A stretch of DNA of 64,000 nucleotides from contig NZ_CP059572.1 of assembly GCF_019175365.1 (NCBI RefSeq), forward strand, positions 4,464,001 to 4,528,000, in the 5' to 3' direction. A model generated the notes under the pieces. That model did no database searches. It was not told the origin of the DNA and saw only the letters and a list, made by a program, of their open reading frames with translations. Both the position numbers and the translations under genes were made by a program. Positions 1 through 64,000 of the stretch are shown here, piece after piece; position 1 is the first letter of the stretch, and every line of letters begins with the position of its first letter. The DNA is from Actinomadura graeca. Lineage in GTDB: Bacteria > Actinomycetota > Actinomycetes > Streptosporangiales > Streptosporangiaceae.

Positions 1-2
1 AA

Positions 3-29
3 GGCCCTGCCGGAGAGACCGGCAGGGCC
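3..29. terminator. Rho-independent-type hairpin after the flotillin gene
   Basis: A perfect 11-bp inverted repeat (GGCCCTGCCGG / CCGGCAGGGCC) with a 5-nt AGAGA loop lies just beyond the stop of the minus-strand flotillin gene. There is no long T-run, as is usual in high-GC actinobacteria. Confidence 0.75.
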
Positions 30-50
30 CGGATGGCGTGGCAGAGGGGC

Positions 51-1406
51 TCAGTCCTTCTCGGGGGTCTCCAGGGGGACCGTGGGGAGGGAGGGGGTGG
101 ACGGGACGGAGCCGTTCCGGCCCCCGCCGTCCTGGCCGCCGCCGTTCATCCCGGCCAGCAGCTGACGGGCGACGCCGAGGCCGGCGCCGCCGAGGGTGAG
201 GGCCTTGGCGAGCATGTCCTCGACGCCCTCGGCGCCGTTCAGGACGACCATGTTGTCGACGTTGCCGAACACCCGCGCGCCGGCCTCGACGATCTCGGGC
301 CACTGCTCGGCGAGCTGCTGGGCGATGACCGCGTCGGTGTTGTGGGCGAGGGCGTCCGCGCGGGCCTTGATGGCCTCGGCCTCGGCGAGGCCCTTGCGGC
401 GGATCGCGTCGGCCTCCGCCTCACCGAGCAGGCGGGTGGCCTCGGCCTCCCGCTGCGCCCTGAGCTGGATCTCGGTGGCGGCGGCCTGGGCCTGGGCGAT
501 GCGCTGCTCGCGGTCGGCCTCGGCCAGCTTCACCTGCTCGTACGCGCGGGCGTCGGCCGGCTTGCGGACCTCGCTCTCCAGCCGCTTCTCGGTCCGCTCG
601 GCCTCCAGCTCGGCGTTGCGGGTCTCCTTGAGGATGACCTCCTGCCGGGCCTGCTGCGCGGCCTGGCTGACCTGGCCCTCGTACTCGGCCTTCTTGATCT
701 CGGTGTCCCGGATGACCGCCGCGTTCTCGCGCAGGGCCTCCTGCTCGCGCTGGGTGGCCTCCTGGTCGCGCTCGGCCTCGGCGATGCGGGCGACGGAGGC
801 GACCCGGGCGGCGTGCGGACGGCCGAGGTTGGTGATGTAGCCGGTCTCGTCGTCGATCTCCTGGATCTGGAGGGAGTCCACGACGAGGCCGAGCTTGCTC
901 ATCTCGTCGGCGGCGGAACCGCGGGTCTCGCTGGTGAGGCGCTCGCGGTTGAGGATGAGGTCCTCGACGGTGAGGCCGCCGATGATCGAGCGGAGGTGGC
1001 CGGTGAACAGCTCGTGGATCGCGCCGTCCATGGAGCCCTGCTGCTCCAGGAAGCGGCGGGCCGAGTTGGCGATCGAGACGAAGTCGTCGCCGACCTTGTA
1101 GATGACGACGCCGCGGACCTTGACCGGGATGCCCTGCTGGGTGACGCAGTTGACCTCCAGGTTGGCGGCGCGGCTGTCGAGCCGGAGCCTGCGGGCGACC
1201 TGGAAGCCGGGCAGCACCGAGGTGCCCTTGCCCGTCACGATCTTGAATCCGAGGCTGTCCACGCCGTCGATGGGCTTGGACCTCGCGCCCAGCCCGGAGA
1301 TGATCAGGGCCTCGTTGGGCTCGGCGACCCGCCAGACCATCTTGAACAGCACGACCAGCACGATGACGGCGACGACCACGGCGATCGCCGCGACGACCAC
1401 GGGCAT
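51..1406 (-). CDS. Flotillin-like SPFH/band 7 membrane protein
   Basis: This 451-aa protein begins with a single hydrophobic segment (about residues 3-25). A band-7/SPFH domain follows to roughly residue 200, then a long Ala/Glu/Arg-rich coiled coil (about 205-380) with repeated EAE, AQAQA and AEAEAIK patterns. A Gly/Asn-rich C-terminal tail ends the protein. This is the flotillin architecture, in which proteins oligomerise at the inner face of the membrane and organise microdomains. The gene upstream on the same strand encodes an NfeD-like OB-fold protein, the classical flotillin partner, and the pair probably forms an operon. Start and length are normal for the family. The family call is firm; the cellular role is inferred from homologues. 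Confidence 0.9.
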   Translation of the reverse strand: MPVVVAAIAVVVAVIVLVVLFKMVWRVAEPNEALIISGLGARSKPIDGVDSLGFKIVTGKGTSVLPGFQVARRLRLDSRAANLEVNCVTQQGIPVKVRGVVIYKVGDDFVSIANSARRFLEQQGSMDGAIHELFTGHLRSIIGGLTVEDLILNRERLTSETRGSAADEMSKLGLVVDSLQIQEIDDETGYITNLGRPHAARVASVARIAEAERDQEATQREQEALRENAAVIRDTEIKKAEYEGQVSQAAQQARQEVILKETRNAELEAERTEKRLESEVRKPADARAYEQVKLAEADREQRIAQAQAAATEIQLRAQREAEATRLLGEAEADAIRRKGLAEAEAIKARADALAHNTDAVIAQQLAEQWPEIVEAGARVFGNVDNMVVLNGAEGVEDMLAKALTLGGAGLGVARQLLAGMNGGGQDGGGRNGSVPSTPSLPTVPLETPEKD

Positions 1407-1491
1407 TCGGCCTCCTCTCCCCTCGGACGCGGATGCGCGTTTTCCACTAGACGCAGGTGAGGGCCGATCGGTTCGCTTTCGGGTGATTTTC

Positions 1492-1752
1492 CTACGCGCC
1501 GAATGCGGGGGCCACGTAGACGGTGCGGGGCGGGTGGTACTCGACCACGACGATGATCGTCCCGACGCCGATCTCGTCGCGCGGGTCGACCGGATGGGCG
1601 TAGAACGCCTCGACGCCGCCGCGGACCGCGATCATGACCTCGCCGACCAGGCCCGGGCCGATCCTGCCGGTGACCCGGCCCTCCTTGCCGATCAAGGGCA
1701 CCCCCGCTGGCTCACGTGCTCGGTCGGCGGCCACGCCGGACGCGCCGCTCAA
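1492..1752 (-). CDS. Short NfeD-like OB-fold protein
   Basis: This 86-aa protein is rich in beta strands. The segment GKEGRVTGRIGPGLVGEVMI followed by a VGTIIVVVEY strand resembles the C-terminal OB-fold of NfeD proteins. It lacks the N-terminal serine-protease and transmembrane parts of full NfeD, so it is a short soluble form. It lies 85 bp upstream of the flotillin gene on the same strand, matching the widespread NfeD-flotillin pairing, and probably assists flotillin assembly or stability. The short length makes the family call moderate; the synteny supports it. Confidence 0.7.
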   Translation of the reverse strand: MSGASGVAADRAREPAGVPLIGKEGRVTGRIGPGLVGEVMIAVRGGVEAFYAHPVDPRDEIGVGTIIVVVEYHPPRTVYVAPAFGA

Positions 1753-1792
1753 CGGAACGCTATCCGCTGGACGTGACGCGCCGCGAACGCGA

Positions 1793-2518
1793 TCAGCCGA
1801 GGATCCGCCGCGCCTGGGCCAGCGACTCGCGGGCGAGCCGCTCGGCCTCCTGGCGGGTGGCCCTCGGCCCGAAGACGCTGACCGTCCCGATGTAGCGAGT
1901 GTCCTTGAACACCACGTACCAGGTGTAGGTCCGGTCGCGTCCGGTGGTGGTCGCGACGCCGACCGAGCGGGACCCGCCGCCGATGCCGCCCTGCGGCGTC
2001 TCGACCACGCGGTGCTCGGACCACTGCCGGCCGACCTTGGTGCGGAACGTCAGGCAGCCCGGCGGGACGCGGGCGCCGACCTGCTTCTCGGCGTCGGCGG
2101 CCGACATCCCCATCAGGGTCTCGGTGACCATGTGGCCGTCGCGTCCGGTGAACGCGGCGAGCGCGGCGGGGACGTCCGCCTCCACGTTCCCGACGGGGCC
2201 GCCCGCGCCGCCCGCGCCGCCGTTCTGGCAGCGCGGCTTGTCGACGGTCATCTGGCGGCGGAGCTGCGCGAGGTCCTGGAACGCCTTGAGCGTCCCGTAC
2301 TCCCCCGAGTCGGGCTCGCCGGCGCGGGTGTAGCCGGGGGTCTCGACGAGCAGTGCCTGCTCCAGCTGGGCGGAGGTGTAGCCGCCGGTGAGGACGGTGC
2401 GGCCGGTGCCGCGGACGGGCTGGGCGCGCTCGTCGCCGCCACCGCAGCCCGCCGTGGCCGCCACCGCGACCAGGGTGACCGCCGCGGGCATCGCGACCGG
2501 GAGGAGCCTGTGGGCCAT
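1793..2518 (-). CDS. Putative secreted lipoprotein, unknown function
   Basis: I chose the ATG at 2518, giving 241 aa, because the sequence then begins with MAHRLL, a hydrophobic stretch and a lipobox (AATAGC) with the lipidated Cys near residue 25. An in-frame ATG 30 bp upstream is possible. The mature part contains a Gly/Ala-rich insert, two possible disulfide cysteines and a C-terminal strand-rich section around TYTWYVVFKDTRYIGTVSVF. No enzymatic motif was recognised. It is probably a cell-surface lipoprotein of unknown role. It ends 40 bp before the start of the NfeD-like gene and may be co-transcribed with it. Confidence 0.7.
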   Translation of the reverse strand: MAHRLLPVAMPAAVTLVAVAATAGCGGGDERAQPVRGTGRTVLTGGYTSAQLEQALLVETPGYTRAGEPDSGEYGTLKAFQDLAQLRRQMTVDKPRCQNGGAGGAGGPVGNVEADVPAALAAFTGRDGHMVTETLMGMSAADAEKQVGARVPPGCLTFRTKVGRQWSEHRVVETPQGGIGGGSRSVGVATTTGRDRTYTWYVVFKDTRYIGTVSVFGPRATRQEAERLARESLAQARRILG

Positions 2519-2671
2519 GCGGGCGACCTTACGTCGCAGACCGTGCAAGTCCCCGCAGACGACACGCCCTCAGGACGATCCGGCGCGATATTGGTCCGGT
2601 GCCCGCGTCGGGCGGCCGCGCCCGGCAGCCGTGTCCGGTGCCCGCGCGCGGTGCCCGCGGGCCGGGCGGGG

Positions 2672-3346
2672 TCAGTGCCTCTGGTCGGCGCGCTCGTTGT
2701 AGGCCCCGGCGTACTCCTGGCCGGACATCTTCTGGATCATCTGGACGATCTCGTCGGCGATGGCGCGGCGGGCCTTGGCGGGCGGCAGGTCGCGGTAGTG
2801 GGAGAAGTCCATCGGCGGGCCGATGCGCACGGTCGGGCGGGGGCCGAAGACGCGGGGCAGCGACGCGCCGATCGGCTGGATCTTCTCCGTGCCCTCCAGG
2901 GCGACGGGCAGGACGCGGGCGCCGGTCGTCAGGACGAGCCAGCCCACCCCCGTGCGGGCGCGGTAGAGCCGCCCGTCGGTGGACCGCGTCCCCTCGGGGT
3001 AGATCGCGAACGCGCCGCTGTTGTCGAGGATCTCGGCGGCCTGCTCCAGCGCGCCCATGGCGGCGCGGCGGGCGCCGCGCCGGACCGGCACGTGCCCGAG
3101 GTTGGTGAGGAACCAGCGGACGAAGCCCTTCTTCAGCCCGCCGCCCTCGAAGTAGTCGGCCTTCGCGATGTAGGTGACCGGCCGCGGGACCGCCAGCGGG
3201 ATGATGAAGCTGTCGATGAACGACAGGTGGTTGCTGGCCACGATCAGTGGCCCGTAGGAGGGCACGTTCTCGCCGCCCTCCACCCGCGGGCGGAAGAGCA
3301 GCCAGAGGATCGGACGCACCACGCGCGTCATGAACGTGTAGAACAC
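2672..3346 (-). CDS. plsC: 1-acyl-sn-glycerol-3-phosphate acyltransferase (PlsC family)
   Basis: This enzyme family transfers an acyl chain to lysophosphatidic acid, giving phosphatidic acid at the membrane. The protein shows the acyltransferase block I motif NHLSFID (HX4D), block III YPEGTRS, and a downstream VLPVALEGTEKI block. A hydrophobic N-terminal segment (RPILWLLF) would anchor it. I prefer the GTG at 3346 (224 aa) because a perfect GGGAGG lies 5 nt upstream; the open frame extends to 3406. The C-terminus is polar and helical. Actinobacteria carry several paralogues, so the exact acyl acceptor is not certain. Confidence 0.88.
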   Translation of the reverse strand: MFYTFMTRVVRPILWLLFRPRVEGGENVPSYGPLIVASNHLSFIDSFIIPLAVPRPVTYIAKADYFEGGGLKKGFVRWFLTNLGHVPVRRGARRAAMGALEQAAEILDNSGAFAIYPEGTRSTDGRLYRARTGVGWLVLTTGARVLPVALEGTEKIQPIGASLPRVFGPRPTVRIGPPMDFSHYRDLPPAKARRAIADEIVQMIQKMSGQEYAGAYNERADQRH

Positions 3347-3728
3347 CCGGCCTCCCGAATTCGGCACCGCCACTGTAACGTCTGGGCTGATCCGGGCCCT
3401 GGTCACCGCCTGCTTTTCCCCCGCCCCGGCAGGTCAAGAATGGCCTCGCCGCAGGTCACGGTGGTACCGGTGAGCTTATACTGGGCCGGGAACCCAAGGG
3501 AGGCCGTCCGACGCCATTGGACGGGCGATCCAATCGAACCGCCATTCTTACCAAGAAGTAAGTTTCTCTCCGGTAGGTTGTTGCGCCGACGTCACGGCCC
3601 GGGCACGCCCGGGCGACCTGGTCCTTTTACCTGGAAGTGCTTGGAATGCGGGCACCGGTGCGCAATCCTGAGGAGTCACCTGTGACGGGCCGGCGGCGCC
3701 CGTCCGTGTGTGGGGGCGTGAGGTGACC
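3347..3728. other. Intergenic region between plsC and the STAS gene
   Basis: About 380 bp separate divergently transcribed genes. I see no convincing coding frame. The stretch around 3540-3580 is relatively AT-rich (CCATTCTTACCAAGAAG) and is the likeliest place for promoter elements, but I cannot assign clear -35/-10 boxes. Confidence 0.4.
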
Positions 3729-4085
3729 ATGGACTTCGACATCCACCTGATGCGCGACGAACGCTGCACCCTCGTCCGCGTACAGGGAGACATCGACGTG
3801 GTGTCCCGGGCGCGCTTCGAGGAGGCGCTGTTCGACGTCGTGGACGCGGGCGGCCCGTTGGTCGTGGACATGCGGCAGGTCACGTTCTGTGACTCCACGG
3901 GGCTGAACGCCATCGTCGCCGCCAACCGGCGCGCGAACGAACGCGAGACCCAGGTGGCGCTCGTCGCGCTTCCGCCGCGCGTCATGCGCGTCTTCCGCAT
4001 CACCGGGATCGACAAGTTCATCCCGATCTACGACACGCTCCGCGAGGCGATCGGCGCCTTCCCGTCCTCCACCACGTCCGGGTGA
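3729..4085 (+). CDS. STAS-domain anti-sigma factor antagonist
   Basis: This 118-aa protein is a single STAS domain of the SpoIIAA/RsbV type. It shows VQGDIDVVSRARFEEAL early and the phosphorylation loop VTFCDSTGLNAIVAA, where the Ser in DSTGLN is the usual target of an anti-sigma kinase. In the family, the unphosphorylated form binds the kinase and frees an alternative sigma factor. No anti-sigma kinase or sigma gene is adjacent, so it is an orphan antagonist. I chose the ATG at 3729; GTG codons at 3708 and 3723 are also in frame. Confidence 0.88.
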   Translation: MDFDIHLMRDERCTLVRVQGDIDVVSRARFEEALFDVVDAGGPLVVDMRQVTFCDSTGLNAIVAANRRANERETQVALVALPPRVMRVFRITGIDKFIPIYDTLREAIGAFPSSTTSG

Positions 4086-4107
4086 TATCCGGGTGACTTC
4101 CGGGTAA
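4077..4107. repeat. Three phased TCCGGGTRA repeats
   Basis: TCCGGGTGA, TCCGGGTGA and TCCGGGTAA start at 4077, 4088 and 4099, exactly 11 bp apart. The first overlaps the stop codon of the STAS gene. The tract sits between two converging genes. Confidence 0.6.
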
Positions 4108-4145
4108 GACCCGCCCGCGTCCGGACGGCCCCGTCGAGGGGTTCG

Positions 4146-4976
4146 TCAGGTGCATCCCTCGAACTGGGGGACGCTGGTGGTCAGCTTCAGGCCGGAGCGG
4201 CCGAACCACTTGGTGAGGAGCCGCTCGGCCGTCCCGTCCTGGTACATGCGGGTGATGGCGCGGTTGACCAGCTCGCAGCCCTTCAGGTCGCCCTTCTTCA
4301 GGCCGACGCCGTACTTCTCGTCGGTGAACGGCGCGTTGATGATCTTTTCGCCGCGGCCGGTGGCGAACCCGGCCAGGATGAGGTCGTCGGTGGAGACCGC
4401 GTCCAGGCGCCCGGCCTTGAGGGCGTCCATGCAGGCGCCGTAGGTCGGCACGGCGACCGGCGCCGCGGCGATCTCGCGCTCCTCGACGACGCGCCGCCAC
4501 GAGTTCGACCCGGTCACCTGGCAGATCCGCTTGCCCTTGAGGTCGCGGACGTTCCGGATGGCGGCGTCCGCGCGGACGAGCGTGTCCTGGTGGGCGACGT
4601 AGTAGGGCCCGCCGAACGTGACCGCCGACTTGCGCTTGGCCGTGATCGAGTACGTCGCGAAGATCAGGTCGACGTGGCCCGACGCCAGCGCCGACTCCCG
4701 GACGGAGGAGTTCGTCGTGCTGAACCGGACGCGGTCCCGCGGCACGCCGAGCCGCTCCGCGACGTAGATCGCGACATCGACGTCGAAGCCCTCGTAGGAG
4801 CCGTCGGGACGGCGCATCCCGAGCCCGGGCTGATCGGCCTTCACGCCGATGACCAGCGAGTTCTTGCCCGCGATGGTGCCCGGTCCCGTTCCGTCCAGCC
4901 CGCAGGCGGACGGTCCGGCCACGGCGGCCAGCACGGCGGCCGCCGCGGCGGCGCGGGTGGCGCGGGTGGCGCGCAT
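4146..4976 (-). CDS. glnH: GlnH-like glutamate/aspartate-binding lipoprotein
   Basis: This 276-aa periplasmic-binding-protein-fold lipoprotein has a signal peptide with lipobox GPSAC. The family-3 solute-binding signature is present: GYDVDV-like YEGFDVDVAIYVAERLG, DLIFATYSITAKR and AVSTDDLILAGF. No ABC permease or ATPase is adjacent. It instead follows a four-TM receptor gene in an operon with PknG. This is the mycobacterial glnX-glnH-pknG arrangement, where GlnH binds Asp/Glu and signals through GlnX to PknG. I therefore infer a sensory role rather than uptake. It is the last gene of the minus-strand operon, starting 35 bp after the receptor stop. Confidence 0.88.
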   Translation of the reverse strand: MRATRATRAAAAAAVLAAVAGPSACGLDGTGPGTIAGKNSLVIGVKADQPGLGMRRPDGSYEGFDVDVAIYVAERLGVPRDRVRFSTTNSSVRESALASGHVDLIFATYSITAKRKSAVTFGGPYYVAHQDTLVRADAAIRNVRDLKGKRICQVTGSNSWRRVVEEREIAAAPVAVPTYGACMDALKAGRLDAVSTDDLILAGFATGRGEKIINAPFTDEKYGVGLKKGDLKGCELVNRAITRMYQDGTAERLLTKWFGRSGLKLTTSVPQFEGCT

Positions 4977-5011
4977 CGGCTCACCTCCTGTCAGCGGGGC
5001 CCCGGCCCCGG

Positions 5012-6517
5012 TCAGCGGAACTCGGCCAGGCGGGGGCGGACCCCCGCGACCACCAGCAGGACGATGACCGCGGCGGCGAGCGGCGGCAGCGCGGTCCAGC
5101 CGCGCAGCCCCCCGTCGGCGTCCGAGATCGCCGTGTTGAACGCCCGCTGGTGGCCGGCGGTCAGCGAACCCAGCGTCGCGTCATAGGCCCCGAAGTCGCG
5201 GATCGCGTTGGACGTGCGTCCCATCCGCAGGTCGACGGCCCCGGCGCGGTCCCCCTTGGCCGCCAGCGCCCGCATCCGCCGGTCGTTGCCGAGGACGACC
5301 TGGTAGGAGCGGAGCAGCCGCCGGAACGTCTCGCCGGACTCGCCGCTCGTGCTCGCCCGCGCCTCGTCCCCGAAGAAGCCGAGGAACGGGACGGGCTCGT
5401 CGCCCGGCACGAACGTGCGCACGGTCTCGTCCACTCCGGCGTAGTAGCTCTCCAGGTTCACCGGCTTGGAGCCGAGGTCGGGGGAGAGGACGGCGAGCGA
5501 CTTGTCCAGGTAGGTCTGCTCGTAGGTGTCGGCGCGTCCGGGGTCGAGCAGGTAGCGGTTCTCGTCGGCGAAGGCGCTGTGGCTGATCGCGCGGGCCCGC
5601 GAGAGCGCGAGGACCGACTCGAAGCCGTCCTGCTTGGCCGTCCTGATGTGCCCGGCCTGCGCCGACAGCAGCCCGGTCGCGACGGCGGCGAGCGCGACCG
5701 CGGCGAGCGTGGCCAGCGCCAGCGCCGGGTTCACGACCCGGCGGAACGTCCGCGCGAGGTGGACCTGCGCGGCGAGCAGCAGCGCGAGGAGGACCGCGCC
5801 GGTCACCACGACCCACGCGCGCCCCGCCAGCACCGCCGAGCGCTTCGTCTCGTACGCCTGCCGGACGTTCGCGCCGCTGTCGAGCGTGATGTTGTACGCC
5901 TTCGGCAGGATCTCCAGCTTCATCAGGTCGGTCGCCTGCCGGTAGGCGTCGACGACCCGCTGCGGCAGTTCGCCCGGCGCGTGGTCCGCCTGCCGGTCGA
6001 GGAGCATGGCCTCGCCGACGAGCCTCTCGTACCGCCCGAGGCCCTGGAGCACCTCCTGGACGGTCAGCTCCAGGTCCGCGTCGCGCCCGGCGAGCTGCGC
6101 GGCCCGCACGGCGGCCCTGTCGGCCTCCGCGCGGCGCTTGTCGTAGACGCGGAGGGACTCGTCATAGCCGACGCCGAGGCCGTGCTCGCGTCCGATCAGC
6201 AGGATGTTGGAGACCTGCGCGTCCATGTCGCTGAGCGCGAAGTACAGCGCGCTGGTGGCGACGACCTGCGGGCCCGCGTCGTGCCCGATCGTCTGGACGG
6301 AGTCGCGCGCGTTCCCGACGGCGACGGTGACGACGCCGAGCAGCGCCGCGACGGCGACCAGGATCAGCACCGCGTAGGCGCGGATCCGCCCGGGGACGGT
6401 GCTCAGCCATCGTCCCCGGACGAAGGTCAGCAGGCGGCCTCGGCGCGGCTCCGGGCCGGCGGGTGTCTCCGGCGGGCGGCTCCCGGACGTCTCCGCCCGC
6501 GGAGAAGTCGTCGTCAT
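5012..6517 (-). CDS. glnX: GlnX-like four-TM receptor protein
   Basis: This 501-aa membrane protein has an N-terminal cytoplasmic tail (about 40 aa) and TM1 (about 44-66). A helical extracytoplasmic domain to about residue 205 follows, then two central TM segments (about 208-262), a second extracytoplasmic helical domain, and a final TM near the C-terminus (about 475-495). This duplicated receptor layout, without any kinase or HAMP output domain, matches mycobacterial GlnX. The ATG at 6517 overlaps the stop of the upstream FHA gene by 4 bp. The frame is open further upstream but is a shadow of the FHA gene. The partner GlnH follows immediately, so this is probably the membrane relay between GlnH and PknG. 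Confidence 0.82.
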   Translation of the reverse strand: MTTTSPRAETSGSRPPETPAGPEPRRGRLLTFVRGRWLSTVPGRIRAYAVLILVAVAALLGVVTVAVGNARDSVQTIGHDAGPQVVATSALYFALSDMDAQVSNILLIGREHGLGVGYDESLRVYDKRRAEADRAAVRAAQLAGRDADLELTVQEVLQGLGRYERLVGEAMLLDRQADHAPGELPQRVVDAYRQATDLMKLEILPKAYNITLDSGANVRQAYETKRSAVLAGRAWVVVTGAVLLALLLAAQVHLARTFRRVVNPALALATLAAVALAAVATGLLSAQAGHIRTAKQDGFESVLALSRARAISHSAFADENRYLLDPGRADTYEQTYLDKSLAVLSPDLGSKPVNLESYYAGVDETVRTFVPGDEPVPFLGFFGDEARASTSGESGETFRRLLRSYQVVLGNDRRMRALAAKGDRAGAVDLRMGRTSNAIRDFGAYDATLGSLTAGHQRAFNTAISDADGGLRGWTALPPLAAAVIVLLVVAGVRPRLAEFR

Positions 6518-7347
6518 GGCGGGTCCCCTCCCAGGGACAGCGTGATGGTCGTCCAGGCGCCGACATGGATGCGGTCTCCGTCGCCCACCGGAAGCGGCAC
6601 GTTCACCGGGATCGGCTCCTGTCCGCCGTTCACCGTCGTCCCGTTGGTGGAGCCGGGATCGACCAGCGTCCACGTGCCGTCCGGCTGGGCGAGGAGGACC
6701 GCGTGCAGGTGGGAGACGCCCGGGTCCTCCGGGGGCGTGCTGAGGTCGATCTCCGGGAGGATCGCCCGGGACGTGCTGCGCCGCCCGATCCTCACCTGGC
6801 CGCCGGTCAGCGCTACGCGGCGCTCCGGGCAGTACGGGGGGAACGTCAGCGTCGTGGAGTCGGGTCCCTCCAGGGCGATCACCGAGTTGTAGTAGTCGCG
6901 GTCGGCCCTGATCAGCGCCGTCCAGCAGCAGCGCGTGCCGGTCCCCTCCGGCGGGGCGCCGGCCCTCGGCGCCGGGACGTCCCCCCGCGCCTCGCCGCCG
7001 GACGCTCCGGGCGCTCGTCCGGCGTCCCGGGCCCGGGACGCCTGGACGCTCGACAGCGCGGCCGTGTGCGCGGCCCCCGCCTCGAAGTCGTGCCCGTCCA
7101 CCTCGCAGAACCGGCCGGAGCGGGGCGAGCCGCAGCGCGGGCACACGCCACGCGCGGGAGCCGCCTGCCCAGGCCGCGACGCGGACGGCGGAGACGACGG
7201 GGAGGGCGGAGACGACGGAGACGGCGCGGAGGGACGGCGCGGGCCCTCATCGGTGAACTCGGCGCGCGGCGCCCCCTCCATGAGATCGCCGCACACGTCG
7301 CAATAGTCGGCGGAGCCGGACGCGTGGCCGCTCGGGCAGACCGGCAT
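6514..7347 (-). CDS. Zinc-ribbon plus FHA-domain protein
   Basis: This 277-aa protein starts with two zinc-ribbon-like pairs: CPSGH/YCDVCG near residues 4-21, and CPRCGSPRSGRFC near residues 69-81. A Ser/Pro/Ala linker follows, then a C-terminal FHA domain. The FHA signatures are RIGRRS, the SHLHAVL segment and DPGSTNGTTVNG. FHA domains bind phosphothreonine. In the mycobacterial PknG pathway the FHA protein GarA is the kinase target that controls 2-oxoglutarate metabolism, and this gene occupies a position suited to an analogous role. It lies between the VWA and GlnX-like genes with 4-bp overlap or near-overlap. No N-terminal phosphosite motif like that of GarA was recognised. Confidence 0.85.
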   Translation of the reverse strand: MPVCPSGHASGSADYCDVCGDLMEGAPRAEFTDEGPRRPSAPSPSSPPSPSSPPSASRPGQAAPARGVCPRCGSPRSGRFCEVDGHDFEAGAAHTAALSSVQASRARDAGRAPGASGGEARGDVPAPRAGAPPEGTGTRCCWTALIRADRDYYNSVIALEGPDSTTLTFPPYCPERRVALTGGQVRIGRRSTSRAILPEIDLSTPPEDPGVSHLHAVLLAQPDGTWTLVDPGSTNGTTVNGGQEPIPVNVPLPVGDGDRIHVGAWTTITLSLGGDPP

Positions 7348-7351
7348 GGCC

Positions 7352-8704
7352 TCAGCTCCCGTCCCCCGCCGGGGGCGTCTCGCCCTGGCGGGTCCGCACC
7401 GTCCGCACCGACCGCGTGTCCAATGACATCTCGTCGGCCTTGGACACGTCGCGTTTCAGCCGGACGGTGCCCGTCTCCCGGTCGACGACGTCCACGACGC
7501 GATCCAGGAGCCCGGCGATCTGCTCGTTCCCGACCCGCTGGGCGAGCACGACGGCGCGGCCGAGCCGCGCGGTCGCGGTGTCCTCGTCGCCCTCCCGCCG
7601 CGCCTCCAGGCCCTCCTGGATCGCCGAGGCCAGCTCGGACTGCCCGGTGTGGTGGGCGACGCGGTTGTTGATGCGCGTGGACTTGGCCTCGTCGTCGGTC
7701 CACTCGGCGAGGATGTTGGCGGACGCGAGGACCCGCTCGGCCCTCCCGCCCCTGCCCGGGACGACGAGCTTCACCCACGCGGCCCGCATCTGCCGGCCGA
7801 CGTCGCCGGGCGTCACCTCCACGCTCAGGTGGTACTCGCGCTGCTCGGCGCCCCACGCGCCGAGCGGGTAGTCGCCGGTCTGCGCCCCCGACGCGGCGCG
7901 GTGCCCGGTGAGGTCCTCCACGGTGGGCACCATCTGCTTGAGGAACCGCAGCTCGGCCTGCTGCGGCGTCCACACGCGCAGCGTCACGTCCGCGACCTCC
8001 TTGCCCATCGCGGCCTGCGTGATCCGCAGGAAGTCGGCCTCCAGGTCCGCGGGGTCGGGGACGTCGAGGAAGCCGCCGAGCAGCGCCGAGCTGATCTTCC
8101 GCAGCTCCGCGACGTCCCAGTCGGTGCCGACGCCGCGCGCGTCGCAGAGGAACGCGCCCGCGCACTGCCGCAGCGCCGCGTCCAGCTCCTCGGGGGTCTC
8201 GTGCTGGTTCTTGCCGTCGGTGAGCAGGATCGCGTGCCGGACGGCGTCGCGGTGCTCGGCGAACAGCCGGTCCGCGAGCCGCAGCCACGACCCGATCGCC
8301 GTGCCGCCCGCCGCGTCCAGCCGCCCGATGGCGTTGGCGGCGCTGCGGCGCGTCTTGTCGCCGGCCCGCACCAGCCGCTCGCCCTGCGGGTAGATCATCC
8401 GCGGCTGGTTCGCGCCGCCGACCACGGCGAAGTGCACGCCGTCGCGCAGGACGTCCACGGCGGCGCGCGCCGCGCGCTTGGCGGCGGCCATCTTCCCGCT
8501 GTAGGACATCGATCCCGAGGTGTCGATGATGATGATCTCGGCGGCGTCCGTCGCGCGCGCCGGGTCCGGCGCCGCGCCGGGGGCCGCGTCCGCCCCGGCC
8601 GACGAGCGTGCCTCCACGGAGACGATCGCGTGCATCTCCCGGGCGCCCGCCGGCAGGTAGGGGTTCTGATCGACCCGGATCGTGAACTCGGGAAGGTCGC
8701 TCAT
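7352..8704 (-). CDS. von Willebrand factor A domain protein
   Basis: This 450-aa protein starts at the ATG at 8704; the upstream extension is a shadow of pknG. The VWA domain begins near residue 55 with IIIIDTSGSMSYSG, a complete MIDAS motif (DxSxS), and has a second metal-ligand region LLTDGKNQHETPEELD. The C-terminal half is beta-rich, then helical. VWA proteins mediate metal-dependent protein contacts. Here it sits between pknG and the FHA gene in one operon, so it may be a scaffold or substrate of the kinase module. No signal peptide or TM segment is visible, suggesting a cytoplasmic location. It overlaps none of its neighbours but is tightly spaced. Confidence 0.85.
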   Translation of the reverse strand: MSDLPEFTIRVDQNPYLPAGAREMHAIVSVEARSSAGADAAPGAAPDPARATDAAEIIIIDTSGSMSYSGKMAAAKRAARAAVDVLRDGVHFAVVGGANQPRMIYPQGERLVRAGDKTRRSAANAIGRLDAAGGTAIGSWLRLADRLFAEHRDAVRHAILLTDGKNQHETPEELDAALRQCAGAFLCDARGVGTDWDVAELRKISSALLGGFLDVPDPADLEADFLRITQAAMGKEVADVTLRVWTPQQAELRFLKQMVPTVEDLTGHRAASGAQTGDYPLGAWGAEQREYHLSVEVTPGDVGRQMRAAWVKLVVPGRGGRAERVLASANILAEWTDDEAKSTRINNRVAHHTGQSELASAIQEGLEARREGDEDTATARLGRAVVLAQRVGNEQIAGLLDRVVDVVDRETGTVRLKRDVSKADEMSLDTRSVRTVRTRQGETPPAGDGS

Positions 8705-8768
8705 GGGCCGTGCTCCCTGGTGTGGTCGGGCGGCTGCGTTCGCGGCGGCTGCGTGGGGGGTCGCGGGA

Positions 8769-11231
8769 TCAGAAGAGCGTCCTCGGTCGTACGGCGTTGG
8801 CCCGCATGACCATCGCGTGCCGCCGCGCCGGGTCGTCGGCGAGCTTGGCCAGCACCCGGTAGTGGCCCTCCAGCCTCGCGCGCAGCCTCGGCTCGCGCAT
8901 CTCGACACCGAGGATCTCCTGCCGCCGCCCGGTGCGCGGTTGGTCGCCCCGCGCGTGGAGCCAGGCGACCGCGGCCTCCAGCACCTCGACGGCGAACGCG
9001 GCGTACCGCCCGGTGTCCAGCGTCAGCGACTGGAGCCGGCCTCCGGCGTCGGCTAGCTCCGCCTCGTCCAGGTCTCCGGCGCTTCGCCCGCGCACGGCCA
9101 CCGCGACCGCGGAGAGCTGCGCGGCGAGGTGGTGGATGGAGGTGCGGGGGACCGCGTCCAGGACGCGCCGGGCGCCGTCCCGGTCGCCGGCGGCCAGCAG
9201 GACGCGGGCCGACCCGAACGCGGCGCTCACGAAGGCCGGGTCGGTGCGCCACACCGTCTCGTAGAAACGGGCGGCGCCCGCGGTGTCGCCGCGCAGCTCG
9301 TGGCAGAACGCCAGCGCGAGCTTGGGCGCCTGCTCGCCGGGCATGAGGTCGTACAGGTCGGTGAAGACGGCCGAGGCGTCGCCGGGGCGCCCGTCCGCGA
9401 GGGCGCGGACGCCGCGGTACCAGTCGACGCGCCAGTCGTCCGGCTGGTCCGCCGCCAGGCCGTTGAGGAGCGTCTCGGCGCGGTCCGGCTCGCCCAGCTC
9501 GATCCGGACCCGCGCGAGGGCGAGCCTGACCTCGCGCGACGGCACCGGGGCCGCCTCCAGCGCGACGGCGAGGTCACCGGGGTCACCCGCGGTGAGCCCG
9601 GCGAGGAACCCCGCTGCCGGATCCAGCCCATGGACCAGCGGGACGGGCAGCGCCAAGGCCGCCGCCCGGGCCTCCAAAGGCGCGAGGACGGGCAGCCCCT
9701 TCCCGTTCGCGCGCGCGCCCTCCACGTCAGCGCGGCCGATGTCGAGGATCCCGGTACCCGCGGTGTGCTGCGCCGGTCCGAACAGCGGCGACGCCGCCGG
9801 TCTCGGCCGTCCGTCCTCGGCCGACAGGACCTCGCGGAGCACGCCGGTGAGCTGCTCGGCCATCTCGGCGGCGCTCTGGAAGCGGCGCGCGGGGTCGGGG
9901 TGCGTGGCGCGTCGCAGCAGCCGGTGGAAGGACTCGTGCCGCTGGAACAGCGGCACCTCCTCCCGGGGCGGCAGGCTGCGCAGATGCCGCCCGGTGTAGC
10001 CGCGGAACGGGAAGCTGAGCACGGCCAGGGTCCGTCCCACCGTGTACAGGTCGGACGTGACGGACGGCCCCACCGAGGCCACCTCGGGCGCCTGGTAGCC
10101 GGGCGTCCCGAAGATCGGGCTGTCGACGTCGAACACCCGCCGCACCCCGCCGAGGTCGATGAGCTTGAGCTGCTCCTCGGACTGGATGGCGTTGTCGGGC
10201 TTGAAGTCGCAGTACAGGAGCCCGACGCCGTGCAGGTAGCCGAACGCGCTCAGCACCTCCAGCCCGTAGGCGATCACCTGGCCGAGGGGCAGCGCCGTCA
10301 GCTCGCCCTCGGTGTCGCGGCGGCTGAGCAGGATCTCCTTCAGCGACCGGCCGCCGACGTACTCCATCACGATGTAACCGGCGTCGCCGTGCTGGACGAA
10401 GTTGTAGATCTTGACGATGTTCGGGTGCTCGACCTCGGCGAGGAACGCCCTCTCCGCGGCCGTGGCGGCGACCGCGTCGGCGTCCCCGGCGTCGAGCATC
10501 CCCTTGAGGACGACCCACCGGCTGCTCACGTTGTGGTCGCGGGCGAGGTACACCCAGCCGAGCCCGCCGTGCGCGAGGCAGCCGAGCACCTCGTACTGCC
10601 CGGCGATCAGCTCGCCCGCGCGGAGCTTCGGCGTGAACGAGAACGGATGCGCGCAGCTGGTGCAGAACCCCTCGGTGCGCCCGGGACGCCCGTCCCGGCC
10701 CCTGCCCACCATGTCGCCGCAACTGCTGCAGAAGCGCCGGTTCTCCGGGACCTGCGGATCGTCCATGATCGCGGACGCGGGGTCGCGGGCCGGGACGGGC
10801 GGCACCTCCACCAGCCCGGCGCCGAGCATCCCGCGCCTGGACGAGCCGCTGGAGGCCGTCCCGCGCCCGCCGCCCCGCGAGGCCGTCCGCCCGGAGACGC
10901 CCGTCGAGCCCGACCCTGCCGAACCGGAACCGGCCGAACCGGAACCGGCCGGGCCGCTGGAAGCCCGCGAGCCGCCGGAACCGCTCGAATTGCCGGAACC
11001 ACTCGAACCGCTCGAACCGCTGGAGGCCGGAACGGACACCGGCTCAGCGGCGCCCACCCCGACCGCCACGGCCGCGCGCGACGTCACGGCGCCGCCGACG
11101 GACGAGGGGACGCCCGCCGGGACGGACGGGTCCGCCGGCGGCGGCTCGGCGAGCGGCATCATGCCGCAGGTGTCGCAGAAGCCGTCGGCATCGACAGTGC
11201 CCGCGCAGCCGTCCTGCGCACATCGGGTCAT
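8769..11231 (-). CDS. pknG: PknG-type serine/threonine protein kinase with TPR domain
   Basis: This 820-aa soluble kinase has an N-terminal zinc ribbon (CAQDGCAG...FCDTCG) and a Ser/Gly low-complexity linker (about 55-125). A rubredoxin-like region with two CxxC pairs (FCSSCG, FCTSCA) follows near residues 165-195, then the kinase domain and C-terminal TPR-like helices. Kinase motifs include LAHGGLGWVYLARD, the Lys in VVLKGML, and a catalytic loop YCDFKPDN in which HRD is replaced. The metal motif is DLG in place of DFG. These are PknG features. The enzyme probably phosphorylates the adjacent FHA protein and links amino-acid status to central metabolism. Its stop overlaps nothing, and its start overlaps the upstream coiled-coil gene by 4 bp. 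Confidence 0.93.
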   Translation of the reverse strand: MTRCAQDGCAGTVDADGFCDTCGMMPLAEPPPADPSVPAGVPSSVGGAVTSRAAVAVGVGAAEPVSVPASSGSSGSSGSGNSSGSGGSRASSGPAGSGSAGSGSAGSGSTGVSGRTASRGGGRGTASSGSSRRGMLGAGLVEVPPVPARDPASAIMDDPQVPENRRFCSSCGDMVGRGRDGRPGRTEGFCTSCAHPFSFTPKLRAGELIAGQYEVLGCLAHGGLGWVYLARDHNVSSRWVVLKGMLDAGDADAVAATAAERAFLAEVEHPNIVKIYNFVQHGDAGYIVMEYVGGRSLKEILLSRRDTEGELTALPLGQVIAYGLEVLSAFGYLHGVGLLYCDFKPDNAIQSEEQLKLIDLGGVRRVFDVDSPIFGTPGYQAPEVASVGPSVTSDLYTVGRTLAVLSFPFRGYTGRHLRSLPPREEVPLFQRHESFHRLLRRATHPDPARRFQSAAEMAEQLTGVLREVLSAEDGRPRPAASPLFGPAQHTAGTGILDIGRADVEGARANGKGLPVLAPLEARAAALALPVPLVHGLDPAAGFLAGLTAGDPGDLAVALEAAPVPSREVRLALARVRIELGEPDRAETLLNGLAADQPDDWRVDWYRGVRALADGRPGDASAVFTDLYDLMPGEQAPKLALAFCHELRGDTAGAARFYETVWRTDPAFVSAAFGSARVLLAAGDRDGARRVLDAVPRTSIHHLAAQLSAVAVAVRGRSAGDLDEAELADAGGRLQSLTLDTGRYAAFAVEVLEAAVAWLHARGDQPRTGRRQEILGVEMREPRLRARLEGHYRVLAKLADDPARRHAMVMRANAVRPRTLF

Positions 11232-12472
11232 CGCCGCGTCCCCGTCTCACTCTCGCTCGCCCTGATCGCACGCTGGTACTCCGCCACCGCGACGGTCGCC
11301 GCGCGCAGGTCGCAGGGCGCCGTCCACAGAAGGTCGCGGGCCTGCCCGTACAGGCGGGTGAGGGTCTCGTCCTCGGCCATGCCGATCCGCGCGGCCTTGG
11401 CCCGGTACGCCTCCAGACGCCCTCGCAGCTCGCCCCTGCGTTCGAGCAGCCCGGCACTGAGACGCAGGTCGCCCATGGCGCGCTCCGCGGCGTCCTCGGC
11501 GGCGCGTTCCAGTTCGGCGACCTGCCCCGCCATCTCGACCCAGCGCTCCGCCTCCCGCAGCCGCTCCAGTGCCGCCAGCCGGTCGCGCAGTCCCGTGCCG
11601 AGACCGCGGCACGGCTCCGGCAGCAACGGCGACTCGATCTTGGCGACGGCGGCCTCGTAGGTCTCGCGGGCCCGCCGCTCGGTCTCCTCGACCCGCTCGA
11701 CGGACGCGACGAGCTGCTCCAGCAGCCCGGCGTAGTCGTCGCGCAGCCGGGCGACGCCCGCCAGCTCCACGCGCAGTCCCGCGAGCGTGGCGCGCACGCG
11801 GTCGAGGCGCACGGTGTCGGCCTGCCCGTCGCGGACGAGGGACAGCGGGTCGGTGCGGATGAGCCGGCCGAGCGCCGTCAGCTCCCGGCCGAGGCGGTCG
11901 AGCTCGGGATGGCGCGTGCCGTCCAGGGAGTGCGCCAGCCGCGCCGTCTCCCGCCACCCCTCCTCGGCCTCCTCCAGGGGCACCAGCAGCGCGGTCCAGG
12001 CCGCGTCCGCCGCCGCGACCTCTCCTGCGACGAACTCGTACGCCTCCGACATGAGGGCGACCGCACCGTCCAGCGTCACCCGTTGCTCCTGCGGGCCGAG
12101 CAGCGTGCGGGCCTCCAGCGGGATCTCGCCGTCGGGAACCTCCACCGACGGCCCCGACAGCAGCCCGCTCAGCTCCGTCAGCGCCGCCGCCGTCGGCCGG
12201 GGCGAGCGCTCGCGCAGCTCCACCGCCGCGTCCAGGACGCGCTGGTAGGCGTCGAACAGGCGCCACAGCATCGCGAGCCGCTCCTGCGCGGCGTCCCAGC
12301 GGCGCCAGGTCTCCCCGGTGAGGCGGGCGCCCTTCAGCAGCCGGCTGCCGTGGTGGCCGTCCAGGTCGAGCAGCGACGCGGCGATCCGGTCCCGCTCCTC
12401 CCGCAGGCCGCGCAGGGCATGGTCGACGCCCTCCCGGCTCATGGGCGCGGCGGCTGCCCCGCTTTCGTCCAC
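11228..12472 (-). CDS. Helical coiled-coil protein at the head of the pknG operon
   Basis: The protein has about 414 residues from the GTG at 12472 (with GGGA just upstream), or 404 from the ATG at 12442. It is almost entirely alpha-helical, with Glu/Arg/Leu/Ala heptads such as LEELVASVERVEETERRARE and LRDRLAALERLREAERWVEM. No enzymatic motif, signal peptide or TM segment is visible. It overlaps the pknG start by 4 bp, so translation is probably coupled and the protein likely belongs to the kinase module. Its molecular role is unknown. Confidence 0.75.
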   Translation of the reverse strand: MDESGAAAAPMSREGVDHALRGLREERDRIAASLLDLDGHHGSRLLKGARLTGETWRRWDAAQERLAMLWRLFDAYQRVLDAAVELRERSPRPTAAALTELSGLLSGPSVEVPDGEIPLEARTLLGPQEQRVTLDGAVALMSEAYEFVAGEVAAADAAWTALLVPLEEAEEGWRETARLAHSLDGTRHPELDRLGRELTALGRLIRTDPLSLVRDGQADTVRLDRVRATLAGLRVELAGVARLRDDYAGLLEQLVASVERVEETERRARETYEAAVAKIESPLLPEPCRGLGTGLRDRLAALERLREAERWVEMAGQVAELERAAEDAAERAMGDLRLSAGLLERRGELRGRLEAYRAKAARIGMAEDETLTRLYGQARDLLWTAPCDLRAATVAVAEYQRAIRASESETGTRR

Positions 12473-12769
12473 GTCAGTCCCGCGTTCGGTTCTCTCGGTC
12501 CCCGTGAGCGCCCCCGGGCCTGGACGGTCTGGGAGCGGGAACCGCTCCAGGATCGGGCATGCGCTCTCTTCCAAGTGTGATCCGTGACACTGTACGAAAC
12601 AAGCGCCTTCTCCGGGCGGCGCCCGCACCGCGTCATCGGACGATCACCGCGGGACCGTACCCTTGCCTCCAGGAACCTCGCGCCGCGAGGTGACGTTACG
12701 CAGGTAGGCCATGTACGAGAGGAGTGGTGAGTCCGCGGTGTCGGACCCCAGTCATAGACCCGGTGCCCC

Positions 12770-14344
12770 ATGGTGAGCGCGGCCCTGGGGGTGCTCGCGG
12801 TGATCCTTCTCACCGCCGCCACCGGGTACTTCGTCGCCCAGGAGTTCGCCTACGTCGCCGCGGACCGCGCGGCGCTCGGGGAGGCCGCCGGGAGAGGGGA
12901 CGCGTCCGCCCGCCGGGCGCTCAAGGTCATCGGCAGGCTGTCGTTCATGCTGTCGGGCGCGCAGCTCGGCATCACGATGACGACGCTGGTCGTCGGGTTC
13001 ATCGCCAAGCCCGCACTGGCGGAGCTGATCGAGCCGCTGCTGGACGTCGCGGGCGTTCCCGCCGGGGCAACCGGGGCCATCGCCCTCGCCACCGGCTTCG
13101 TCCTGGCCACGCTCGTCCAGATGCTGCTGGGCGAGCTGTTCCCCAAGAACCTCGCCCTCGCGCGCGCCGAGTCCCTGGCGCGCGCGCTGGCCGCGTCGAC
13201 GCTGGTCTACCTGACCGTCGCCGGTCCGCTCATCCGGTTCTTCGACCGCGCCGCCGAGCGCCTGCTGCGCGCCGCCGGCGTCGAGCCGGTCGAGGAGCTG
13301 CACAGCGGCGCCACGCTGGAGGAGCTCGGCGACATCATCGGCAAGTCGCACAGCGCCGGGCACCTCCCGGCCGACCTGTCCCGCCTGCTGGAACGCGCCC
13401 TGTCCTTCGGTGACCGGACGGCCGACGAGGTGATGGTGCCGCGCCCGCAGGTCCGGACGCTTCCGGGCACCGCGCCGGTGTCCGGCCTCATCGCGCTGAT
13501 CCGCGAGACCGGGCACAGCGTCTACCCCGTCTACGGGCAGGAGGTCGACGACGTCATCGGCGTCGCGGGCGCCCGCGAGGTCGCCGACGACGCGCTCGAC
13601 CCGGCGACGCCGGTGGCCGACATCGCCCGCCCGGCGCTGCTCGTCCCCGGCAGCCAGCCGCTGTACGGGGTGATCGAGCACATGCGCGAGGCGGGCGAGG
13701 AGTTCGCCTGCGTCGTCGACGAGTACGGCGGCCTCGCCGGGATCCTCACCTTCGAGGACGTCGCGGAGGAGCTCGTCGGTGAGATCGCCGACGAGACCGA
13801 CCCCCGCGAGGACGGCCCGACCTCCGGCCCCGACGGCTCCTGGCTCCTCGACGCCGGGATGCGCATCGACGAGGTCGGCCGCCTCACCGGCCTCGACCTG
13901 CCGGAGGGCGACGCCTACGACACCCTCGGCGGGCTCGCCATGGCCGAGCTCCGCCGCCTCCCCAGCCCCGGGGACCGGCTGACCGTCGCGCTGGACGGGC
14001 CCGGCCACGTCGAGCTGGAGGTCGTCAGCGTCGCGCGGCGCGTGGCGGAGAAGATCCGCATCCGCGCCTCCGCCGCACCCCCGCCCGCACCGCCGCCGGA
14101 CGCGGGACAGGACGCGAACACGGGACCGAGCGCGAACGCAGACGCGGGGTCTAGCGCGGCCGCGAACACGGGGTCAAGCCTGGACGCGAACGTGGCGTCG
14201 AGCCCGGACGCGGAGGCGGACGCGGGGTCAAGCGCGAACGCAAACGCGAACGCAGACGTAGACGCAGACGCGGGGTCGGGCGGGGAGCAGGGCGCCTCGC
14301 GGCACGGCCAGGCGCCCGGCCAGGAGGTGTCATGGACCCGCTGA
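12770..14344 (+). CDS. CNNM/HCC-family membrane protein with CBS pair
   Basis: This 524-aa protein has an N-terminal CNNM (DUF21) membrane domain with three to four TM helices and the signature FAYVAADRAAL. A CBS pair (about 220-340) and a CorC/HlyC-type C-terminal domain (DYGG-like VVDEYGGLAGILTFEDVAEELVGEI) follow. The family is implicated in Mg2+/Co2+ handling in bacteria. The last 85 residues are a low-complexity Ala/Asn/Asp/Ser/Gly tail encoded by imperfect GCGAACGCAGACGCGGGG-like units. The stop overlaps the start of a second CNNM gene by 13 bp, indicating an operon and probably a heteromeric transporter. Confidence 0.9.
   Translation: MVSAALGVLAVILLTAATGYFVAQEFAYVAADRAALGEAAGRGDASARRALKVIGRLSFMLSGAQLGITMTTLVVGFIAKPALAELIEPLLDVAGVPAGATGAIALATGFVLATLVQMLLGELFPKNLALARAESLARALAASTLVYLTVAGPLIRFFDRAAERLLRAAGVEPVEELHSGATLEELGDIIGKSHSAGHLPADLSRLLERALSFGDRTADEVMVPRPQVRTLPGTAPVSGLIALIRETGHSVYPVYGQEVDDVIGVAGAREVADDALDPATPVADIARPALLVPGSQPLYGVIEHMREAGEEFACVVDEYGGLAGILTFEDVAEELVGEIADETDPREDGPTSGPDGSWLLDAGMRIDEVGRLTGLDLPEGDAYDTLGGLAMAELRRLPSPGDRLTVALDGPGHVELEVVSVARRVAEKIRIRASAAPPPAPPPDAGQDANTGPSANADAGSSAAANTGSSLDANVASSPDAEADAGSSANANANADVDADAGSGGEQGASRHGQAPGQEVSWTR
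14100..14285 (+). repeat. In-frame low-complexity repeat tract in the CNNM gene
   Basis: The tract consists of imperfect GCGAACGC / GACGCGGGG units encoding alternating Asn-Ala, Asp-Ala and Gly-Ser-Ser. It forms a disordered C-terminal tail directly before the downstream gene start and is likely to vary in length between strains. Confidence 0.65.
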
Positions 14345-15348
14345 CCTCACTGCTGATCACCGTCCTGCTGCTGGTCGGGAACGGGTTCTTCGTCGCCGCC
14401 GAGTTCGCGCTGGTCGCGGCCAACCGCTCCCAGCTGGAGCGCGCGGCGGCCAAGGGCAGCCGTCCCGCGGTCGCCGCCGTCGCCGGGGTCCGCGAGCTGT
14501 CGCTGATGCTCGCGGGCGCGCAGTTCGGCATCACGATGTGCTCGCTGGGCCTCGCGATCGTCACCGAGCCCGCGTTCGAGCACGTCCTCGAACCGCCCCT
14601 TCACGCCGCCGGGGTGCCCGAGGCCGGGTCGAAGGCCATCGCGCTGACGTGCGCGCTCGCCGTGGTGACGTTCTTGCACATGGTGGTGGGCGAGATGGCC
14701 CCGAAGTCGTGGGCGATCACGCACCCGGAGCGGTCGGCGCTGCTGCTGGCGCTGCCGTTCCGCGGGTTCGCGAAGGTGTCCAGGCCCGTCCTCGCGGCGC
14801 TCAACTCCACGACCAACGGGCTGCTGCGGCTGATCCGCGTCACCCCGCGCGACGAGCTGGACAGCCACGCCGACCCGGCCCGCCTCAGCCACCTGCTGGG
14901 CGAGTCGCGCCGCCTCGGACTGATCGGACGGCACGACCACGAGCTGCTCGGCCGGGCCATCTCCGCGCGGGAGGCGACGGTCGGGCCGCTGGTCGTCCCG
15001 GCCACCGCGGTGACCACGATCGGCGCGGACGCGACCGCCGCGCTGATCCGCCGGACCGCGACCGCCAGCGGCCACAACCGGCTCCTCGTCCGCGACCGGG
15101 ACGGCGCCATGACGGGCATCGTGCACGTCCGCGCCGCCATCACCGAACCGGACGGCGAGCGCCGGGCCGGTGACCTGGCGCATCCGGCGCCCGTCCTGAC
15201 CGCGGAGACGACCGTGCTGGACGCGGTGACCCGGATGCGCCGGACCCGCGCCCCGCTCGCCGTCGTGAACGACGCCGGCGGCGGGTTCGCGGGGATCGTG
15301 ACCCTGGACGACCTCCTCGCCGAGCTGCTCGCGGCGAACCCGCACTGA
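14332..15348 (+). CDS. Second CNNM/HCC-family membrane protein
   Basis: This 338-aa protein is paralogous to the upstream gene. It has an N-terminal CNNM domain (FFVAAEFALVAANRSQLE, TM helices to about residue 150) and a CBS pair with IVHVRAAI and IVTLDDLLAELL. It lacks the C-terminal CorC/HlyC domain, as second members of such tandem pairs usually do. It starts within the last codons of the first gene (13-bp overlap), so the two are probably made together. The substrate is not provable from sequence. Confidence 0.9.
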   Translation: MDPLTSLLITVLLLVGNGFFVAAEFALVAANRSQLERAAAKGSRPAVAAVAGVRELSLMLAGAQFGITMCSLGLAIVTEPAFEHVLEPPLHAAGVPEAGSKAIALTCALAVVTFLHMVVGEMAPKSWAITHPERSALLLALPFRGFAKVSRPVLAALNSTTNGLLRLIRVTPRDELDSHADPARLSHLLGESRRLGLIGRHDHELLGRAISAREATVGPLVVPATAVTTIGADATAALIRRTATASGHNRLLVRDRDGAMTGIVHVRAAITEPDGERRAGDLAHPAPVLTAETTVLDAVTRMRRTRAPLAVVNDAGGGFAGIVTLDDLLAELLAANPH

Positions 15349-15463
15349 ACGGCCGGACGAAGATCATCATGCGGCCGGGCGGTGCACCGGGGCGTCCTGA
15401 CCTGTGAGACGTTAGTCCCGAGAAGAAGGGGAGAAATAGGGCCCCGGTGTCGATCTGGACGGG

Positions 15464-18097
15464 ATGGCGTCGGTGAAGCAGTCAGCAGGGCCCCACGGGC
15501 CGAACGAGGACGGGTCCGCCCGCGCGGCGGACCCGGAGGCGCCCGCGCCGGACGCCCCGGACCTGGACGTCCGCGCGGCCATGACCACCATGCCGATCGA
15601 CGAGGCCGCGGGGGCGCCGACACCGCCGCTCGGCGTCGCCGGCGCGGAGGGCGGCTGGGGCGGCCCCGACCTGGTCGAGGCCGTCTACGGGCCGCTGACC
15701 GGGACCTACGAGCGCCTCGACACCCGGCTGCGGGAGACGCCGGAGGACGTCCCTCCGGCCGGGTGGGCTCCGCATATCGCCGCGTTGCGCGCGTTCCGGG
15801 CGCAGCGCGTCGCAGGCGACTGGGAGACGCTGGCCCGCCTGCTCGTCGCCCCCGGGTCGCTCACCTCCGCGACGGGGCAGGCGCGGCTCGTGGAGGTGGA
15901 GGAGGACGAGGCCGCGGCGGTCCGCGAGACCGTCCGCGCACTGCTGGCCACGAGCGAGCGGACCCTCCTCCTGGCGCCGACACAGCGGAAGGCCGAGGAA
16001 CTGCTCCACGGCCTGGCGGACGACCCGGACATCTTCCCCCTTCTGATCGAGACCCGCCCGGAGGCGCCCTCGCCGCCGCTTGCTGACCCTTTGGTGGAAG
16101 CAGGGCAGAACGGGCCCGCCGAGCCGGTCGAGCCGGTCGAGCCCGCTCCGCGAGGCGACTTCGGCTCCAACGGCACCGTCGAGTTCCGTCCCATCACTGA
16201 CCCGTCCGAAATTCCGTTCGCCGAGCCCCTCGCGGCCCCGCACGCCGTGCCCCCTGACGACACGCGTCCCGACGAGACCGAGCCGCGCGGGCCAGCGCCT
16301 GGCGGCCCGACGCTTCCCGGAAGCCCGGAGCCCCTGCGCCCGGCGGAGGACTCGGCTCCGGAGACATGGGTGCGGGAGGCCGCCGTCAGAGCGGTCGGGG
16401 AGTCGTGGCGGCAGTCGTGGTCGGCGGAGGCGCGCCTGCTCCAGCGCGGGCTGATGTGGCTGGAGCAGTGGCCCCGGGACGCCGCGGCGCTGGAGGCCGC
16501 CCAGGCGGACGACCTGCGGCGCCGCGAGGAGCTGGAGGCCGGGCTGGCCGCGCTCGCCGCGGACATCGAGGCCGCGCGGGAGCTGTCCGCCGCCGCCGCG
16601 AAGGCCGCCGTCGACGCCGAGGCCGAGGCGGAGCGGCTCGTCGCCGTCCAGGACGAGGCGGAGGCCGAACTCGCGGGGCCGAAGGCGGAGGCCGGGCGGC
16701 TCCAGGAGGTCGCGGACGCGACGGCGGCCGAGGCGGGTGAGCGGACCCGCGTCGCCGACGCCGCCCACGCGCGCTGCGCCCAGCTCGACCAGCGCGCGAT
16801 CACGGCGCAGTCGGAGCTGCGCGCCGCGCGGGAGCTGGAGGCGTCGCTGACCGACGAGCTGGCGCGGGCCCGGGAGGAGCTGCCCAGGGCGGCCGAGGAG
16901 GCGAATCGTCTCACCGCGGCCGACGCCGACGCCGCCGCGGAGGGGCACGCGGCCTACTACCGGCTGGTCTCGGCGGAGTCGGCGCTGTCGGCGATGCGGC
17001 GGAAGATGTCGCTCGGCCAGCGCCTGCACGTGGCGTCGCCGCCGTCCGGGCTGAGCGGCCTGCGCGCCGAGGTCAAGGCCAGGACCCGCGAGGCCGACGA
17101 GGCGGCCCGGCGGGCGAAGGAGGCCAAGGACGCGGCGGAGCGGGCCGAGGCCCGCCGGCAGGAGATCGCCGCGTTCGTGTCCGACGGCGGGACGCGGCTG
17201 GCGACCGCCAAGGAGGCCCAGGAGCGCCTCGGGACAGAGCTGACCTGGCTCGCCACAGAGCGGGAGACCGCGACCGCCGACCACCGGGAACAGGCGAGGC
17301 TCGCCGCCGAGGCCGTCGACCGGGCCACGCAGGCCGGCCTGGCGGCGCGGGCTGCGCAGCAGGCCGCTCGGGTGATCGAGGAGCGGCTGGAGTCGGCGCG
17401 CGCGGCCCGGGAGGCGGCCCTCGCCACCGCCGTCCGCGCCAGGGCCGACGCCGAGGCCGCCGCCGCCCGCGCCGAGGAGGCCCGCGCCGCGCTGGAGCGG
17501 CGCACGGCGGAGGCCGAGGCGGACCTGGCCGCCCGCACGGTGGAACTGCAGACGGCCACGGAGGCGGAGGCACGCTCGCGGGAGAACGTCCGGGAGATCT
17601 GCGGCTCCGACCCCGTGGAGGAGCCCGGCCTGATCGCCACGCACCAGCGGCAGGCGATGGCGCGCATCGAGCAGCTCACCGGGTACCTGGAGGGCGGCGG
17701 CGCGGCGGGAGGGGCGGCCGACCGCGCGGACGGGTCGCCCGCCCGCACCGCCGGCCTGGTCGTCGGCACCCCGCTGGGCGCCGGCCTGGCCCTCGCCGAC
17801 GAGGAGTTCGACGCCCTGATCGTCGCGGACGCCGGGGCGGTGACGGACGCGGAGTTCCTCATCGGCGCCGTCCGGGCCCGCCGCTGGATCCTCGTCGGCT
17901 CCCTCGGCGCCCGGCCGACGGCCTACCCCGAATACACCGCGTTCCTGGAGGACACCACGCCGGAGCACACTCCCGAGGACGGCGCGGAGGCCGTGGCCGG
18001 GGACGTCGCGGCCGGGGACATCGCGGAGCGCCTCGCGCTCAGCCCGTTCACCCGCGCCGTCACGGTGGCCCCCGCCCTCGTCACCGGCCGGGGCTGA
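15464..18097 (+). CDS. Large coiled-coil protein with helicase-like end segments
   Basis: This 877-aa protein has three parts. Residues about 60-190 contain ERTLLLAPTQRKAEELL, which resembles motif Ia of SF1 helicases. Residues about 300-740 are a very long Ala/Glu/Arg coiled coil (LEAGLAALAADIEAARELSA and similar). The C-terminus has DALIVADAGAVTDAEFLIGA then RRWILVGSLGARP, in the order and style of SF1 motifs II and III, but with Ala-Asp instead of Asp-Glu. No Walker A is visible. It may therefore be a degenerate helicase-derived structural protein. It ends exactly where the converging holin-like gene ends, with no gap. The function is unknown. Confidence 0.7.
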   Translation: MASVKQSAGPHGPNEDGSARAADPEAPAPDAPDLDVRAAMTTMPIDEAAGAPTPPLGVAGAEGGWGGPDLVEAVYGPLTGTYERLDTRLRETPEDVPPAGWAPHIAALRAFRAQRVAGDWETLARLLVAPGSLTSATGQARLVEVEEDEAAAVRETVRALLATSERTLLLAPTQRKAEELLHGLADDPDIFPLLIETRPEAPSPPLADPLVEAGQNGPAEPVEPVEPAPRGDFGSNGTVEFRPITDPSEIPFAEPLAAPHAVPPDDTRPDETEPRGPAPGGPTLPGSPEPLRPAEDSAPETWVREAAVRAVGESWRQSWSAEARLLQRGLMWLEQWPRDAAALEAAQADDLRRREELEAGLAALAADIEAARELSAAAAKAAVDAEAEAERLVAVQDEAEAELAGPKAEAGRLQEVADATAAEAGERTRVADAAHARCAQLDQRAITAQSELRAARELEASLTDELARAREELPRAAEEANRLTAADADAAAEGHAAYYRLVSAESALSAMRRKMSLGQRLHVASPPSGLSGLRAEVKARTREADEAARRAKEAKDAAERAEARRQEIAAFVSDGGTRLATAKEAQERLGTELTWLATERETATADHREQARLAAEAVDRATQAGLAARAAQQAARVIEERLESARAAREAALATAVRARADAEAAAARAEEARAALERRTAEAEADLAARTVELQTATEAEARSRENVREICGSDPVEEPGLIATHQRQAMARIEQLTGYLEGGGAAGGAADRADGSPARTAGLVVGTPLGAGLALADEEFDALIVADAGAVTDAEFLIGAVRARRWILVGSLGARPTAYPEYTAFLEDTTPEHTPEDGAEAVAGDVAAGDIAERLALSPFTRAVTVAPALVTGRG

Positions 18098-18472
18098 CTA
18101 GTCGTCGTCGCCGAGGACGAGGTGGAGCAGCCAGCCGACCACGCCCACGACGATCGCGCCCCAGAACGCCGCCCAGAACCCGGCGACGTGGAACGGCAGC
18201 TCCATGCGCTCGGCGACCTCGCTGGTCAGCCAGAGCAGCAGCGCGTTCACCACCAGCCCGATCAGGCCGAGCGTGAGGACGTAGAAGGCGCAGCCGAGCG
18301 TCTTCACGATCGGTTTGATGATGGCGTTGACCAGGCCGAAGATGACCGCGACGCCGAGCAGGGTCAGGGCGCGCCGGCCGGCGGTGTCGCCGCTGACCGT
18401 GATGCCGTGGATCAGCGCGGTGGCGGCCCACAGGGCGACCGCGGTGATGCCCACCTTGAGAAGAATCCGCAC
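18098..18472 (-). CDS. Phage-holin-family small membrane protein
   Basis: This 124-aa protein has four hydrophobic segments: ILLKVGITAVALWAATALI; a second with GVAVIFGLVNAIIKPIV; a third with FYVLTLGLIGLVVNALLLWL; and a fourth with GFWAAFWGAIVVGVVGW. The NAIIKPIVK motif and length match the widespread phage-holin-4 superfamily (YvlD-like) membrane proteins. These are chromosomal and of unclear function, possibly envelope-related. Its stop abuts the stop of the converging coiled-coil gene. Confidence 0.85.
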   Translation of the reverse strand: MRILLKVGITAVALWAATALIHGITVSGDTAGRRALTLLGVAVIFGLVNAIIKPIVKTLGCAFYVLTLGLIGLVVNALLLWLTSEVAERMELPFHVAGFWAAFWGAIVVGVVGWLLHLVLGDDD

Positions 18473-18649
18473 ACCACGAGCATGCTGGCCCGGATGGCAC
18501 GCGCCATCCCTCTACGCGGCGATTTCGGCGGCGGCCGCACTCATCATCCGGTACGAGACGGGTCGGCCGAGACGGGTCGGCCGAGACGGAGCCGCTAGGA
18601 GACGGATCCGCGATGAGACGGCCCCCGTCCGTCCCGCCGAGGGCGCCGG

Positions 18650-19141
18650 TCAGTCCTTGCGGTCGAAGAAGGGGGACAGGGCGGGGTTCCGCGGCCCGGC
18701 CGGGGAGCGTCCGGCGGAGGCCGGCTGCCTGCGCGCGGCGGCGGACGCGGCGTCCGAGATCTGCGACACGGCCTCGGCCTGCGGTGAACCGGCGGACCCG
18801 GGGGCTCCGGGGGCTCCGGCCTGCCGGACGCGGGCCAGTTCGCGCTGGAGACGGCGCTTCTCCATCTCCAGGGTGGAGAGCGACTCCTCGTGCTCCTCCC
18901 GCAGGTAGCGCAGATCGCGGCGGGCGCGCATCATCCGTCCGGCGCCGATGAAGGTGAGCATCGCCCCGGCGATGAAGACGAGGGCCACGGCACCGCCGGC
19001 CAGGAAGACCTGCCATTGGCTTGCCACGCCGGGTGCCGTCTCGCCGAAGAGGTTGAGCTGCGTGGGACCGGTGTTGTCGACGACGACGCCGACCGTGACG
19101 ACGACGGCGGCCGCTACCAGCAGGAAACCGAGGAACACCAT
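18650..19141 (-). CDS. LapA-like two-TM membrane protein with coiled-coil tail
   Basis: This 163-aa protein has two TM helices. The first covers about residues 2-22, and the second about 45-68 within WQVFLAGGAVALVFIAGAML. A short extracytoplasmic loop (NTGPTQLNLFGETAP) joins them. A cytoplasmic coiled coil (LRYLREEHEESLSTLEMEKR) and a disordered tail follow. The pattern matches LapA/DUF1049 family proteins, which help assemble envelope components in other bacteria. The role here is unknown. Confidence 0.75.
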   Translation of the reverse strand: MVFLGFLLVAAAVVVTVGVVVDNTGPTQLNLFGETAPGVASQWQVFLAGGAVALVFIAGAMLTFIGAGRMMRARRDLRYLREEHEESLSTLEMEKRRLQRELARVRQAGAPGAPGSAGSPQAEAVSQISDAASAAARRQPASAGRSPAGPRNPALSPFFDRKD

Positions 19142-19386
19142 GGGTAGTTCTCCTCTGCGGGACTCCGGAGGGGGGACGGAGGCCCTCCACCTTGCCAGAA
19201 GGCCGCCGATCGATGTCCCATTCGCCGGTTTTATACGGATCAGTACGGGTCAGTGCACATTCGCTCGCTCCGCAGGCGCGTGGTTCCCTCCGGACGGCGC
19301 CGGGTAGTGATCGCCTGGACGGCCAGGGGGCGGTGACCACGGGTGGGATCACCGCCGGAAGCAGCGCCCAGACCGCAGGAGGATCC

Positions 19387-20049
19387 ATGTCCGCGCAGGC
19401 CATCGTCTTCGACCTGGACGGCGTGCTGATCGACTCCGAGCCGGTGTGGGAGGAGGTCCGGCGCGGCTACGTCGCCGACCACGGCGGGGAGTGGCCGCCC
19501 GGCACCCAGGAGCGGCTCATGGGCATGAGCACCGCCGAGTGGGCCGACCACATCGCCACCGACCTGGTCGCCGGCGTCACCGCCGACGAGGTCGCCTACG
19601 AGGTCATCGACCAGATGTCCCAGCGCTACGCGGGCGGGCCGCCGGTGCTCCCGGGCGCCGAGGACGCCGTCCGCCGCATGGCCCGCTACCGTCCGCTGGG
19701 CCTCGCCAGCTCGTCCCCGCGCGCGCTGATCGACCTCGTCCTGGGCACGCTCGGCGTGGACGGGCTGTTCCGCGCGACCGTGTCCACCGAGGAGGTCGAC
19801 AGCGGCAAGCCCGCGCCGGACGGCTACCTCGCCGTCGCCGCCCAGCTGGAGGTCCCCGCCCCCGGCTGCGTCGCCATCGAGGACTCCGCCAACGGGCTGC
19901 GGTCGGCGCACGCCGCGCGGATGCGCGTCATCGCCGTCCCCCGCCCCTCCCACCCGCCCGCGCCGGACGCGCTGGCCCTCGCCGTCCACGTCGCGGGCGG
20001 CCTGGACGAGATCACGCAGGAGCTGATCGAGGGGCTCGGCCCGTCCTGA
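19387..20049 (+). CDS. HAD-family phosphatase (beta-phosphoglucomutase-like)
   Basis: This 220-aa protein begins at the ATG at 19387, directly preceded by AGGAGG, so the longer upstream frame is not used. HAD motif I is DLDGVLIDSE, motif II is a Ser in LASSSPRA, the motif III Lys is in SGKPAPDGY, and motif IV is IEDSANG. A helical cap (residues about 18-85) places it in the subfamily I group of sugar-phosphate phosphatases and phosphoglucomutases. The substrate cannot be read from sequence. The next gene, recQ, starts 44 bp downstream from its own promoter. Confidence 0.92.
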   Translation: MSAQAIVFDLDGVLIDSEPVWEEVRRGYVADHGGEWPPGTQERLMGMSTAEWADHIATDLVAGVTADEVAYEVIDQMSQRYAGGPPVLPGAEDAVRRMARYRPLGLASSSPRALIDLVLGTLGVDGLFRATVSTEEVDSGKPAPDGYLAVAAQLEVPAPGCVAIEDSANGLRSAHAARMRVIAVPRPSHPPAPDALALAVHVAGGLDEITQELIEGLGPS

Positions 20050-20081
20050 GCGTTCGCGCGTGCGGTGTCGGTGACGGCTCC

Positions 20082-20087
20082 TAGGAT
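20082..20087 (+). promoter_or_regulatory. -10 element for a leaderless recQ transcript
   Basis: TAGGAT ends 6 nt before the ATG of recQ, and there is no Shine-Dalgarno in between. This spacing puts the transcription start at or next to the A of the ATG, implying a leaderless mRNA. Confidence 0.55.
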
Positions 20088-20093
20088 GGGGCG

Positions 20094-21944
20094 ATGGCTT
20101 CCCCCGACAGCGGCACCGAGGTGAGCGAGGCGCTGGAGACGCTCCGGCGCGTGTTCGGGTACGACACCTTCCGGGACGGCCAGCAGGAGATCATCGAGCA
20201 TGTGGTGGACGGCGGCGACGCCCTCGTCCTGATGCCGACCGGCGGCGGGAAGTCGCTGTGCTACCAGATCCCCGCGCAGGTCCGGAAGGGCACCGGGATC
20301 GTCATCTCGCCCCTCATCGCCCTCATGCAGGACCAGGTCGACGCGCTCCGCGCGCTCGGCGTCCAGGCCGGGTTCCTCAACTCCGCCCAGGACTTCGACG
20401 AGCGCCGCGTCGTCGAGGCCCAGTACGCCGCGGGCGAGCTCGACCTGCTCTACCTGGCGCCCGAGCGGCTGCGGCTCTCCTCCACGGTGGAGCTCCTCGA
20501 CCGCGGGACGATCGCGCTGTTCGCGATCGACGAGGCCCACTGCGTCTCCCAGTGGGGCCACGACTTCCGCCCCGACTACCTGACGCTGTCGGGCCTGCAC
20601 GAGCGCTGGCCGGACGTCCCGCGGATCGCCCTCACCGCCACCGCCACCGAGGCGACCCGCGCGGAGATCGCCTCCCGGCTCAACCTGGAGGGGGCGAAGC
20701 AGTACGTCGCGAGCTTCGACCGCCCCAACATCCAGTACCGCATCGAGCCGAAGACCGACGCCAAGCGCCAGCTCCTCCGCCTGCTGCAGAACGAGCACGC
20801 GGGCGACGCGGGCATCGTGTACTGCCTGTCCCGCAACTCGGTGGAGAAGCACGCCGGGTTCCTCACCCAGAACGGCATCGAGGCGCTGCCCTACCACGCC
20901 GGCCTCGACGCGGGCACCCGCGCGGCCAACCAGTCCCGCTTCCTCCGCGAGGACGGGCTCGTCATCGTCGCGACCATCGCGTTCGGCATGGGCATCGACA
21001 AACCCGACGTCCGGTTCGTCGCCCACCTCGACCTGCCCAAGTCCGTCGAGGGCTACTACCAGGAGACGGGACGCGCCGGACGCGACGGCCTCCCGTCCAC
21101 CGCCTGGCTCGCCTACGGCCTCCAGGACGTCGTCAACCTCCGCAAGATGATCGACTCCGGCGAGGGCGACGCCGCGCACCGCCGCCGGCAGGCCGTCCAC
21201 CTCGACTCCATGCTCGCGCTGTGCGAGACCGTCGGCTGCCGCCGCGTCCAGCTGCTCGACTACTTCGGCCAGTCCGGCGAGCCGTGCGGCAACTGCGACA
21301 CCTGCCTGTCCCCGCCCGAGACCTGGGACGCGACGGTCGCCGCCCAGAAGGTGCTGTCGGTGATCGTCCGGCTCGACCGCGAACGCCGCCAGAAGTTCGG
21401 CGCCGGGCACATCATCGACATCCTCCTCGGCAAGAAGAGCGCCAAGGTCATCCAGTTCGACCACGACTCCCTGAAGCCCTTCGGCGTCGGCACCGAGCTC
21501 CGCGAGGCCGAGTGGCGCGCCGTCGTCCGGCAGCTGCTGGCGCAGGGCCTGGTCACCGTCGAGAGCGACCATGGGACGCTGCTCCAGACCGACGCCAGCG
21601 GCGACGTCCTGCGCGGCCGGCGCACGGTCATGATGCGCCGCGAACCCGACCGTCCCACCGCGAAGGCGGCCAAGACCGCGAAGACCCCCAAGGACCGCAA
21701 GGCCCCCGTGGAGCTGGCGCCCGAGGCGATGCCCGTCTTCGAGCGGCTGCGCGCCTGGCGCGCCGCCACCGCGAGGGAGCAGGGCGTCCCCGCGTACGTG
21801 ATCTTCCATGACGCGACCCTGCGCGAGATCGCGACCGCCCTCCCCTCGTCCCTGGCCGAGCTGGGCAAGGTGAGCGGCGTCGGCGAGAACAAGCTGGCCA
21901 AGTACGGCGACCAGGTCCTGGAGACCCTCGCCGCGACCGACTGA
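20094..21944 (+). CDS. recQ: ATP-dependent DNA helicase RecQ
   Basis: This 616-aa SF2 helicase unwinds DNA 3' to 5' in recombination and repair. Walker A is PTGGGKS (about residues 48-54), motif II is DEAH in [16 protein letters not shown], and motif VI is in [14 protein letters not shown]. The RecQ zinc-binding site has [11 protein letters not shown] followed by CGNCDTC, then a winged-helix RQC region. A C-terminal HRDC domain (about 545-616) follows a Lys/Pro-rich linker. The length is typical of actinobacterial RecQ. Confidence 0.97.
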
Positions 21945-22103
21945 CCGGCCCCGGTCAGGAGGCGCGGTCGACGATGCCGACCGCCCACGCCCCGTCCCAG
22001 AGGCCCGTTCTCGCGGCGAGCGGCAGGACCCAGAGCTCCAGTGTGAGACCCACATCACATCTCCCGTGGCCGGGGTGCGCGGAGTGAACCGATGGCCGAT
22101 TCC

Positions 22104-22123
22104 CAGGGTTCTCTCAGGATTCT
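22104..22123 (+). promoter_or_regulatory. Phased direct repeat, candidate response-regulator operator
   Basis: CAGGGTTCT (22104-22112) and CAGGATTCT (22115-22123) are 11 bp apart, one helical turn. They lie about 30 bp before the ATG of the DUF5666-like gene. OmpR-family regulators typically bind such phased repeats, and one is encoded 640 bp downstream. Confidence 0.5.
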
Positions 22124-22154
22124 GTGGGGGCACCTATCAGGCGGCGCCGGTTAC

Positions 22155-22646
22155 ATGAACGCCATGCAGAAGAACAAGAAGACCCTCGCGGCCGGGATAG
22201 GCGCGGCCGGGCTGCTCGGGCTCGGCCTGTACCTGGCCGTGCCGGCGGCCGCGGACGACCCGGCCCCGAGCCCGTCCGCCAGCCCGTCCGCCACCGGCAA
22301 GCCGCATCCCGACCACGGCATGAAGCGCCCCTGGGCCCACGAGGGCCGCCGCGGGCGCGGGGGGCTCGGCATCCACGGCGAGGCGACCGTCCGCCGGAAG
22401 GACGGCTTCGGCCTCAACACCTGGCAGCGCGGGAAGGTCACCGGGCTCTCCGGCGCCGCGCTGACCGTCCGCAGCGAGGACGGCGCGTCCTGGACGTGGA
22501 CCACCGACGCGAACACCCGCGTCCGCAAGAAGGGCGACCAGGCCAAGGTCTCCGACCTGAAGAACGGTGACGAGGTCCTCGTCTTCGGGGAGCGCTCCGG
22601 CGACACCCGCACCGCCAAGATCGTCCGCGCGCCGGACAAGGACTGA
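22155..22646 (+). CDS. Secreted DUF5666-like OB-fold protein
   Basis: From the ATG at 22155 the protein has 163 aa (a second ATG lies at 22164). It has a Lys-rich N-terminus and a signal/anchor helix (AAGIGAAGLLGLGLYLAVPAAA). A Pro/Ser linker, a His/Arg/Gly-rich middle and a C-terminal beta domain follow (GKVTGLSGAALTVRSEDGA, DLKNGDEVLVFGE). That last segment is typical of DUF5666 OB-fold domains. It is probably extracytoplasmic. Phased direct repeats upstream and the two-component genes directly downstream suggest it is a regulated target or accessory sensor of that system. Confidence 0.75.
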   Translation: MNAMQKNKKTLAAGIGAAGLLGLGLYLAVPAAADDPAPSPSASPSATGKPHPDHGMKRPWAHEGRRGRGGLGIHGEATVRRKDGFGLNTWQRGKVTGLSGAALTVRSEDGASWTWTTDANTRVRKKGDQAKVSDLKNGDEVLVFGERSGDTRTAKIVRAPDKD

Positions 22647-22764
22647 CCACCGGCCCGCGGCCGGACGGCCCGTGCCGGCCGCGCCTCTCCCAGCAGGGGC
22701 CACGGCCGCCCGGGGGCGGTACCGTCGATGCGACCATGGCCGGTGACACGAGGACGACCTGCGA

Positions 22765-23457
22765 ATGAGCGAGAGCCGGCGGGTGCTCGTCGTGGACGAC
22801 GAGGCGAACATCCGTGACCTCATCGAGGTCGCGCTGCGCTTCCACGGCTTCGCGACCGTCACCGCGGCCACCGGCGAGGAGGCGCTGCGCGAGACGGCCG
22901 AGACCCGCCCCGACCTCGTCCTGCTGGACGTGATGCTGCCCGACCTGGACGGTTTCGAGGTCTGCCGGCGCCTCCGCGCCGGCGGCGACCAGGTCCCGGT
23001 GATCTTCCTGACGGCCCGGGACACCCCGTCCGACACCGTCACGGGCCTCACACTCGGCGGCGACGACTATGTCACCAAACCGTTCTCGATCGAGGCGCTG
23101 GTCGCGCGGGTCCGGGCCGTCCTGCGGCGAAGCGCCGCGCCGGGCACCGCGTCCCCGGACGACGCGGTGCTCCGCGTCGGCGACCTCGAACTCGACGAGG
23201 CGCACTGGACGGTCCGGCGCGGCGGCGTGGGCGTCGACCTGTCGCCCACCGAGTTCAGGCTCCTGGCCCACCTCATGCGCAACGCAGGAAAGGTCCTGTC
23301 GCGCTCCCAGCTCCTTGAGGGCGTGTGGGGCTGGGAGCACCACGGCAACGCGCAGGTCGTCGAGACCTACATCAGCTACCTGCGCCGCAAGCTCGACCCG
23401 CTCGGCACCCCGCTCATCCACACCCAGCGCGGTGTGGGTTACGCGCTGCGGCCATGA
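22765..23457 (+). CDS. OmpR-family response regulator
   Basis: This 230-aa protein has a receiver domain (VLVVDDEANIRD, phospho-acceptor Asp in LVLLDVMLPDLDG, conserved Thr in FLTARD, Lys in YVTKPFS). Its C-terminal winged-helix DNA-binding domain carries LSPTEFRLLAHLMRN and VETYISYLRRKL. It is co-transcribed with the following histidine kinase, with a 4-bp ATGA overlap. The likely target is the upstream DUF5666-like gene, whose promoter carries phased repeats. The family resembles the MprA/TcrA branch of actinobacterial regulators. Confidence 0.95.
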   Translation: MSESRRVLVVDDEANIRDLIEVALRFHGFATVTAATGEEALRETAETRPDLVLLDVMLPDLDGFEVCRRLRAGGDQVPVIFLTARDTPSDTVTGLTLGGDDYVTKPFSIEALVARVRAVLRRSAAPGTASPDDAVLRVGDLELDEAHWTVRRGGVGVDLSPTEFRLLAHLMRNAGKVLSRSQLLEGVWGWEHHGNAQVVETYISYLRRKLDPLGTPLIHTQRGVGYALRP

Positions 23458-24785
23458 CGCTCAACGCGCGCCTGCTGACCGGGCTGCTGGCCGTCACGCT
23501 CACCGGTTTGGCGATCATGGGCCTGGTGAGCGCGCTCGTCCTGAACGGCTACCTGATGCACCGCGTGGACGGGCAGCTTGAGGCCACCCGCGACCGCGCG
23601 GTGGTGCGCATCGCCCGTCCCGGCCTGCCCGGGCACGGCGTGGCACCCGCCCAGTTCGTCGTGCTGGCGATCTCGTCCGCGGGGGAGGTGCGGGTGCTCA
23701 GCGGCGACGTGCCGTCCCCGCAGCGGGCCGTCACCGAACTGCGGAAGGTCGACCAGGCCACCCTCGCGGCCCGCGCGAGCGACCTCGCCCCGTTCTCCCT
23801 TCCCGGGCTCCGCGCCGTCGCGCGCCCCTGGCGGGACGGCACCGTCATCGTGGCCGCGCCGCTGGGCGAGATCCGCTCGGCCGTCCGCAACCTCGTGCTC
23901 ACCGAGCTGGCCACCGCCGCGGCGCTGCTGGCGTTCCTCGCCCTCCTCGGACGCGGGCTGATCCGCCGCGGCCTCCTCCCCCTGGACCGGATGGCCGCCA
24001 CCGCCCACGCCATCACGGTGGGCGGCGACCTCGGCGCCCGCATGCCCGGCACCGGCGGGCGCACCGAGACGGCCCGCCTCGCCACGGCCATCAACGTGAT
24101 GCTCGACCGGATCGAGCAGGCGTTCTGGGCGCGCAGCCGGTCCGAGTCACGCGTCCGCGAGTTCGCCGCCGACGCCTCCCACGAGCTGCGCACACCGCTG
24201 ACCACGATCCTCGGATACGCCGAGCTCTACCGGCACGGCGCCCTCGGCCCGGACGAGCTGCCCGGCGCGATGCGCCGGATCGAGGACGAGGCGCAGCGGA
24301 TGAACAACCTGGTCGGCGACCTCCTGGAGCTCGCGCGCCTGGACCGCGGCGCCGCGCTCCACCCCGTCCCCACCGACCTCACCGCGCTGGGCCGGGACGC
24401 GGTCGCCGACGCGACGGCCGCGTCCTCCGGCCATCCCGTGACACTCGACGCCCCGGACACCCTCATCGCGACCGTGGACGAGGCACGCATACGCCAAATC
24501 CTCGCGAACCTCCTGGCCAACGTCCGCGCCCACACACCCCCCGGGACCCCGGCGACCGTCCGCCTGGCCCCCGGGGTCATCGAGGTCACCGACGAGGGCC
24601 CGGGCATGTCCGCGGACGACGCCGCTCGCGCCTTCGAACGCTTCCACCGCGCCGAGCCGGGCACCACCGGCGCCGGCCTCGGCCTCCCCATCGTCGCCGC
24701 CATCGCCGCCGCCCATGGGGGCCGCGCCCAGCTCCTGTCTGCCCCGGGCAAGGGCACGACCGTCCGGATAACGCTCCCGGCCTGA
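23454..24785 (+). CDS. Membrane sensor histidine kinase
   Basis: This 443-aa protein has TM1 (about 8-30), an extracytoplasmic sensor region of about 120 aa, TM2 (about 150-172) and a HAMP linker. The H-box is FAADASHELRTPL. The catalytic domain contains NLLANVRAH (N-box), VTDEGPGMS (G1) and GAGLGLPIV (G2). All the residues needed for activity are visible. The ATG overlaps the regulator stop, so the pair is translationally coupled. The stimulus is unknown. Confidence 0.95.
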   Translation: MTLNARLLTGLLAVTLTGLAIMGLVSALVLNGYLMHRVDGQLEATRDRAVVRIARPGLPGHGVAPAQFVVLAISSAGEVRVLSGDVPSPQRAVTELRKVDQATLAARASDLAPFSLPGLRAVARPWRDGTVIVAAPLGEIRSAVRNLVLTELATAAALLAFLALLGRGLIRRGLLPLDRMAATAHAITVGGDLGARMPGTGGRTETARLATAINVMLDRIEQAFWARSRSESRVREFAADASHELRTPLTTILGYAELYRHGALGPDELPGAMRRIEDEAQRMNNLVGDLLELARLDRGAALHPVPTDLTALGRDAVADATAASSGHPVTLDAPDTLIATVDEARIRQILANLLANVRAHTPPGTPATVRLAPGVIEVTDEGPGMSADDAARAFERFHRAEPGTTGAGLGLPIVAAIAAAHGGRAQLLSAPGKGTTVRITLPA

Positions 24786-24793
24786 CCGCCCCC

Positions 24794-24871
24794 GCAGGCG
24801 GTTTCCGCCTAGCCTGCCCGCAGACGGTGTCCGCCTAGCCTGCCCCCAGGCGTGTCGCCTCCGTGTAGCCT
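24794..24871 (+). repeat. Three tandem 26-bp repeats upstream of cadD-like gene
   Basis: Units begin at 24794, 24820 and 24846. The first two read GCAGGCGGTTTCCGCCTAGC... and GCAGACGGTGTCCGCCTAGC..., and the third is degenerate. Each carries a small palindrome (GGCGGTTTCCGCC in unit 1), and TAGCCT occurs near each unit's end, which could serve as a -10-like element. Confidence 0.65.
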
Positions 24872-24907
24872 CGCTGAACCCACGTCACGAGAGGAAACGG
24901 GCCGCCT

Positions 24908-25516
24908 GTGGATTTCGGCATCATCGGCCAGGCGGCCGGGCTGTTCGCCGTCACCAACATCGACGACATCCTGATCCTGGCGCTGTTCTTCGCCCAGGGC
25001 TCCGGACATCGGGGCTCCGCGGCGCGCATCACCCTCGGGCAGTACCTCGGATTCGCCGCCATTCTGGCCGTGGCGTCCGCCGCCGCGTTCGGGGCCACGT
25101 TCCTGCCGGAATCCGCCATTCCCTATCTGGGGCTGCTCCCTCTCGCCCTGGGCCTGAAAGCGGGCTGGCAGGCGTGGAAAGACCGTCGTGACACCAGCGA
25201 CGAGAACAATGACGAACCGGTGCGGGAAGGCCCCAAGGCGCTGGAGGTCGCCGCGGTGACCTTCGCCAACGGCGGCGACAACATCGGCGTCTACGTTCCC
25301 GTCTTCGCCACATCCGGCACGGGCAGGATGAGCGTGTACGCCCTGGTCTTCCTGCTTCTGGTGGGTGTCTGGTGCGCGGTGGGACACCACCTCGCCACCC
25401 GCCCGGTCATCGCCCGGACCCTCAGCCGCTGGGGCCATGTCCTGCTGCCGACGGTCCTGGTCGGAATCGGGCTGCTCATCCTCATCCAAGGCGGCGCGTT
25501 CGGCATAGGGCGCTAG
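24908..25516 (+). CDS. CadD-family cadmium resistance/transport protein
   Basis: This 202-aa protein, starting at a GTG, has five hydrophobic segments and the family signatures FAVTNIDDILILALFF near the N-terminus and VTFANGGDNIGVYVPVFA in the middle. The acidic central loop (TSDENNDEPVREG) is typical. The family confers cadmium resistance by export or sequestration. GAGAGGAAA lies upstream as a possible ribosome-binding site. Three tandem 26-bp repeats precede the gene and may be its operator. It converges with, and overlaps by 4 bp, the beta-lactamase-fold gene. Confidence 0.87.
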   Translation: MDFGIIGQAAGLFAVTNIDDILILALFFAQGSGHRGSAARITLGQYLGFAAILAVASAAAFGATFLPESAIPYLGLLPLALGLKAGWQAWKDRRDTSDENNDEPVREGPKALEVAAVTFANGGDNIGVYVPVFATSGTGRMSVYALVFLLLVGVWCAVGHHLATRPVIARTLSRWGHVLLPTVLVGIGLLILIQGGAFGIGR

Positions 25517-26682
25517 GCCGACGCTTTGACGATCGCGGGGATGAGGTACTTCTCGACGTAGATCCCCGCGTCGTAGTAGTCGTCCCCGAACGGGCTCGCC
25601 GTGGCGGCCGTCATCACGAGCGCGATGTCCTTGCCGGGCAGCAGGTAGACGAACTGGCCGCCGTGCCCCTCCGCGAAGAACACGTCCACGCCCTTGATCG
25701 TGTCGACGCGGAACAGCTGCCCGTACCAGTTGTCCTCGCCCGGGTCCCACCAGGTCTTCCGCCGCGCGTCCGCGATCGTCGACGCCGAGACGATCCGCCG
25801 CCCGTTCCACATCCCGCCGCGCAGCAGCAGCTCACCGAAACGCGCCAGCTCGCGCGGGGTGAGGTACAGGTTGTACCCGCCGGAGCAGATCCCTTGCGGG
25901 TCCCGTCCCCAATGCTCGGGGGCGATTCCCAGCGGCCCGAAAAGGCGCTCGCGGGCGAAATCCCACAGGCTCTGACCGGTGACCTTGGTGAGCACGACCG
26001 CCAGCAAGTGCGTCGACCCCGTGCTGTAGAGGAACTTCTCCCCCGGCCGCCGCGCCGCCATCTTCCGGCCGAGAATGGCGGCCGTCCAATCGTCCCGGGT
26101 CTGGATCCGCTCTTCGGTCTCGTCCTCCCGCCATTCCATGCCCACGGACATCTCGACCAGGTGACGCAACGTGATTTCCCGCTTGACCGGCTCGGCATGG
26201 GCGAAGTACTCCGGCAGCACATCGGCGACGCGGGTGCCGAGCGTCAGCGGACGTCCGCCCACCCGGTACCCGGCGTCGATGGCGATGCCCAGCAGGATCC
26301 GCAGGATGCTCTTCGACGCCGAGTGCACGTTGGCCGAGCTCTGGGGCCCGGCGCCATGGAAATACCGCTCCATGACCAGTTCGCCCCGGCGCACGATCAG
26401 CAGGCTCAGCGCGGAGTGCTCCCGCGCGACCTCGTCGGCGCCCCGCTTCAGCCGCGCGGAGTCCAGCCCCACCTCCTCCGGCCTGGCGCCGGGCCACGCG
26501 ACCGGAACCGGGTCGCGGTAGATCGGGTTGTCCTCGTAGAAACCCGTCCCGGCCCGCGCGCAACCCGCCGCACGGGACCTTCCGGGCTCCGAGAAGTTCG
26601 CGCCCACCGCCGCTCCCGCGGCCGCGATGCCGATGGCGAGGAGCGACGCCACGGCGGCCGTCCTCAAACTGTGACCGTCCAT
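25513..26682 (-). CDS. Beta-lactamase-fold serine hydrolase (class C/EstB-like)
   Basis: From the ATG at 26682 this is a 389-aa exported protein with signal peptide TAAVASLLAIGIAAAGAAVGA. The serine-acylating motif SxxK is SASK in VHSASKSILR. The second motif is YST in FLYSTGSTHLL where Tyr-x-Asn is usual, and the third is HGG in EGHGGQFVYLL. These match class C-like hydrolases (EstB, DD-peptidase-like), which are not necessarily antibiotic-hydrolysing. It lies back-to-back with a two-component system whose promoter is in the 84-bp gap, so the regulator may control it. Confidence 0.88.
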   Translation of the reverse strand: MDGHSLRTAAVASLLAIGIAAAGAAVGANFSEPGRSRAAGCARAGTGFYEDNPIYRDPVPVAWPGARPEEVGLDSARLKRGADEVAREHSALSLLIVRRGELVMERYFHGAGPQSSANVHSASKSILRILLGIAIDAGYRVGGRPLTLGTRVADVLPEYFAHAEPVKREITLRHLVEMSVGMEWREDETEERIQTRDDWTAAILGRKMAARRPGEKFLYSTGSTHLLAVVLTKVTGQSLWDFARERLFGPLGIAPEHWGRDPQGICSGGYNLYLTPRELARFGELLLRGGMWNGRRIVSASTIADARRKTWWDPGEDNWYGQLFRVDTIKGVDVFFAEGHGGQFVYLLPGKDIALVMTAATASPFGDDYYDAGIYVEKYLIPAIVKASA

Positions 26683-26730
26683 GCGGCGGACGATAGGAGA
26701 GGCCACATGAGGGTTCGATGAAGCGGGCGG

Positions 26731-26760
26731 TTGCCGCCCGCCGACCGGCGCGAATAGGTT
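26731..26760 (+). promoter_or_regulatory. Promoter of the second two-component system
   Basis: TTGCCG (26731-26736) and TAGGTT (26755-26760) are separated by 18 bp. The -10 ends 6 nt before the ATG at 26767 and no Shine-Dalgarno is present, predicting a leaderless transcript. Confidence 0.55.
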
Positions 26761-26766
26761 ACCGCG

Positions 26767-27423
26767 ATGCGTGTGCTCATCGTGGAGGACGACGAGGACC
26801 TCCGCTACGGCGTGGCCGGCGCGCTCCGTTCGGCGGGCCTCGCCGTGGACACCGCCGCCGATCTGCCGGAGGCCGACGAGTCCCTGACGGTCAACGAGTA
26901 CGACTGTGTCGTCTTCGACCGGATCCTTCCCGCCGGTGACGCGCTGGACTACGTCCGGGAGCGCCGCGACGCCGGATGGACCCCGGCGGTCCTGTTCCTG
27001 ACCGCGCGCGACTCCACCGCCGACCGTGTCGCCGGCTTCGAGCACGGCGGGGACGACTACCTGGTCAAACCGTTCGCGACGGCCGAGCTCATCGCCCGCG
27101 TCCGGAACCTGTGCCGTCGCGGGCAGGTCACCCGGCCACCCGTCCTGCGCCACGCCGACATCGAGCTGGACACCGCCCGCCGCCAGGCCCGCCGCGCGGG
27201 CGTGCTGCTGACGCTGACGGGCAAGGAGTTCGCCGTCCTGGAACAGCTGATGATCCGCGAGGGCGGCGTCGTCGGGCGCGGCGTCCTCATCGAGCACTGC
27301 TGGGACGCGATGGCCGAGCCCCTGTCCAACGTCGTCGACGTGGTGATCGCCAACCTGCGGCGCAAGCTAGGCGACCCGCAGCCGATCGTGACGGTCCGCG
27401 GCGCCGGGTACCGGCTGACGTGA
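26767..27423 (+). CDS. OmpR-family response regulator
   Basis: This 218-aa protein has a receiver domain with VLIVEDDEDLRYG, phospho-acceptor Asp in CVVFDRILP, LFLTARD and YLVKPFA. A winged-helix output domain follows (LTLTGKEFAVLEQLM, NVVDVVIANLRRKL). It overlaps the downstream kinase by 4 bp. The divergent beta-lactamase-fold gene is a possible target. Confidence 0.95.
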   Translation: MRVLIVEDDEDLRYGVAGALRSAGLAVDTAADLPEADESLTVNEYDCVVFDRILPAGDALDYVRERRDAGWTPAVLFLTARDSTADRVAGFEHGGDDYLVKPFATAELIARVRNLCRRGQVTRPPVLRHADIELDTARRQARRAGVLLTLTGKEFAVLEQLMIREGGVVGRGVLIEHCWDAMAEPLSNVVDVVIANLRRKLGDPQPIVTVRGAGYRLT

Positions 27424-28763
27424 GCACCGCCGGCGCCCGCCTGCGCCGCCTGCGATGGCGCCTCACCCTGCTCTTCACGACCATGTTCGTCCCGGCCCTG
27501 GCGGTCCTCGCGGTCACGATCGTCTGGTCGGACGACGCGTCCCGCCACCGGCGCCTCGACGACGGGCTGCGCCGCGTCAGCGCGGCCGAGACCCGGCTCG
27601 CCTACTTCGACCGCGGCCGCATCGCCTTCGACGAGATCCAGGCCGACGACCTGCACGCCGACTGCCCGGGCTTCGTCGTCGTCGCGGGCTCGGCCCCGCC
27701 GTTCCCCGCCCACTGGAGCCGCCGTGAATGCGACTCCGTCGACCGCGCCACGCTCGCGCGCCGGCTGAACGACGAGGCCGCCCAAGCCATGCGGCACCAC
27801 GCCGAATACTCGCAGCCGCGGACGATCCACCCGCCCGGCGAGGACCCGCTGCGCATCTCCATGGAGCTGATCTGGAACGAGGACACCGGCACCTGGGGCG
27901 GAGCGGTCATCGCCATGGCCGGGACGGAAGGCGTCGAGGCGGCCCACCGGCGGGTGATCCTCTTGACCGTCCTGGGCTGCGCGGCCCTGCTCGCCCTCGC
28001 CGGGCTGGCCGGCCACGCCCTCGCGGGCCCGGCGATGCGTCCCGTCGTCCGGGCCCTGGAACAGCAGGAAACGCTCCTGGCCGACGCGGCGCACGACCTG
28101 CGCTCCCCGGTCGCCGCCCTCCGCGTCCTCGCCGAGACCGCGGAGGCCGACCCCGTCCAGCGGGCGGAACTGCTCCCCCGCACCGTGCGGCTGGCGGAAC
28201 GGATGAGCGGGATCATCGACGGCCTCCTCACCCGTGCCCGCCTCGCCGCCGGGGTCGAGCGGTTCCTCCCGCAACCCCTCCGCCTCGACCAGCTCGTCGA
28301 GGGCGTCCTGGACGACCACCCGGAAGCGATCACCGACCTCCGGCCGACCGTGGTCTCCGGCGACCCGGACCTGCTGCGGCGGGCCGTGGGCAACCTCATC
28401 GACAACGCCCGGCGGCACGGCCACGCCCCCGGCGAACCCGCCCGCATCGAGGTGACCGTCGCCGACGGCCGCGTCACCGTGGCCGACCGGGGACCCGGAA
28501 TCCACCCGGACGTCGCCGACACCCTCTTCACCCGCTACCAGAGCGGATCAGGCTCCACCGGCCTCGGCCTGACGATCGCCCGATGGATCGCGGACACCCA
28601 CGGCGGCACCCTCTCGGTCACCGCGAGCCCCCAGGGAGGCGCCGTGTTCGTCCTGGCCCTGCCCACACACCCCCCAGCCGCCCGCAAACGCCGAACGAAA
28701 GCCCGCCGAACCAGGTTGCCCACACCACCCACCGTTACCAAAAGCAAAGAACCGAACACCTGA
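27420..28763 (+). CDS. Membrane sensor histidine kinase
   Basis: This 447-aa protein starts at a GTG overlapping the regulator stop. TM1 lies at about residues 13-37, followed by an extracytoplasmic sensor of about 140 aa and TM2 (about 180-203, TVLGCAALLALAGLAGHALA). The H-box is LADAAHDLRSPVAALR, the N-box is NLIDNARRHGH, G1 is VADRGPGIHP and G2 is STGLGLTIA. A basic tail follows. It forms a coupled pair with the upstream regulator. The signal is unknown; a cell-wall-related signal would fit the neighbouring serine hydrolase, which is inference only. Confidence 0.94.
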   Translation: MSTAGARLRRLRWRLTLLFTTMFVPALAVLAVTIVWSDDASRHRRLDDGLRRVSAAETRLAYFDRGRIAFDEIQADDLHADCPGFVVVAGSAPPFPAHWSRRECDSVDRATLARRLNDEAAQAMRHHAEYSQPRTIHPPGEDPLRISMELIWNEDTGTWGGAVIAMAGTEGVEAAHRRVILLTVLGCAALLALAGLAGHALAGPAMRPVVRALEQQETLLADAAHDLRSPVAALRVLAETAEADPVQRAELLPRTVRLAERMSGIIDGLLTRARLAAGVERFLPQPLRLDQLVEGVLDDHPEAITDLRPTVVSGDPDLLRRAVGNLIDNARRHGHAPGEPARIEVTVADGRVTVADRGPGIHPDVADTLFTRYQSGSGSTGLGLTIARWIADTHGGTLSVTASPQGGAVFVLALPTHPPAARKRRTKARRTRLPTPPTVTKSKEPNT

Positions 28764-28830
28764 CCCTGCTCCAGGAAGGTGATCGAGCACCTCGGTCTCA
28801 CTCCGAAGCCTTCCTCGACAGGTGAGAGGA

Positions 28831-30000
28831 CTACTCCTCGGACGAGGCAAGCGGGACGTTATACCCGAGGCTTCGAACGACTTTCGTCGTGCGCTTGACG
28901 GTGTCCTGGTTCGACGAATTGCTGCCGAGCATGCGGACTCTGATGGGCCCGGACGTGACAAGGGTCGGGACGAACGAGGGCTGCGCCGTCCACTTTCCCC
29001 CGGAATCCCGGCTGAAGGCGACCCGCGCGACGATTCCCTCATGCGTGGCCTGCGTGTTCGCGGTCGGGTTGGCGACCTGATTGCCCATCCCGTACACGAC
29101 CCACTTCCCGTTGATCCGCTCGAAAGGCTGGACCACATGTGCGTGGCAGCCGAGGATCAGATCGACGTTACGGGACCGCAGCAGCGTCGCCGCCAGCCGC
29201 CGCTGCCCGGCCGTCGCCGCCTGCTGGTACTCCGTCCCCCAGTGGAGGCTGAGGATCACGACCTCCGCCCCGGCCTCCTTGGCACGGCCCGCGTCGGCGA
29301 GGATCCGATCGGCGTTCAAGCCGTCGTTGACGATCCAGGGCTTCCCAGGCGGCTTCGCAATGCCATTGGTCCCATACGTATAGGACAGCTGGGCGACCTT
29401 CACCCCCTTCACGTCCAGCATGTTGACCTTCTTGGCGTCGTCCGCGCTGAGTGCCGTGCCGGTGTGCCGGACCTTCACGTCGTCCAGATCGTCGATCGTC
29501 CGGCGCACGCCCGGCTCTCCCTGGTCAAGAGAGTGGTTGGACGCCGTGGAACAGGTGTCGTACCCGACCCAGCGGACCGTGTTCACGATCTGCGGCGGCG
29601 AACTGAACAGCGGATAGCCCTTGAAGGGCCCCGACGGCGGGGCCAATGGCGTCTCGACGTGACAGACTCCCAGATCCGTCTTGCCGATCACAGGCTTGAG
29701 CTGAGAGAGCATGGGATTGAAGTCGAATCCGCTCTTTCCTCTGGCGCGCGCGTCCGAGGCCGCCTGCTCGGTCACGACCTTGTGCAGGAGGAAATCACCG
29801 GTCCCCGAAACGGTGAACCGATCCGCCCCACCACCACCGGACTCGGTCGCACCACGCTGCCCCGCCGTACGGTCGTCGCCACTGCACCCCGACAGTGCAC
29901 CAAGCCCAAGCGAGCCGATGACCAGGACACTCGTGGCATACCTGCCGACGCCGCCCCGCCGAGCACTCGTTGCCCCTCGAACGAATTCCGAAGTTCCCAT
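28831..30000 (-). CDS. CapA-family metallophosphatase-fold lipoprotein
   Basis: This 389-aa protein has an N-terminal export signal and lipobox (GALSGC). The CapA/poly-gamma-glutamate-synthesis domain shows metal-ligand motifs GTGDFLLHKV, HVETPL, SNHSLDQGEPGV, LSLHWGTEY and GCHAHVVQP. These proteins have a calcineurin-like fold, and their exact reaction is often unknown; some act in capsule or polyglutamate production. No pgsB/pgsC-like partner is adjacent, so a capsule role is not supported by context. Codon use is less GC-biased at the N-terminal end. Confidence 0.9.
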   Translation of the reverse strand: MGTSEFVRGATSARRGGVGRYATSVLVIGSLGLGALSGCSGDDRTAGQRGATESGGGGADRFTVSGTGDFLLHKVVTEQAASDARARGKSGFDFNPMLSQLKPVIGKTDLGVCHVETPLAPPSGPFKGYPLFSSPPQIVNTVRWVGYDTCSTASNHSLDQGEPGVRRTIDDLDDVKVRHTGTALSADDAKKVNMLDVKGVKVAQLSYTYGTNGIAKPPGKPWIVNDGLNADRILADAGRAKEAGAEVVILSLHWGTEYQQAATAGQRRLAATLLRSRNVDLILGCHAHVVQPFERINGKWVVYGMGNQVANPTANTQATHEGIVARVAFSRDSGGKWTAQPSFVPTLVTSGPIRVRMLGSNSSNQDTVKRTTKVVRSLGYNVPLASSEE

Positions 30001-30195
30001 GTATAAGGATCTTCAACATCTCAATTCGCTCGAAACGGCTACTTACCGGAATGTGGACCGCCACTAGTAGGACCTTTGTCCGCACTAGGGAGAACAGTGC
30101 CCAAAGTCCATCACCACCGGGATGACAGCCCGTCCACCCCTATGAATACTTCTGCCTTAATTCGTCCGCTAAATTCCCGATTTGTACCTACGCTC

Positions 30196-30555
30196 TCAAC
30201 CCTGCACGAGCCGAGCGGCGTGCTCCGCCTCACCAACGCGGACGACACTGGCCTGCGCCTCCAGCAACCGCCAGTGCGCGATCACACCGTCCGGGCCCCG
30301 AAGGCTGCACTCGGACAGAGCCCGCTCGATGCAGGCACGAACGCCGGCTTCAGCCGCGGGCTCGCTGGCGAACAGCACCCGAAGCCGCACCCGGCCACCG
30401 GAACGCCGCGCGTCGGTGTGATGCGGAGCGACCGGACAGGGCGGCTCATGCTCCCAGTGACCGCACAAGGCGACCGTGATGGCCGCACCCGGCGCCCGGA
30501 TGTCCTCGCCGATCTCCATGGCGACGACCGCCTCGTGGGCAAATGCTTGACGCAC
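30196..30555 (-). CDS. Conserved hypothetical protein (119 aa)
   Basis: I take the GTG at 30555 as start, because upstream the frame only shadows the DinB-like gene. The protein is compact, with strands VRLRVLFAS and GVIAHWRLLEAQ, and a conserved-looking Cys/His stretch (ALCGHWEHEPPCPVAPHHT) that could bind a metal. The start is 26 bp after the DinB stop on the same strand, suggesting co-transcription. I do not recognise the family. Confidence 0.6.
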   Translation of the reverse strand: MRQAFAHEAVVAMEIGEDIRAPGAAITVALCGHWEHEPPCPVAPHHTDARRSGGRVRLRVLFASEPAAEAGVRACIERALSECSLRGPDGVIAHWRLLEAQASVVRVGEAEHAARLVQG

Positions 30556-30580
30556 GGAGCCAGTATCCGCGCAGCCGCGG

Positions 30581-31120
30581 TCACTCGCCAGTGAGCCCGT
30601 CCACCGACTCCCGAAGCAGGTCGGCATGGCCGTTGTGCCGCGCGTACTCCTCGACCAGATGGAGCAGAATCCACCGCAAGCTGGGCGTCTTGCCGTCCGG
30701 CCAGCTGCGCTCGGCGAGCCTTCCCAGCCCCCCGTCGGCCAACGCCTCAGCGACCAGGGACCGAGAACGCGCAACACCCTCCTGCCAAAGCTCGCGCAAC
30801 CGCTCCGGACCGTCCTCAGCAGCCGACCGCCAGATCCAGTCCAGATCGGCGTCCCAATCGGCCGCCGTCCACACCGCCTGCAATTCCCGGCCATGCAGCC
30901 ACCAGGAACACCACCAGTCCTCGATGAACGCCAGGTGCTTCAGCATCCCGCCCAACGTCAGCGACGACGCGGCGACCGTCTGCCGAAGACCGGCGGCATC
31001 GAGCCCGGAACACTTCCAAGCCAACGTCGCCCGTTGATACTCAAGAAACCCCAGAAGAGTCTCGGCCTCGTCGCCCGCCAGAGGAGGCTCAGGCCGTCCC
31101 TGCGCATCCAAGTCCCCCAC
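30581..31120 (-). CDS. DinB-like (DUF664) family protein
   Basis: From the GTG at 31120 the protein is 179 aa; the open frame extends to 31261 but the family begins near PEPPLAGDEAETLLGFLE. Typical DUF664/DinB features are the four-helix bundle start LGFLEYQRATLAWKCSGLDA, TLGGMLKHLAFIEDWW with a metal-ligand His, and a C-terminal LRWILLHLVEEYARHNGHAD with further His residues. Related proteins are metal-dependent, thiol-linked transferases or detoxification enzymes. The specific substrate is not known. Confidence 0.85.
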   Translation of the reverse strand: MGDLDAQGRPEPPLAGDEAETLLGFLEYQRATLAWKCSGLDAAGLRQTVAASSLTLGGMLKHLAFIEDWWCSWWLHGRELQAVWTAADWDADLDWIWRSAAEDGPERLRELWQEGVARSRSLVAEALADGGLGRLAERSWPDGKTPSLRWILLHLVEEYARHNGHADLLRESVDGLTGE

Positions 31121-31678
31121 GCCCAAGACCCTAGCGCCACCCCGAACCGGCGGCCCGAGCCCCGACGACTTCGAGGCCCCAAAACGATCACCGCGCCCGC
31201 TCCGCCCCACCTCCGTCCGCTCGTCACCGGAACTGGCACTGAAAGTCGCGCGTCCCACCATAAAGTTGCTTCCGACAAGCTGCGAGACAGCAAGGCGCGA
31301 CCCGTACCGGACGGCTTACCGCCGCGAGCATCGCAGTGCTGGCGACACTCGCCGTCTACGTGGACGATCTCTACTCACAAGCTGCGCTCACAGCGCTTCT
31401 CGGCATCACCGCTGGTCGCGCCGCGCTTCCCCCAGCTCCCAAAAAGAGCCGTAACAACGCTCAGACAGTGATCCTTCGAGTATCACGCACTGCTCTGCGC
31501 GCATGACGCGCACCCCCCGCGACAGCCCGATTCGCGCGTGAGCACACTTTGGCTCCACGAAGAATCTGAGGGACCAAAAGACTTTCCAGCCGCACACGCT
31601 CAACAAGGAGCGGAGAAGCCCTGCGGACGCAAAGCTCACAACCTGTCCTGGGCTCTCCTTCTATGCGAGCATCCCCGG
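31121..31678. other. Intergenic region, no gene seen
   Basis: About 560 bp lie at the boundary between chromosomal-type genes and the accessory region. Base composition becomes less GC-rich from about 31300. I find no convincing frame, RNA gene or repeat here. Confidence 0.4.
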
Positions 31679-32020
31679 ATGGTTGACGTGACGCTGGATG
31701 TAGATGCTGATCCGATGCCACTCGTGGTGCTGCAAGCTGAAACATGGGAGCTGCACGTCTGGGCGCCTCTTGCGGACCTGTCCCGCCTGAGCGAGATCCG
31801 TTCGGCAAGCTGGGATGAGCGGAGATCACTCCAGGTAGGCACATGCGGAGACTCGCCGGTGTTCTGGGTGGTCGCCGACAACGGGCGAGCGACGGTGCTG
31901 ATCGGGCAAGACGACGAGACCTGGGATCTCGCGCTGATGATCCCGCTCACAGCAGTGGACGAGATTGTCGCCCTAGCTGTATTGATCACGGACGTTGTTG
32001 ACACGGCTGAGGGTGGTTGA
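31679..32020 (+). CDS. Hypothetical protein, 3' end probably altered by IS insertion
   Basis: This 113-aa acidic protein from the ATG at 31679 is rich in beta-strand and Asp/Glu (DVTLDVDADPMPLVVLQAET, WVVADNGRATVLIGQDDETW). No family was recognised. Its last codons (VDTAEGG) run into the left end of the IS481 remnant: TGTTGACAC, a plausible IS terminus, starts at 31996. The native C-terminus was therefore probably replaced. It may have been an immunity-like or small regulatory protein, but nothing supports a specific role. Confidence 0.5.
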   Translation: MVDVTLDVDADPMPLVVLQAETWELHVWAPLADLSRLSEIRSASWDERRSLQVGTCGDSPVFWVVADNGRATVLIGQDDETWDLALMIPLTAVDEIVALAVLITDVVDTAEGG

Positions 32021-32027
32021 TCAATAG

Positions 32028-32079
32028 GAAGACCTCCGGTGTGGTGGAGGTGTCGAATCTGCACCACACGGAGGTCTTC
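32028..32079 (+). repeat. Long inverted repeat just before the IS481 transposase
   Basis: GAAGACCTCCGGTGTGGTG and CACCACACGGAGGTCTTC pair over about 18 bp with one bulge, leaving a loop of about 15 nt. The stem ends directly at the GTG start codon, so it could sequester the ribosome-binding region or stop incoming transcription. Confidence 0.75.
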
Positions 32080-32538
32080 GTGTCCCACCGTAACGCCCGG
32101 CTGACCGTCCACGGTCGCCGCCTGCTCGTCGAGCGCGTCCGGTCCGGCCGCCCGATCGCCCATGTCGCCGCCGAGATGGGCATCTGGCGTGCCACCGCGC
32201 ACAAATGGGTGGCCCGGTGGCGTGCCGAGGGCGAGGCCGGGCTGCACGACCGCTCCAGCCGCCCCCGCCGCACACCGCACCGCACTCCGGCCCACCTGGA
32301 GGAGCAGGTGTGCTTGCTGCGCCGCGACCGCAAGCCCGGCCCGGCCCGCATCGGCCCGATCCTGGGCATGGCGCCCTCGACCGTGCACCGCATGCTGACC
32401 CGCCACCGCCTGAACCGGCTGGCCTGGCTCGACCGCCCCACCGGCCAGGCCATCCGCCGCTACGAACGCGACCGGCCCGGTGAACTGGTACACGTGGACG
32501 TCAAGAAACCCGGCCGCGTCCCCGACGGCGGCGGCTGA
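32080..32538 (+). pseudogene. Truncated IS481-family transposase
   Basis: The N-terminal HTH region is well preserved (RLTVHGRRLLVERV, AAEMGIWRATAHKWVARWR, LHDRSSRPRRTP), and the frame reaches the first catalytic strand (ELVHVDVKKPGRVPDGGG). It then meets TGA where family members have Trp (GGW-RVHG): the following codons still read RVHG. A short continuation degrades by about 32570. The DDE domain is therefore missing and the enzyme is inactive. The residual N-terminus could still bind the IS end. Confidence 0.85.
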
Positions 32539-32750
32539 CGCGTCCACGGCAAGGCCAAGCCAACCATAGACGCTTATCAGGTCGGTTGACTCACGAGCAC
32601 GCAGTGTTTCTCTGCTCACCGAAGTCCCAAACCGGTCACCATCAGGGAAGTTCCACTCAACTCCCCCTAAGGTCAGCATGGAGCACACCTATATCCCGCA
32701 CCCCGACAAGACAGCCACCAGGCTCCATCACTCCACATAGACAGGTGCAC

Positions 32751-35700
32751 ATGCCAGCGAAGCCTCCGCTCTCTTCGTTGTCGGACAAGGCTGCCGAGGC
32801 CGTTTCGCGATTCGGCAAGGCTGCTGCCGCCAAGCTGAGGGGTGGCGGAGGGCCTGAGGATCAACTCCGGGCTCCGCTCGAACGGCTATTCGAAGACATC
32901 GCGGAGGGCCTGGGAGTCTCCATCACGATGATCGGGGAGACCTCGCTTGCGACTCTCGGTGTACGCCCTGACTATGCGGTAGACGTCGCCAGCGCGCGAG
33001 TAGGATACGTCGAACTTAAGGCCCCGGGACGGGGGGTGCCGAGCACTTGGACCCCCAACAGGCATGAGAAGGAGCAATGGGAGAAGCTTCGACTACTCCC
33101 TAACGTCCTTTACACCGATGGCTGTCAGTGGGCGCTGTACCGAGATGGCGAGCTGGTCGGGCAAGTCGCCCGGCTAGATGGAGACATTCGCAAGGCGGGG
33201 GCCAAGCTTGTTCCCGCTAATGGCGAATTCCTACGAACGATTTCTGAGTTCCTACTGTGGAAGCCTGACCCACCAAGGAATGTACCTCAGCTCGTGCGGG
33301 CCGTCGCTGGCCTGTGCAGGCTGCTCCGCACAGAGGTCATCGAGGCTATCGGCCGAGAAATGCGCGGAGAAGAGAAGACAAAAGTATTTACCAAGCTGAC
33401 CGTCGACTGGCGCAACATGCTGTTTCCCGGGCTGACGCACGAAGAGTTCTCTGATGCCTACGCTCAGACGGTTACCTTTGCTCTGCTCCTAGCGCGCGTC
33501 GACGGCATTGCCTTCGAAAACCGCACAGCCAGCCAGATCGCCGCCCAACTCGGCAAGACCCATTCCCTGATGGGCAAGGCCCTCACCGTCCTAGCCCACG
33601 ATGCCATCGAAGAGCGCAGCGTCGTGGCAAAGACTCTAAAACGCATCATCGGAGTGGTCGACTGGGACGAGATCAGCGACGGGTCAGCGGATTCCTATCT
33701 GCATCTGTATGAGCGTTTCCTTGATGTCTATGACGCCGACCTAAGGAAGCAAAGCGGCTCCTACTACACGCCAAACGAGACTGTCTCGTTCATGGTCCGC
33801 TTCACTGAAGACATATTGTCCAGCAAGTTCGGACGAAAGGGCGGCTTCGCGGCCGACGACGTTATGGTCGTTGACCCGGCCATGGGAACTGGAACATACC
33901 TGCTCAACATCATCGAACGCGTCGCTCGGGCAGTGGAGGAAGAGGAGGGGCCTGGAGCGGTCCCAGGGCAGCTCAAAAAGCTATTCGGCCGATTGATCGG
34001 CCTAGAGCGGCAGACAGGACCATTCGCCGTCGCCGAATTACGGCTAAATCAGGCTATCAAAGCAGAATACAAAGCCGAGGTCGCTGAAGAGGATCAAAAG
34101 CTTTTCGTGGCCGATACTCTCGACAGCCCGTTTGAAAACACCGGCCTTGACCTTGGATCGATGTACGAACCAATCGTGCGTTCTCGTCGTGAGGCCAATA
34201 AGTTCAAGCGAGAAACTCGGGTTCAGGTAGTCATCGGAAATCCACCCTATCGTGAGCACGCCAAGGGCTTGGGCGGCTGGATTGAGCAGGGCGCCGAGAA
34301 CTCCGGCCATAACGTGCCCCTGCTCGACTTCAAGGCCACTGGACGCGGTAAGTACGAGTACGTATTGTCAAATCTATATATCTACTTTTGGCGGTGGGCC
34401 ACCTGGAAGGTTTTCGACGCCCATCCTGAACAGCCTTCGGGCATCGTGGCGTTCATCACCACCTCGGGTTATACCACTGGTCCCGGGTTCGCCGGCATGC
34501 GCGAATACCTGCGCCGCACGGCCGACGAGGGATGGATTATCGATGTTTCCCCCGAAGGTCATCAGCCTGAGGTTAGCACTCGCATTTTTCCCGGCGTACA
34601 ACAACCTCTTTGCATCGGCATTTTCGCTCGCTATGGCGAAGGTGATCGGCAGATGCCAGCTCGGATCCACCACATAAGCTTGTCGGGTCGCCGCACGCAG
34701 AAGTTCGCCCGACTTGAAGCGATAACTCTCGATGACCCATCATGGACCGAATGCGCTACCGGCTGGCAGGACCGTCTTCAGCCGCCTGGCGGGGATGACT
34801 GGCTCGGTTACCCATCGCTGGGAGACCTAATGCCATGGAAAGCCCCAGGGGTCAAGCCCAATCGAACCTGGGTTTATAGCCCCGATCCTGAGACACTGCG
34901 CACCCGCTGGGATCGATTGATCAAGGCGCCACGCGACGAACTGGCCACACTTTTCAAGGAGAGTGATTCACGAAAGATCGACTCCGTCATCAAGCCGATA
35001 TATGGATTTGTTGACCATAAGGGGGTAATTGGAGATGAGACCACATCATGCCCGATACCGGTACGAGTGGCTTATCGTTCCTTCGATAGGCAGTGGGTCA
35101 TCCCTGATACACGAGTTCATCATCGGCCAAGCCCAGACCTTTGGCGAGTAGCGAGCAACTCCCAAATATTCGCTACCGAGCAGCATGGCCAGCTAGTCGA
35201 GGGCGGTCCCGGGTTGACCTTCGCTGCGTTTGTACCTGACATGGATCACTTCAACGGACGTGGTGGGCGGGTACTTCCGCTGTATCGGGATCGTGTGGGG
35301 CTAGCACCCAACCTCGCCCCCGGTGTGACGCGTCTGCTCTCCGAGCGGCTCGGCCGCGTCGTCACCCCGACCGACGTCCTGGCTTACATCGCCGCTCTAG
35401 TCGCTCATGGCGGCTACACCGCACGCTTCGGAGCAGAACTACGCACCCCGGGTGTACGGGTACCGCTCACCGCCGACTCCGTGCTGTGGGAGAGAGCCCT
35501 GGCCGTCGGGCGGCGGGTCCTTTGGCTGCACACCTACGGGGAACGCTTCGCCGATCCAGCCGGCAATCGCCCGGCAGGGCCCCCCAAAGCCCCCTTAACC
35601 AGTCGACCTAAGGTCCAGGTCGCAATCCCTGGTACGCCCGAGAATATGCCCGACGACATCTCATACGATCCACAAACGACTACCCTCCACATCGGCACTG

Positions 35701-36056
35701 GACAAGTCTCGCCGGTGCGTCCCGAAGTCTGGGCATATGTGGTCTCCGGGATGAAGATTGTTAAGAAGTGGTTCGGCTATCGTAAGAAGGGCCCAGCCGG
35801 ACGCAAGTCGTCACCCCTGGACCACATCCACCCCGATTACTGGCCCGCGGACTTCACCACCGAACTCCTGCAACTGCTCAACGTTCTGACACTGTGCGTG
35901 GAACTGGAGCCTGAGCAGGCCGAACTACTCGAACACGTCTGCGCTGGCCCGCTCGTCACCGTAACCGATCTGGAGAAGGCCAAGGTCTTTCCCGTTCCGC
36001 CATCATTCCAGAAGCCCCCCGCTATCGAGGAAGACAAGGGGGACACGCTCATCTGA
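32751..36056 (+). CDS. Single-chain restriction-modification enzyme (type IIG/ISP-like)
   Basis: This 1101-aa protein starts at the ATG at 32751. The N-terminal 150 aa look like a PD-(D/E)xK nuclease (VRPDYAVDV then GYVELKAPG). A helical region follows, then an N6-adenine methyltransferase core with YYTPNETVSFMV, motif I DPAMGTGTYLL (about 374-384) and motif IV NPPY (497-500). The C-terminal 500 aa resemble the type ISP/IIG target-recognition part. No helicase domain is visible, unlike the long LlaGI-type enzymes. No separate R, M or S gene is adjacent. Base composition is clearly more AT-rich than the chromosome, indicating horizontal acquisition. It probably acts in phage defence. Confidence 0.85.
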   Translation: MPAKPPLSSLSDKAAEAVSRFGKAAAAKLRGGGGPEDQLRAPLERLFEDIAEGLGVSITMIGETSLATLGVRPDYAVDVASARVGYVELKAPGRGVPSTWTPNRHEKEQWEKLRLLPNVLYTDGCQWALYRDGELVGQVARLDGDIRKAGAKLVPANGEFLRTISEFLLWKPDPPRNVPQLVRAVAGLCRLLRTEVIEAIGREMRGEEKTKVFTKLTVDWRNMLFPGLTHEEFSDAYAQTVTFALLLARVDGIAFENRTASQIAAQLGKTHSLMGKALTVLAHDAIEERSVVAKTLKRIIGVVDWDEISDGSADSYLHLYERFLDVYDADLRKQSGSYYTPNETVSFMVRFTEDILSSKFGRKGGFAADDVMVVDPAMGTGTYLLNIIERVARAVEEEEGPGAVPGQLKKLFGRLIGLERQTGPFAVAELRLNQAIKAEYKAEVAEEDQKLFVADTLDSPFENTGLDLGSMYEPIVRSRREANKFKRETRVQVVIGNPPYREHAKGLGGWIEQGAENSGHNVPLLDFKATGRGKYEYVLSNLYIYFWRWATWKVFDAHPEQPSGIVAFITTSGYTTGPGFAGMREYLRRTADEGWIIDVSPEGHQPEVSTRIFPGVQQPLCIGIFARYGEGDRQMPARIHHISLSGRRTQKFARLEAITLDDPSWTECATGWQDRLQPPGGDDWLGYPSLGDLMPWKAPGVKPNRTWVYSPDPETLRTRWDRLIKAPRDELATLFKESDSRKIDSVIKPIYGFVDHKGVIGDETTSCPIPVRVAYRSFDRQWVIPDTRVHHRPSPDLWRVASNSQIFATEQHGQLVEGGPGLTFAAFVPDMDHFNGRGGRVLPLYRDRVGLAPNLAPGVTRLLSERLGRVVTPTDVLAYIAALVAHGGYTARFGAELRTPGVRVPLTADSVLWERALAVGRRVLWLHTYGERFADPAGNRPAGPPKAPLTSRPKVQVAIPGTPENMPDDISYDPQTTTLHIGTGQVSPVRPEVWAYVVSGMKIVKKWFGYRKKGPAGRKSSPLDHIHPDYWPADFTTELLQLLNVLTLCVELEPEQAELLEHVCAGPLVTVTDLEKAKVFPVPPSFQKPPAIEEDKGDTLI

Positions 36057-36223
36057 CTCGGCGGACGGGCGACCCGGCGCGGCGGGACCGGACGGGACAG
36101 GCCAGGACTGGCCGCACGCCCGGCGCGCCGGGGCGGGCGGCCGCTGGCGACCGCGCAGCGGGCGCCTTTAAAGACGTGAAGAAGGTGCTCACCAACGAGA
36201 CTTCGCGTCTGTGACCTGCGGGT

Positions 36224-37155
36224 TTAGGGGGTGAGTCGGGTGAGAGTGCGGCGGGTTTGGTCGGCGAGGCTGACGGCGGCGCCCAGGCGGTTGTCGATGG
36301 TGAGGTGGGCCGCTGTGGGTGGGTCTTCGGTGTTGAGGGTGCTGGTGTACTCGTCCCAGTGGGTCAGCTCCAGCTGTCGCGGGGGGCATCGCGGAGTTCG
36401 ATGTACTCGTGCATGGTGTCGAGGTCGCTGTGGACCCAGATGGACGTCACGTCCACGCCTTTGGCTTGGCAGCCGTGGGTGAGGCGTGGGAGCCAACTGG
36501 GGTTGTTGAGTTCGGAGATGACCGGGGCGGCGAGGATGAGGGAGATGCCGCATTCGGTGTTGTTGTAGGCGACGTTCAGCAGGGATCGGTACTCGTGCGG
36601 GCGGACCTGGGTCTTGTAGAGGTCGGTGTGGCGGTCGTGGCGGTCGGCGCCTAGGGAGATCAGGAGGCGTTCGGTCATGCGGCGGGTGAGGGCGTCCTTG
36701 TCGAGGAGTGCCCAGCCGGACAGGTCCGAGAGGAAGCGGGCGAACTCGGTCTTGCCCGATCCGGCGTAGCCGCCCACCAGGACCAGGACGGGATTGCCTC
36801 CGGCGTTGGCTACGGCTCGGCCGTGCCATGCGTTGGCGAGTCTGGTCTTGAGGGTCTCGGCGCCGGGGAAGAACGCCGACAGGTCGAACGGGGTGCCATC
36901 CAAGCCTGGTTCGTTGCCGTGGGCTTGGGCGGCCATGCGTTCCAGGACGGTGAGCGGGACGTTGTGCGCGCGGGCGAGGTAGGGCAGCCAGTCGTCGGGG
37001 ATGCGTAGGCCGCGTTCCCAGTGGGATACCTCGTGTCGGGTGAGGGTGTGGGTTGCGGCGAGGGCGCATAGTTCGGCGGCGAGGGCGCGTTGGCTTCTGG
37101 TGCCGCGTAGGCGCGCGAGGTAGGCGCCGAACTCTCGTCGTGCCTGGGTGGTCAT
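36224..37155 (-). pseudogene. HTH plus P-loop kinase gene 1, single-base frameshift near the 3' end
   Basis: The intact part (263 aa, 37155 to 36364) has an N-terminal XRE-type HTH (LAAELCALAATHTLTRHEVSH, WERGLRIPDDWLPYLARAH). A P-loop kinase follows with Walker A GGYAGSGKTEF, then LLDKDALTRRMTERLL. The kinase part is closely similar to the paralogue at 38786-39859. At about 36377 the paralogue reads DTWKLAHWDEY, whereas here one base is missing after Trp and the frame stops (DSWS*). The lost tail (LTHWDEYTSTLN ... LTRLTP) is intact in the next frame down to 36224. The zeta/CPT-like fold suggests a small-molecule kinase, possibly a fused PezAT-like toxin-antitoxin. Confidence 0.75.
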
Positions 37156-37295
37156 CGTTGGTCACCTCCCGTGTTCAAGTCTGGCCCCCTGCTGGCCCCC
37201 TGTCAGGCTCCTTTGCCGATCGCGGGACGGCGGCACGCTGGTCGCCATGCCGGACGGACCGTCCGGGCTGACGACCGACCACGAGGAACCCCGCG

Positions 37296-37535
37296 ATGAG
37301 TACGCGTGCCGAGGACGAAGAGCCGGCGCTCCGCCAGCTCCGAGAAGAGTTCACCGGGCATCGGATCTGGCGCTCGCAGCGTCCGGACGGGCAACCGAGC
37401 ATCTGGGTCGCGACGCTGTTCGACCCGGACGCCGGGGTTGATGCCACGGTGATCAGTCCTGATCCGGTGGAGTTGCGCGAGGCGCTGCTCAAGGAGGGCC
37501 GTCGCGCGGGCGGTCGGTCAGGTAGGGCCTGGTGA
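37296..37535 (+). CDS. Small hypothetical protein (79 aa)
   Basis: This acidic protein has a compact alpha/beta pattern (ALRQLREEFTGHRIWRSQRP, SIWVATLFDPDAG, TVISPDPVELREALLKE). No known motif is visible. It begins a three-gene plus-strand set, overlapping the next start by a few bases. It lies between the two HTH-kinase genes and diverges from kinase gene 1. Such small genes often accompany regulators in actinobacterial integrative elements; the function is unknown. Confidence 0.65.
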   Translation: MSTRAEDEEPALRQLREEFTGHRIWRSQRPDGQPSIWVATLFDPDAGVDATVISPDPVELREALLKEGRRAGGRSGRAW

Positions 37536-37957
37536 TGGCGCGCACGCCCCCGGCGTCATCATCAGACGGGGCCGCTGCTAACCGGGAGGCGGCCTCGGTG
37601 GGGGAGGTAGAGGCGGCGCGGCCGGTGCTTGTCCCCTCGGCTGCACTGGCCGCGCGGCTTCTGACCAGGTGGCGGACGCGTCGGCTTCTCAATCGGCTCC
37701 GGCGCGCCTTGTGTCGGGACGGATGGACGGCTGAGGCGCGCTATGACGACTCCCCCGTCATGCTGCGGGTGTACCGCTCGGAAACGCCGTGCATAGGCGA
37801 CAGTGTCACGGTCGTGGCTGGTCCCGGTGGGTGGTGGTACCGATCGAGTACCGGTGATCTGCTTGCGCCGTGCTCACGTGTCGAGGTCGCCGTGAAGGCG
37901 GTTTCGGCGTTGCTGCTCCCCTGGACGGCCAGGTCCCGGAGCGCGGGCGAGGGCTGA
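37532..37957 (+). CDS. Hypothetical protein (141 aa)
   Basis: The start is GTG at 37532 or ATG at 37535, overlapping the upstream stop. The first 40 residues are low-complexity Ala/Ser. The rest is alpha/beta with RLLNRLRRALCRDGWTAEAR and a strand pair around DSVTVVAGPGGWWYRSSTG. No family was recognised. It is the middle gene of a three-gene set with overlapping stops and starts, so translation is coupled. Confidence 0.6.
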   Translation: MMARTPPASSSDGAAANREAASVGEVEAARPVLVPSAALAARLLTRWRTRRLLNRLRRALCRDGWTAEARYDDSPVMLRVYRSETPCIGDSVTVVAGPGGWWYRSSTGDLLAPCSRVEVAVKAVSALLLPWTARSRSAGEG

Positions 37958-38160
37958 TGAACGCCCAGGGCGCGATGCCTGGAGCGTCGGCCTTGGGTGA
38001 GTTGGAGAAACGGTACGGGGTTATGTGCTGGTGGGGGCTACATACCCGAACGTTCTGGGCGTTGGTGCCTGCTGACGGACGATGGCGCCTGGTCGAAGCA
38101 CTGACCGTTAAGGAACTGGACACGGCAATCCGACATCCGCGCGGGTGGCCGTGGCCCTAG
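37957..38160 (+). CDS. Hypothetical protein (67 aa)
   Basis: The ATG at 37957 overlaps the upstream stop (TGATGA). The sequence has aromatic-rich strands (YGVMCWWGLHTRTFWALVPA) and a short helix (VKELDTAIRHPRG). The family is unknown. The coupled start supports it as a real gene of the same small operon. Confidence 0.55.
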   Translation: MNAQGAMPGASALGELEKRYGVMCWWGLHTRTFWALVPADGRWRLVEALTVKELDTAIRHPRGWPWP

Positions 38161-38201
38161 TGCAGCCGCGCGGCGGGGCCGTTCACCCGCCGCGCGGCTT
38201 T

Positions 38202-38789
38202 CTATGTGATGACGGGCAGGACAGGGACGCCGGGGCCTGGGCCGGCGGCCACGGCAGCGGCGATGCGGCGGGCCGTCTCAGCTGGCTCGGCCTGGTCGGT
38301 ACGGATGGCGAGGTTGAACGGCTGGGCGTCGGTGGACTGCAGGTCGTGGAGCGTCTCGTCCCATGCTTGGAGACGGCTGGGGGTGTCGGCGTCCCCGCGG
38401 TGCCGGGAGCGGTCGGCGCAGACTTCGCGCGAAACCCACAGGAGAACGTTCGTCCATGCCAGAGGGACAGTGTTGTGGAGGCGCTCTAGGTCAGCGAGGT
38501 TGCCTATGTGCACGACCGGGATCCTGCCGTCGTCGACCAGGGCGGCGATGTCATGGTGGTCGATGGCGTAGACGTTGCCGTAGCGGTGGGTCTCCACGAC
38601 CAGGCGGCCCGCGCGGCGGAGGGTCTCCAGTTCGGTGGGTGAGACGTGGCGGTAGCCGGTGCTGCGGCCGGTGCCGGTTTTGAGCTTGGGGAGCAGGGCG
38701 TACCGGTCGTCCTGGCGTGCCAGCTCGGCGGTGACGGTGTCCTTGCCGCTGGTCGGCGGGCCGTAGAGGATGACGCCCTTGCTGGTCAT
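38202..38789 (-). CDS. Guanylate-kinase-like P-loop protein
   Basis: This 195-aa protein opens with Walker A GPPTSGKDTV (Asp after Lys, where kinases usually have Ser/Thr). It contains TGTGRSTGYRHVS and ETHRYGNVYAID, in the positions of the GMP-binding segment of guanylate kinases (GRSTGYRHVS resembles the RPxRPGE region only loosely). Its start overlaps the stop of HTH-kinase gene 2 by 4 bp, so the two are coupled. It is probably a nucleotide-like kinase with unusual specificity rather than the housekeeping Gmk. Confidence 0.75.
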   Translation of the reverse strand: MTSKGVILYGPPTSGKDTVTAELARQDDRYALLPKLKTGTGRSTGYRHVSPTELETLRRAGRLVVETHRYGNVYAIDHHDIAALVDDGRIPVVHIGNLADLERLHNTVPLAWTNVLLWVSREVCADRSRHRGDADTPSRLQAWDETLHDLQSTDAQPFNLAIRTDQAEPAETARRIAAAVAAGPGPGVPVLPVIT

Positions 38790-39829
38790 GACAGGACCCT
38801 ACGCAGTGCCTCCCGTGTCTGGTCGGCGATGCTGATCGCGGCGCCTAGCCGGTTGTCGACGGTGAGGTGGACGCCGGGCGGGCTGGTCTGGGTGTCGATG
38901 CTGCTGGCGTACTCGTCCCAGTGGGCGAGCTTCCAGGTGTCGCGGGGGGCGCCTCGGAACTCGATGTATTCGCGCATGGAATCGATGTCGCATCGAACCC
39001 AGATGACTGCGACGTCCACGCCCCTGGCCTTGCAGCGGTTGGTGAGACGGCTCAACCATGCCGGATCCTTCAACTCGGAGATGAAGGGGGCTGCGAGGAT
39101 CGTGGATATGCCGCAGTTGATGTTGTCGTTGGCGGTGTCCATGAGGCACTTGTATTCCAGGGGCCGGACCTCTTTCAGGTAGAGGTCGGTGTGCCGGTCG
39201 TGCGGATCGCCGTCCAGGGAAGTCAAGAGTCGCTCGGTGAGGCGACGGGTCAGCGAGTCCTTGTCGAGGAACGCCCACCCGGACACGTCGCCGAGAAAGC
39301 GGGCGAACTCGGTTTTGCCCGATCCGGCGTAGCCGCCGACCAGGACGAGGGTGGTTGTGCCGAGACTGCCGCTCATGGCTCGTCCTCGCCATGCGCCGAC
39401 GACGCGCGCCTTGAGGGCGTCGCCAGCGGAAGGGTCCTGGTCCTGGGTGTGGTCCGATACCCGGTCGAGCCCTTGGGAGATGGTCGCGGCTGCGTCGTCG
39501 GTGGCTGCGGGGTTGAGCGGGCTCGGCAACGGAAGCGTGAGGTCGCCGGCCTCTTCGGCGGGGAGCGGGAGGCGGAAGCCTAGTTCGGGCTCGGTGGCCT
39601 TGTACATCAGGCAGTAGGCGCGGCGGTAGTGCGGGCCTGGGTAGGTGTTGCCGTTCTCGTGTTCCCACAGGGTTTGGAAGTTGGCTGCGACATTGAGCCC
39701 TCCGCGCCGTGCGACGTGGCGCAACTGGTCGCCTGCGGCTTCGAGGCTCAACCCGTGCTTCTCTCTGCGCTCCCGGAGTTTGTGAGGATGCCAGCCTTTG
39801 CGCTGTTTGAGCGTGCTCAAATTTGGCCT
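38786..39829 (-). CDS. HTH plus P-loop kinase gene 2 (paralogue of gene 1)
   Basis: The frame spans 38786-39859. I place the start near 39829 because the first residues upstream look non-coding, but it is uncertain. The N-terminus is an HTH-like domain (WHPHKLRERREKHGLSLEAA) unrelated to that of gene 1. A linker, then the kinase domain follow: GGYAGSGKTEFARFLGDVSG, FLDKDSLTRRLTERLL, RHTDLYLKEVRPLEYK, DVAVIWVRCDIDSMREYI and C-terminal TWKLAHWDEYASSID. The kinase fold resembles zeta toxins and chloramphenicol phosphotransferase. It is coupled to the guanylate-kinase-like gene. The pairing of one kinase domain with different HTH domains is notable. Confidence 0.78.
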   Translation of the reverse strand, partial: RPNLSTLKQRKGWHPHKLRERREKHGLSLEAAGDQLRHVARRGGLNVAANFQTLWEHENGNTYPGPHYRRAYCLMYKATEPELGFRLPLPAEEAGDLTLPLPSPLNPAATDDAAATISQGLDRVSDHTQDQDPSAGDALKARVVGAWRGRAMSGSLGTTTLVLVGGYAGSGKTEFARFLGDVSGWAFLDKDSLTRRLTERLLTSLDGDPHDRHTDLYLKEVRPLEYKCLMDTANDNINCGISTILAAPFISELKDPAWLSRLTNRCKARGVDVAVIWVRCDIDSMREYIEFRGAPRDTWKLAHWDEYASSIDTQTSPPGVHLTVDNRLGAAISIADQTREALRRVLS

Positions 39830-40090
39830 TTCGAGGGTAGTGGCGCATACCAGCATCAATCGGCATGTCTCATCATCGGCGTAGGCTCATGAAAGCGGAC
39901 GTATAAACGGACGTGAAAGAACCCGATGAGGAATTGACGATAGGCTGAGCGTGCCTCCTGGGCGGGAATATCGGTGTGCCGAACGAGAGAGCGGACCAGA
40001 GCCGGAGGCGGTCACCGATGACAGTGGAGGATGAACAGGGGCGAACTCCTCGGGACCTCTTGGACCTGATTCCTTCCGAGCTGGACGACC

Positions 40091-40502
40091 TTACTTGCCG
40101 CGTCGATCGGCTGGCGGCGGCTCTGGAAAGACGGCCCGCTCGATCCGGGCGACCCGTTCGCCCAGGTCGCGGACGGCCGCGAGGACTTCGGTGAGCTGCT
40201 TGGTCGTCATGTCAGCATCGGCAGGCGGTGGGGTTCCCTGCGACTGCCCTTGGGCCCTGGCGCCGGCCTGGTCGCGGACGAAGACGCCCTTGCCTTGCTG
40301 GCCGATCACTGCGCCTTCGGTCCGCAACACGCTGATGGCGGCCTTCACGACTTCGGCGGACACCTCGTACTCCTCGCCGAGCCGGGCCGTGGACGGCTGT
40401 GACTAGCCGGGACTGGCCGGGGGCAAGACGTCCGTCCTGGATCTGTTTTCGCAGGTCATCGCCTATCTGAAGATAGCCGGGCCGTCCGGTCCTCTTGACC
40501 AT
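40091..40502 (-). pseudogene. Frameshifted GntR-family regulator
   Basis: From the ATG at 40502 the frame gives MVKRTGRPGYLQIGDDLRKQ and QDGRLAPGQSRL, a GntR N-terminus. It then loses the frame near 40405. The next frame continues PSTARLGEEYEVSAEVVKAA, VLRTEGAVIGQQGKGVFV and a short coiled-coil end to 40091. Together these make a complete winged-helix GntR protein of the KorSA type that controls actinomycete integrative elements. A single-base change breaks it. It lies next to the integrase remnant, as such regulators do in intact elements. Confidence 0.75.
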
Positions 40503-40544
40503 CGTCCGCCTTCCGCCGGGGGCTCTGCCCCAGTTCAGCACAGA

Positions 40545-40733
40545 CACCTTCACGACCTGCGCCATATCCACGCGACAACGCTTCTCTTGGCGGGGGTCCC
40601 CGTCCACGTGGTGGCGGCGCGGCTTGGGCACGCTGACCCGTCCATCACGCTCCGGGTGTACGCCCACGTGATCAACCAGCAGCTCGTGGAGGCGGCCGAG
40701 ATCTTCGCCAAGCGGGTGGAGGACGTGGCCTAG
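40545..40733 (+). pseudogene. C-terminal fragment of a tyrosine integrase
   Basis: Reading from about 40545 the frame gives HDLRHIHATTLLLAGVPVHV, then LGHADPSITLRVYAHVI, ending at 40733. The Arg and His of HDLRH, the LGH, and the nucleophile Tyr of VYAH are the catalytic box II residues of tyrosine recombinases. Everything upstream of this (the N-terminal arm and catalytic Arg I) is missing. It lies 62 bp from the 3' end of tRNA-Arg, the classical integration site, so it marks a decayed integrative element. Confidence 0.88.
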
Positions 40734-40752
40734 CTCGGAGGCGCCGTTAGCA

Positions 40753-40786
40753 AAAGCCCCCTTGCCGAAGATCGCAAGGGGGCTTT
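40753..40786. terminator. Strong bidirectional terminator between integrase remnant and tRNA-Arg
   Basis: A perfect 13-bp inverted repeat (AAAGCCCCCTTGC / GCAAGGGGGCTTT) has an 8-nt loop. The flanking A and T runs allow termination in both directions: for the integrase remnant and for the tRNA transcript coming from the right. Confidence 0.85.
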
Positions 40787-40794
40787 GAGCTGTG

Positions 40795-40867
40795 CGCACC
40801 CGAAGGGATTCGAACCCCTAACCTTCTGATCCGTAGTCAGATGCTCTATCCGTTGAGCTACGGGTGC
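40795..40867 (-). tRNA. tRNA-Arg (anticodon ACG)
   Basis: This is a 73-nt cloverleaf on the minus strand. It has acceptor stem GCACCCG/CGGGTGC, a D arm with AGCTCAACGGATAGAGC, and an anticodon stem TCTGA/TCAGA around CTACGGA. The T arm is GGGGTTCGAATCCC, and the discriminator is G. No CCA is encoded. Its 3' half faces the integrase remnant, so it is the attachment site of the decayed element. Confidence 0.96.
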
Positions 40868-41182
40868 CTGCCCTCCTGGCTCTCACCAGGAGCTTTACCA
40901 ACGGGGCGAGAGTCTAGCAGCTCGCACGGAGGTGCTTGCGCTTAGGATTTCTCGCCGCTCGCGCCCTCCCAGTGTAGGGCACCCGCACCCATGGCCCGTC
41001 CCGGGACGGCCTCTCCGGGCACTGGTCGGCATCCCGCTGACGGGGCCGTCATCGCCTCTGTCCGCCTGGCTGCTACCGATGGGACGCCCGGCCGGGATCG
41101 TCCGTCCCTTCGTGTGATCAGGGCGGCGGACTCACTGCTTGCGTGGGGACGGCGAGGCGGTGTTGCTCGGGGGGAGCGCGGG
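40868..41182. other. Region upstream of tRNA-Arg, no gene seen
   Basis: About 315 bp lie between the tRNA 5' end and the stop of the small secreted protein. It presumably contains the tRNA promoter. I see no credible coding frame. Confidence 0.4.
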
Positions 41183-41500
41183 TCAGCGCACGAACTTCAC
41201 GCTGCCGAATCGGGTGGAGTCGTCATGCTGGCCTGGTTGGAGCGTCTTGATCGGCGCGCCTGTGCACGTGTTGCTCGCGTAGAGGGTTGCGTCACGGTTG
41301 GTGTCGTTCGAGGCGTTGCTGCCTCCTGGGGCGACGTAGCACGTGCTGTCGACCGGGTTACGAAGAGCGTGGGGGATGTTGCCGGGTTGGGTGCGGTAGG
41401 TGAAGACGCCGGTGGCTGCTTGCGCGGGCGCCGGGCTGGTCAGTGTCAGCGCCGCCATGGCCGTCAGGCTGCCGAGGAGCAGAGGCGCACGATGTCGCAT
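41183..41500 (-). CDS. Small secreted protein (105 aa)
   Basis: The protein starts with a clear Sec signal peptide (MRHRAPLLLGSLTAMAALTL, cleavage after AQA). A mature part of about 75 aa with two cysteines (TCYVAP, NTCTGAP) likely forms one disulfide. Asn/Thr/Gly-rich strands suggest a small beta domain, similar in style to extracellular peptidase-inhibitor-like actinobacterial proteins. The function is unknown. An AT-rich stretch just upstream (CGTAACGTAAAGTTACAATC) probably holds its promoter. Confidence 0.75.
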   Translation of the reverse strand: MRHRAPLLLGSLTAMAALTLTSPAPAQAATGVFTYRTQPGNIPHALRNPVDSTCYVAPGGSNASNDTNRDATLYASNTCTGAPIKTLQPGQHDDSTRFGSVKFVR

Positions 41501-41788
41501 TAGTCACTCCTTGCCTATAGTTCGTAACGTAAAGTTACAATCTTAAGGTCTTGTTCGGGCGTCATATGTGGGTGGTGGCGGCGCTAGAGCTAACTCACCG
41601 CAGGACACTCCCGCAGAGCTGCATGCGGCGTGAGGTGTCGGGAGTCGCCGGACGCGGGAACGTTGCAATGTGCCCTGGATCACGGAACCGTTCGTGGCGG
41701 GATGGCATCAAAAGGGTAATCGAGACGGATGTGACCAGTGAGGTCTAATCTCGTCCGAGATCCCAAACCCCCTGAAGGAGAAACCCCC

Positions 41789-42208
41789 ATGCGCATGTCT
41801 GCCACCAAGCTGGTCGGCGTCCTTGCCATAGGTGGCGCGATGCTCGCTTCCACGGCCTGCGGGCCGATCGACTCCGTCACCGGCGGAGGCAAGAAGAACA
41901 CCGCATGCAAGAACATCGAGACGGAGCTGCGGAACATCGCGTCCGGTGGCGTGTCGAGCGGTTCGGCGGCGAACGCGCAGAAGTTCTCGGATGCGGCCAC
42001 GAAGATCCGCGCCGAGGGGCAGAACGCCGGCGGCGACGTCGAGACCACCGCGACCAAGTTCGCGGGCGACCTGGACGACACCGCCGCCACGCTGCGGCGA
42101 CTCAGCTCCGGCAACCTGTCCGGCGGCTCGCCCGACTTCACCGCGATGCAGCGGCACGGCAACGAGCTCGGCAAGGCGTGCGGCTACTCCGGCTTCCGCC
42201 TCGGCTGA
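41789..42208 (+). CDS. Small lipoprotein of unknown function (139 aa)
   Basis: The ATG at 41789 follows GAAGGAG by 8 nt. The N-terminus has a signal peptide with lipobox (MLASTAC). The mature part is helical (KNIETELRNIASGG, AQKFSDAATKIRAEG, KFAGDLDDTAATLRRLSSG) with two cysteines. It resembles a small four-helix substrate-free lipoprotein, with no enzymatic motif. A perfect hairpin terminator follows. It is probably monocistronic. Confidence 0.8.
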   Translation: MRMSATKLVGVLAIGGAMLASTACGPIDSVTGGGKKNTACKNIETELRNIASGGVSSGSAANAQKFSDAATKIRAEGQNAGGDVETTATKFAGDLDDTAATLRRLSSGNLSGGSPDFTAMQRHGNELGKACGYSGFRLG

Positions 42209-42218
42209 CGCGCGCAAC

Positions 42219-42248
42219 GTTCCGCTCCCACGGTCCTGGGAGCGGAAC
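42219..42248 (+). terminator. Terminator of the small lipoprotein gene
   Basis: A perfect 12-bp inverted repeat (GTTCCGCTCCCA / TGGGAGCGGAAC) with a 6-nt loop starts 10 bp after the stop codon. Confidence 0.8.
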
Positions 42249-42339
42249 GCCAGGATTCGGACTATGCTTCTGTGACCTCGGCCAGGCTTTGCCGGTTGGC
42301 GCGCTGAACCGGTACTCTGTGCTGAGCCTGATGGCTGCT

Positions 42340-42429
42340 GGAGGATTCGCCTAGTCCGGTCTATGGCGCCGCACTGCTAATGCGGTTTGGGTTTACCGCC
42401 CATCCGGGGTTCAAATCCCCGATCCTCCG
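42340..42429 (+). tRNA. tRNA-Ser (anticodon GCT)
   Basis: This is a 90-nt class II tRNA. It has acceptor stem GGAGGAT/ATCCTCC, anticodon loop CTGCTAA inside CCGCA/TGCGG, and a long variable arm around TTTGGGTTTACCGCCC. The T arm is CGGGGTTCAAATCCCCG, and the discriminator is G. CCA is encoded directly after it (42430-42432). Confidence 0.96.
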
Positions 42430-42703
42430 CCACTCACCTGCGGGGATGCGTCCAATGGCGCATCCCCGCAGGTGTTTTTGCGCACAATGCACGCGCAATC
42501 GGCGGCGCCCTGGCCTATGTGGCTTCAGGAGGTGGTGCAGCGGGCGGGGAGGGTCGCTTCGAGCGGGGCGGGACGAAGGTGCCGATGCTGCGGGTCGCGT
42601 TGGCTCGGTGGCGAAGGTGTTCACTGGGTGGTGGTCGGTGGTGCTGGCGATCGGTCGCTGGAGCCGCCGGGTGGTCCCGTCGCGGGCCACTAGGCTGCTG
42701 ATC

Positions 42704-43487
42704 ATGGCAATCAACTCCCGTCCGGTGCGGATCGGTGTGCAGATCGCCCTGCAGCACGCCGACTACTCGGACATCCGCCGTGCCGCGGAGCAGGCCGAGG
42801 ACGCCGGCGTGGACATCATCTTCAACTGGGACCACTTCCTGCCGATCTCCGGCGACGAGCGTGGCAAGCACTTCGAGTGCTGGACGGTCCTCGCCGCATG
42901 GGCCGAGCAGACGTCGCGGGTGCAGTTGGGTCCGCTGGTGACGTCCATTGGCTTCCGCAACCCGGACCTGGTTTCGGACATGGCCCGCACCGTCGACCAC
43001 ATCAGTGGCGGCAGGATGATCCTGGGCATCGGTGCGGGCGCGATGGAACGGGACTTCGCCGAGTACGGCTACGAGTTCGGCACGCCCGGCAGCCGGGTGG
43101 ACGCGCTGGCCGAGGCGCTGCCCAGAGTCGAGCAGCGGTTCGCCAAGCTGAACCCGCCGCCGGTCCGCAAGATCCCCGTGCTGATCGGCGGTGGCGGCGA
43201 GCAGAAGACGTTGCGGCTGGTCGCCAGGCACGCGGACATCTGGCACTGGTTCTCCTCCGGTGAGGAGTTCGCCCGCAAGAAGCAGGTGTTGGCCGAGCGC
43301 TGCGCGGAGATCGGCCGCGATCCGGGTGAGATCGAACTGTCGGCGGGCGTGAGCGGCGATCCGAGGTGAACGGATCCGCGCTGCTGGAGCAGGGGGTCAC
43401 CACGTTCACTCTTGAGGTGCACGCCCCAACTTCGACATGTCCACGGTCCGTGCTTGGGTGGCTTGGCGGGACAAGTTGGGCTATTGA
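42704..43487 (+). pseudogene. LLM-class F420-dependent oxidoreductase, frameshifted at the C-terminus
   Basis: The first 221 aa are intact: VRIGVQIALQHADYSDIRRA, AGVDIIFNWDHFLPISG, RVQLGPLVTSIGFRNP, DHISGGRMILGIGAGAMERD and KIPVLIGGGGEQKTLRLVA. These are typical of luciferase-like flavin/F420 enzymes. The frame ends at SGDPR*. The true tail continues in another frame (EVNGSALLEQGVTTFTLEVH) and, after a second shift, as NFDMSTVRAWVAWRDKLGY to 43487. Both shifts equal one missing base, at about 43365 and 43427. TAGGCT 7 nt before the ATG suggests a leaderless transcript. The protein may be partly functional without the last helices, or the shifts may be sequence errors. Confidence 0.8.
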
Positions 43488-43954
43488 CGCAGTCTCCATC
43501 TATGCAACGGCACGGGGGTGCGGTCGTCAGTCGCTGCTACATCCCGGTCGTCGCTGGTGCGTTGGCGCTGGTAGGTCTGTGCGTGATGGCTTGCACGTCC
43601 GCGCGTCAGCTTGCGTGTGCGGCGTCGGATGACTCGCGAGCGCCTGTTTCGTTGTCGTCGGCCGGACTCTTGGGGTCGGCAAGCATCGCTGTGCTCTTTA
43701 CGAGTAGGCCGTCCGAGGGCCTTTGGGGCATGGCGTGCTTGAGCGAGGGTGTGGTCGCTGGCCGCAGGGCTTTGCGGCAGCTCGTGCAGTTGGTTGTTCA
43801 TCCTGTCCGTGTGTGGACGGGGCCGGTGTGCCCGGATCGTCCGGTGTCCGTTCGGGCAACGACCGTTGGTGGGGTGCCTGCCTGAGTGTTCCTTACTCCT
43901 GGACGAGGCGCGGGAGAGCATGAGAGGTCGGGACATCGTCCGAAGGAGCGAACT
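43488..43954. other. Intergenic region before the DUF4157 gene, no gene assigned
   Basis: About 470 bp. A plus-strand frame includes a hydrophobic, lipobox-like patch (GALALVGLCVMACTS) near 43560-43600, but it lacks a credible start and its remainder looks random. Codon composition is atypical. I do not call a gene. Confidence 0.35.
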
Positions 43955-45748
43955 GTGCGTGAGCTGAGGGGCCGCCGGACGGACGGCAGGGCACGGCGGA
44001 CACCGAACGCGACGCGAGCCCCGGCGAGTGGGCTCATAGCGGGGGACCTTCAGGAGTCCGCGCCCACTCCCGCCTCGATCATGGCGTTGCAGCGGATGGC
44101 CGGCAACGCGGCCGTGGCACGCTTTCTCTCTGCTGAGCCCCAGGCCGGGGCGGGTCTGGGGCAGGAGGAGACGGCCCTTGCGGAGGATGGCCCGGCCGTT
44201 CAGCGTAAGCGTGTGGAGCGTGTTCTGAGGTCTCCGGGACGGCCCCTGGACGAGCCGGTCCGCACCGAGATGGAGGCCCGGTTCGGCACGGACTTCTCCG
44301 ATGTCCGCGTGCACACCGACACCTCGGCGCACGAGGCCGCCGAGTCGGTCCAGGCGGAGGCCTTTACTTCGGGCTCTCACATCGCTTTTCGACGCGATCG
44401 GTACTCCCCCAACTCTTCCAGCGGCAAGAGTCTGCTCGGACATGAGCTGGTCCATGTGCAGCAGAACCGGGACGGGCTGACCGCCGGGACCGACAATGGC
44501 CACGGGCTATTGATGACCCATCCGTCGCATGACCTCGAAAGAGCCGCCGACACCGAGAGTGCCGCCGCCCTCGGCAGACCGGTCTCCCTGCAGCGGGCGG
44601 TGACCCGAGAGGAGGCCGGGTCCGCGTCCGACCTGGGGGTCGTCGCGCCGGACATCCCGGTGCAGCGTTACGTCGTCGTGCAGCCGGGCGACCACGACTA
44701 TCCGCGACGACGCCGGGTGGGCCAGAGCACCTCGCTCGACGAGACCTTCACCTCACAGGAAATGATCAACAACAGTTTCGTCGGTCCTGATGGTGAGATC
44801 AATGTCCGCTACACCGGGCGTGCCCCGTTGCGCATTTCCGAGAAGAAGGACCTCGCCGTCGAGCACAACACCGGCAGCCCGTTCATCCAGGCCAAATCCT
44901 TCTTCGCCACCCAGGAGCGGATCGCCCAGGCCAACCAGAATCTACAGGGAAGAGTCAATTTCCAGACCGGAAGCCACATCCTCCATTTGCGCCGGACGAC
45001 GAGATCTCTTCTCATGCGATCCGGTGAGGAGGTGGTGACCCTCTGGGAGGTCGAGCCGGCGGTGGCGCCCACGCACGCCCCGGCCCAGTCCGGGCTGGAC
45101 GTCCGTCTCCCTCAGCGCTGCGACGACATGGCCCAGCAGGTGACGGGCATGGTGGGCATCGTGGGCGGCACGATGGAGGACAGGTACTGGGAAGGTCTCG
45201 CCGCCGTTCTCGGTGATGTGACCAAAACGTCCCGGAAAACCTATCTTGACGAATTTTATGGCGCCAAGCAGCACGTCATCGACAGCCTCAACCTTCCGGA
45301 CCAGCAGAATCCGCAGACCCAGGCGGCGATACAGCAGGCAAAGGACGAATATTCGCACGTCATGCAAAGTATGCTGCAGATCGCGATGAGGGAGCGCACC
45401 CAGTACCCCGATGACTTCAAGAAGGCGCTCTGGAGGCGCCATCTGAACGAGTACACGCCGCCGGCGGCGATCGGCGACGTCCTCATGATCAAAGCACTTC
45501 GCCCGGACGGCACCTCCGGATCGGTGGACTTCCACTACGGCGGGGTCATCGCCAAGAGCGGCACCGACTACATCACGATGGAGAACTACGCCAGGCACGA
45601 GGGCACGGAGACGCTGAGCAGCAACGACCCCCAGTGGTACTTCCAGATGTACGGCGCCGAAAAGCAGTTTCAGAGCTGGCACGAACAGTGGGACTGGGAC
45701 AACCTGTTCCCCGACCGGGTCACGCTCAGCGTCCTGCTCCGCGGCTAG
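43955..45748 (+). CDS. DUF4157-domain protein with putative hydrolase-like C-terminus
   Basis: This 597-aa protein begins at the GTG at 43955, with GAAGGAG 7 nt upstream. The N-terminal segment has IMALQRMAGNAAVARFLS, a motif repeatedly seen at the start of such proteins. The DUF4157 domain follows: FGTDFSDVRVHTDTSAHEAA, IAFRRDRYSPNSS, then LLGHELVHVQQ, a HExxH putative zinc site. The C-terminal 200 aa are separate, with a segment around DFHYGGVIAKSGTDYITMEN that recalls papain-like or NlpC/P60 folds, but no N-terminal catalytic Cys is obvious. In other genomes DUF4157 proteins are cargo or toxins of contractile injection systems; no such system lies in this window. Confidence 0.82.
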   Translation: MRELRGRRTDGRARRTPNATRAPASGLIAGDLQESAPTPASIMALQRMAGNAAVARFLSAEPQAGAGLGQEETALAEDGPAVQRKRVERVLRSPGRPLDEPVRTEMEARFGTDFSDVRVHTDTSAHEAAESVQAEAFTSGSHIAFRRDRYSPNSSSGKSLLGHELVHVQQNRDGLTAGTDNGHGLLMTHPSHDLERAADTESAAALGRPVSLQRAVTREEAGSASDLGVVAPDIPVQRYVVVQPGDHDYPRRRRVGQSTSLDETFTSQEMINNSFVGPDGEINVRYTGRAPLRISEKKDLAVEHNTGSPFIQAKSFFATQERIAQANQNLQGRVNFQTGSHILHLRRTTRSLLMRSGEEVVTLWEVEPAVAPTHAPAQSGLDVRLPQRCDDMAQQVTGMVGIVGGTMEDRYWEGLAAVLGDVTKTSRKTYLDEFYGAKQHVIDSLNLPDQQNPQTQAAIQQAKDEYSHVMQSMLQIAMRERTQYPDDFKKALWRRHLNEYTPPAAIGDVLMIKALRPDGTSGSVDFHYGGVIAKSGTDYITMENYARHEGTETLSSNDPQWYFQMYGAEKQFQSWHEQWDWDNLFPDRVTLSVLLRG

Positions 45749-45808
45749 AGCCGGCGATCGGCGGCATCCGGAATGGGCCGTCTGGGGTTCTCTCTGTCGG
45801 CGATCCGG

Positions 45809-45839
45809 TTGACCTCAAGTTTGGTCGAGGTGACAGAGT
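45809..45839 (+). promoter_or_regulatory. MerR-type promoter/operator of the DUF6506-like gene
   Basis: TTGACC (45809-45814) and CAGAGT (45834-45839) are separated by 19 bp, the stretched spacing of MerR-controlled promoters. An imperfect palindrome (ACCTCAAGTT / TGGTCGAGGT) fills the spacer. The -10 ends 7 nt before the ATG, predicting a leaderless mRNA. No merR gene lies nearby. Confidence 0.55.
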
Positions 45840-45846
45840 CGCTCGC

Positions 45847-46428
45847 ATGAGCGACGACAGGGTGATCATTTTTGAGGAGGCGGGCGCCGACCCGTCGGCC
45901 GACGTCATGACGATTCAGAACGGCGGCGGACGCACACGTGTGCGGGCGGTCGACGGGCCGGAGCACATGGTCGGGCTGGTGTCCCGGCTGGTCGGCGAAG
46001 GGGTGACGCAGATCGAGCTCTGCGGCGGGTTCGGTGCCGTGCCGCACGCCGCGGCCGGGCGGGCGAGCGGTGGGAAGGTGCCCGTGGGGGCCATCTATTA
46101 CGGGTTCGAGTCGCTGACCGGCGTGGCCTCGTACAAGACGCGTTTCGAGGCCGGGGAGGCGCTGTCGGAGGCGTTCATCATCGTGCACGACGGCGCCGAT
46201 CCGTCCATCGACGTGGTGGTGCGCGAGAAGGCGGACGGCGGCAGGACGACCTTCGTGGCGGTGCCCGACGAGGCGGCCGGCGGGCAGGTGGCCGGGAAGA
46301 TGGCCGGAGAGCTGCATCTGATCGAGCTGTACGGCGGATCCGGGCCCGAGGGGGCCGAGTCGGTCATCCGCGCGGTGGACGGCCGAGTGCCCGTCGGTGT
46401 CAGCGCATACCGGCGTGCTGAGGCATGA
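45847..46428 (+). CDS. Tandem-duplicated DUF6506-like protein
   Basis: From the ATG at 45847 the protein is 193 aa with two similar halves. Each starts with an acidic strand (VIIFEEAGADPSADV and AFIIVHDGADPSIDV), then has a helix. Each ends with a signature, IELCGGFGAV with VPVGAIYYG in the first and IELYGGSGPE with VPVGVSAYR in the second. The single-domain family is known as DUF6506; its function is not established. The second copy has Tyr in place of the conserved Cys. The longer frame upstream overlaps the DUF4157 gene and is a shadow. Confidence 0.75.
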   Translation: MSDDRVIIFEEAGADPSADVMTIQNGGGRTRVRAVDGPEHMVGLVSRLVGEGVTQIELCGGFGAVPHAAAGRASGGKVPVGAIYYGFESLTGVASYKTRFEAGEALSEAFIIVHDGADPSIDVVVREKADGGRTTFVAVPDEAAGGQVAGKMAGELHLIELYGGSGPEGAESVIRAVDGRVPVGVSAYRRAEA

Positions 46429-46461
46429 CGTCACGAGCCCGTGTCCCCCCGGGCCGGGACG

Positions 46462-47577
46462 TCAGCCGGAGGCGCGGGATAGGAGGTCGCGGGCGCGCTC
46501 AGGGAAGGTCCGCAGGTGGTCTTGCCAGGTCGCGCGGCATGGCGGGCACGGCTCGATCCCGCCGAACTCGCCGATCTCCTCGGCGCCGTAGACAGGGCGG
46601 CGGCGACACCGCGGGCATTTGTCGGTATCGGGCCGGGTGAGCATGTTGGCGAGTCCCGCGAACAGCACCCGGTCCTTCTGGGCCAGGACGGCCTCGTACC
46701 GTTCGTCGGCGGCGCTGGTGACATCGTTGCGGTACCAAAGCTTGGTGTTCTTGCGTGTCAGGGCGACGACCTGCGTGGTCTCCGGTTCGCCGAGCTTGAG
46801 GCCGTCCTCGACGAACCGGTATCTGCGCATCATCACGTGGATCGGGCCACCGAGCAGCCGCGTGAAATTGACGGCGCTGCGTCCGGCGGTGGTGCGGGCC
46901 CACTGGGTGTCCAGCGCCCAGAGCGCCTCGCGGTAGGAACGGAAGGCCGCCTGGCGGACCTCTGGGCCGACGTATGCGTAGGTGTTGTGGATCTCGCCCT
47001 CGGCCCGATGTTTGTAGAAGGCCACCGCGTCATAGAGCCCCACCCCCATCTCGGTGACAAGGCGGTAATCCCGCTCGCCGAGCCAGGCGACGTCGTCGTT
47101 GCAGGCGATCGCGGCGGCGATGAAGAACCGGAGCATCGCGTCGCAGTCACGTAACCGGAACCAGTCGATCGGCGAATGCGCCAGCGCGTCGGCGTAGCAG
47201 CGCATCAATCGTGAGTTCCTGCGTCCGCTGGACTTCTCCGTCATGAACAGCAGGGACGCCCGGTATTCACGCGCCATCTCGTCGCGGACGGCGCCATTCC
47301 CGAACAGCTCGTCCAGGAGTTCGTCGATGTCGTAGCCGAGGATGGGAGCCGGGGACAGCACGTCGACCATGTCCCCGAAGACCTCCCCGACGATCCCGAC
47401 CGCGCACAGCCGGGCCAGTGCCAGATAGCGGTCCCAGTTCGTGAAGTGCGGGACGACCGACCGGTTGTACTCCCAGGTCTGCGCCAGCGTCTCGGCTATC
47501 CGGCCGGGGCTCAGCCCGGATTCCGCCAGATCGCCTTCGAGTTCGCGGGGATAGAACCATTGGTCCGTGATGGTCAT
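46462..47577 (-). CDS. Unknown helical protein with C-terminal zinc ribbon
   Basis: This 371-aa, almost all-helical protein has segments resembling the helix-H metal-binding motif of class I terpene synthases (YDAVAFYKHRAEGEIHN, where the classic NDxxSxxKE is degenerate), preceded by CNDDVAW. The spacing of an Asp-rich motif does not fit a standard enzyme, so this is only a suggestion. The last 50 aa contain CPRCRRRP and CPPCRATW, a likely zinc ribbon. No signal peptide is visible. The gene stands alone on the minus strand. Confidence 0.65.
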   Translation of the reverse strand: MTITDQWFYPRELEGDLAESGLSPGRIAETLAQTWEYNRSVVPHFTNWDRYLALARLCAVGIVGEVFGDMVDVLSPAPILGYDIDELLDELFGNGAVRDEMAREYRASLLFMTEKSSGRRNSRLMRCYADALAHSPIDWFRLRDCDAMLRFFIAAAIACNDDVAWLGERDYRLVTEMGVGLYDAVAFYKHRAEGEIHNTYAYVGPEVRQAAFRSYREALWALDTQWARTTAGRSAVNFTRLLGGPIHVMMRRYRFVEDGLKLGEPETTQVVALTRKNTKLWYRNDVTSAADERYEAVLAQKDRVLFAGLANMLTRPDTDKCPRCRRRPVYGAEEIGEFGGIEPCPPCRATWQDHLRTFPERARDLLSRASG

Positions 47578-47663
47578 GTCACGGTCCCTTCGATCGGCGT
47601 AGCGACCGTTTCGCGGACGTCATCGCCATGGCCGGTGCCGTCCTGGAGCGCGTGGGTATCAGA

Positions 47664-47701
47664 TGTTCTCCCGGGCGCGTTGCGCTTCGCCCGGAAGAAC
47701 A
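47664..47701 (-). terminator. Terminator of the secreted protein gene
   Basis: TGTTCTcCCGGGCG and CGCCCGGaAGAACA form a 13-bp stem with one mismatch, around a 10-nt loop. It lies about 40 bp past the stop of the minus-strand gene starting at 48254. Confidence 0.65.
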
Positions 47702-47741
47702 CCTTCGGACCTGTCGGTGGGACGGGGCGCGGCGGACTCGA

Positions 47742-48254
47742 TCAGCAGTGTCCGCGGGCGGGTAGAGGGTTGGTCTCGCTGTTGATGTCGCCGTCGCTCA
47801 TGTATCCCCATCGGCCATTGTCGGCCTGGGTATAGGCCCACCGGTTGGGGTGCGGCCCGTTGTTGTTGCGTCCGCCTTCACACCGGTAACTGAACCAGCT
47901 CGTCGTGGTGTACATGTAGCCGACGAGGGCGCCGTCCCTGGCGACGACCTTCGCGCCGCGGCGGTTGTTGCACCACCATCGGCCCCCGCTGGGCCAGCAG
48001 GGAGCGGCCTTGGTGGCGGCGTCGTTCTGGTCCGTCTCCGCGCCCGGCGCTGCGTCGTCCTGCGCCGCCGTGCCGCCGGGCGCGGCCTCGTTCTGTGGCG
48101 CCGGGGCACCGAGGACGGCGTCGACCGTGCCTCCAGGGGTTCCGGCGGTGGCGGCGCCGGCCAGGCCGGCCATCGCGGTGGCTGTGAGGACGGCGCTCGC
48201 CACCAGCGTGGCGGCGCGCACTGTCAACGCACGTCGGGGGGCGGTAGTGGTCAT
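47742..48254 (-). CDS. Secreted Cys-containing SH3-like protein
   Basis: From the ATG at 48254 (GGGAGG upstream) the protein has 170 aa. A signal peptide (TLVASAVLTATAMAGLAGAA) is followed by an acidic Asn/Gln/Ala repeat linker (QNEAAPGG, QDDAAPGA, QNDAATKA). A C-terminal domain rich in Trp, Tyr, Asn and Cys follows (CWPSGGRWWCNNRRG, LVGYMYTTTSWFSYRCEGG). This resembles small bacterial SH3-like domains that bind cell-wall material. The role is not known. Confidence 0.75.
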   Translation of the reverse strand: MTTTAPRRALTVRAATLVASAVLTATAMAGLAGAATAGTPGGTVDAVLGAPAPQNEAAPGGTAAQDDAAPGAETDQNDAATKAAPCWPSGGRWWCNNRRGAKVVARDGALVGYMYTTTSWFSYRCEGGRNNNGPHPNRWAYTQADNGRWGYMSDGDINSETNPLPARGHC

Positions 48255-48519
48255 GACAAAACCTCCCTTGTCACGCTCAGTTATCAGACGAGTACACCAC
48301 GATGCCCGCGCCCATTGACTGACGGCAGCAGTGACAAAAGCACCACCACCTCGTCGAACGACGGTGTCGCCACCCACGCTGTCGCGAGGAAACAGCCTGG
48401 TCAGGAGGGTGCGAGCGGGTCGAACTGCGGGGCCTCGGCGGTTCGGCCGCGCATCATCGCATTTTGGACGGGTAAGGCAGATGCGTACTGATCAGGGCGA
48501 ACAGGGAGGACGGCTTCCC

Positions 48520-48693
48520 ATGGGGAACAAGGACAAGGCGGCCAACACCGGCGACAAGCTCAAGGGCAAGGCCAAGGAAGTCGCCGGCAAGGTGACCGGC
48601 AACGAGCGCCTTGAGGCGGAGGGCAAGAACGACCAGGTCAAGGGGGACCTCAAGCAGGCCGGTGAGAAGGCCAAGGACGCCTTCACCGACTGA
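48520..48693 (+). CDS. CsbD-family stress-response protein
   Basis: The ATG at 48520 follows AGGGAGGAC. The 57-aa protein shows the CsbD pattern GDKLKGKAKEVAGKVTGNERL followed by a Lys/Glu-rich helix (GDLKQAGEKAKDAFTD). CsbD proteins are small, soluble, helical, general-stress proteins of unclear molecular role. A perfect 15-bp terminator stem follows. Confidence 0.9.
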   Translation: MGNKDKAANTGDKLKGKAKEVAGKVTGNERLEAEGKNDQVKGDLKQAGEKAKDAFTD

Positions 48694-48710
48694 TCGAGCG
48701 TCCAGGGATC

Positions 48711-48745
48711 GAGGCAGGCCACCGCCAGGAGCGGTGGCCTGCCTC
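48711..48745 (+). terminator. Terminator of the csbD-like gene
   Basis: A perfect 15-bp inverted repeat (GAGGCAGGCCACCGC / GCGGTGGCCTGCCTC) with a 5-nt loop. Confidence 0.85.
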
Positions 48746-48848
48746 TGCCCGGAGCTTTGGCCGACGCACGACCCGCGACGCGACGCGACGCGGCGTGGCG
48801 CGGGGCGGGGCGGGGCGGCGGGCGCGATGCGGGGCGGCGTGGCGCTTG

Positions 48849-49235
48849 TTACGCCGGGCCGGAGGGGGCCCGGCTCAGATCCACGACGCAGAAGCGGTTG
48901 CCGTCCGGGTCGGCGAGGACGACGAAGTCAGGGTCCGGCGGGTACAGGTCCCACGTGATCCTCTCGGCTCCGAGGCCGATCAGACGCTCCACCTCGGCTT
49001 CCTGCTCGGCCGTGGTGTCCACCATCAGGTCGAGGTGGATGCGCGGGTGTTCCTGGACGGGCGACTCGCTGAACATCAGCGCGAGTGCCCGGCCCGACCC
49101 GTCCGCGTGCTCAAGGGTCCTCCAGGTGGGCGCCTCCCACTCCGATGTGGCGACCAGGTTCAGCGCCGACGTCCAGAAGGCCACGGCGCGCGGGACGTCG
49201 GTCACGCCGATCACCGGGAATCCGAGTCTGAGCAT
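48849..49235 (-). CDS. VOC-family (glyoxalase-fold) protein
   Basis: This 128-aa protein has the usual paired beta-alpha-beta-beta-beta modules: VIGVTDVPRAVAFWTSALNL at the N-terminus, RIHLDLMVD in the middle and VVLADPDGNRFCVVDLS at the end. The last contains the DPDGN signature of the superfamily. Members are metal-dependent dioxygenases, glyoxalases or antibiotic-binding proteins; nothing in context picks one. It is isolated on the minus strand downstream of kynU. Confidence 0.88.
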   Translation of the reverse strand: MLRLGFPVIGVTDVPRAVAFWTSALNLVATSEWEAPTWRTLEHADGSGRALALMFSESPVQEHPRIHLDLMVDTTAEQEAEVERLIGLGAERITWDLYPPDPDFVVLADPDGNRFCVVDLSRAPSGPA

Positions 49236-49308
49236 GAGGGCGAGTCTAGGGAGCGTCCACGTGCGTCCAGGGCCGGCGGACCGTCCGGCGGGATCGTTCC
49301 GCGGACGC

Positions 49309-50517
49309 TCAGACCACCAGATCGCGGAGCGTGCACACCGCGGCGTAAACCTCGCGGTGGGTGGTGTAGAGGGGGTGGAGGCCGAACCGCATCAGGTCCG
49401 GCGGACGATGGTCGGCCGCGACGCCGTTGTCCCTGAGCTCCTGGACGATCTTCGGCGCGTCGCCGTGGCAGACCGCGACGTGACCGGCCCGGCGCTGCGG
49501 CTCCCGCGGTGTGGCCACGGACGCGGCCGTCCCCGTGAGGAGTTCCTCCGCGCAGGTCATGAAGAAGCCCGTCAGCGACAGGCTGCGTTGACGCACCTGC
49601 CGCATGTCGACGGCGTCGTAGGCGTCCAGGGCCGCTTCGAGCGCGATCATGGAGATGATCGGCGGGGTGCCGATGCGGGCGCGGGCGATGCTGGGCGCGC
49701 CCTGGTAGGTGTCGCGCATGCCGAACGGGTACTCGTGGCCGTTCCAGCCGGGGAGCGGCTGGTCGAAGACGTTCTGGTGACGCCCGCCGACGTAGATGAA
49801 CGCCGGTGAGCCGGGGCCGCCGCACAGGTACTTGTAGGTGCAGCCGACCGCCATGTCCACGTCGTTGGCGTCCAGGTCGACGGGAACGATCCCGGCGGCG
49901 TGGCACAGATCCCACACCGTGACGCAGCCGGCGGCGTGGGCGGCGCGGGTGAGGCCCGCGAGGTCGTAGAGCTCGCCGGTGCGGAAGTCGACCGGTTCGT
50001 GGAGCAGCACCCCGATGGCCTCGCCGTCGGCCCGGAGGTAGCGTTCGATCTCGGCCGGGGGGACGCGCCGGACGGTCAGGTCCAGCATCCGCGCGGCCGA
50101 GTCGGTGATGTACCGGGCGGTCGGGAACTGTGTCGTGACGCTCAGGATCACCTTGCGGCCGGGACGCAGCCGGGACGCCGCGACGAGGGCGTTGAACAGC
50201 TGCACCGTGGTGGAGTCACTGACCACCACCTGGCCGGGGGCGGCGCCCAGCAGCCGCCCGATCTTGTCTCCGGCGCGGGCGGGGGCCTCCCACCATCCGT
50301 CCTCCCACCATCCGTCGATGAGCCGCCGACCCCACTGGACGTCGACCGCCTCGCGAACGGCGGCCGAGACCGAGGAGGTCAGCGGCCCCAGACACGTGCT
50401 CTCCATATAGATCTGGCCCGCGGGCAGGACGAATCGCTTCCGCACATGGGCCAGCGGATCTGCGGCGTCCAGCCGCTCGGCTTCCTCGTTCAGGGACTCG
50501 GATACGCGCACGTTCAT
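49309..50517 (-). CDS. kynU: Kynureninase
   Basis: This PLP enzyme cleaves L-kynurenine to anthranilate and alanine in tryptophan catabolism. The 402-aa protein from the ATG at 50517 (GAGAGG upstream) has a fold-type I core with SDSTTVQLFNALVAA, the Asp in VWDLCHAAGIVPVDLDA, and the PLP Lys in GCTYKYLCGGPGSPAF. The C-terminal domain ends with DLMRFGLHPLYTTHREVY. No kynA or kynB lies in the window. Anthranilate could feed catabolism or a specialised metabolite. Just upstream is an orphan 3' fragment of a ribonucleotide reductase gene. Confidence 0.92.
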   Translation of the reverse strand: MNVRVSESLNEEAERLDAADPLAHVRKRFVLPAGQIYMESTCLGPLTSSVSAAVREAVDVQWGRRLIDGWWEDGWWEAPARAGDKIGRLLGAAPGQVVVSDSTTVQLFNALVAASRLRPGRKVILSVTTQFPTARYITDSAARMLDLTVRRVPPAEIERYLRADGEAIGVLLHEPVDFRTGELYDLAGLTRAAHAAGCVTVWDLCHAAGIVPVDLDANDVDMAVGCTYKYLCGGPGSPAFIYVGGRHQNVFDQPLPGWNGHEYPFGMRDTYQGAPSIARARIGTPPIISMIALEAALDAYDAVDMRQVRQRSLSLTGFFMTCAEELLTGTAASVATPREPQRRAGHVAVCHGDAPKIVQELRDNGVAADHRPPDLMRFGLHPLYTTHREVYAAVCTLRDLVV

Positions 50518-50727
50518 AGTCGACCTCTCGCCTGGTGGCCTTGCCGGTGGTGTGTTTCTGGGAGCCCACGACGAATGCACAGCACCAAGAAGGGGGCGCC
50601 TTCGAATGTGTCGCGCCTGGCGGAGCACGTCAAATGACATGGCATGTTTGGCAGATTCTTGTCGTGCCCCGCCCGGCGCATCGAACCTGCGTCCCGCAGG
50701 CAAAAGACCACGTGCCTGCAACGGTTC

Positions 50728-50877
50728 TCAGAACTCCTCGTCGAGGCTGACGGCGCCTTCCGTGCCGATCTGGTAGGCCGAGACCCGGCGCTCGAAGAAG
50801 TTGGACAGCTCCTGGACGTCCTGCAGTTCCATGAAGGCGAAGGGGTTGGCGGGGCAGTCCCGGAATCGCACCGGGTT
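50728..50877 (-). pseudogene. nrdB: 3'-terminal fragment of ribonucleotide reductase beta subunit
   Basis: On the minus strand the frame reads RDCPANPFAFMELQDVQELS followed by NFFERRVSAYQIG and ends LDEEF with a stop at 50728. This is the conserved last ~45 residues of class Ia NrdB, including the C-terminal tail that docks on NrdA. The rest of the gene is absent, and upstream sequence is unrelated. It is a remnant. Some integrative elements recreate the 3' end of a target gene, so it might be an old att site. Confidence 0.75.
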
Positions 50878-50980
50878 CCCTCTTACGACACCCGTCCCTG
50901 GGTGGGACGGGTGAGCCAACGTCAGAGGAACCATACATCTTGTGGTGCCATAGTCCTACCAACACCACATGTAGATACTC

Positions 50981-51571
50981 TCACTCCCGTGTCCGCCGGG
51001 CCCGGCGCAGGGCGACCGCCTCACGGAGGCCGTGCACCAGGTTCCGGCCGTCGCCGAAGAAGGGCAGGAGGAACACGAGGTGGACGAGATACCACCAGGC
51101 CAGGGCCCGGTCGAGTCCCATGCTCCACAGCCCGGCGCCGACGATCACGCACGAGGACGGACCGGCCACGGCGACGCCCGCGCTCTGGAGGGCCGTCATC
51201 GTCCCCGCTGGGATCACCGATGTGCGCCACATCGTCCGCTCGATGGCGATGTGCGTGACGTGGGGAAGGCGCTTGAGCACCACCACGTGCGCCACCTCGT
51301 GCAGGGCGAAGGAGCCCGCCAGGCCCAATGCCGCCGCCTTGAAGAACCACCACGCCATCTCCGCCGGGACGCCGTCGCCGGACGACGCGAACCACGCCAG
51401 CGCCACGGCCAGGAGGCCGCCGAGGAAGGCCAGCAGCGGCCAGACCTGCAGGACCACGGCCGCGGCGACCGCGCGGACCACCGGCCCGTCCCGGTCGTGG
51501 GCGGAGGGACCGGGCGCCGGATCGCCGGCGGAGGGGTCAGGCGCCGGTCTGCTGCTTGATGAGCTGCTCAC
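50981..51571 (-). CDS. M50-like membrane metalloprotease
   Basis: This 196-aa membrane protein has a Ser/Pro/Asp-rich N-terminus and about five hydrophobic segments. The zinc-site motif HEVAH lies in a TM helix (GSFALHEVAHVVVLKRLP), and a third-ligand-like segment FFGDGRNLVHGL occurs near the C-terminus, as in site-2-type proteases. It is the last gene of a minus-strand cluster with an ABC transporter and a small TM peptide. Its start overlaps the preceding gene by 35 bp. A role in trimming or releasing the exported peptide is inference. Confidence 0.75.
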   Translation of the reverse strand: MSSSSSSRPAPDPSAGDPAPGPSAHDRDGPVVRAVAAAVVLQVWPLLAFLGGLLAVALAWFASSGDGVPAEMAWWFFKAAALGLAGSFALHEVAHVVVLKRLPHVTHIAIERTMWRTSVIPAGTMTALQSAGVAVAGPSSCVIVGAGLWSMGLDRALAWWYLVHLVFLLPFFGDGRNLVHGLREAVALRRARRTRE

Positions 51572-51860
51572 GGCGGTGCTTCAACCCCCGGTAGGTGATG
51601 TGGGTCATCGTGAGGACCGCGGTGGCGACCACGAAAATGACGATCAGGGCCGTGGGATTGGCCACGCCCATGGTCACCCCGGTCGCCCCGTTGCCCGTGG
51701 GCTTCGCCTTGAAGAAAAGCGATCCGAACAGCGTCTCCCGGTAGATCGGCTTGTCACCGTCAGTTGAGAACATGAGATACAGAAGGGCCGTCACCGCGAT
51801 CGCCAGGGTCAACAGGACCGACGCGAGAGCGGACGTCATGACCCACCGTGCCTTTATCAT
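51537..51860 (-). CDS. Two-TM small membrane protein (107 aa)
   Basis: The ATG at 51860 has a near-ideal GAGGAGAAGGA upstream, inside the end of the permease gene (about 100-bp overlap). Two TM segments (ALASVLLTLAIAVTALLYLM; PTALIVIFVVATAVLTM) flank an extracytoplasmic loop. A basic C-terminus follows. No family was recognised. The position between an ABC permease and a protease, and the small two-TM layout, would suit an immunity or accessory protein. Confidence 0.7.
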   Translation of the reverse strand: MIKARWVMTSALASVLLTLAIAVTALLYLMFSTDGDKPIYRETLFGSLFFKAKPTGNGATGVTMGVANPTALIVIFVVATAVLTMTHITYRGLKHRREQLIKQQTGA

Positions 51861-53274
51861 TCCTTCTCCTCGATTCACTGATCCGGATTCCCTGGACCGC
51901 GTACCAGACGGACAGCGCGCACGCTCCGCCGAGGACTCCTCTGGCCGCCCACGGCGGCAGATTGAGCAGGCCCAGCCCGATGGCCGCCAGCGCGAACGCG
52001 ACGCCGAACGCGGAAAGGCCCAGGAAGACGGAGAACGGATTGTCCTTCTCCGCGGGGAAGACGATGCTGATGCAGGTGGTCATGACCACGCCGCCGAGGC
52101 AGCCGAGCAGGGCCGGGCCGCTCTGGACGAAGGCGTCCCGGTCGGCCGCGAGGAGGATCGCGAGTCCCGGCACGGCGAACAGGACCAGCAGGACGACCTG
52201 CGCCTTGACCAGCCGCCCGTAGATCCGCCAGGGGGAGGTGGCCGTGCCGGGGATCATCCGCAGCGGCTGCGTCGCGGTGAACTGGTAAAGACCGCCCAGG
52301 GAAAGGACGGCGAGGCTCCACATGGGATTGACCGCGGATCGCAGCGTCAGGTAGGCGAACAGCGCGACGGTCATCACGGCACCGATCGATGTCTGCGAGT
52401 TGCGGAGCAGACACCAGTCATAGGCGTTGAGGAAACGGCCCGGCAGCCTGCCCATCGAGACGTTCAGGAACCGCGACTGGCGGACGTGCTGGTTCGGAGT
52501 GAGCGCCAGTGTGAGGACCATGAGCACGGCCGCGAGGAGCACCGCGCCCGCGAGGGCGGGGACGGCGCCGTACCGGTGCCACGACCACGACACCGACGTG
52601 ACCCACGAATAGCGGGTCCGCTTTTCGAGATAGTCCTCGCTGACGTCCGTGATGAGCGTCCGCATCTGGACCGAATACAGAACCACCAGCCCGAACATCA
52701 CGAGGACGGACAGGACGCCCGCGATGCGGCTGAGTCCTATCAGCCCCCACAGCCGCGCCAGGAGCTGGTACACGACGCTCAGGGCGAGGTATGTCAGGAG
52801 GACGGGCAGGATGATCGACGCGGTGATACGCGGGACGGCGTCCGGGCCGAGCAGCAGCAGCGCGCTCACGGCGAGCGAAACGAAACCCACTCCGGCGACG
52901 ATCCCCGTCGTGCCCGCCTCGTACATCAAGAACGCCACGGACCGTTCACGGTTCGTCAGCGGCAGCTGATAGCTCAGCGTGAGCATTCCCTCCGCATTGA
53001 TGAAGAGCACCTTCACCAGCAGGAAGGCGATCTGCACCCACAGGACGAGGGAGACCGTCGATGTGTCGAACAGCAGCCGCCAGGCGGCCATGTCGTCGAC
53101 CAGCGACTTGAGAAAGAAGTACGCGGACGCGCACAGGACCCCGAGGAGTAACGCCGCGGCCGATAACGCGAAGACCTTCACCGGAGTGGACCGCAGGACG
53201 CCCATTTTCAGGACCCTGCGCCGGAAGAAGACGAAGAGCAGCCGGGCCAGGGCGGCGGAGTGTCGCAGTCGCAT
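51760..53274 (-). CDS. ABC transporter permease, multi-TM
   Basis: The protein has about 504 aa from the ATG at 53274 (a GTG at 53280 overlaps the ATPase stop). About twelve hydrophobic segments are visible, with no nucleotide-binding motifs. It resembles large ABC-2-type permeases found with bacteriocin and peptide exporters rather than import systems. The last 33 residues are polar (SESRRRNDKGTVGHDVRSRV) and overlap the next gene by about 100 bp, so the native stop may have been lost. It is coupled to the upstream ATPase. Confidence 0.82.
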   Translation of the reverse strand: MRLRHSAALARLLFVFFRRRVLKMGVLRSTPVKVFALSAAALLLGVLCASAYFFLKSLVDDMAAWRLLFDTSTVSLVLWVQIAFLLVKVLFINAEGMLTLSYQLPLTNRERSVAFLMYEAGTTGIVAGVGFVSLAVSALLLLGPDAVPRITASIILPVLLTYLALSVVYQLLARLWGLIGLSRIAGVLSVLVMFGLVVLYSVQMRTLITDVSEDYLEKRTRYSWVTSVSWSWHRYGAVPALAGAVLLAAVLMVLTLALTPNQHVRQSRFLNVSMGRLPGRFLNAYDWCLLRNSQTSIGAVMTVALFAYLTLRSAVNPMWSLAVLSLGGLYQFTATQPLRMIPGTATSPWRIYGRLVKAQVVLLVLFAVPGLAILLAADRDAFVQSGPALLGCLGGVVMTTCISIVFPAEKDNPFSVFLGLSAFGVAFALAAIGLGLLNLPPWAARGVLGGACALSVWYAVQGIRISESRRRNDKGTVGHDVRSRVGPVDPGDRGDGPSVSHVLN

Positions 53275-53276
53275 GC

Positions 53277-53999
53277 TCACCGGCCGTCCGTTCCGAGGTG
53301 GTGGAACACCATGTCGCTCAGGGAGCCGTACTCGTCGATGAGGTCCGAGGTGGGCGCGTCGGAGACGACGTGCCCGAGGTCGAGGAAGACGATGCGGTCC
53401 GCGAGCCGTTCCAGGACGGGGAAGTCGTGGGTGCACAGGAGGATCGACCGTCCCTCGTCGCGCACGCGCCGGAATTCCTTCTCGCTGAGGTGGAGCGCTT
53501 CGAGGTCGATCCCGTTGAGCGTCTCGTCGATGATGGTCAGGGGCCGGCGCATGATGAGCGCGGACACCAGCTGCGTCTTCTTGCGCATGCCGTGGGAGTA
53601 GTCCTCGATGAGGTGCCCGTAGCGTCCGTCCATCGAGAACCTGCGGAACAGCTCCTGCGCCTCGGAATGGTCCACGTCGACCTGGAACAGGTCCCCCAGC
53701 AGCGAGACGTACTCGCGGGCGGTGAGGAACTCCGGCAGGTAGTCGTTGCTGGACAGGTACATGCCCATCGACTTCGCCTCGGCGGACGCGTGCTTGTGGC
53801 CGCCGATGCTGATCGACCCGGACTGGAGCCTCAGCAGATCGAAGATGTTCTTGATCAGCGTGGACTTGCCGGAACCGTTGGGCCCGACCAGGCCGACGAT
53901 CACCCCTTCCTCGACCGACAGCGAGACGTCCGCGAGGACGTTGACGATGCCGTCGTAGGAGTAGCTCACCTTATTGACAGTCAACTGGCTCATTGTCAC
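53277..53999 (-). CDS. ABC transporter ATP-binding protein
   Basis: This 240-aa ATPase has Walker A GPNGSGKST, a signature region given by EDYSHGMRKKTQ (YSHGM in place of LSGGQ), Walker B RRPLTIIDETLNGID and an H-loop in LLCTHDF. It is the partner of the following permease, with overlapping stop and start. The YSHGM signature is characteristic of drug/peptide-type ABC-2 exporters. The gene is preceded by a strong inverted repeat at 54030-54080. Confidence 0.95.
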   Translation of the reverse strand: MTMSQLTVNKVSYSYDGIVNVLADVSLSVEEGVIVGLVGPNGSGKSTLIKNIFDLLRLQSGSISIGGHKHASAEAKSMGMYLSSNDYLPEFLTAREYVSLLGDLFQVDVDHSEAQELFRRFSMDGRYGHLIEDYSHGMRKKTQLVSALIMRRPLTIIDETLNGIDLEALHLSEKEFRRVRDEGRSILLCTHDFPVLERLADRIVFLDLGHVVSDAPTSDLIDEYGSLSDMVFHHLGTDGR

Positions 54000-54029
54000 G
54001 TTGGTCTTTCGCCGAGTCCATCAGGTGGT

Positions 54030-54080
54030 GGTGCCCAGGCGGGCTGGGCTGTTGCTGGCGAATTCACCCGCCTGGGCACC
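54030..54080 (-). promoter_or_regulatory. 14-bp perfect inverted repeat between small peptide gene and ABC genes
   Basis: GGTGCCCAGGCGGG (54030-54043) and CCCGCCTGGGCACC (54067-54080) surround a 23-nt loop. Placed between the small TM peptide gene and the ABC ATPase, it would act as a partial terminator that raises peptide over transporter expression, or as an operator. Confidence 0.7.
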
Positions 54081-54118
54081 GCACTGAAAAACGTCGACCA
54101 ACCGCCTGGCGGCCTAGG

Positions 54119-54394
54119 TCACCTGCATTCGAAGTAGACCTTCAGGCCGAAGTTCTTGTACTGCCAGTGGCCGGTGAACGTCTTGTGCTGCTTGACCACG
54201 CACCAGACCGCCATCCCCGCGAGCAGGGTGGCCCCTAAGGCGAGGATGACCGCGACGAAGACCAGGAACCAGGCGTCGTAACGGACCAGTCCCTCGTCGA
54301 TCCTCTTCTTGATCGACTCCACCGCGCGCGTGCGCCGGTCGAGCATGCGCGCGGTGACGGATTTCGTCACCAGTGCGGGTACTGTCATCGACAT
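54119..54394 (-). CDS. Small single-TM peptide, candidate exported peptide precursor
   Basis: The ATG at 54394 follows GGGAGGA. The 91-aa product has a basic, soluble N-terminus (about 40 aa, KSVTARMLDRRTRAVESIKK) and one long TM helix (FLVFVAVILALGATLLAGMA). A short polar end (KQHKTFTGHWQYKNFGLKV) carries a Cys on each side. No homologue was recognised. It is the first structural gene after a LuxR-type regulator and is followed by an inverted repeat and an ABC exporter with a membrane protease. This suits a bacteriocin- or signal-peptide precursor; a simple accessory membrane subunit is the alternative. Confidence 0.7.
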   Translation of the reverse strand: MSMTVPALVTKSVTARMLDRRTRAVESIKKRIDEGLVRYDAWFLVFVAVILALGATLLAGMAVWCVVKQHKTFTGHWQYKNFGLKVYFECR

Positions 54395-54477
54395 ACGGCT
54401 TCCTCCCTCTGTCAGGCGCGGCGTCTCCGCGCCTGACAGATAATGTCGCCGATGCTTCTCTGCGGGGCCATTGGACC

Positions 54478-54780
54478 TTAGGGGCTGGAATCGAAGGGAC
54501 TGCTACTTTGGTTCCATTCACAGGCCGGCGCCTGGCTGATGACGAAGGACACCAGTCCGGCCTGGAGCCTGGATTGGACCACCAGCTTCTCCATGATGGA
54601 GGTGATGTGGCGCTTGACGGTGCGTTCGGATATCTGAAGGTTCTGGGATATGGACCGGTTGTCACATCCGTAACCTAAGTACAGAAAGACTTGGAGTTCT
54701 CTGGGCGTGAGGCGGCCGACGAGACGCAGCGAGTCCGCCAGCCAGTCGAGCTCCGATTCCCCTGCCTTGATCTTCACCAT
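54478..54780 (-). CDS. Stand-alone LuxR-type HTH regulator (100 aa)
   Basis: The protein is essentially a GerE/LuxR HTH domain: LTPRELQVFLYLGYGCDNRS, ISERTVKRHITSIMEKL. There is no receiver or ligand-binding domain; the tail is short and polar. It heads the minus-strand cluster and probably controls it. It ends 83 bp before the small TM peptide gene. Confidence 0.88.
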   Translation of the reverse strand: MVKIKAGESELDWLADSLRLVGRLTPRELQVFLYLGYGCDNRSISQNLQISERTVKRHITSIMEKLVVQSRLQAGLVSFVISQAPACEWNQSSSPFDSSP

Positions 54781-55431
54781 GCATCCCCCCGTGTGGTGAC
54801 GCCCTCCTCGCCGGGCGCTCGCGCCCGGCTACCGCGCCGGGCCGCCCAACTCTTCGAGAAACACGGGGTCGCCCGCGCGGTCCGCGAACCGCCTGCGGGC
54901 ATCCCGCACGTGACCCTTTCCTTCACCATGGCGGCCGCCCGGCGGCGGGGGTACACGGGGAGGGTCGGTAAGTCCCCGGTGCGGCGGCCGGACGCCCCTG
55001 CGCTGCGGTCCTCCAAGGTCTATCTCCCCTTGGCCCCCGGGAGCCTCCGGACGATCGCGCAAGCTCGCCGGTGAACAGGACCGCCAAATTTTAGGCCGAC
55101 ACTAACAGGAAGGTTGATCCTCAGTAAAGCGCGTCATCGAGAAGCGGTGCCGCGCTAAGGGTCCATCCGATGATTGTCAGGGTTCTCCACGATGTACGAC
55201 CCCAGGGCCACCTGATAAGCACTTCGGCCACAGTGCCCGATTGGAACATACCAAGATAACTAAAGGTTTCCTCAGGGCGGTCTGTACACCATTGCCCTCA
55301 GCCGGGCGGCGGCGCTGTTCGGGCAGGGGATGCCGTGCGCGGAGGCCGTCGGCGCGGACCCGTGCTCCGGGCCTCCCGGCCCGGAGCGGGCCCCGCCACA
55401 GCGGAATGGAGGACGTCCGCCGGTCGCGCTC
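54781..55431. other. Long region without an assigned gene
   Basis: About 650 bp lie upstream of the LuxR regulator. The GC-rich frames (54800-55070) look like shadows of each other and show no family motif. From 55080 the sequence becomes AT-richer (CAAATTTTAGGCCGACACTA, then a run near 55240), which would suit a promoter for the regulator or other control sites. No RNA gene was recognised. Confidence 0.4.
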
Positions 55432-55821
55432 TCAGCTCGGGCGCAGGACGTCGGCCGGGACGGGACGGAATCCCGAGCAGAGGACGCGAAGCCAGACGAT
55501 CCGGTCGTCGGCGACGGCGTAGTAGACCTGCTGCTCGACCAGGTGCCGGCCGTCTCCGGTGCGGACTTCGAGGCGATAGGAGAGGTGTTCACGGTCGCCC
55601 ACGCGGTCGGTGGCGACATGGAGGAGGCGTTCGATGTGGTCGTCGGGTTCGAACCAGCGGCCGAGGACGATCCCGTCGACGACCTCGTCGGCGCTCTCGG
55701 CGTCCCAGTGCCGTCCGGGGGTCAGGGCCTTGAAGTCGATCGGGTCGCCGAGCAGCGTCCGCAGCGCGTGGCGATCCTTCGCGGCCAGCGCGCGGGCGAA
55801 CCTTTCGCCGAGGGTGCCCAT
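55432..55821 (-). CDS. NTF2-like (SnoaL-type) protein
   Basis: From the ATG at 55821 this is a 129-aa protein with the cone-shaped NTF2-like fold pattern: FARALAAKDRHALRTLLGDP, then ALTPGRHWDAESADEVVDGI and alternating strands ending VQQVYYAVADDRIVWLRVLC-like. Such proteins are small-molecule isomerases, hydrolases or stabilisers. It overlaps the upstream rhodanese-like gene by a few bases, so the two were probably one operon. The function is not known. Confidence 0.75.
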   Translation of the reverse strand: MGTLGERFARALAAKDRHALRTLLGDPIDFKALTPGRHWDAESADEVVDGIVLGRWFEPDDHIERLLHVATDRVGDREHLSYRLEVRTGDGRHLVEQQVYYAVADDRIVWLRVLCSGFRPVPADVLRPS

Positions 55822-56018
55822 CACCGCTCGCCGCCGTGTACGCCCCGGGGAACCCGCAGGGCGCCCGGAACGCGGCCTTCACGCTCGATCTCACCGGGCC
55901 CGCGGAGGTCGACGAGCGTGACCGGCCCGGCCTCCAGCGCCTCGGAGACCTCGGCGGCCGAGATGTTCCGGACCTGGGTGCGGGCGTGGGCGACCATGTC
56001 GCTGACTGTGCTTCCCAT
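55821..56018 (-). pseudogene. Truncated rhodanese-like domain
   Basis: The 65-aa frame has a good rhodanese start (ISAAEVSEALEAGPVTLVDL, RGPGEIEREGRVPGALRVPRG), and then stops at VHGGER. A full domain needs about 50 more residues, including the catalytic Cys loop, and these are not found in the neighbouring frames. It is therefore a non-catalytic remnant, unless it works as a stub. It ends at the start of the NTF2-like gene. Confidence 0.7.
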
Positions 56019-56455
56019 CGAGGGTCCCTTCGCAGGTGGTTCCCGCTATCACACAGCAGTCGGAAGAAGATCGCACCTGTGGACGGCAGGGAAACCCGGG
56101 AGGACGATCACGCGAGACGGCCGCCACGCCGCCAGTCCGCCCCAGAAGGCCGTCGCGCGCGGGCTGAAGGGGCAGGGCAAGCAGGCGGAGGATCTCCTGA
56201 TGGGTCACGACACTCGTCATACGGTGCCCTTCGGCTCTCGTCCGATGCGGGCGGCATGGCTCCGCTTCCACAGCATGCCGGCCCCTCGCGGCGCGGAAAG
56301 CGTCGATCCCACCGAGGGCGAGACCCTCTGACCGGGAGGGACGGCCAGGGAGCCACGCCCGCCGCGCGGCCCCCCGGCCGTCTCTTTCCTCCTGCCCACG
56401 CTCCGCACGGTGACGCGTGGATGTGCCTCGCTGGTGAGACGCGTAACGTGCCCGG
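56019..56455. other. Region without an assigned gene
   Basis: About 440 bp between the rhodanese remnant and the methyltransferase gene. The frames are shadow-like, and I recognise no domain. It may hold the promoter of the methyltransferase close to 56440. Confidence 0.35.
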
Positions 56456-57261
56456 GTGACCGGAACAGAGCGTGAGCGACCACGTGAGACGTTCAACGAA
56501 GTACCAGAGTTGTACGACCGCGTCCGGCCGGGGTACCCGCGGCAGATGTTCGACGACCTGTCCGCGCTCGCGCCGGTAGGGCCGGGCTGTCGCGTGCTGG
56601 AGCTCGGCTGCGGGACGGGACAGGCGACGGTCCCTTGGCAGAGCGCGGCTGTCGGGTCGTCGCAGTGGAGCTGGGAGCCGGAATGTGCCGGGTTGCGCGC
56701 CGCAATCTGGAGCGTTTCCCCCAGGTGGACGTCGTGACCGCCGCGTTCGAGGACTGGCGGCTGCCCGACGAGGCGTTCGACGTGGTGGTGTCGGCGACCG
56801 CGTTCGACTGGATCGACCCCGCCGTCCGGGTGGCCAAGTCCGCTGATGCGCTCCGCCCCGGGGGTGTGCTGGCCACGGTGTCCACGCATCATGTGGCGGG
56901 CGGCACTGAGGACTTCTTCGCCGAGGTCCAGGATTGCTACGAACGGTTCGATCCGTCGACCCCGCCCGGACTGCGGCTGCTCGCCGCCACCGAGATCCCC
57001 CAGAACAGGGACGAGCTGGACCGCTCGAATCGTTTCGGCCCGGCCGTCTTCCGTCGGTACGAGCGCGAGTTGACGTACTCGACCGGGGACTATCTGGATC
57101 TCCTGCGCACCTACTCCGGACATCGGGCACTGGCATCCGACGCGCGCGACGCGCTGCTGGAGTGCATCGGCAGCCTGATCGACCGGCGGTACGGCGGCCG
57201 TGTCATCAAGCGGTATTTGACGGAGTTGCGAGTTGCGCGGCGGGCCAGCGAAAGCCACTGA
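56456..57261 (+). pseudogene. Class I SAM-dependent methyltransferase, single-base frameshift
   Basis: The first frame (from 56456) gives ETFNEVPELYDRVRPGYPRQ and motif I VLELGCGTGQATVP. The second frame (to 57261) continues LAERGCRVVAVELGAGM, motif IV FDVVVSATAFDWIDP and RPGGVLATVSTHH. The junction at about 56633 shows one C missing (CCCTTGG where CCCCTTGG would restore the frame). Joined, this is a normal 268-aa methyltransferase of the YcgJ/UbiE-like group. The substrate is unknown. The shift is in a homopolymer, so it may be a sequencing error or a real mutation. Confidence 0.85.
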
Positions 57262-57370
57262 AAACGACCTCGGCCATAAGGGACAGGCAGCGGTAATGCC
57301 GATGGTGCAGCAGGCTGTACACTTTTTCGATCTCGACAACGGGCCTGCGATGCGCCGCGTCCCGATGGTT

Positions 57371-58474
57371 ATGAATGTTCGAGATCGATTCAGCGTCAGG
57401 GTGATGGCGGCCCTGCCGCTCGTGGTCGGGCTGCCGGCGGCGGGCGCGTCGGCCCCCGCCGCGGCGGCAGGCGGCGGCGGTCCGGTGGCGGTCGCCGAAT
57501 ACGACCTGGGTGACACCGCCTTCACCGATCCCGAAAGCGGCACGGTCAGTGAATTGCGCGCGGTGGTGCACTATCCGCGCACGACCACCGGCCGGCTCCC
57601 CTTGATCCTCATGGCGCACGGGCTGTGGTGGCAGTGCGACGTCAAGTTCGTCAAGGACTGGCCGTGCGCCGATGGCGCGCACCCGTTCCCGAGTTACCGC
57701 GGCTACGACTACCTGGGTGCCACACTGGCCTCCCGCGGTTTCGTCGTGGCGTCCATCAGCCTGAACGGCATCAACCGCGGCACGGTGAGCGATCCCTCCG
57801 ACCGTGCCCACCTGATCAACGAGCACCTGCGGCTGTGGCAGCGGCTGGCCGGCCACGGCGACGGCCCGCTCGCCGGGCGGTTCGTCGACGCGAGCACCCG
57901 GCAGCCCGTCACGCCGCCGTTCCCCGGTCATGTCGACATGGCCCGCGTCGGGACCCTCGGGCACTCGCGCGCCGGCAAGGGGGTCATGTGGCAGGCATCG
58001 GACGAACACCGGGGCGAATGGCCGGACGGCGTGGGCATCAAGGCCGTCCTCGGACTGGCGCCGGTCAAATTCGACGATCCGGAAGGCGACCACAGCGACA
58101 CCCTCGCCACAACACTGCCGTTCACGGTGGTCACCGGCAGCTGTGACGGCGACAGCGGCGAACTGGGGCAGGAGTACCTGGACGACGTCGCCGGGCAGAA
58201 CACCGTGACGGACTTCTCGATCTCACTCCAGAAGGCGAACCACAATTTCTTCAACGTAACCTGGACGCCGCCGTACAAGTTGGGCGAGGACGACAGCACC
58301 TGCCCGGCCGAGGAACTGACACCTCGCCAACAGCAGGGCGCATTCACCGACTATGCGGTCGCCTTCTATCGCTACGAACTCTACGGAGACGCAACCGCAT
58401 TGCCGGTCTTGACCGGCAAGCGCCCCCTGCCGGGCGTCACCGCCAAGGTACGCGTGGTCCCCCCGAAGCAGTAG
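57371..58474 (+). CDS. Secreted alpha/beta hydrolase
   Basis: This is a 367-aa protein; starts at 57350, 57365 and 57371 are in frame, and I use the last because it leads straight into a signal peptide (RVMAALPLVVGLPAAGASAP). The core has ILMAHGLWW, and the nucleophile elbow GHSRAG (Ser nucleophile). An acid and His are likely in the C-terminal part around QKANHNFFNV. Cysteines (QCDVK, WPCADG) could form a disulfide. It is probably an extracellular esterase, lipase or amidase. No close neighbour suggests a substrate. A hairpin terminator follows. Confidence 0.85.
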   Translation: MNVRDRFSVRVMAALPLVVGLPAAGASAPAAAAGGGGPVAVAEYDLGDTAFTDPESGTVSELRAVVHYPRTTTGRLPLILMAHGLWWQCDVKFVKDWPCADGAHPFPSYRGYDYLGATLASRGFVVASISLNGINRGTVSDPSDRAHLINEHLRLWQRLAGHGDGPLAGRFVDASTRQPVTPPFPGHVDMARVGTLGHSRAGKGVMWQASDEHRGEWPDGVGIKAVLGLAPVKFDDPEGDHSDTLATTLPFTVVTGSCDGDSGELGQEYLDDVAGQNTVTDFSISLQKANHNFFNVTWTPPYKLGEDDSTCPAEELTPRQQQGAFTDYAVAFYRYELYGDATALPVLTGKRPLPGVTAKVRVVPPKQ

Positions 58475-58497
58475 CACCGGAAAATGGCCCGCCCCGC

Positions 58498-58534
58498 CCA
58501 GGTCGGCGTATCGCCATGCGATATGCCGACCTGG
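58498..58534 (+). terminator. Terminator of the secreted hydrolase gene
   Basis: CCAGGTCGGC and GCCGACCTGG form a 10-bp stem, with further pairing inside (TATCG / CGATA), starting 24 bp after the stop codon. Confidence 0.8.
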
Positions 58535-58610
58535 CCCAGCGGCAAGACACCGTCCCAGTGACGCGTCATAGCCGGGGGGCGTCGAGACGCTCAAGAAGGG
58601 CGCGCAGCCG

Positions 58611-59102
58611 ATGCATGACGACGCCCTCATCGGGCCCCGACTCCGCACCCTGCGCCACTGGCGCGGCCTCTCTCTCGGCAAGGCCATGTACATGCACGCC
58701 CGTCCCAATGAGGGGAACGTGGCCCAAGCGGGGCGCCGGGCCGAGGCCGAGGCCGCGCGGCTGGAGCCCCACGCCGTCGAAGGCGAGGCGGTGGAGGTGC
58801 TGGGCGCGTCCGGCGCGAAGGTACTCGAACTCGCGGACCGGGGCGACGCTCGACGGGTCGCCTCGTACCCGGCGCGGAACGTGAACTTCCTCAGCGAGGT
58901 CGGCCGCGGCCTTGCCCGCGAGCGCGCGACACAGGGTGCGGCGCTCCGCTGGCTGCGCGAGGCGGAGAAGACCGGCCCCCAGCGCGTCCGCAACAACGCG
59001 CGCGTCCGGGAGTCGGTGACGGTGATGCTGGAACAGGCGCGGGTGGCCTCGCAAGGCCGGGAGCTGCGAGGTCTGGCGTCCCGGATGGGGCTACCTCACT
59101 GA
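58611..59102 (+). pseudogene. XRE-family regulator with internal deletion
   Basis: The frame starts with the opening of an XRE HTH (IGPRLRTLRHWRGLSLGKAM) and jumps directly into the far C-terminal part (SEVGRGLARERATQGAALRW, VRESVTVMLEQARVASQGRE, LRGLASRMGLPH). Intact actinobacterial proteins with this ending are about 400 aa with a tetratricopeptide-like middle. Here only 163 aa remain, so most of the HTH and middle are deleted. It is not expected to bind DNA. Confidence 0.75.
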
Positions 59103-59128
59103 GTGGACGCAGAGGCCGGTGGCGTGGC

Positions 59129-59160
59129 GGAGGGCCCGGCCTCTGGTGGCCGGGCCCTCC
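59129..59160. terminator. Bidirectional terminator
   Basis: A perfect 13-bp inverted repeat (GGAGGGCCCGGCC / GGCCGGGCCCTCC) with a 6-nt loop lies between the XRE remnant and the converging DUF5324-like gene. Confidence 0.82.
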
Positions 59161-59170
59161 ACGGCGCCCG

Positions 59171-59638
59171 TCAGTTCGGCGAGTGCACCTGGCCGTCGGC
59201 GTCGGAACCGGAGACGGTCATCGAGTCGGCCGACGTGGCCTGGTCCGGGTCGCCGGAACCCGCCACGGTGCCGCGGCGGGTCACCACCGCGCCCGCGACG
59301 CCGACCGCGGCGACCGCCCCGACCATGGCCATGACGGCGCCCCGGCGGGGGCGTTCCTTCCTCGGCGGCTCCACCCGGTGGGCGACGTCGCTGAGGAACC
59401 CGCTCACCCGAGGGGCGAGGCTGGTCTCCACGTACCCGGCCGCCCGGCGGAGCCGGGGAGCACCCCAGCCGCGGGCGACAAGGACGCGCTGGGCGGTGGC
59501 AGGGCCGATCCGCTCCGCCGCGCTAGAGGCGCGCTGACGGGCCAGTCGGGCACCATGCCGGGCCGCTTCCTGGGCGCGGCCGAACCGCGTGCCGACTTCC
59601 TCGCTCGGCTTCCGGCGGTTACTGATCATTAGGGACAC
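59171..59638 (-). CDS. DUF5324-like membrane-anchored protein
   Basis: This 155-aa protein has a basic helical N-terminal 90 residues (SNRRKPSEEVGTRFGRAQEA, ARLARQRASSAAERIGPA). One TM segment (AVMAMVGAVAAVGVAGAVV) follows, then a short extracytoplasmic tail. It matches a small protein that lies next to the cyclophilin gene near oriC in Streptomyces relatives. The function is unknown. It diverges from the cyclophilin gene. Confidence 0.75.
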   Translation of the reverse strand: MSLMISNRRKPSEEVGTRFGRAQEAARHGARLARQRASSAAERIGPATAQRVLVARGWGAPRLRRAAGYVETSLAPRVSGFLSDVAHRVEPPRKERPRRGAVMAMVGAVAAVGVAGAVVTRRGTVAGSGDPDQATSADSMTVSGSDADGQVHSPN

Positions 59639-59790
59639 GCTAACCTCCCTGTTTGCGAGGTCCTGTTCAGCACCCTTCCCAGAGGCCGGGAGGTAAACCC
59701 CGTCCGCGTGATCGATCGATTACTTTGCGTGATGGATTCGTGCATGTCCGGGACCGACCGGAAAACCCACTTCACGAGGAGGCGGCCAGC

Positions 59791-60315
59791 GTGGCCAACG
59801 AGATCTTCGCAACGCTCAACACGTCGCTCGGCAAGATCGTGGTCCAGCTCTACCCGGAGCAGGCCCCCGAGACGGTGGCCAACTTCGTCGAGCTGGCGGA
59901 GGGGAGCAAGACGTGGCATGACCCGCGCACCGGCCAGAAGACCGACGCCCGGCTGTACGACGGGACGATCTTCCACCGCGTCATCGACGGGTTCATGATC
60001 CAGGGCGGTGACCCGCTGGGGACCGGCACCGGCGACCCGGGCTACAAGTTCAAGGACGAGTTCCACCCCGACCTGAAGTTCAACAAGCCCTACCTGCTGG
60101 CCATGGCCAACGCGGGGCCCAACACCAACGGCTCGCAGTTCTTCATCACCACCAACGTCGCCGCGACGCAGCACCTGACCGGGCGTCACACGATCTTCGG
60201 GAAGGTGATCGAGGGCACCGACGTCGTCGACGCGATCGGCAAGGTCCCCACGGGCGGCGGCAACCGGCCCAAGGACGACGTGACGATCACGTCGGTGACG
60301 ATCGAGCGGCGTTAG
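59791..60315 (+). CDS. ppiA: Peptidyl-prolyl cis-trans isomerase (cyclophilin)
   Basis: From the GTG at 59791, preceded by GAGGAGG, the protein has 174 aa. It is a typical cyclophilin: FHRVIDGFMIQGGDPLGTGT, then MANAGPNTNGSQFFITT, and LTGRHTIFGKV. The active-site Arg (FHRV), the Gln (MIQGGD), Phe (QFFI) and His (GRHTIFG) are present. It catalyses proline isomerisation in the cytoplasm. It heads the conserved near-origin set and is followed by the rhomboid gene 47 bp downstream. Confidence 0.95.
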   Translation: MANEIFATLNTSLGKIVVQLYPEQAPETVANFVELAEGSKTWHDPRTGQKTDARLYDGTIFHRVIDGFMIQGGDPLGTGTGDPGYKFKDEFHPDLKFNKPYLLAMANAGPNTNGSQFFITTNVAATQHLTGRHTIFGKVIEGTDVVDAIGKVPTGGGNRPKDDVTITSVTIERR

Positions 60316-60362
60316 TCGTCTTACTGGGTGAGAGTCCCGCACCGGCCCGACGGAGCGCCCAC

Positions 60363-61250
60363 ATGAGCACTGAGCCCAAGCCCGACACCTCGGTACCGAC
60401 CTGTTACAGGCACCCGGGGCGGGAGACGTACGTGCGCTGCACGCGCTGCGACCGCTATATCTGCCCCGAGTGCATGCGGGACGCGGCCGTCGGGCACCAG
60501 TGCGTGGAGTGCGTGGCCGGGGCCAACCGGGGTGCGCGGACGGCCAGGCCGGTGACGCCGCTGGGCGTCCGCGGGGCGGCGTCGGCGGTGCCGGTCGTCA
60601 CGTACACGCTCATCGGGCTGTGCGGGCTGGCCTACCTCATCGAGCTGTCGTCCTGGCGGTTCATCGCGGACTACATGATGATCGGGCAGGCGGGCCTCCC
60701 CAACGGGGACGTCGTCGGGGTCGCCGAGGGCGAGTGGTACCGGCTGGTCACGTCGATGTTCCTGCACCAGCGCGGCGGGTCGTTCGGGATCGCGCACATC
60801 ATCTTCAACATGTGGGCGTTGTGGGCGATCGGCCCGGCGCTGGAGCAGGTGCTCGGACGGTGGCGCTTCCTGGCCCTGTACATGCTGTCGGGGCTGGGCG
60901 GGTCGGTGCTGCTCTACCTGGTGTCCCCGACCGAGTCCGCGGTCGGCGCGTCCGGTGCGATCTTCGGGCTGTTCGGCGCGTACTTCGTGATCGGCCGCAG
61001 GCTGGGCGGGCAGGTCGGGCCGATCGTGTTCCTGCTGGGGATCAACCTGGTGATCACGTTCTCGGTGCCGGACATCTCCTGGGAGGGGCACATCGGCGGC
61101 CTGGTGGTCGGCGGTGCGCTGGCGGCGGCCCTGGCGTACGCGCCGGCCGCGCGGCGGCGGCTGGTCCACATCGCGGCGCCGCTGGTCATGCTGGGGCTGC
61201 TCACCGCACTCGTGGTGGCCAAGACCGCGGAGTTGAGCTCGGCCCTGTAG
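60363..61250 (+). CDS. Rhomboid intramembrane serine protease
   Basis: This 295-aa membrane protein has an N-terminal zinc-binding segment (CYRHPGRETYVRCTRC, CPECMRD, HQCVEC). A six-TM rhomboid domain follows. The catalytic Ser is in GASGAIFGLFG (GxSG), and the His is in WEGHIGGLVVGG; a HIIFNMWALW segment supplies the oxyanion-stabilising His/Asn in TM2. It cleaves TM substrates inside the membrane; the substrate is unknown. Its position next to ppiA and crgA is conserved near oriC. Confidence 0.95.
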   Translation: MSTEPKPDTSVPTCYRHPGRETYVRCTRCDRYICPECMRDAAVGHQCVECVAGANRGARTARPVTPLGVRGAASAVPVVTYTLIGLCGLAYLIELSSWRFIADYMMIGQAGLPNGDVVGVAEGEWYRLVTSMFLHQRGGSFGIAHIIFNMWALWAIGPALEQVLGRWRFLALYMLSGLGGSVLLYLVSPTESAVGASGAIFGLFGAYFVIGRRLGGQVGPIVFLLGINLVITFSVPDISWEGHIGGLVVGGALAAALAYAPAARRRLVHIAAPLVMLGLLTALVVAKTAELSSAL

Positions 61251-61397
61251 GCCGGGTCCGGCCGTCCGGGCCGAGCTCGGCTCCGCGCCTGTGGAAAACC
61301 TGGGGAAAGCCGGGGTGGGAGATCCCCAGTCTGTGGATAACCGTCGCGGTCGATCCACGGTGAGAGCGTCGCACACCCGGACGGTCCCGGGACGCCG

Positions 61398-61655
61398 TCA
61401 CCGCCAGCGGGTCGAGAGCACCACGCCGAGGATGATGGCGGCGAAGCCGATCCCCAGGTTCCAGTTGTGCAGATCGCTCATGAACGGGACGTCGGTGTTC
61501 GTGCTCGCCGTCACGTAGAAGACCGCGATCCAGGCCAGGCCGACCAGCCAGAGCCCGACCATCGTGGGCACCAGCCAGCGGGGGCTGACCTCGGGAGCCT
61601 TGGACCTCTGCGGGGGCGTGTAGACCGCCTTCTTGCGCACTTTGGACTTGGCCAC
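61398..61655 (-). CDS. crgA: Cell division protein CrgA
   Basis: This 85-aa protein has a basic N-terminus (MAKSKVRKKAVYTPP) and two TM segments (WLVPTMVGLWLVGLAWIAVF and LGIGFAAIILGVVLSTRW). This is the standard CrgA form. In actinobacteria CrgA sits in the divisome and modulates FtsZ-ring assembly and septation. It converges with the rhomboid gene and diverges from the DUF881 gene, the usual order near the origin. Confidence 0.95.
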   Translation of the reverse strand: MAKSKVRKKAVYTPPQRSKAPEVSPRWLVPTMVGLWLVGLAWIAVFYVTASTNTDVPFMSDLHNWNLGIGFAAIILGVVLSTRWR

Positions 61656-61736
61656 GGTGGGATCGATCTCCTCGGGCGTCCGGCGGCCGGAGCGCCGGTC
61701 CGCGCATGGGTGGTTTGTCGGTTAGCGTAGTCGCTG

Positions 61737-62486
61737 GTGAGCAGCGTACGGCGTCCGGCGTGGGGAAGCATCATCCCAGCTATCACGCTTGTCGCGGGAA
61801 CCTTGTTCGCGGCGAGCGCGAGCACGGCCCGCGGCACGAGCCTGCGCGACGAGGGCCGCACGCGGATCACCGACCTCATCTCCGCAGAACAGCGGCGGGG
61901 TCACCGCGAGCGGGACGAGTACCGGCGGCTGCGCCACGAGGCCGACGCGATCTCCCGGGAGGCGGGACGGCACGACGCCCGTGTGAAGCAGGCGCAGGGA
62001 GAGGCAGACGATCTCGCTGCCGAATCCGGTTTCGCCCCTGTCGCCGGACCCGCCGTCCGCGTGTCCCTCGACGACGCGCCGCCGCCCGGACCGGGCGAGC
62101 TGCCGCACGGCGTCCGCCCGGACGACCTCGTCGTCCACCAGGGGGACGTCCAGGCGGTCGTGAACGCGCTGTGGGCGGGCGGAGCGCGCGCGATGCAGAT
62201 CATGGACCAGCGGGTGATCTCCACGAGCGCCGTGCGCTGCGTCGGCAACACCCTGATCCTCCAGGGGGTCGTGTACTCGCCGCCGTTCCGGATCACCGCC
62301 GCGGGCGACCCCGCCCGGCTGCGGTCCGCGCTCGACGCGTCACCTCAGATTGGGACGTACCGTAAGTACGTCCGCGCGTACGGGCTCGGATACGCGGTCC
62401 GTACCCTGGATCGCGCCACCTTGCCCGCCTACACCGGAAACGTCACCATGAAGCACGCGACGGTGCCCGGCGGCGACGGCCCCTAG
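61737..62486 (+). CDS. DUF881-family membrane-anchored protein
   Basis: This 249-aa protein starts at a GTG. The N-terminal anchor (IIPAITLVAGTLFAASA) is followed by a coiled coil (EYRRLRHEADAISREAGRHD). The DUF881 domain follows with VRVSLDDAPPP, LVVHQGDVQAVVNALWAGGA and CVGNTLILQGVVYSPPFRIT. TAGCGT lies 8 nt before the start, with no Shine-Dalgarno, suggesting a leaderless transcript. It always accompanies crgA and the sortase in this neighbourhood and is probably a divisome or wall-associated protein. Confidence 0.9.
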   Translation: MSSVRRPAWGSIIPAITLVAGTLFAASASTARGTSLRDEGRTRITDLISAEQRRGHRERDEYRRLRHEADAISREAGRHDARVKQAQGEADDLAAESGFAPVAGPAVRVSLDDAPPPGPGELPHGVRPDDLVVHQGDVQAVVNALWAGGARAMQIMDQRVISTSAVRCVGNTLILQGVVYSPPFRITAAGDPARLRSALDASPQIGTYRKYVRAYGLGYAVRTLDRATLPAYTGNVTMKHATVPGGDGP

Positions 62487-62563
62487 CGCGACGGGCGCGC
62501 GGGACGGGACGCGTTCCGGTGGGGCCGGAACGGCACCGACAGGAAAGCGGAGGGGGATGCCCG

Positions 62564-63199
62564 GTGCGGGTGATCATCCGTGGCATGGGCGAGCTGTGCA
62601 TCACCGCCGGTCTGGTCCTGATGCTGTTCGTCATGTACGAACTGTGGGGGACGGGCCAGTACACGCGCGCCCAGCAGGACCGCCTCGGCCGCGAGCTGGC
62701 GAAGACGTGGACGTCGTCGGCGGTGACCACCGAGAAGGTCAGGCTCGGCTCGGGCCTCGCGATGATCCGCATCCCCCGGTTCGGACGCAAATACCACTTC
62801 GTCGTCATCGAGGGCGTCGCCCGCGCCGACCTGCGCAAGGGCCCCGGCCACTACCCCGGCAGCGCGATGCCCGGCCAGATCGGCAACTTCGTCGTCTCCG
62901 GCCACCGGACGACCTACTCCGCGCCGTTCAACCGGCTCGGCGAGCTGCGCGCCGGGGACGAGATCCTCATCGACACCCGGGACCGGCAGTACGTCTACAA
63001 GGTCACCGGACGCGAGATCGTCAAGCCGTCCGCCGTCGAGGTGACCGCGCCCGTCCCCTTCCACCCGAAGAAGCGGCCGACCGAAAAGCGGATCACGCTC
63101 ACCACCTGTCACCCGAAGTACTCCGCCGCGCAACGGATGATCATCTTTGGGGAGCTGTCCGCCGAGCTGCCCCGCGCCGCCGCACCGAACGGAAAGTAG
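62564..63199 (+). CDS. Class E sortase
   Basis: From the GTG at 62564 (GGAGGGGGA upstream) the protein has 211 aa. An N-terminal TM anchor (LCITAGLVLMLFVMYELW) is followed by the sortase domain. The catalytic His is in VVSGHRTTYSAPF, the Cys in TLTTCHPKY, and the Arg in the AAQRMIIFGEL segment. Class E enzymes of GC-rich actinobacteria anchor or process surface proteins, probably at LAxTG motifs. An in-frame ATG-less extension upstream is unlikely. It is followed by a small TM-protein gene. Confidence 0.93.
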   Translation: MRVIIRGMGELCITAGLVLMLFVMYELWGTGQYTRAQQDRLGRELAKTWTSSAVTTEKVRLGSGLAMIRIPRFGRKYHFVVIEGVARADLRKGPGHYPGSAMPGQIGNFVVSGHRTTYSAPFNRLGELRAGDEILIDTRDRQYVYKVTGREIVKPSAVEVTAPVPFHPKKRPTEKRITLTTCHPKYSAAQRMIIFGELSAELPRAAAPNGK

Positions 63200-63207
63200 A
63201 GGACACC

Positions 63208-63393
63208 GTGTACGCCTGGATCTGGCGCCGGCTGCCGGGAACCTGGCAGACCAAGACCGCCATCGCGCTCCTCCTCGTCATCGCCGCCGGCATCGTGTTC
63301 TGGTTCGTCGTGTTCCCGTGGATGGAGCCGAAGGTCCAGTTCGACCACGGTGTCGTGGACGGCACGCCATCCGCTCCGCCCGGGCCGGGGTGA
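63208..63393 (+). CDS. Small single-TM protein (61 aa)
   Basis: A GTG start at 63208 lies 8 bp after the sortase stop, with GAGGA upstream. The protein has Trp-rich N-terminus (YAWIWRRLPGTWQTK) and one TM helix (AIALLLVIAAGIVFWFVVFP), then an acidic/Pro-rich tail. It is too short for most gene finders. It sits in the same position as small proteins seen between the sortase and trpG/pabA in related genomes. The function is unknown. Confidence 0.8.
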   Translation: MYAWIWRRLPGTWQTKTAIALLLVIAAGIVFWFVVFPWMEPKVQFDHGVVDGTPSAPPGPG

Positions 63394-63397
63394 GCCG

Positions 63398-63979
63398 GTG
63401 CGCGTCCTCGTCGTGGACAACCACGACAGCTTCGTGTTCAACCTCGTCCAGTACCTGCGGGAACTGGGCGCCGACTGCGTCGTGAAGGACCGCTCGGACG
63501 TCACCGTCCGGGACGCCGCGTCCGTCGCGGGCGTGCTGCTGAGCCCCGGCCCCGGGCACCCCGCCGACACGGAGGTGTGCCTCGATCTCGTCGAGGACGC
63601 CGGGCACCGCGGAGTGCCCCTCCTCGGCGTCTGCCTCGGCCACCAGGTGATCGCGCACGTGCACGGCGCGACGGTGTCGCGGGCGCCGGAGGTCGTCCAC
63701 GGGTACGCGAGCCCGATCGCGCACGACGGCGCCGGCGTGTTCCGCGGCCTGCCCGACCCGTTCCCCGCGACCCGCTACCACTCGCTCGCCGTCGAGCCCG
63801 CCACCGTGCCCGGGGACGTCCTGCGGATCACCGCGCGGACGCCGGACGGGATCGTCATGGGCCTGCGGCACCGGACGCTGCCCGTCGAGGGCGTCCAGTT
63901 CCACCCCGAGTCGGTGCTGTCCGCCGACGGGCACCTGCTCCTCTCGAACTGGCTTGAGATGTGCACGTCCCTCGTATGA
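63398..63979 (+). CDS. trpG: Glutamine amidotransferase, anthranilate/aminodeoxychorismate synthase component II
   Basis: This 193-aa class I glutamine amidotransferase supplies ammonia for the synthesis of anthranilate (TrpG) or aminodeoxychorismate (PabA). It has VLVVDNHDSFVFNLVQYL, SPGPGHP, the catalytic Cys in LLGVCLGHQVI, and His-Glu in VQFHPESVLS. The start is a GTG at 63398, 4 bp after the preceding stop. In actinobacteria this gene stands near oriC, upstream of pknB. Whether it serves tryptophan or folate, or both, cannot be decided here; pabA is the alternative symbol. Confidence 0.93.
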   Translation: MRVLVVDNHDSFVFNLVQYLRELGADCVVKDRSDVTVRDAASVAGVLLSPGPGHPADTEVCLDLVEDAGHRGVPLLGVCLGHQVIAHVHGATVSRAPEVVHGYASPIAHDGAGVFRGLPDPFPATRYHSLAVEPATVPGDVLRITARTPDGIVMGLRHRTLPVEGVQFHPESVLSADGHLLLSNWLEMCTSLV

Positions 63980-64000
63980 CCTGCGTATTCGCCGTGACGG

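Follow-up and report, generated by a model that had tools for sequence, protein, structure and literature searches.

A Conserved Pair of Overlapping P-Loop Kinase Genes with an Exchangeable DNA-Binding Domain in a Decayed AICE of Actinomadura graeca

Introduction

A stretch of 64,000 nucleotides from Actinomadura graeca (contig NZ_CP059572.1, positions 4,464,001 to 4,528,000; referred to here as the window) carries two genes in which a DNA-binding domain is followed by a P-loop kinase domain, and one of these genes overlaps a second kinase gene. What is the function of these kinases, and what kind of DNA element carries them? A preliminary description of the locus labeled the two kinases zeta/PezAT-like and proposed an undescribed toxin–antitoxin, regulatory, or defense module. 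Here, the window was compared with 80 relatives (81 stretches including the window) and with the 20 genomes of a family sample that bear the second kinase gene.

Results

KIN and GK form a conserved overlapping pair

The gene referred to here as KIN (gene 2) is located at 38786–39820 on the minus strand and encodes a protein of 344 aa, which consists, from the N- to the C-terminus, of an XRE-like HTH, a two-helix linker, and an AAA_33 P-loop kinase domain. The listed open reading frame spans 38786–39859 (−); the probable start is the internal TTG at 39820, since the orthologues have 344 aa. The predicted structure of KIN has a pLDDT of 90.4, and the KIN profile gave no match with E < 0.03 among the PDB sequences. 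The kinase domains of KIN and of its paralogue, gene 1, both passed the gathering cut-off of 27 bits for Pfam AAA_33 (PF13671), with 38.7 and 48.2 bits.

The partner gene, GK (38202–38789, minus strand), encodes a GK-like P-loop kinase of 195 aa. As the preliminary description had noted, the two genes overlap: the start codon of GK shares 4 nt with the stop of KIN, and both genes of the pair are intact. KIN aligned over at least 180 aa immediately 5′ of GK in 75 of the 80 relatives sampled; since it is found directly upstream so often, the linkage exceeds chance, and the neighborhood is kept in other genomes. Meanwhile, GK remains open in five of the 80 loci despite the truncation, internal deletion, or absence of KIN (L023, L052, L056, L065, and L079), which is evidence against tight coupling, and a KIN match at E 1e-20 is missing in 3 of the 20 GK-bearing family genomes. 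GK may therefore act independently of KIN.

The modeled fold of GK is that of a guanylate kinase. Its assignment as Gmk was rejected: it scored 17.6 bits against TIGR03263, far below the cut-off of 160.45, and the position of Glu70 (yeast numbering), which contacts guanine in guanylate kinase according to the portion of PMC4325336 covered here, is occupied by Glu in 2 of 40 GK rows of an alignment of low identity. The score against PhnN (ribose 1,5-bisphosphokinase, TIGR02322) was 23.4 bits at a cut-off of 156.

Gene 1 carries the same kinase behind another HTH

Gene 1 (36224–37155, minus strand) joins an HTH_31-like domain to the same kinase, but its frame is broken. Residues 1–263 correspond to 36364–37155 (−), and the last ~47 codons are in a different frame, the break lying near 36364. 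The two HTH-kinase fusion genes described previously are real, with one of them interrupted. The identity between gene 1 and KIN is 64% across KIN residues 146–311, and the near-identical blocks claimed for the two kinases (GGYAGSGKTEF, LDKDxLTRRxTERLL, and HTDLY) were found in both. The gene 1 kinase arose by a single duplication of KIN within the Thermomonosporaceae and was joined to another HTH. The comparison of the N-terminal domains by hhalign gave a probability of 0.4%, that is, no detectable homology, in line with the earlier view that they are unrelated; this word may nevertheless be too strong, because both domains match HTH_31 weakly, below the Pfam cut-off.

Programmed frameshifting would allow gene 1 to be read through the break, and the residual codons are indeed kept in the other frame and still resemble the family. 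However, gene 1 is uninterrupted in 11 of the 12 sampled relatives having it, the exception being the decayed locus L023, and this explanation was rejected on the basis of the 11 single-frame copies. Moreover, the branch of the window gene 1 (0.25) exceeds those within its clade of four (0.017–0.077), and the adjoining GntR and integrase genes are broken too. We consider programmed frameshifting extremely improbable; the break may conceivably be an assembly error. A long branch (0.51) is also seen for the intact gene 1 copy L028.

The exchange of the DNA-binding part is not confined to gene 1. The kinase located 5′ of GK carries one of three N-terminal DNA-binding types, one of which is GntR, or none, and gene 1 represents a fourth type on the same kinase. 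HTH-less kinases were found beside GK at seven Streptomyces loci and in G363; at the Streptomyces loci, an ORF of 200–234 aa was called in six of the seven, and that of L053 was detected by tblastn only. The 484-aa neighbor at these loci (L047 copy) had no match in NCBIfam at 0.001, in Pfam at 0.01, or among PDB sequences at 1. Modular enzyme–repressor evolution has a clear natural example here, with different DNA-binding domains joined to one kinase.

KIN and gene 1 have separate upstream repeats

KIN and gene 1 are each preceded by a conserved direct repeat of their own. The operator-like repeat 5′ of KIN (39889–39908, minus strand) is of the YTTNNAC-N5-YTTNCAC class; the window variant has a final T, so the strict pattern misses it. 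Even with a widened pattern, the repeat is absent in 8 of 65 HTH-KIN stretches, and one mismatch was needed in four, the repeat patterns having been derived from the same related loci in which they were counted. Upstream of gene 1 (37178–37202, minus strand), CAGGGGGCCAG occurs twice; this repeat is conserved and unlike that of KIN.

Three tiny coupled ORFs lie between the kinase genes, as the preliminary description had stated, but they are on the plus strand, opposite to the kinase genes. The first two (37296–37535, cluster 13, and 37532–37957, cluster 16) each have a tblastn match in 13 of the 81 stretches, the window counted. The third, of 67 aa (about 37957–38160), is similar, as judged by eye, to the ORFs that L021 and L027 have in cluster 46.

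The window locus is a decayed AICE

A GntR-family regulator gene, which is an AICE regulator in the relatives, is present upstream of KIN at 40094–40526 (−), split into two frames. In tblastn, it matched the GntR of L017 (Pfam GntR, 62.6 bits) in these two frames, with 74% identity over 107 columns and 80% over 44. Beyond it, the C-terminal remnant of a tyrosine integrase (40515–40730, plus strand) was identified by a search with 46 integrase ORFs as the comparison set; it is 72% identical to the L063 integrase over the final 64 aa of the latter (E 4e-28). Its Pfam score of 20.3 bits is below the cut-off of 27.1, and the truncated L017 integrase, used as the sole comparison, gave no match in the window. 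The adjacent tRNA-Arg(ACG) gene (40794–40867, minus strand) probably served as the attachment site for the decayed element; the same tRNA-Arg(acg)/tRNA-Ser(gct) setting occurs in L023 and L026 (scan of 45 of the 80 loci).

As the tRNA-Arg gene, the integrase tail, and the broken GntR gene lie upstream, we conclude that the window locus is a decayed AICE. RepSA and TRA had no match within 26001–48000, where the integrase tail and the broken GntR gene alone are left, and a 12-mer scan of the window found no second copy of the tRNA 3′ end in direct orientation that would mark a far attachment site. KIN and GK are both open in two eroded elements, the window and L026, and the KIN P-loop is lost in a third, L023. 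The three upstream features were absent from the preliminary description. A type ISP restriction-modification gene (32586–36056) lies next to the module.

Carriers of the pair in other genomes

In the relatives, the module is found in an AICE context, with RepSA, an FtsK-domain protein, and an integrase alongside. Matches to RepSA, TRA, and INT were found in 36, 46, and 27 of the 81 stretches, respectively; the representatives pass the Pfam cut-offs for RepSA, FtsK_SpoIIIE, and Phage_integrase and fail the NCBIfam cut-offs for RepSA and TraB. Of the 20 family genomes, 9 have RepSA no more than 6 kb from GK and 6 have none near it (15 of the 20 were decidable). Many carriers of the pair are not AICEs: the chromosomal copies of Streptomyces have different neighbors, and Streptomyces plasmids carry the pair as well, together with DUF1932 and HAD genes. 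The pair is found repeatedly among mobile elements and plasmids from soil bacteria.

A DUF1932 dehydrogenase and a HAD phosphatase beside the Streptomyces pair would suit a metabolic or resistance cargo, in which KIN and a CPT-like GK phosphorylate an antibiotic or an unusual metabolite and the HTH serves only induction by the substrate. However, none of the 20 DUF1932 loci has a RepSA match, and the genome of the window has no DUF1932 match (HAD gave weak general matches). Furthermore, the window GK scored 13.8 bits against Pfam CPT (cut-off 22), and the pair keeps a fixed position next to AICE regulators. A cargo function thus appears doubtful.

NUDIX-box matches were found ~1 kb 3′ of GK in five Nonomuraea AICEs and elsewhere in L060 among 46 stretches classed here as AICEs, using a regular expression; Pfam NUDIX was confirmed in one of them, L051. 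Given the NUDIX gene near GK in these five AICEs, we rejected the idea that KIN–GK generally stands in place of the NUDIX gene for Pif.

Toxin–antitoxin and defense functions

A single-chain toxin–antitoxin system, in which the kinase acts as a zeta/PezT-like toxin and either the HTH fused to it or GK serves as the antitoxin, could stabilize AICEs and plasmids. The location of the pair on such elements and the HTH-kinase architecture are consistent with it, as are a weak Foldseek match to the zeta complex 3q8x (E 6.3e-4), the open state of KIN and GK in two eroded elements, and the antitoxin-like outliving of KIN by GK in 5 of 80 loci. Against it, the Pfam Zeta_toxin scores of gene 2 and gene 1 (15.9 and 20.6 bits) are below the cut-off of 22.3 and cover the P-loop part only. 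GTxR, the UNAG-binding motif of zeta toxins in the portion of PMC6362051 covered here, followed the P-loop in 0 of 34 alignment rows, although non-UNAG zeta-like kinases exist. In addition, kinases beside GK can be HTH-less, although an antitoxin may be encoded in their flanking genes, and L023 has lost the KIN P-loop. Membership in the zeta/PezT family was rejected on the Zeta_toxin scores and the missing GTxR, and the zeta/PezAT label given earlier was abandoned; a toxin–antitoxin function in general is unlikely.

An anti-phage role, also suggested earlier, would suit a mobile island with a neighboring restriction-modification gene, but we found no positive evidence for it. The PADLOC models had no match for KIN, GK, DUF1932, or HAD, the sole match being that of gene 1 to RmrA at 10.5 bits. 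Partial matches were present in two phage records only, and none of 87 pattern matches in viral contigs was confirmed. A defense function is therefore quite improbable.

Discussion

A self-regulating kinase–repressor that feeds a second kinase is favored here over a zeta toxin–antitoxin system because the Zeta_toxin scores are below the cut-off, the UNAG motif is absent, HTH-less forms exist, and the genes have upstream repeats of their own. With the gene structure, its conservation, the HTH-exchange duplication, the AICE and plasmid context, the predicted folds, and the upstream repeats established, we infer the DNA target of KIN, the order of phosphorylation, the substrate, and the effect on conjugation.

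In the proposed mechanism, the KIN HTH would bind the direct repeat before its gene and repress the KIN–GK operon. The P-loop domain may phosphorylate a small nucleotide- or sugar-like molecule, and the coupled GK-like enzyme would put a second phosphate on the product; the predicted acceptor site of GK keeps the basic phosphate-binding type and not the guanine-recognizing glutamate. KIN would leave the DNA once its kinase domain binds a ligand or substrate, and a constant sensor/enzyme could therefore be combined with DNA-binding domains of any kind. In AICEs, the module sits next to a GntR regulator and is oriented divergently from the transfer genes; there, the metabolite would most likely tune the conjugative state or the immunity of the recipient.

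That the window holds the remnant of a pSAM2-type AICE at tRNA-Arg, with a self-regulating two-kinase module tuning conjugation or immunity, is our tentative reading, possible but far from assured. More speculative, and rather improbable in its full extent, is a signaling system encoded by mobile elements. In this reading, a GK-derived enzyme would turn the phosphorylated product of a DNA-binding kinase into a diphosphate, conjugation or immunity would be under the control of this signal in AICEs as well as in Streptomyces plasmids, and HTH swaps would set element specificity. Host sensing and transfer control of AICEs are poorly known: in the portions of the sources covered here, the ligand of KorSA was still to be found in 2021 (PMC8584621), as was the molecular mechanism of Pif immunity in 2011 (PMC3218068). 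A conserved kinase–GK pair beside regulators bears on this question, and a candidate operator for each HTH opens it to direct assay.

The proposal of an undescribed kinase-based module agrees with our results: the module lies on mobile DNA, unites DNA binding and kinase functions in a single chain, and is accompanied by a GK-like gene that other genomes also keep. We found no description of the pair in the parts of the literature searched, partly aimed at AICE regulators, and the portion of the AICE account in PMC3218068 covered here contains no kinase–GK module. The latter does describe nucleotide-type enzymes with XRE regulators as an AICE theme (the mdp-nud-xre cluster).

The AICEs that carry the module resemble pSAM2-type AICEs (KorSA = GntR, Pif = NUDIX immunity factor) in RepSA, the FtsK-domain protein, the tyrosine integrase, the tRNA site, and the GntR regulator; the enzymes of the known elements are NUDIX/HD hydrolases, whereas here they are an HTH-kinase and a GK-like kinase. 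With epsilon–zeta and PezAT, the module shares a P-loop kinase with the LDKD Asp region, an HTH component, and a mobile location, but the HTH is fused in one chain, no separate antitoxin is recognized, and GK recurs as the partner. Chloramphenicol phosphotransferase (CPT) has the P-loop kinase fold in common with GK, and the plasmid GK of L005 exceeds the Pfam CPT cut-off with 38.5 bits; in contrast, the window GK is below it, KIN has no CPT row, and a recurring partner and a regulator are present. The genome of the window encodes a Gmk of its own, separate from GK. NadR and BirA are enzymes that double as repressors. They likewise combine a DNA-binding domain and a small-molecule enzyme in one autoregulated chain; in architecture, KIN differs from them in its exchangeable DNA-binding domain and its coupling to a second kinase.

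Organization of the kinase genes in the window

KIN, an HTH domain fused to an AAA_33 P-loop kinase, is encoded at 38786–39859 on the minus strand, with a probable TTG start at 39820 that gives a protein of 344 aa, as in close orthologues. The guanylate-kinase-fold gene GK (38202–38789, minus) overlaps the KIN stop with its start by 4 nt. Three tiny ORFs separate GK from gene 1 (36364–37155, minus), a KIN paralogue with another HTH. The preliminary description listed these ORFs as coupled genes; they lie on the plus strand, opposite to the kinases. The conserved blocks that it named were found in both kinases, which share 64% identity across KIN residues 146–311. In the Pfam analysis of KIN and gene 1, AAA_33 was above the cut-off, while HTH_31 and Zeta_toxin were under it.

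The frame of gene 1 is broken near 36364, and ~47 family-like codons continue in another frame. Gene 1 is uninterrupted (306–310 codons) in 11 of the 12 fetched relatives having it and decayed in the twelfth, locus L023. The same low-GC island carries a type ISP restriction-modification gene (32586–36056, plus strand; N6_Mtase and Type_ISP_C domains), just preceded by an IS481-type transposase fragment (32017–32538; LZ_Tnp_IS481, 49 bits). Elsewhere in the window's genome there is a distant AAA_33 homologue (G000:C1:8665202–8665771, 30% identity), and similar ~80-bit matches occur in many genomes of the family.

Pairing of KIN and GK among relatives and on plasmids

The GK-like neighbour, proposed for a search in other genomes, does recur. 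Genome contigs were scanned and the best 80 of 232 relatives were taken as the set of GK-like loci. KIN lies directly upstream of GK, with at least 180 aa aligned, in 75 of these 80; four loci (L052, L061, L065, and L079) give a partial alignment, 178 aa long in L061, where the kinase has no HTH, and L056 gives none. In L023, L052, L056, L065, and L079, an open GK frame (183–288 aa) persists where KIN is missing, has been truncated, or carries an internal deletion, so GK can outlast KIN.

In the window's family, 20 of the 80 sampled genomes have GK, and KIN is directly upstream in 17 of them; it was not found there at E 1e-20 in G004, G028, and G068. KIN matches of >230 bits are present in 18 of the 80 genomes, 17 also with GK and one (G069) without it. 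At least nine of the 20 genomes have RepSA (E 1e-20) no farther than 6 kb from GK, and six, the window included, do not have it nearby (15 of 20 judged). Phylum-wide, GK was detected in four of 396 genomes, including that of the window, each time with the kinase upstream.

Plasmid records matched KIN in 94 cases (62 with ≥80% coverage, none at ≥60% identity) and GK in 65. Six plasmid regions (L005–L010) were examined in detail. KIN and GK followed by divergent DUF1932 and HAD genes are annotated in four of the six; L010 has this layout under the annotations hypothetical protein and putative hydrolase, and in L007 a HAD gene begins with GK and DUF1932 comes after it. In the Kitasatospora forms L007 and L080, HAD is fused to or directly follows GK, DUF1932 comes next, and one direction is kept throughout. 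Of the 80 genomic loci, 20 have DUF1932 and 18 have HAD no more than 3 kb away. In L073, L083, L084, L086, L091, and L095, a domain scan of one representative each of the genes divergent from KIN–GK gave tRNA-synthetase-1b-like, radical SAM, Glycos_transf_3, and alcohol dehydrogenase genes, perhaps a biosynthetic cluster.

Exchange of the DNA-binding domain and upstream repeats

For the kinase tree, 71 domains were picked by the P-loop motif: 59 from KIN (the window and 58 of the 80 loci) and 12 from gene 1. One short fragment was dropped, and the motif missed 22 loci, including three of Frankia and 15 of Streptomycetaceae. All 12 gene 1 kinases form a single clade (100/97), which groups (97/93) with the KIN of Thermomonosporaceae (89/89). 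Judging from this grouping, in a tree rooted at the midpoint only, gene 1 is the product of one KIN duplication with a change of DNA-binding domain. The N-terminal domains had been described as unrelated, a term that may go too far in view of the sub-cut-off HTH_31 matches of both KIN and gene 1; a profile comparison of the N-terminal domains of KIN, gene 1, and the Frankia form found no homology (probabilities 0.1–0.6%, small alignments).

The search for the kinase with other HTH domains was also fruitful. It is fused to a GntR winged helix in L089 (55 bits vs. a cut-off of 27) and to another HTH_31-like domain in Frankia L090 and L092 (21.6–22.0 bits, under the cut-off). It has no HTH in genome G363 and in seven Streptomyces loci, as ORFs of 200–234 aa in six and by tblastn only in L053. 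These seven (L032, L034, L036, L045, L047, L053, and L061) contain the kinase, GK, a ~484-aa protein, and an SDR gene. The ~484-aa protein appears by eye repetitive with C-terminal hydrophobic segments, and its L047 copy had no Pfam match.

A direct repeat, YTTNNAC-N5-YTTNCAC, precedes KIN genes. Of the 65 HTH-KIN stretches, 41 have the strict form, ~52–90 nt ahead of the estimated start. It is absent from all 15 stretches in which the kinase does not have that HTH (KIN is truncated in four of these) and occurs nowhere else among 2,368,642 strand positions. A slightly relaxed pattern brings in the window and 11 loci as exact matches and four more at one mismatch, leaving eight of the 65 stretches without a repeat. 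On the six plasmids it is exact in one, has one mismatch in three, and is absent in two. The gene 1 repeat, CAGGGGGCCAG twice, differs from that of KIN and, with up to five mismatches allowed, was found only upstream of gene 1 (13 of 81 stretches). Both repeats are candidate operators; the association is a correlation rather than proof of binding, since the loci are related to one another and were themselves the source of the patterns.

The DNA-binding domain of the kinase is interchangeable and tracks its own upstream repeat within a recurring kinase–GK pair. This combination fits a self-repressing enzyme feeding a second kinase: KIN would repress its own operon and its product would be handed to GK. 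No description of the pair was found in paper searches of an open-licence library.

Integrative-element context and retention of the pair

The divergent neighbours in most Streptosporangiales loci are an FtsK/SpoIIIE-domain protein, DUF2637, RepSA (554 bits vs. PF20199 in L021), and a tyrosine integrase; these genes missed the NCBIfam TraB and RepSA cut-offs. The set of FtsK-domain protein, RepSA, integrase, and GntR is the backbone of pSAM2-type actinomycete integrative and conjugative elements (AICEs; PMC3218068). Among 81 stretches including the window, tblastn with backbone genes (E 1e-4, match anywhere in the stretch) detected TRA in 46, SPD in 38, REP in 36, INT in 27, and the small GntR in 48.

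In the window, the only remnants adjoining tRNA-Arg(ACG) are a GntR gene divided between two frames and an integrase tail (40515–40730) that is 72% identical to the C-terminal 64 aa of the integrase in L063. Among the 45 of 80 loci that were scanned, L023 and L026 likewise have a reduced element in the same tRNA-Arg/tRNA-Ser context. Both KIN and gene 1 are decayed in L023; both KIN and GK are open in L026.

KIN–GK may instead be an addiction module, or GK may work alone. The best points for either reading are that KIN and GK were kept in two eroded elements, the window and L026, and that five loci have GK without intact KIN; both points stand, and the second slightly lowers our confidence in the self-repressing enzyme with a second kinase. 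HTH-less kinases beside GK suggest that the kinase can do without the HTH in the role of antitoxin, which may fall to another gene in these loci.

Between the window and four relatives, dN/dS was 0.10–0.15 for KIN (0.06–0.12 among the relatives) and 0.37–0.45 for GK (0.19–0.39). For gene 1 up to its break, with five relatives, it was 0.21–0.29 vs. 0.10–0.29 among them; the window branch is long (0.25) and that of the intact L028 copy longer (0.51). KIN still looks constrained, on averages that include the time before element decay.

In the Nonomuraea AICEs L040, L041, L051, L059, and L075, a NUDIX-type gene lies ~1 kb downstream of GK, in four of the five directly after a second GntR. This second GntR with a NUDIX-type gene near GK resembles the KorSA–Pif arrangement.
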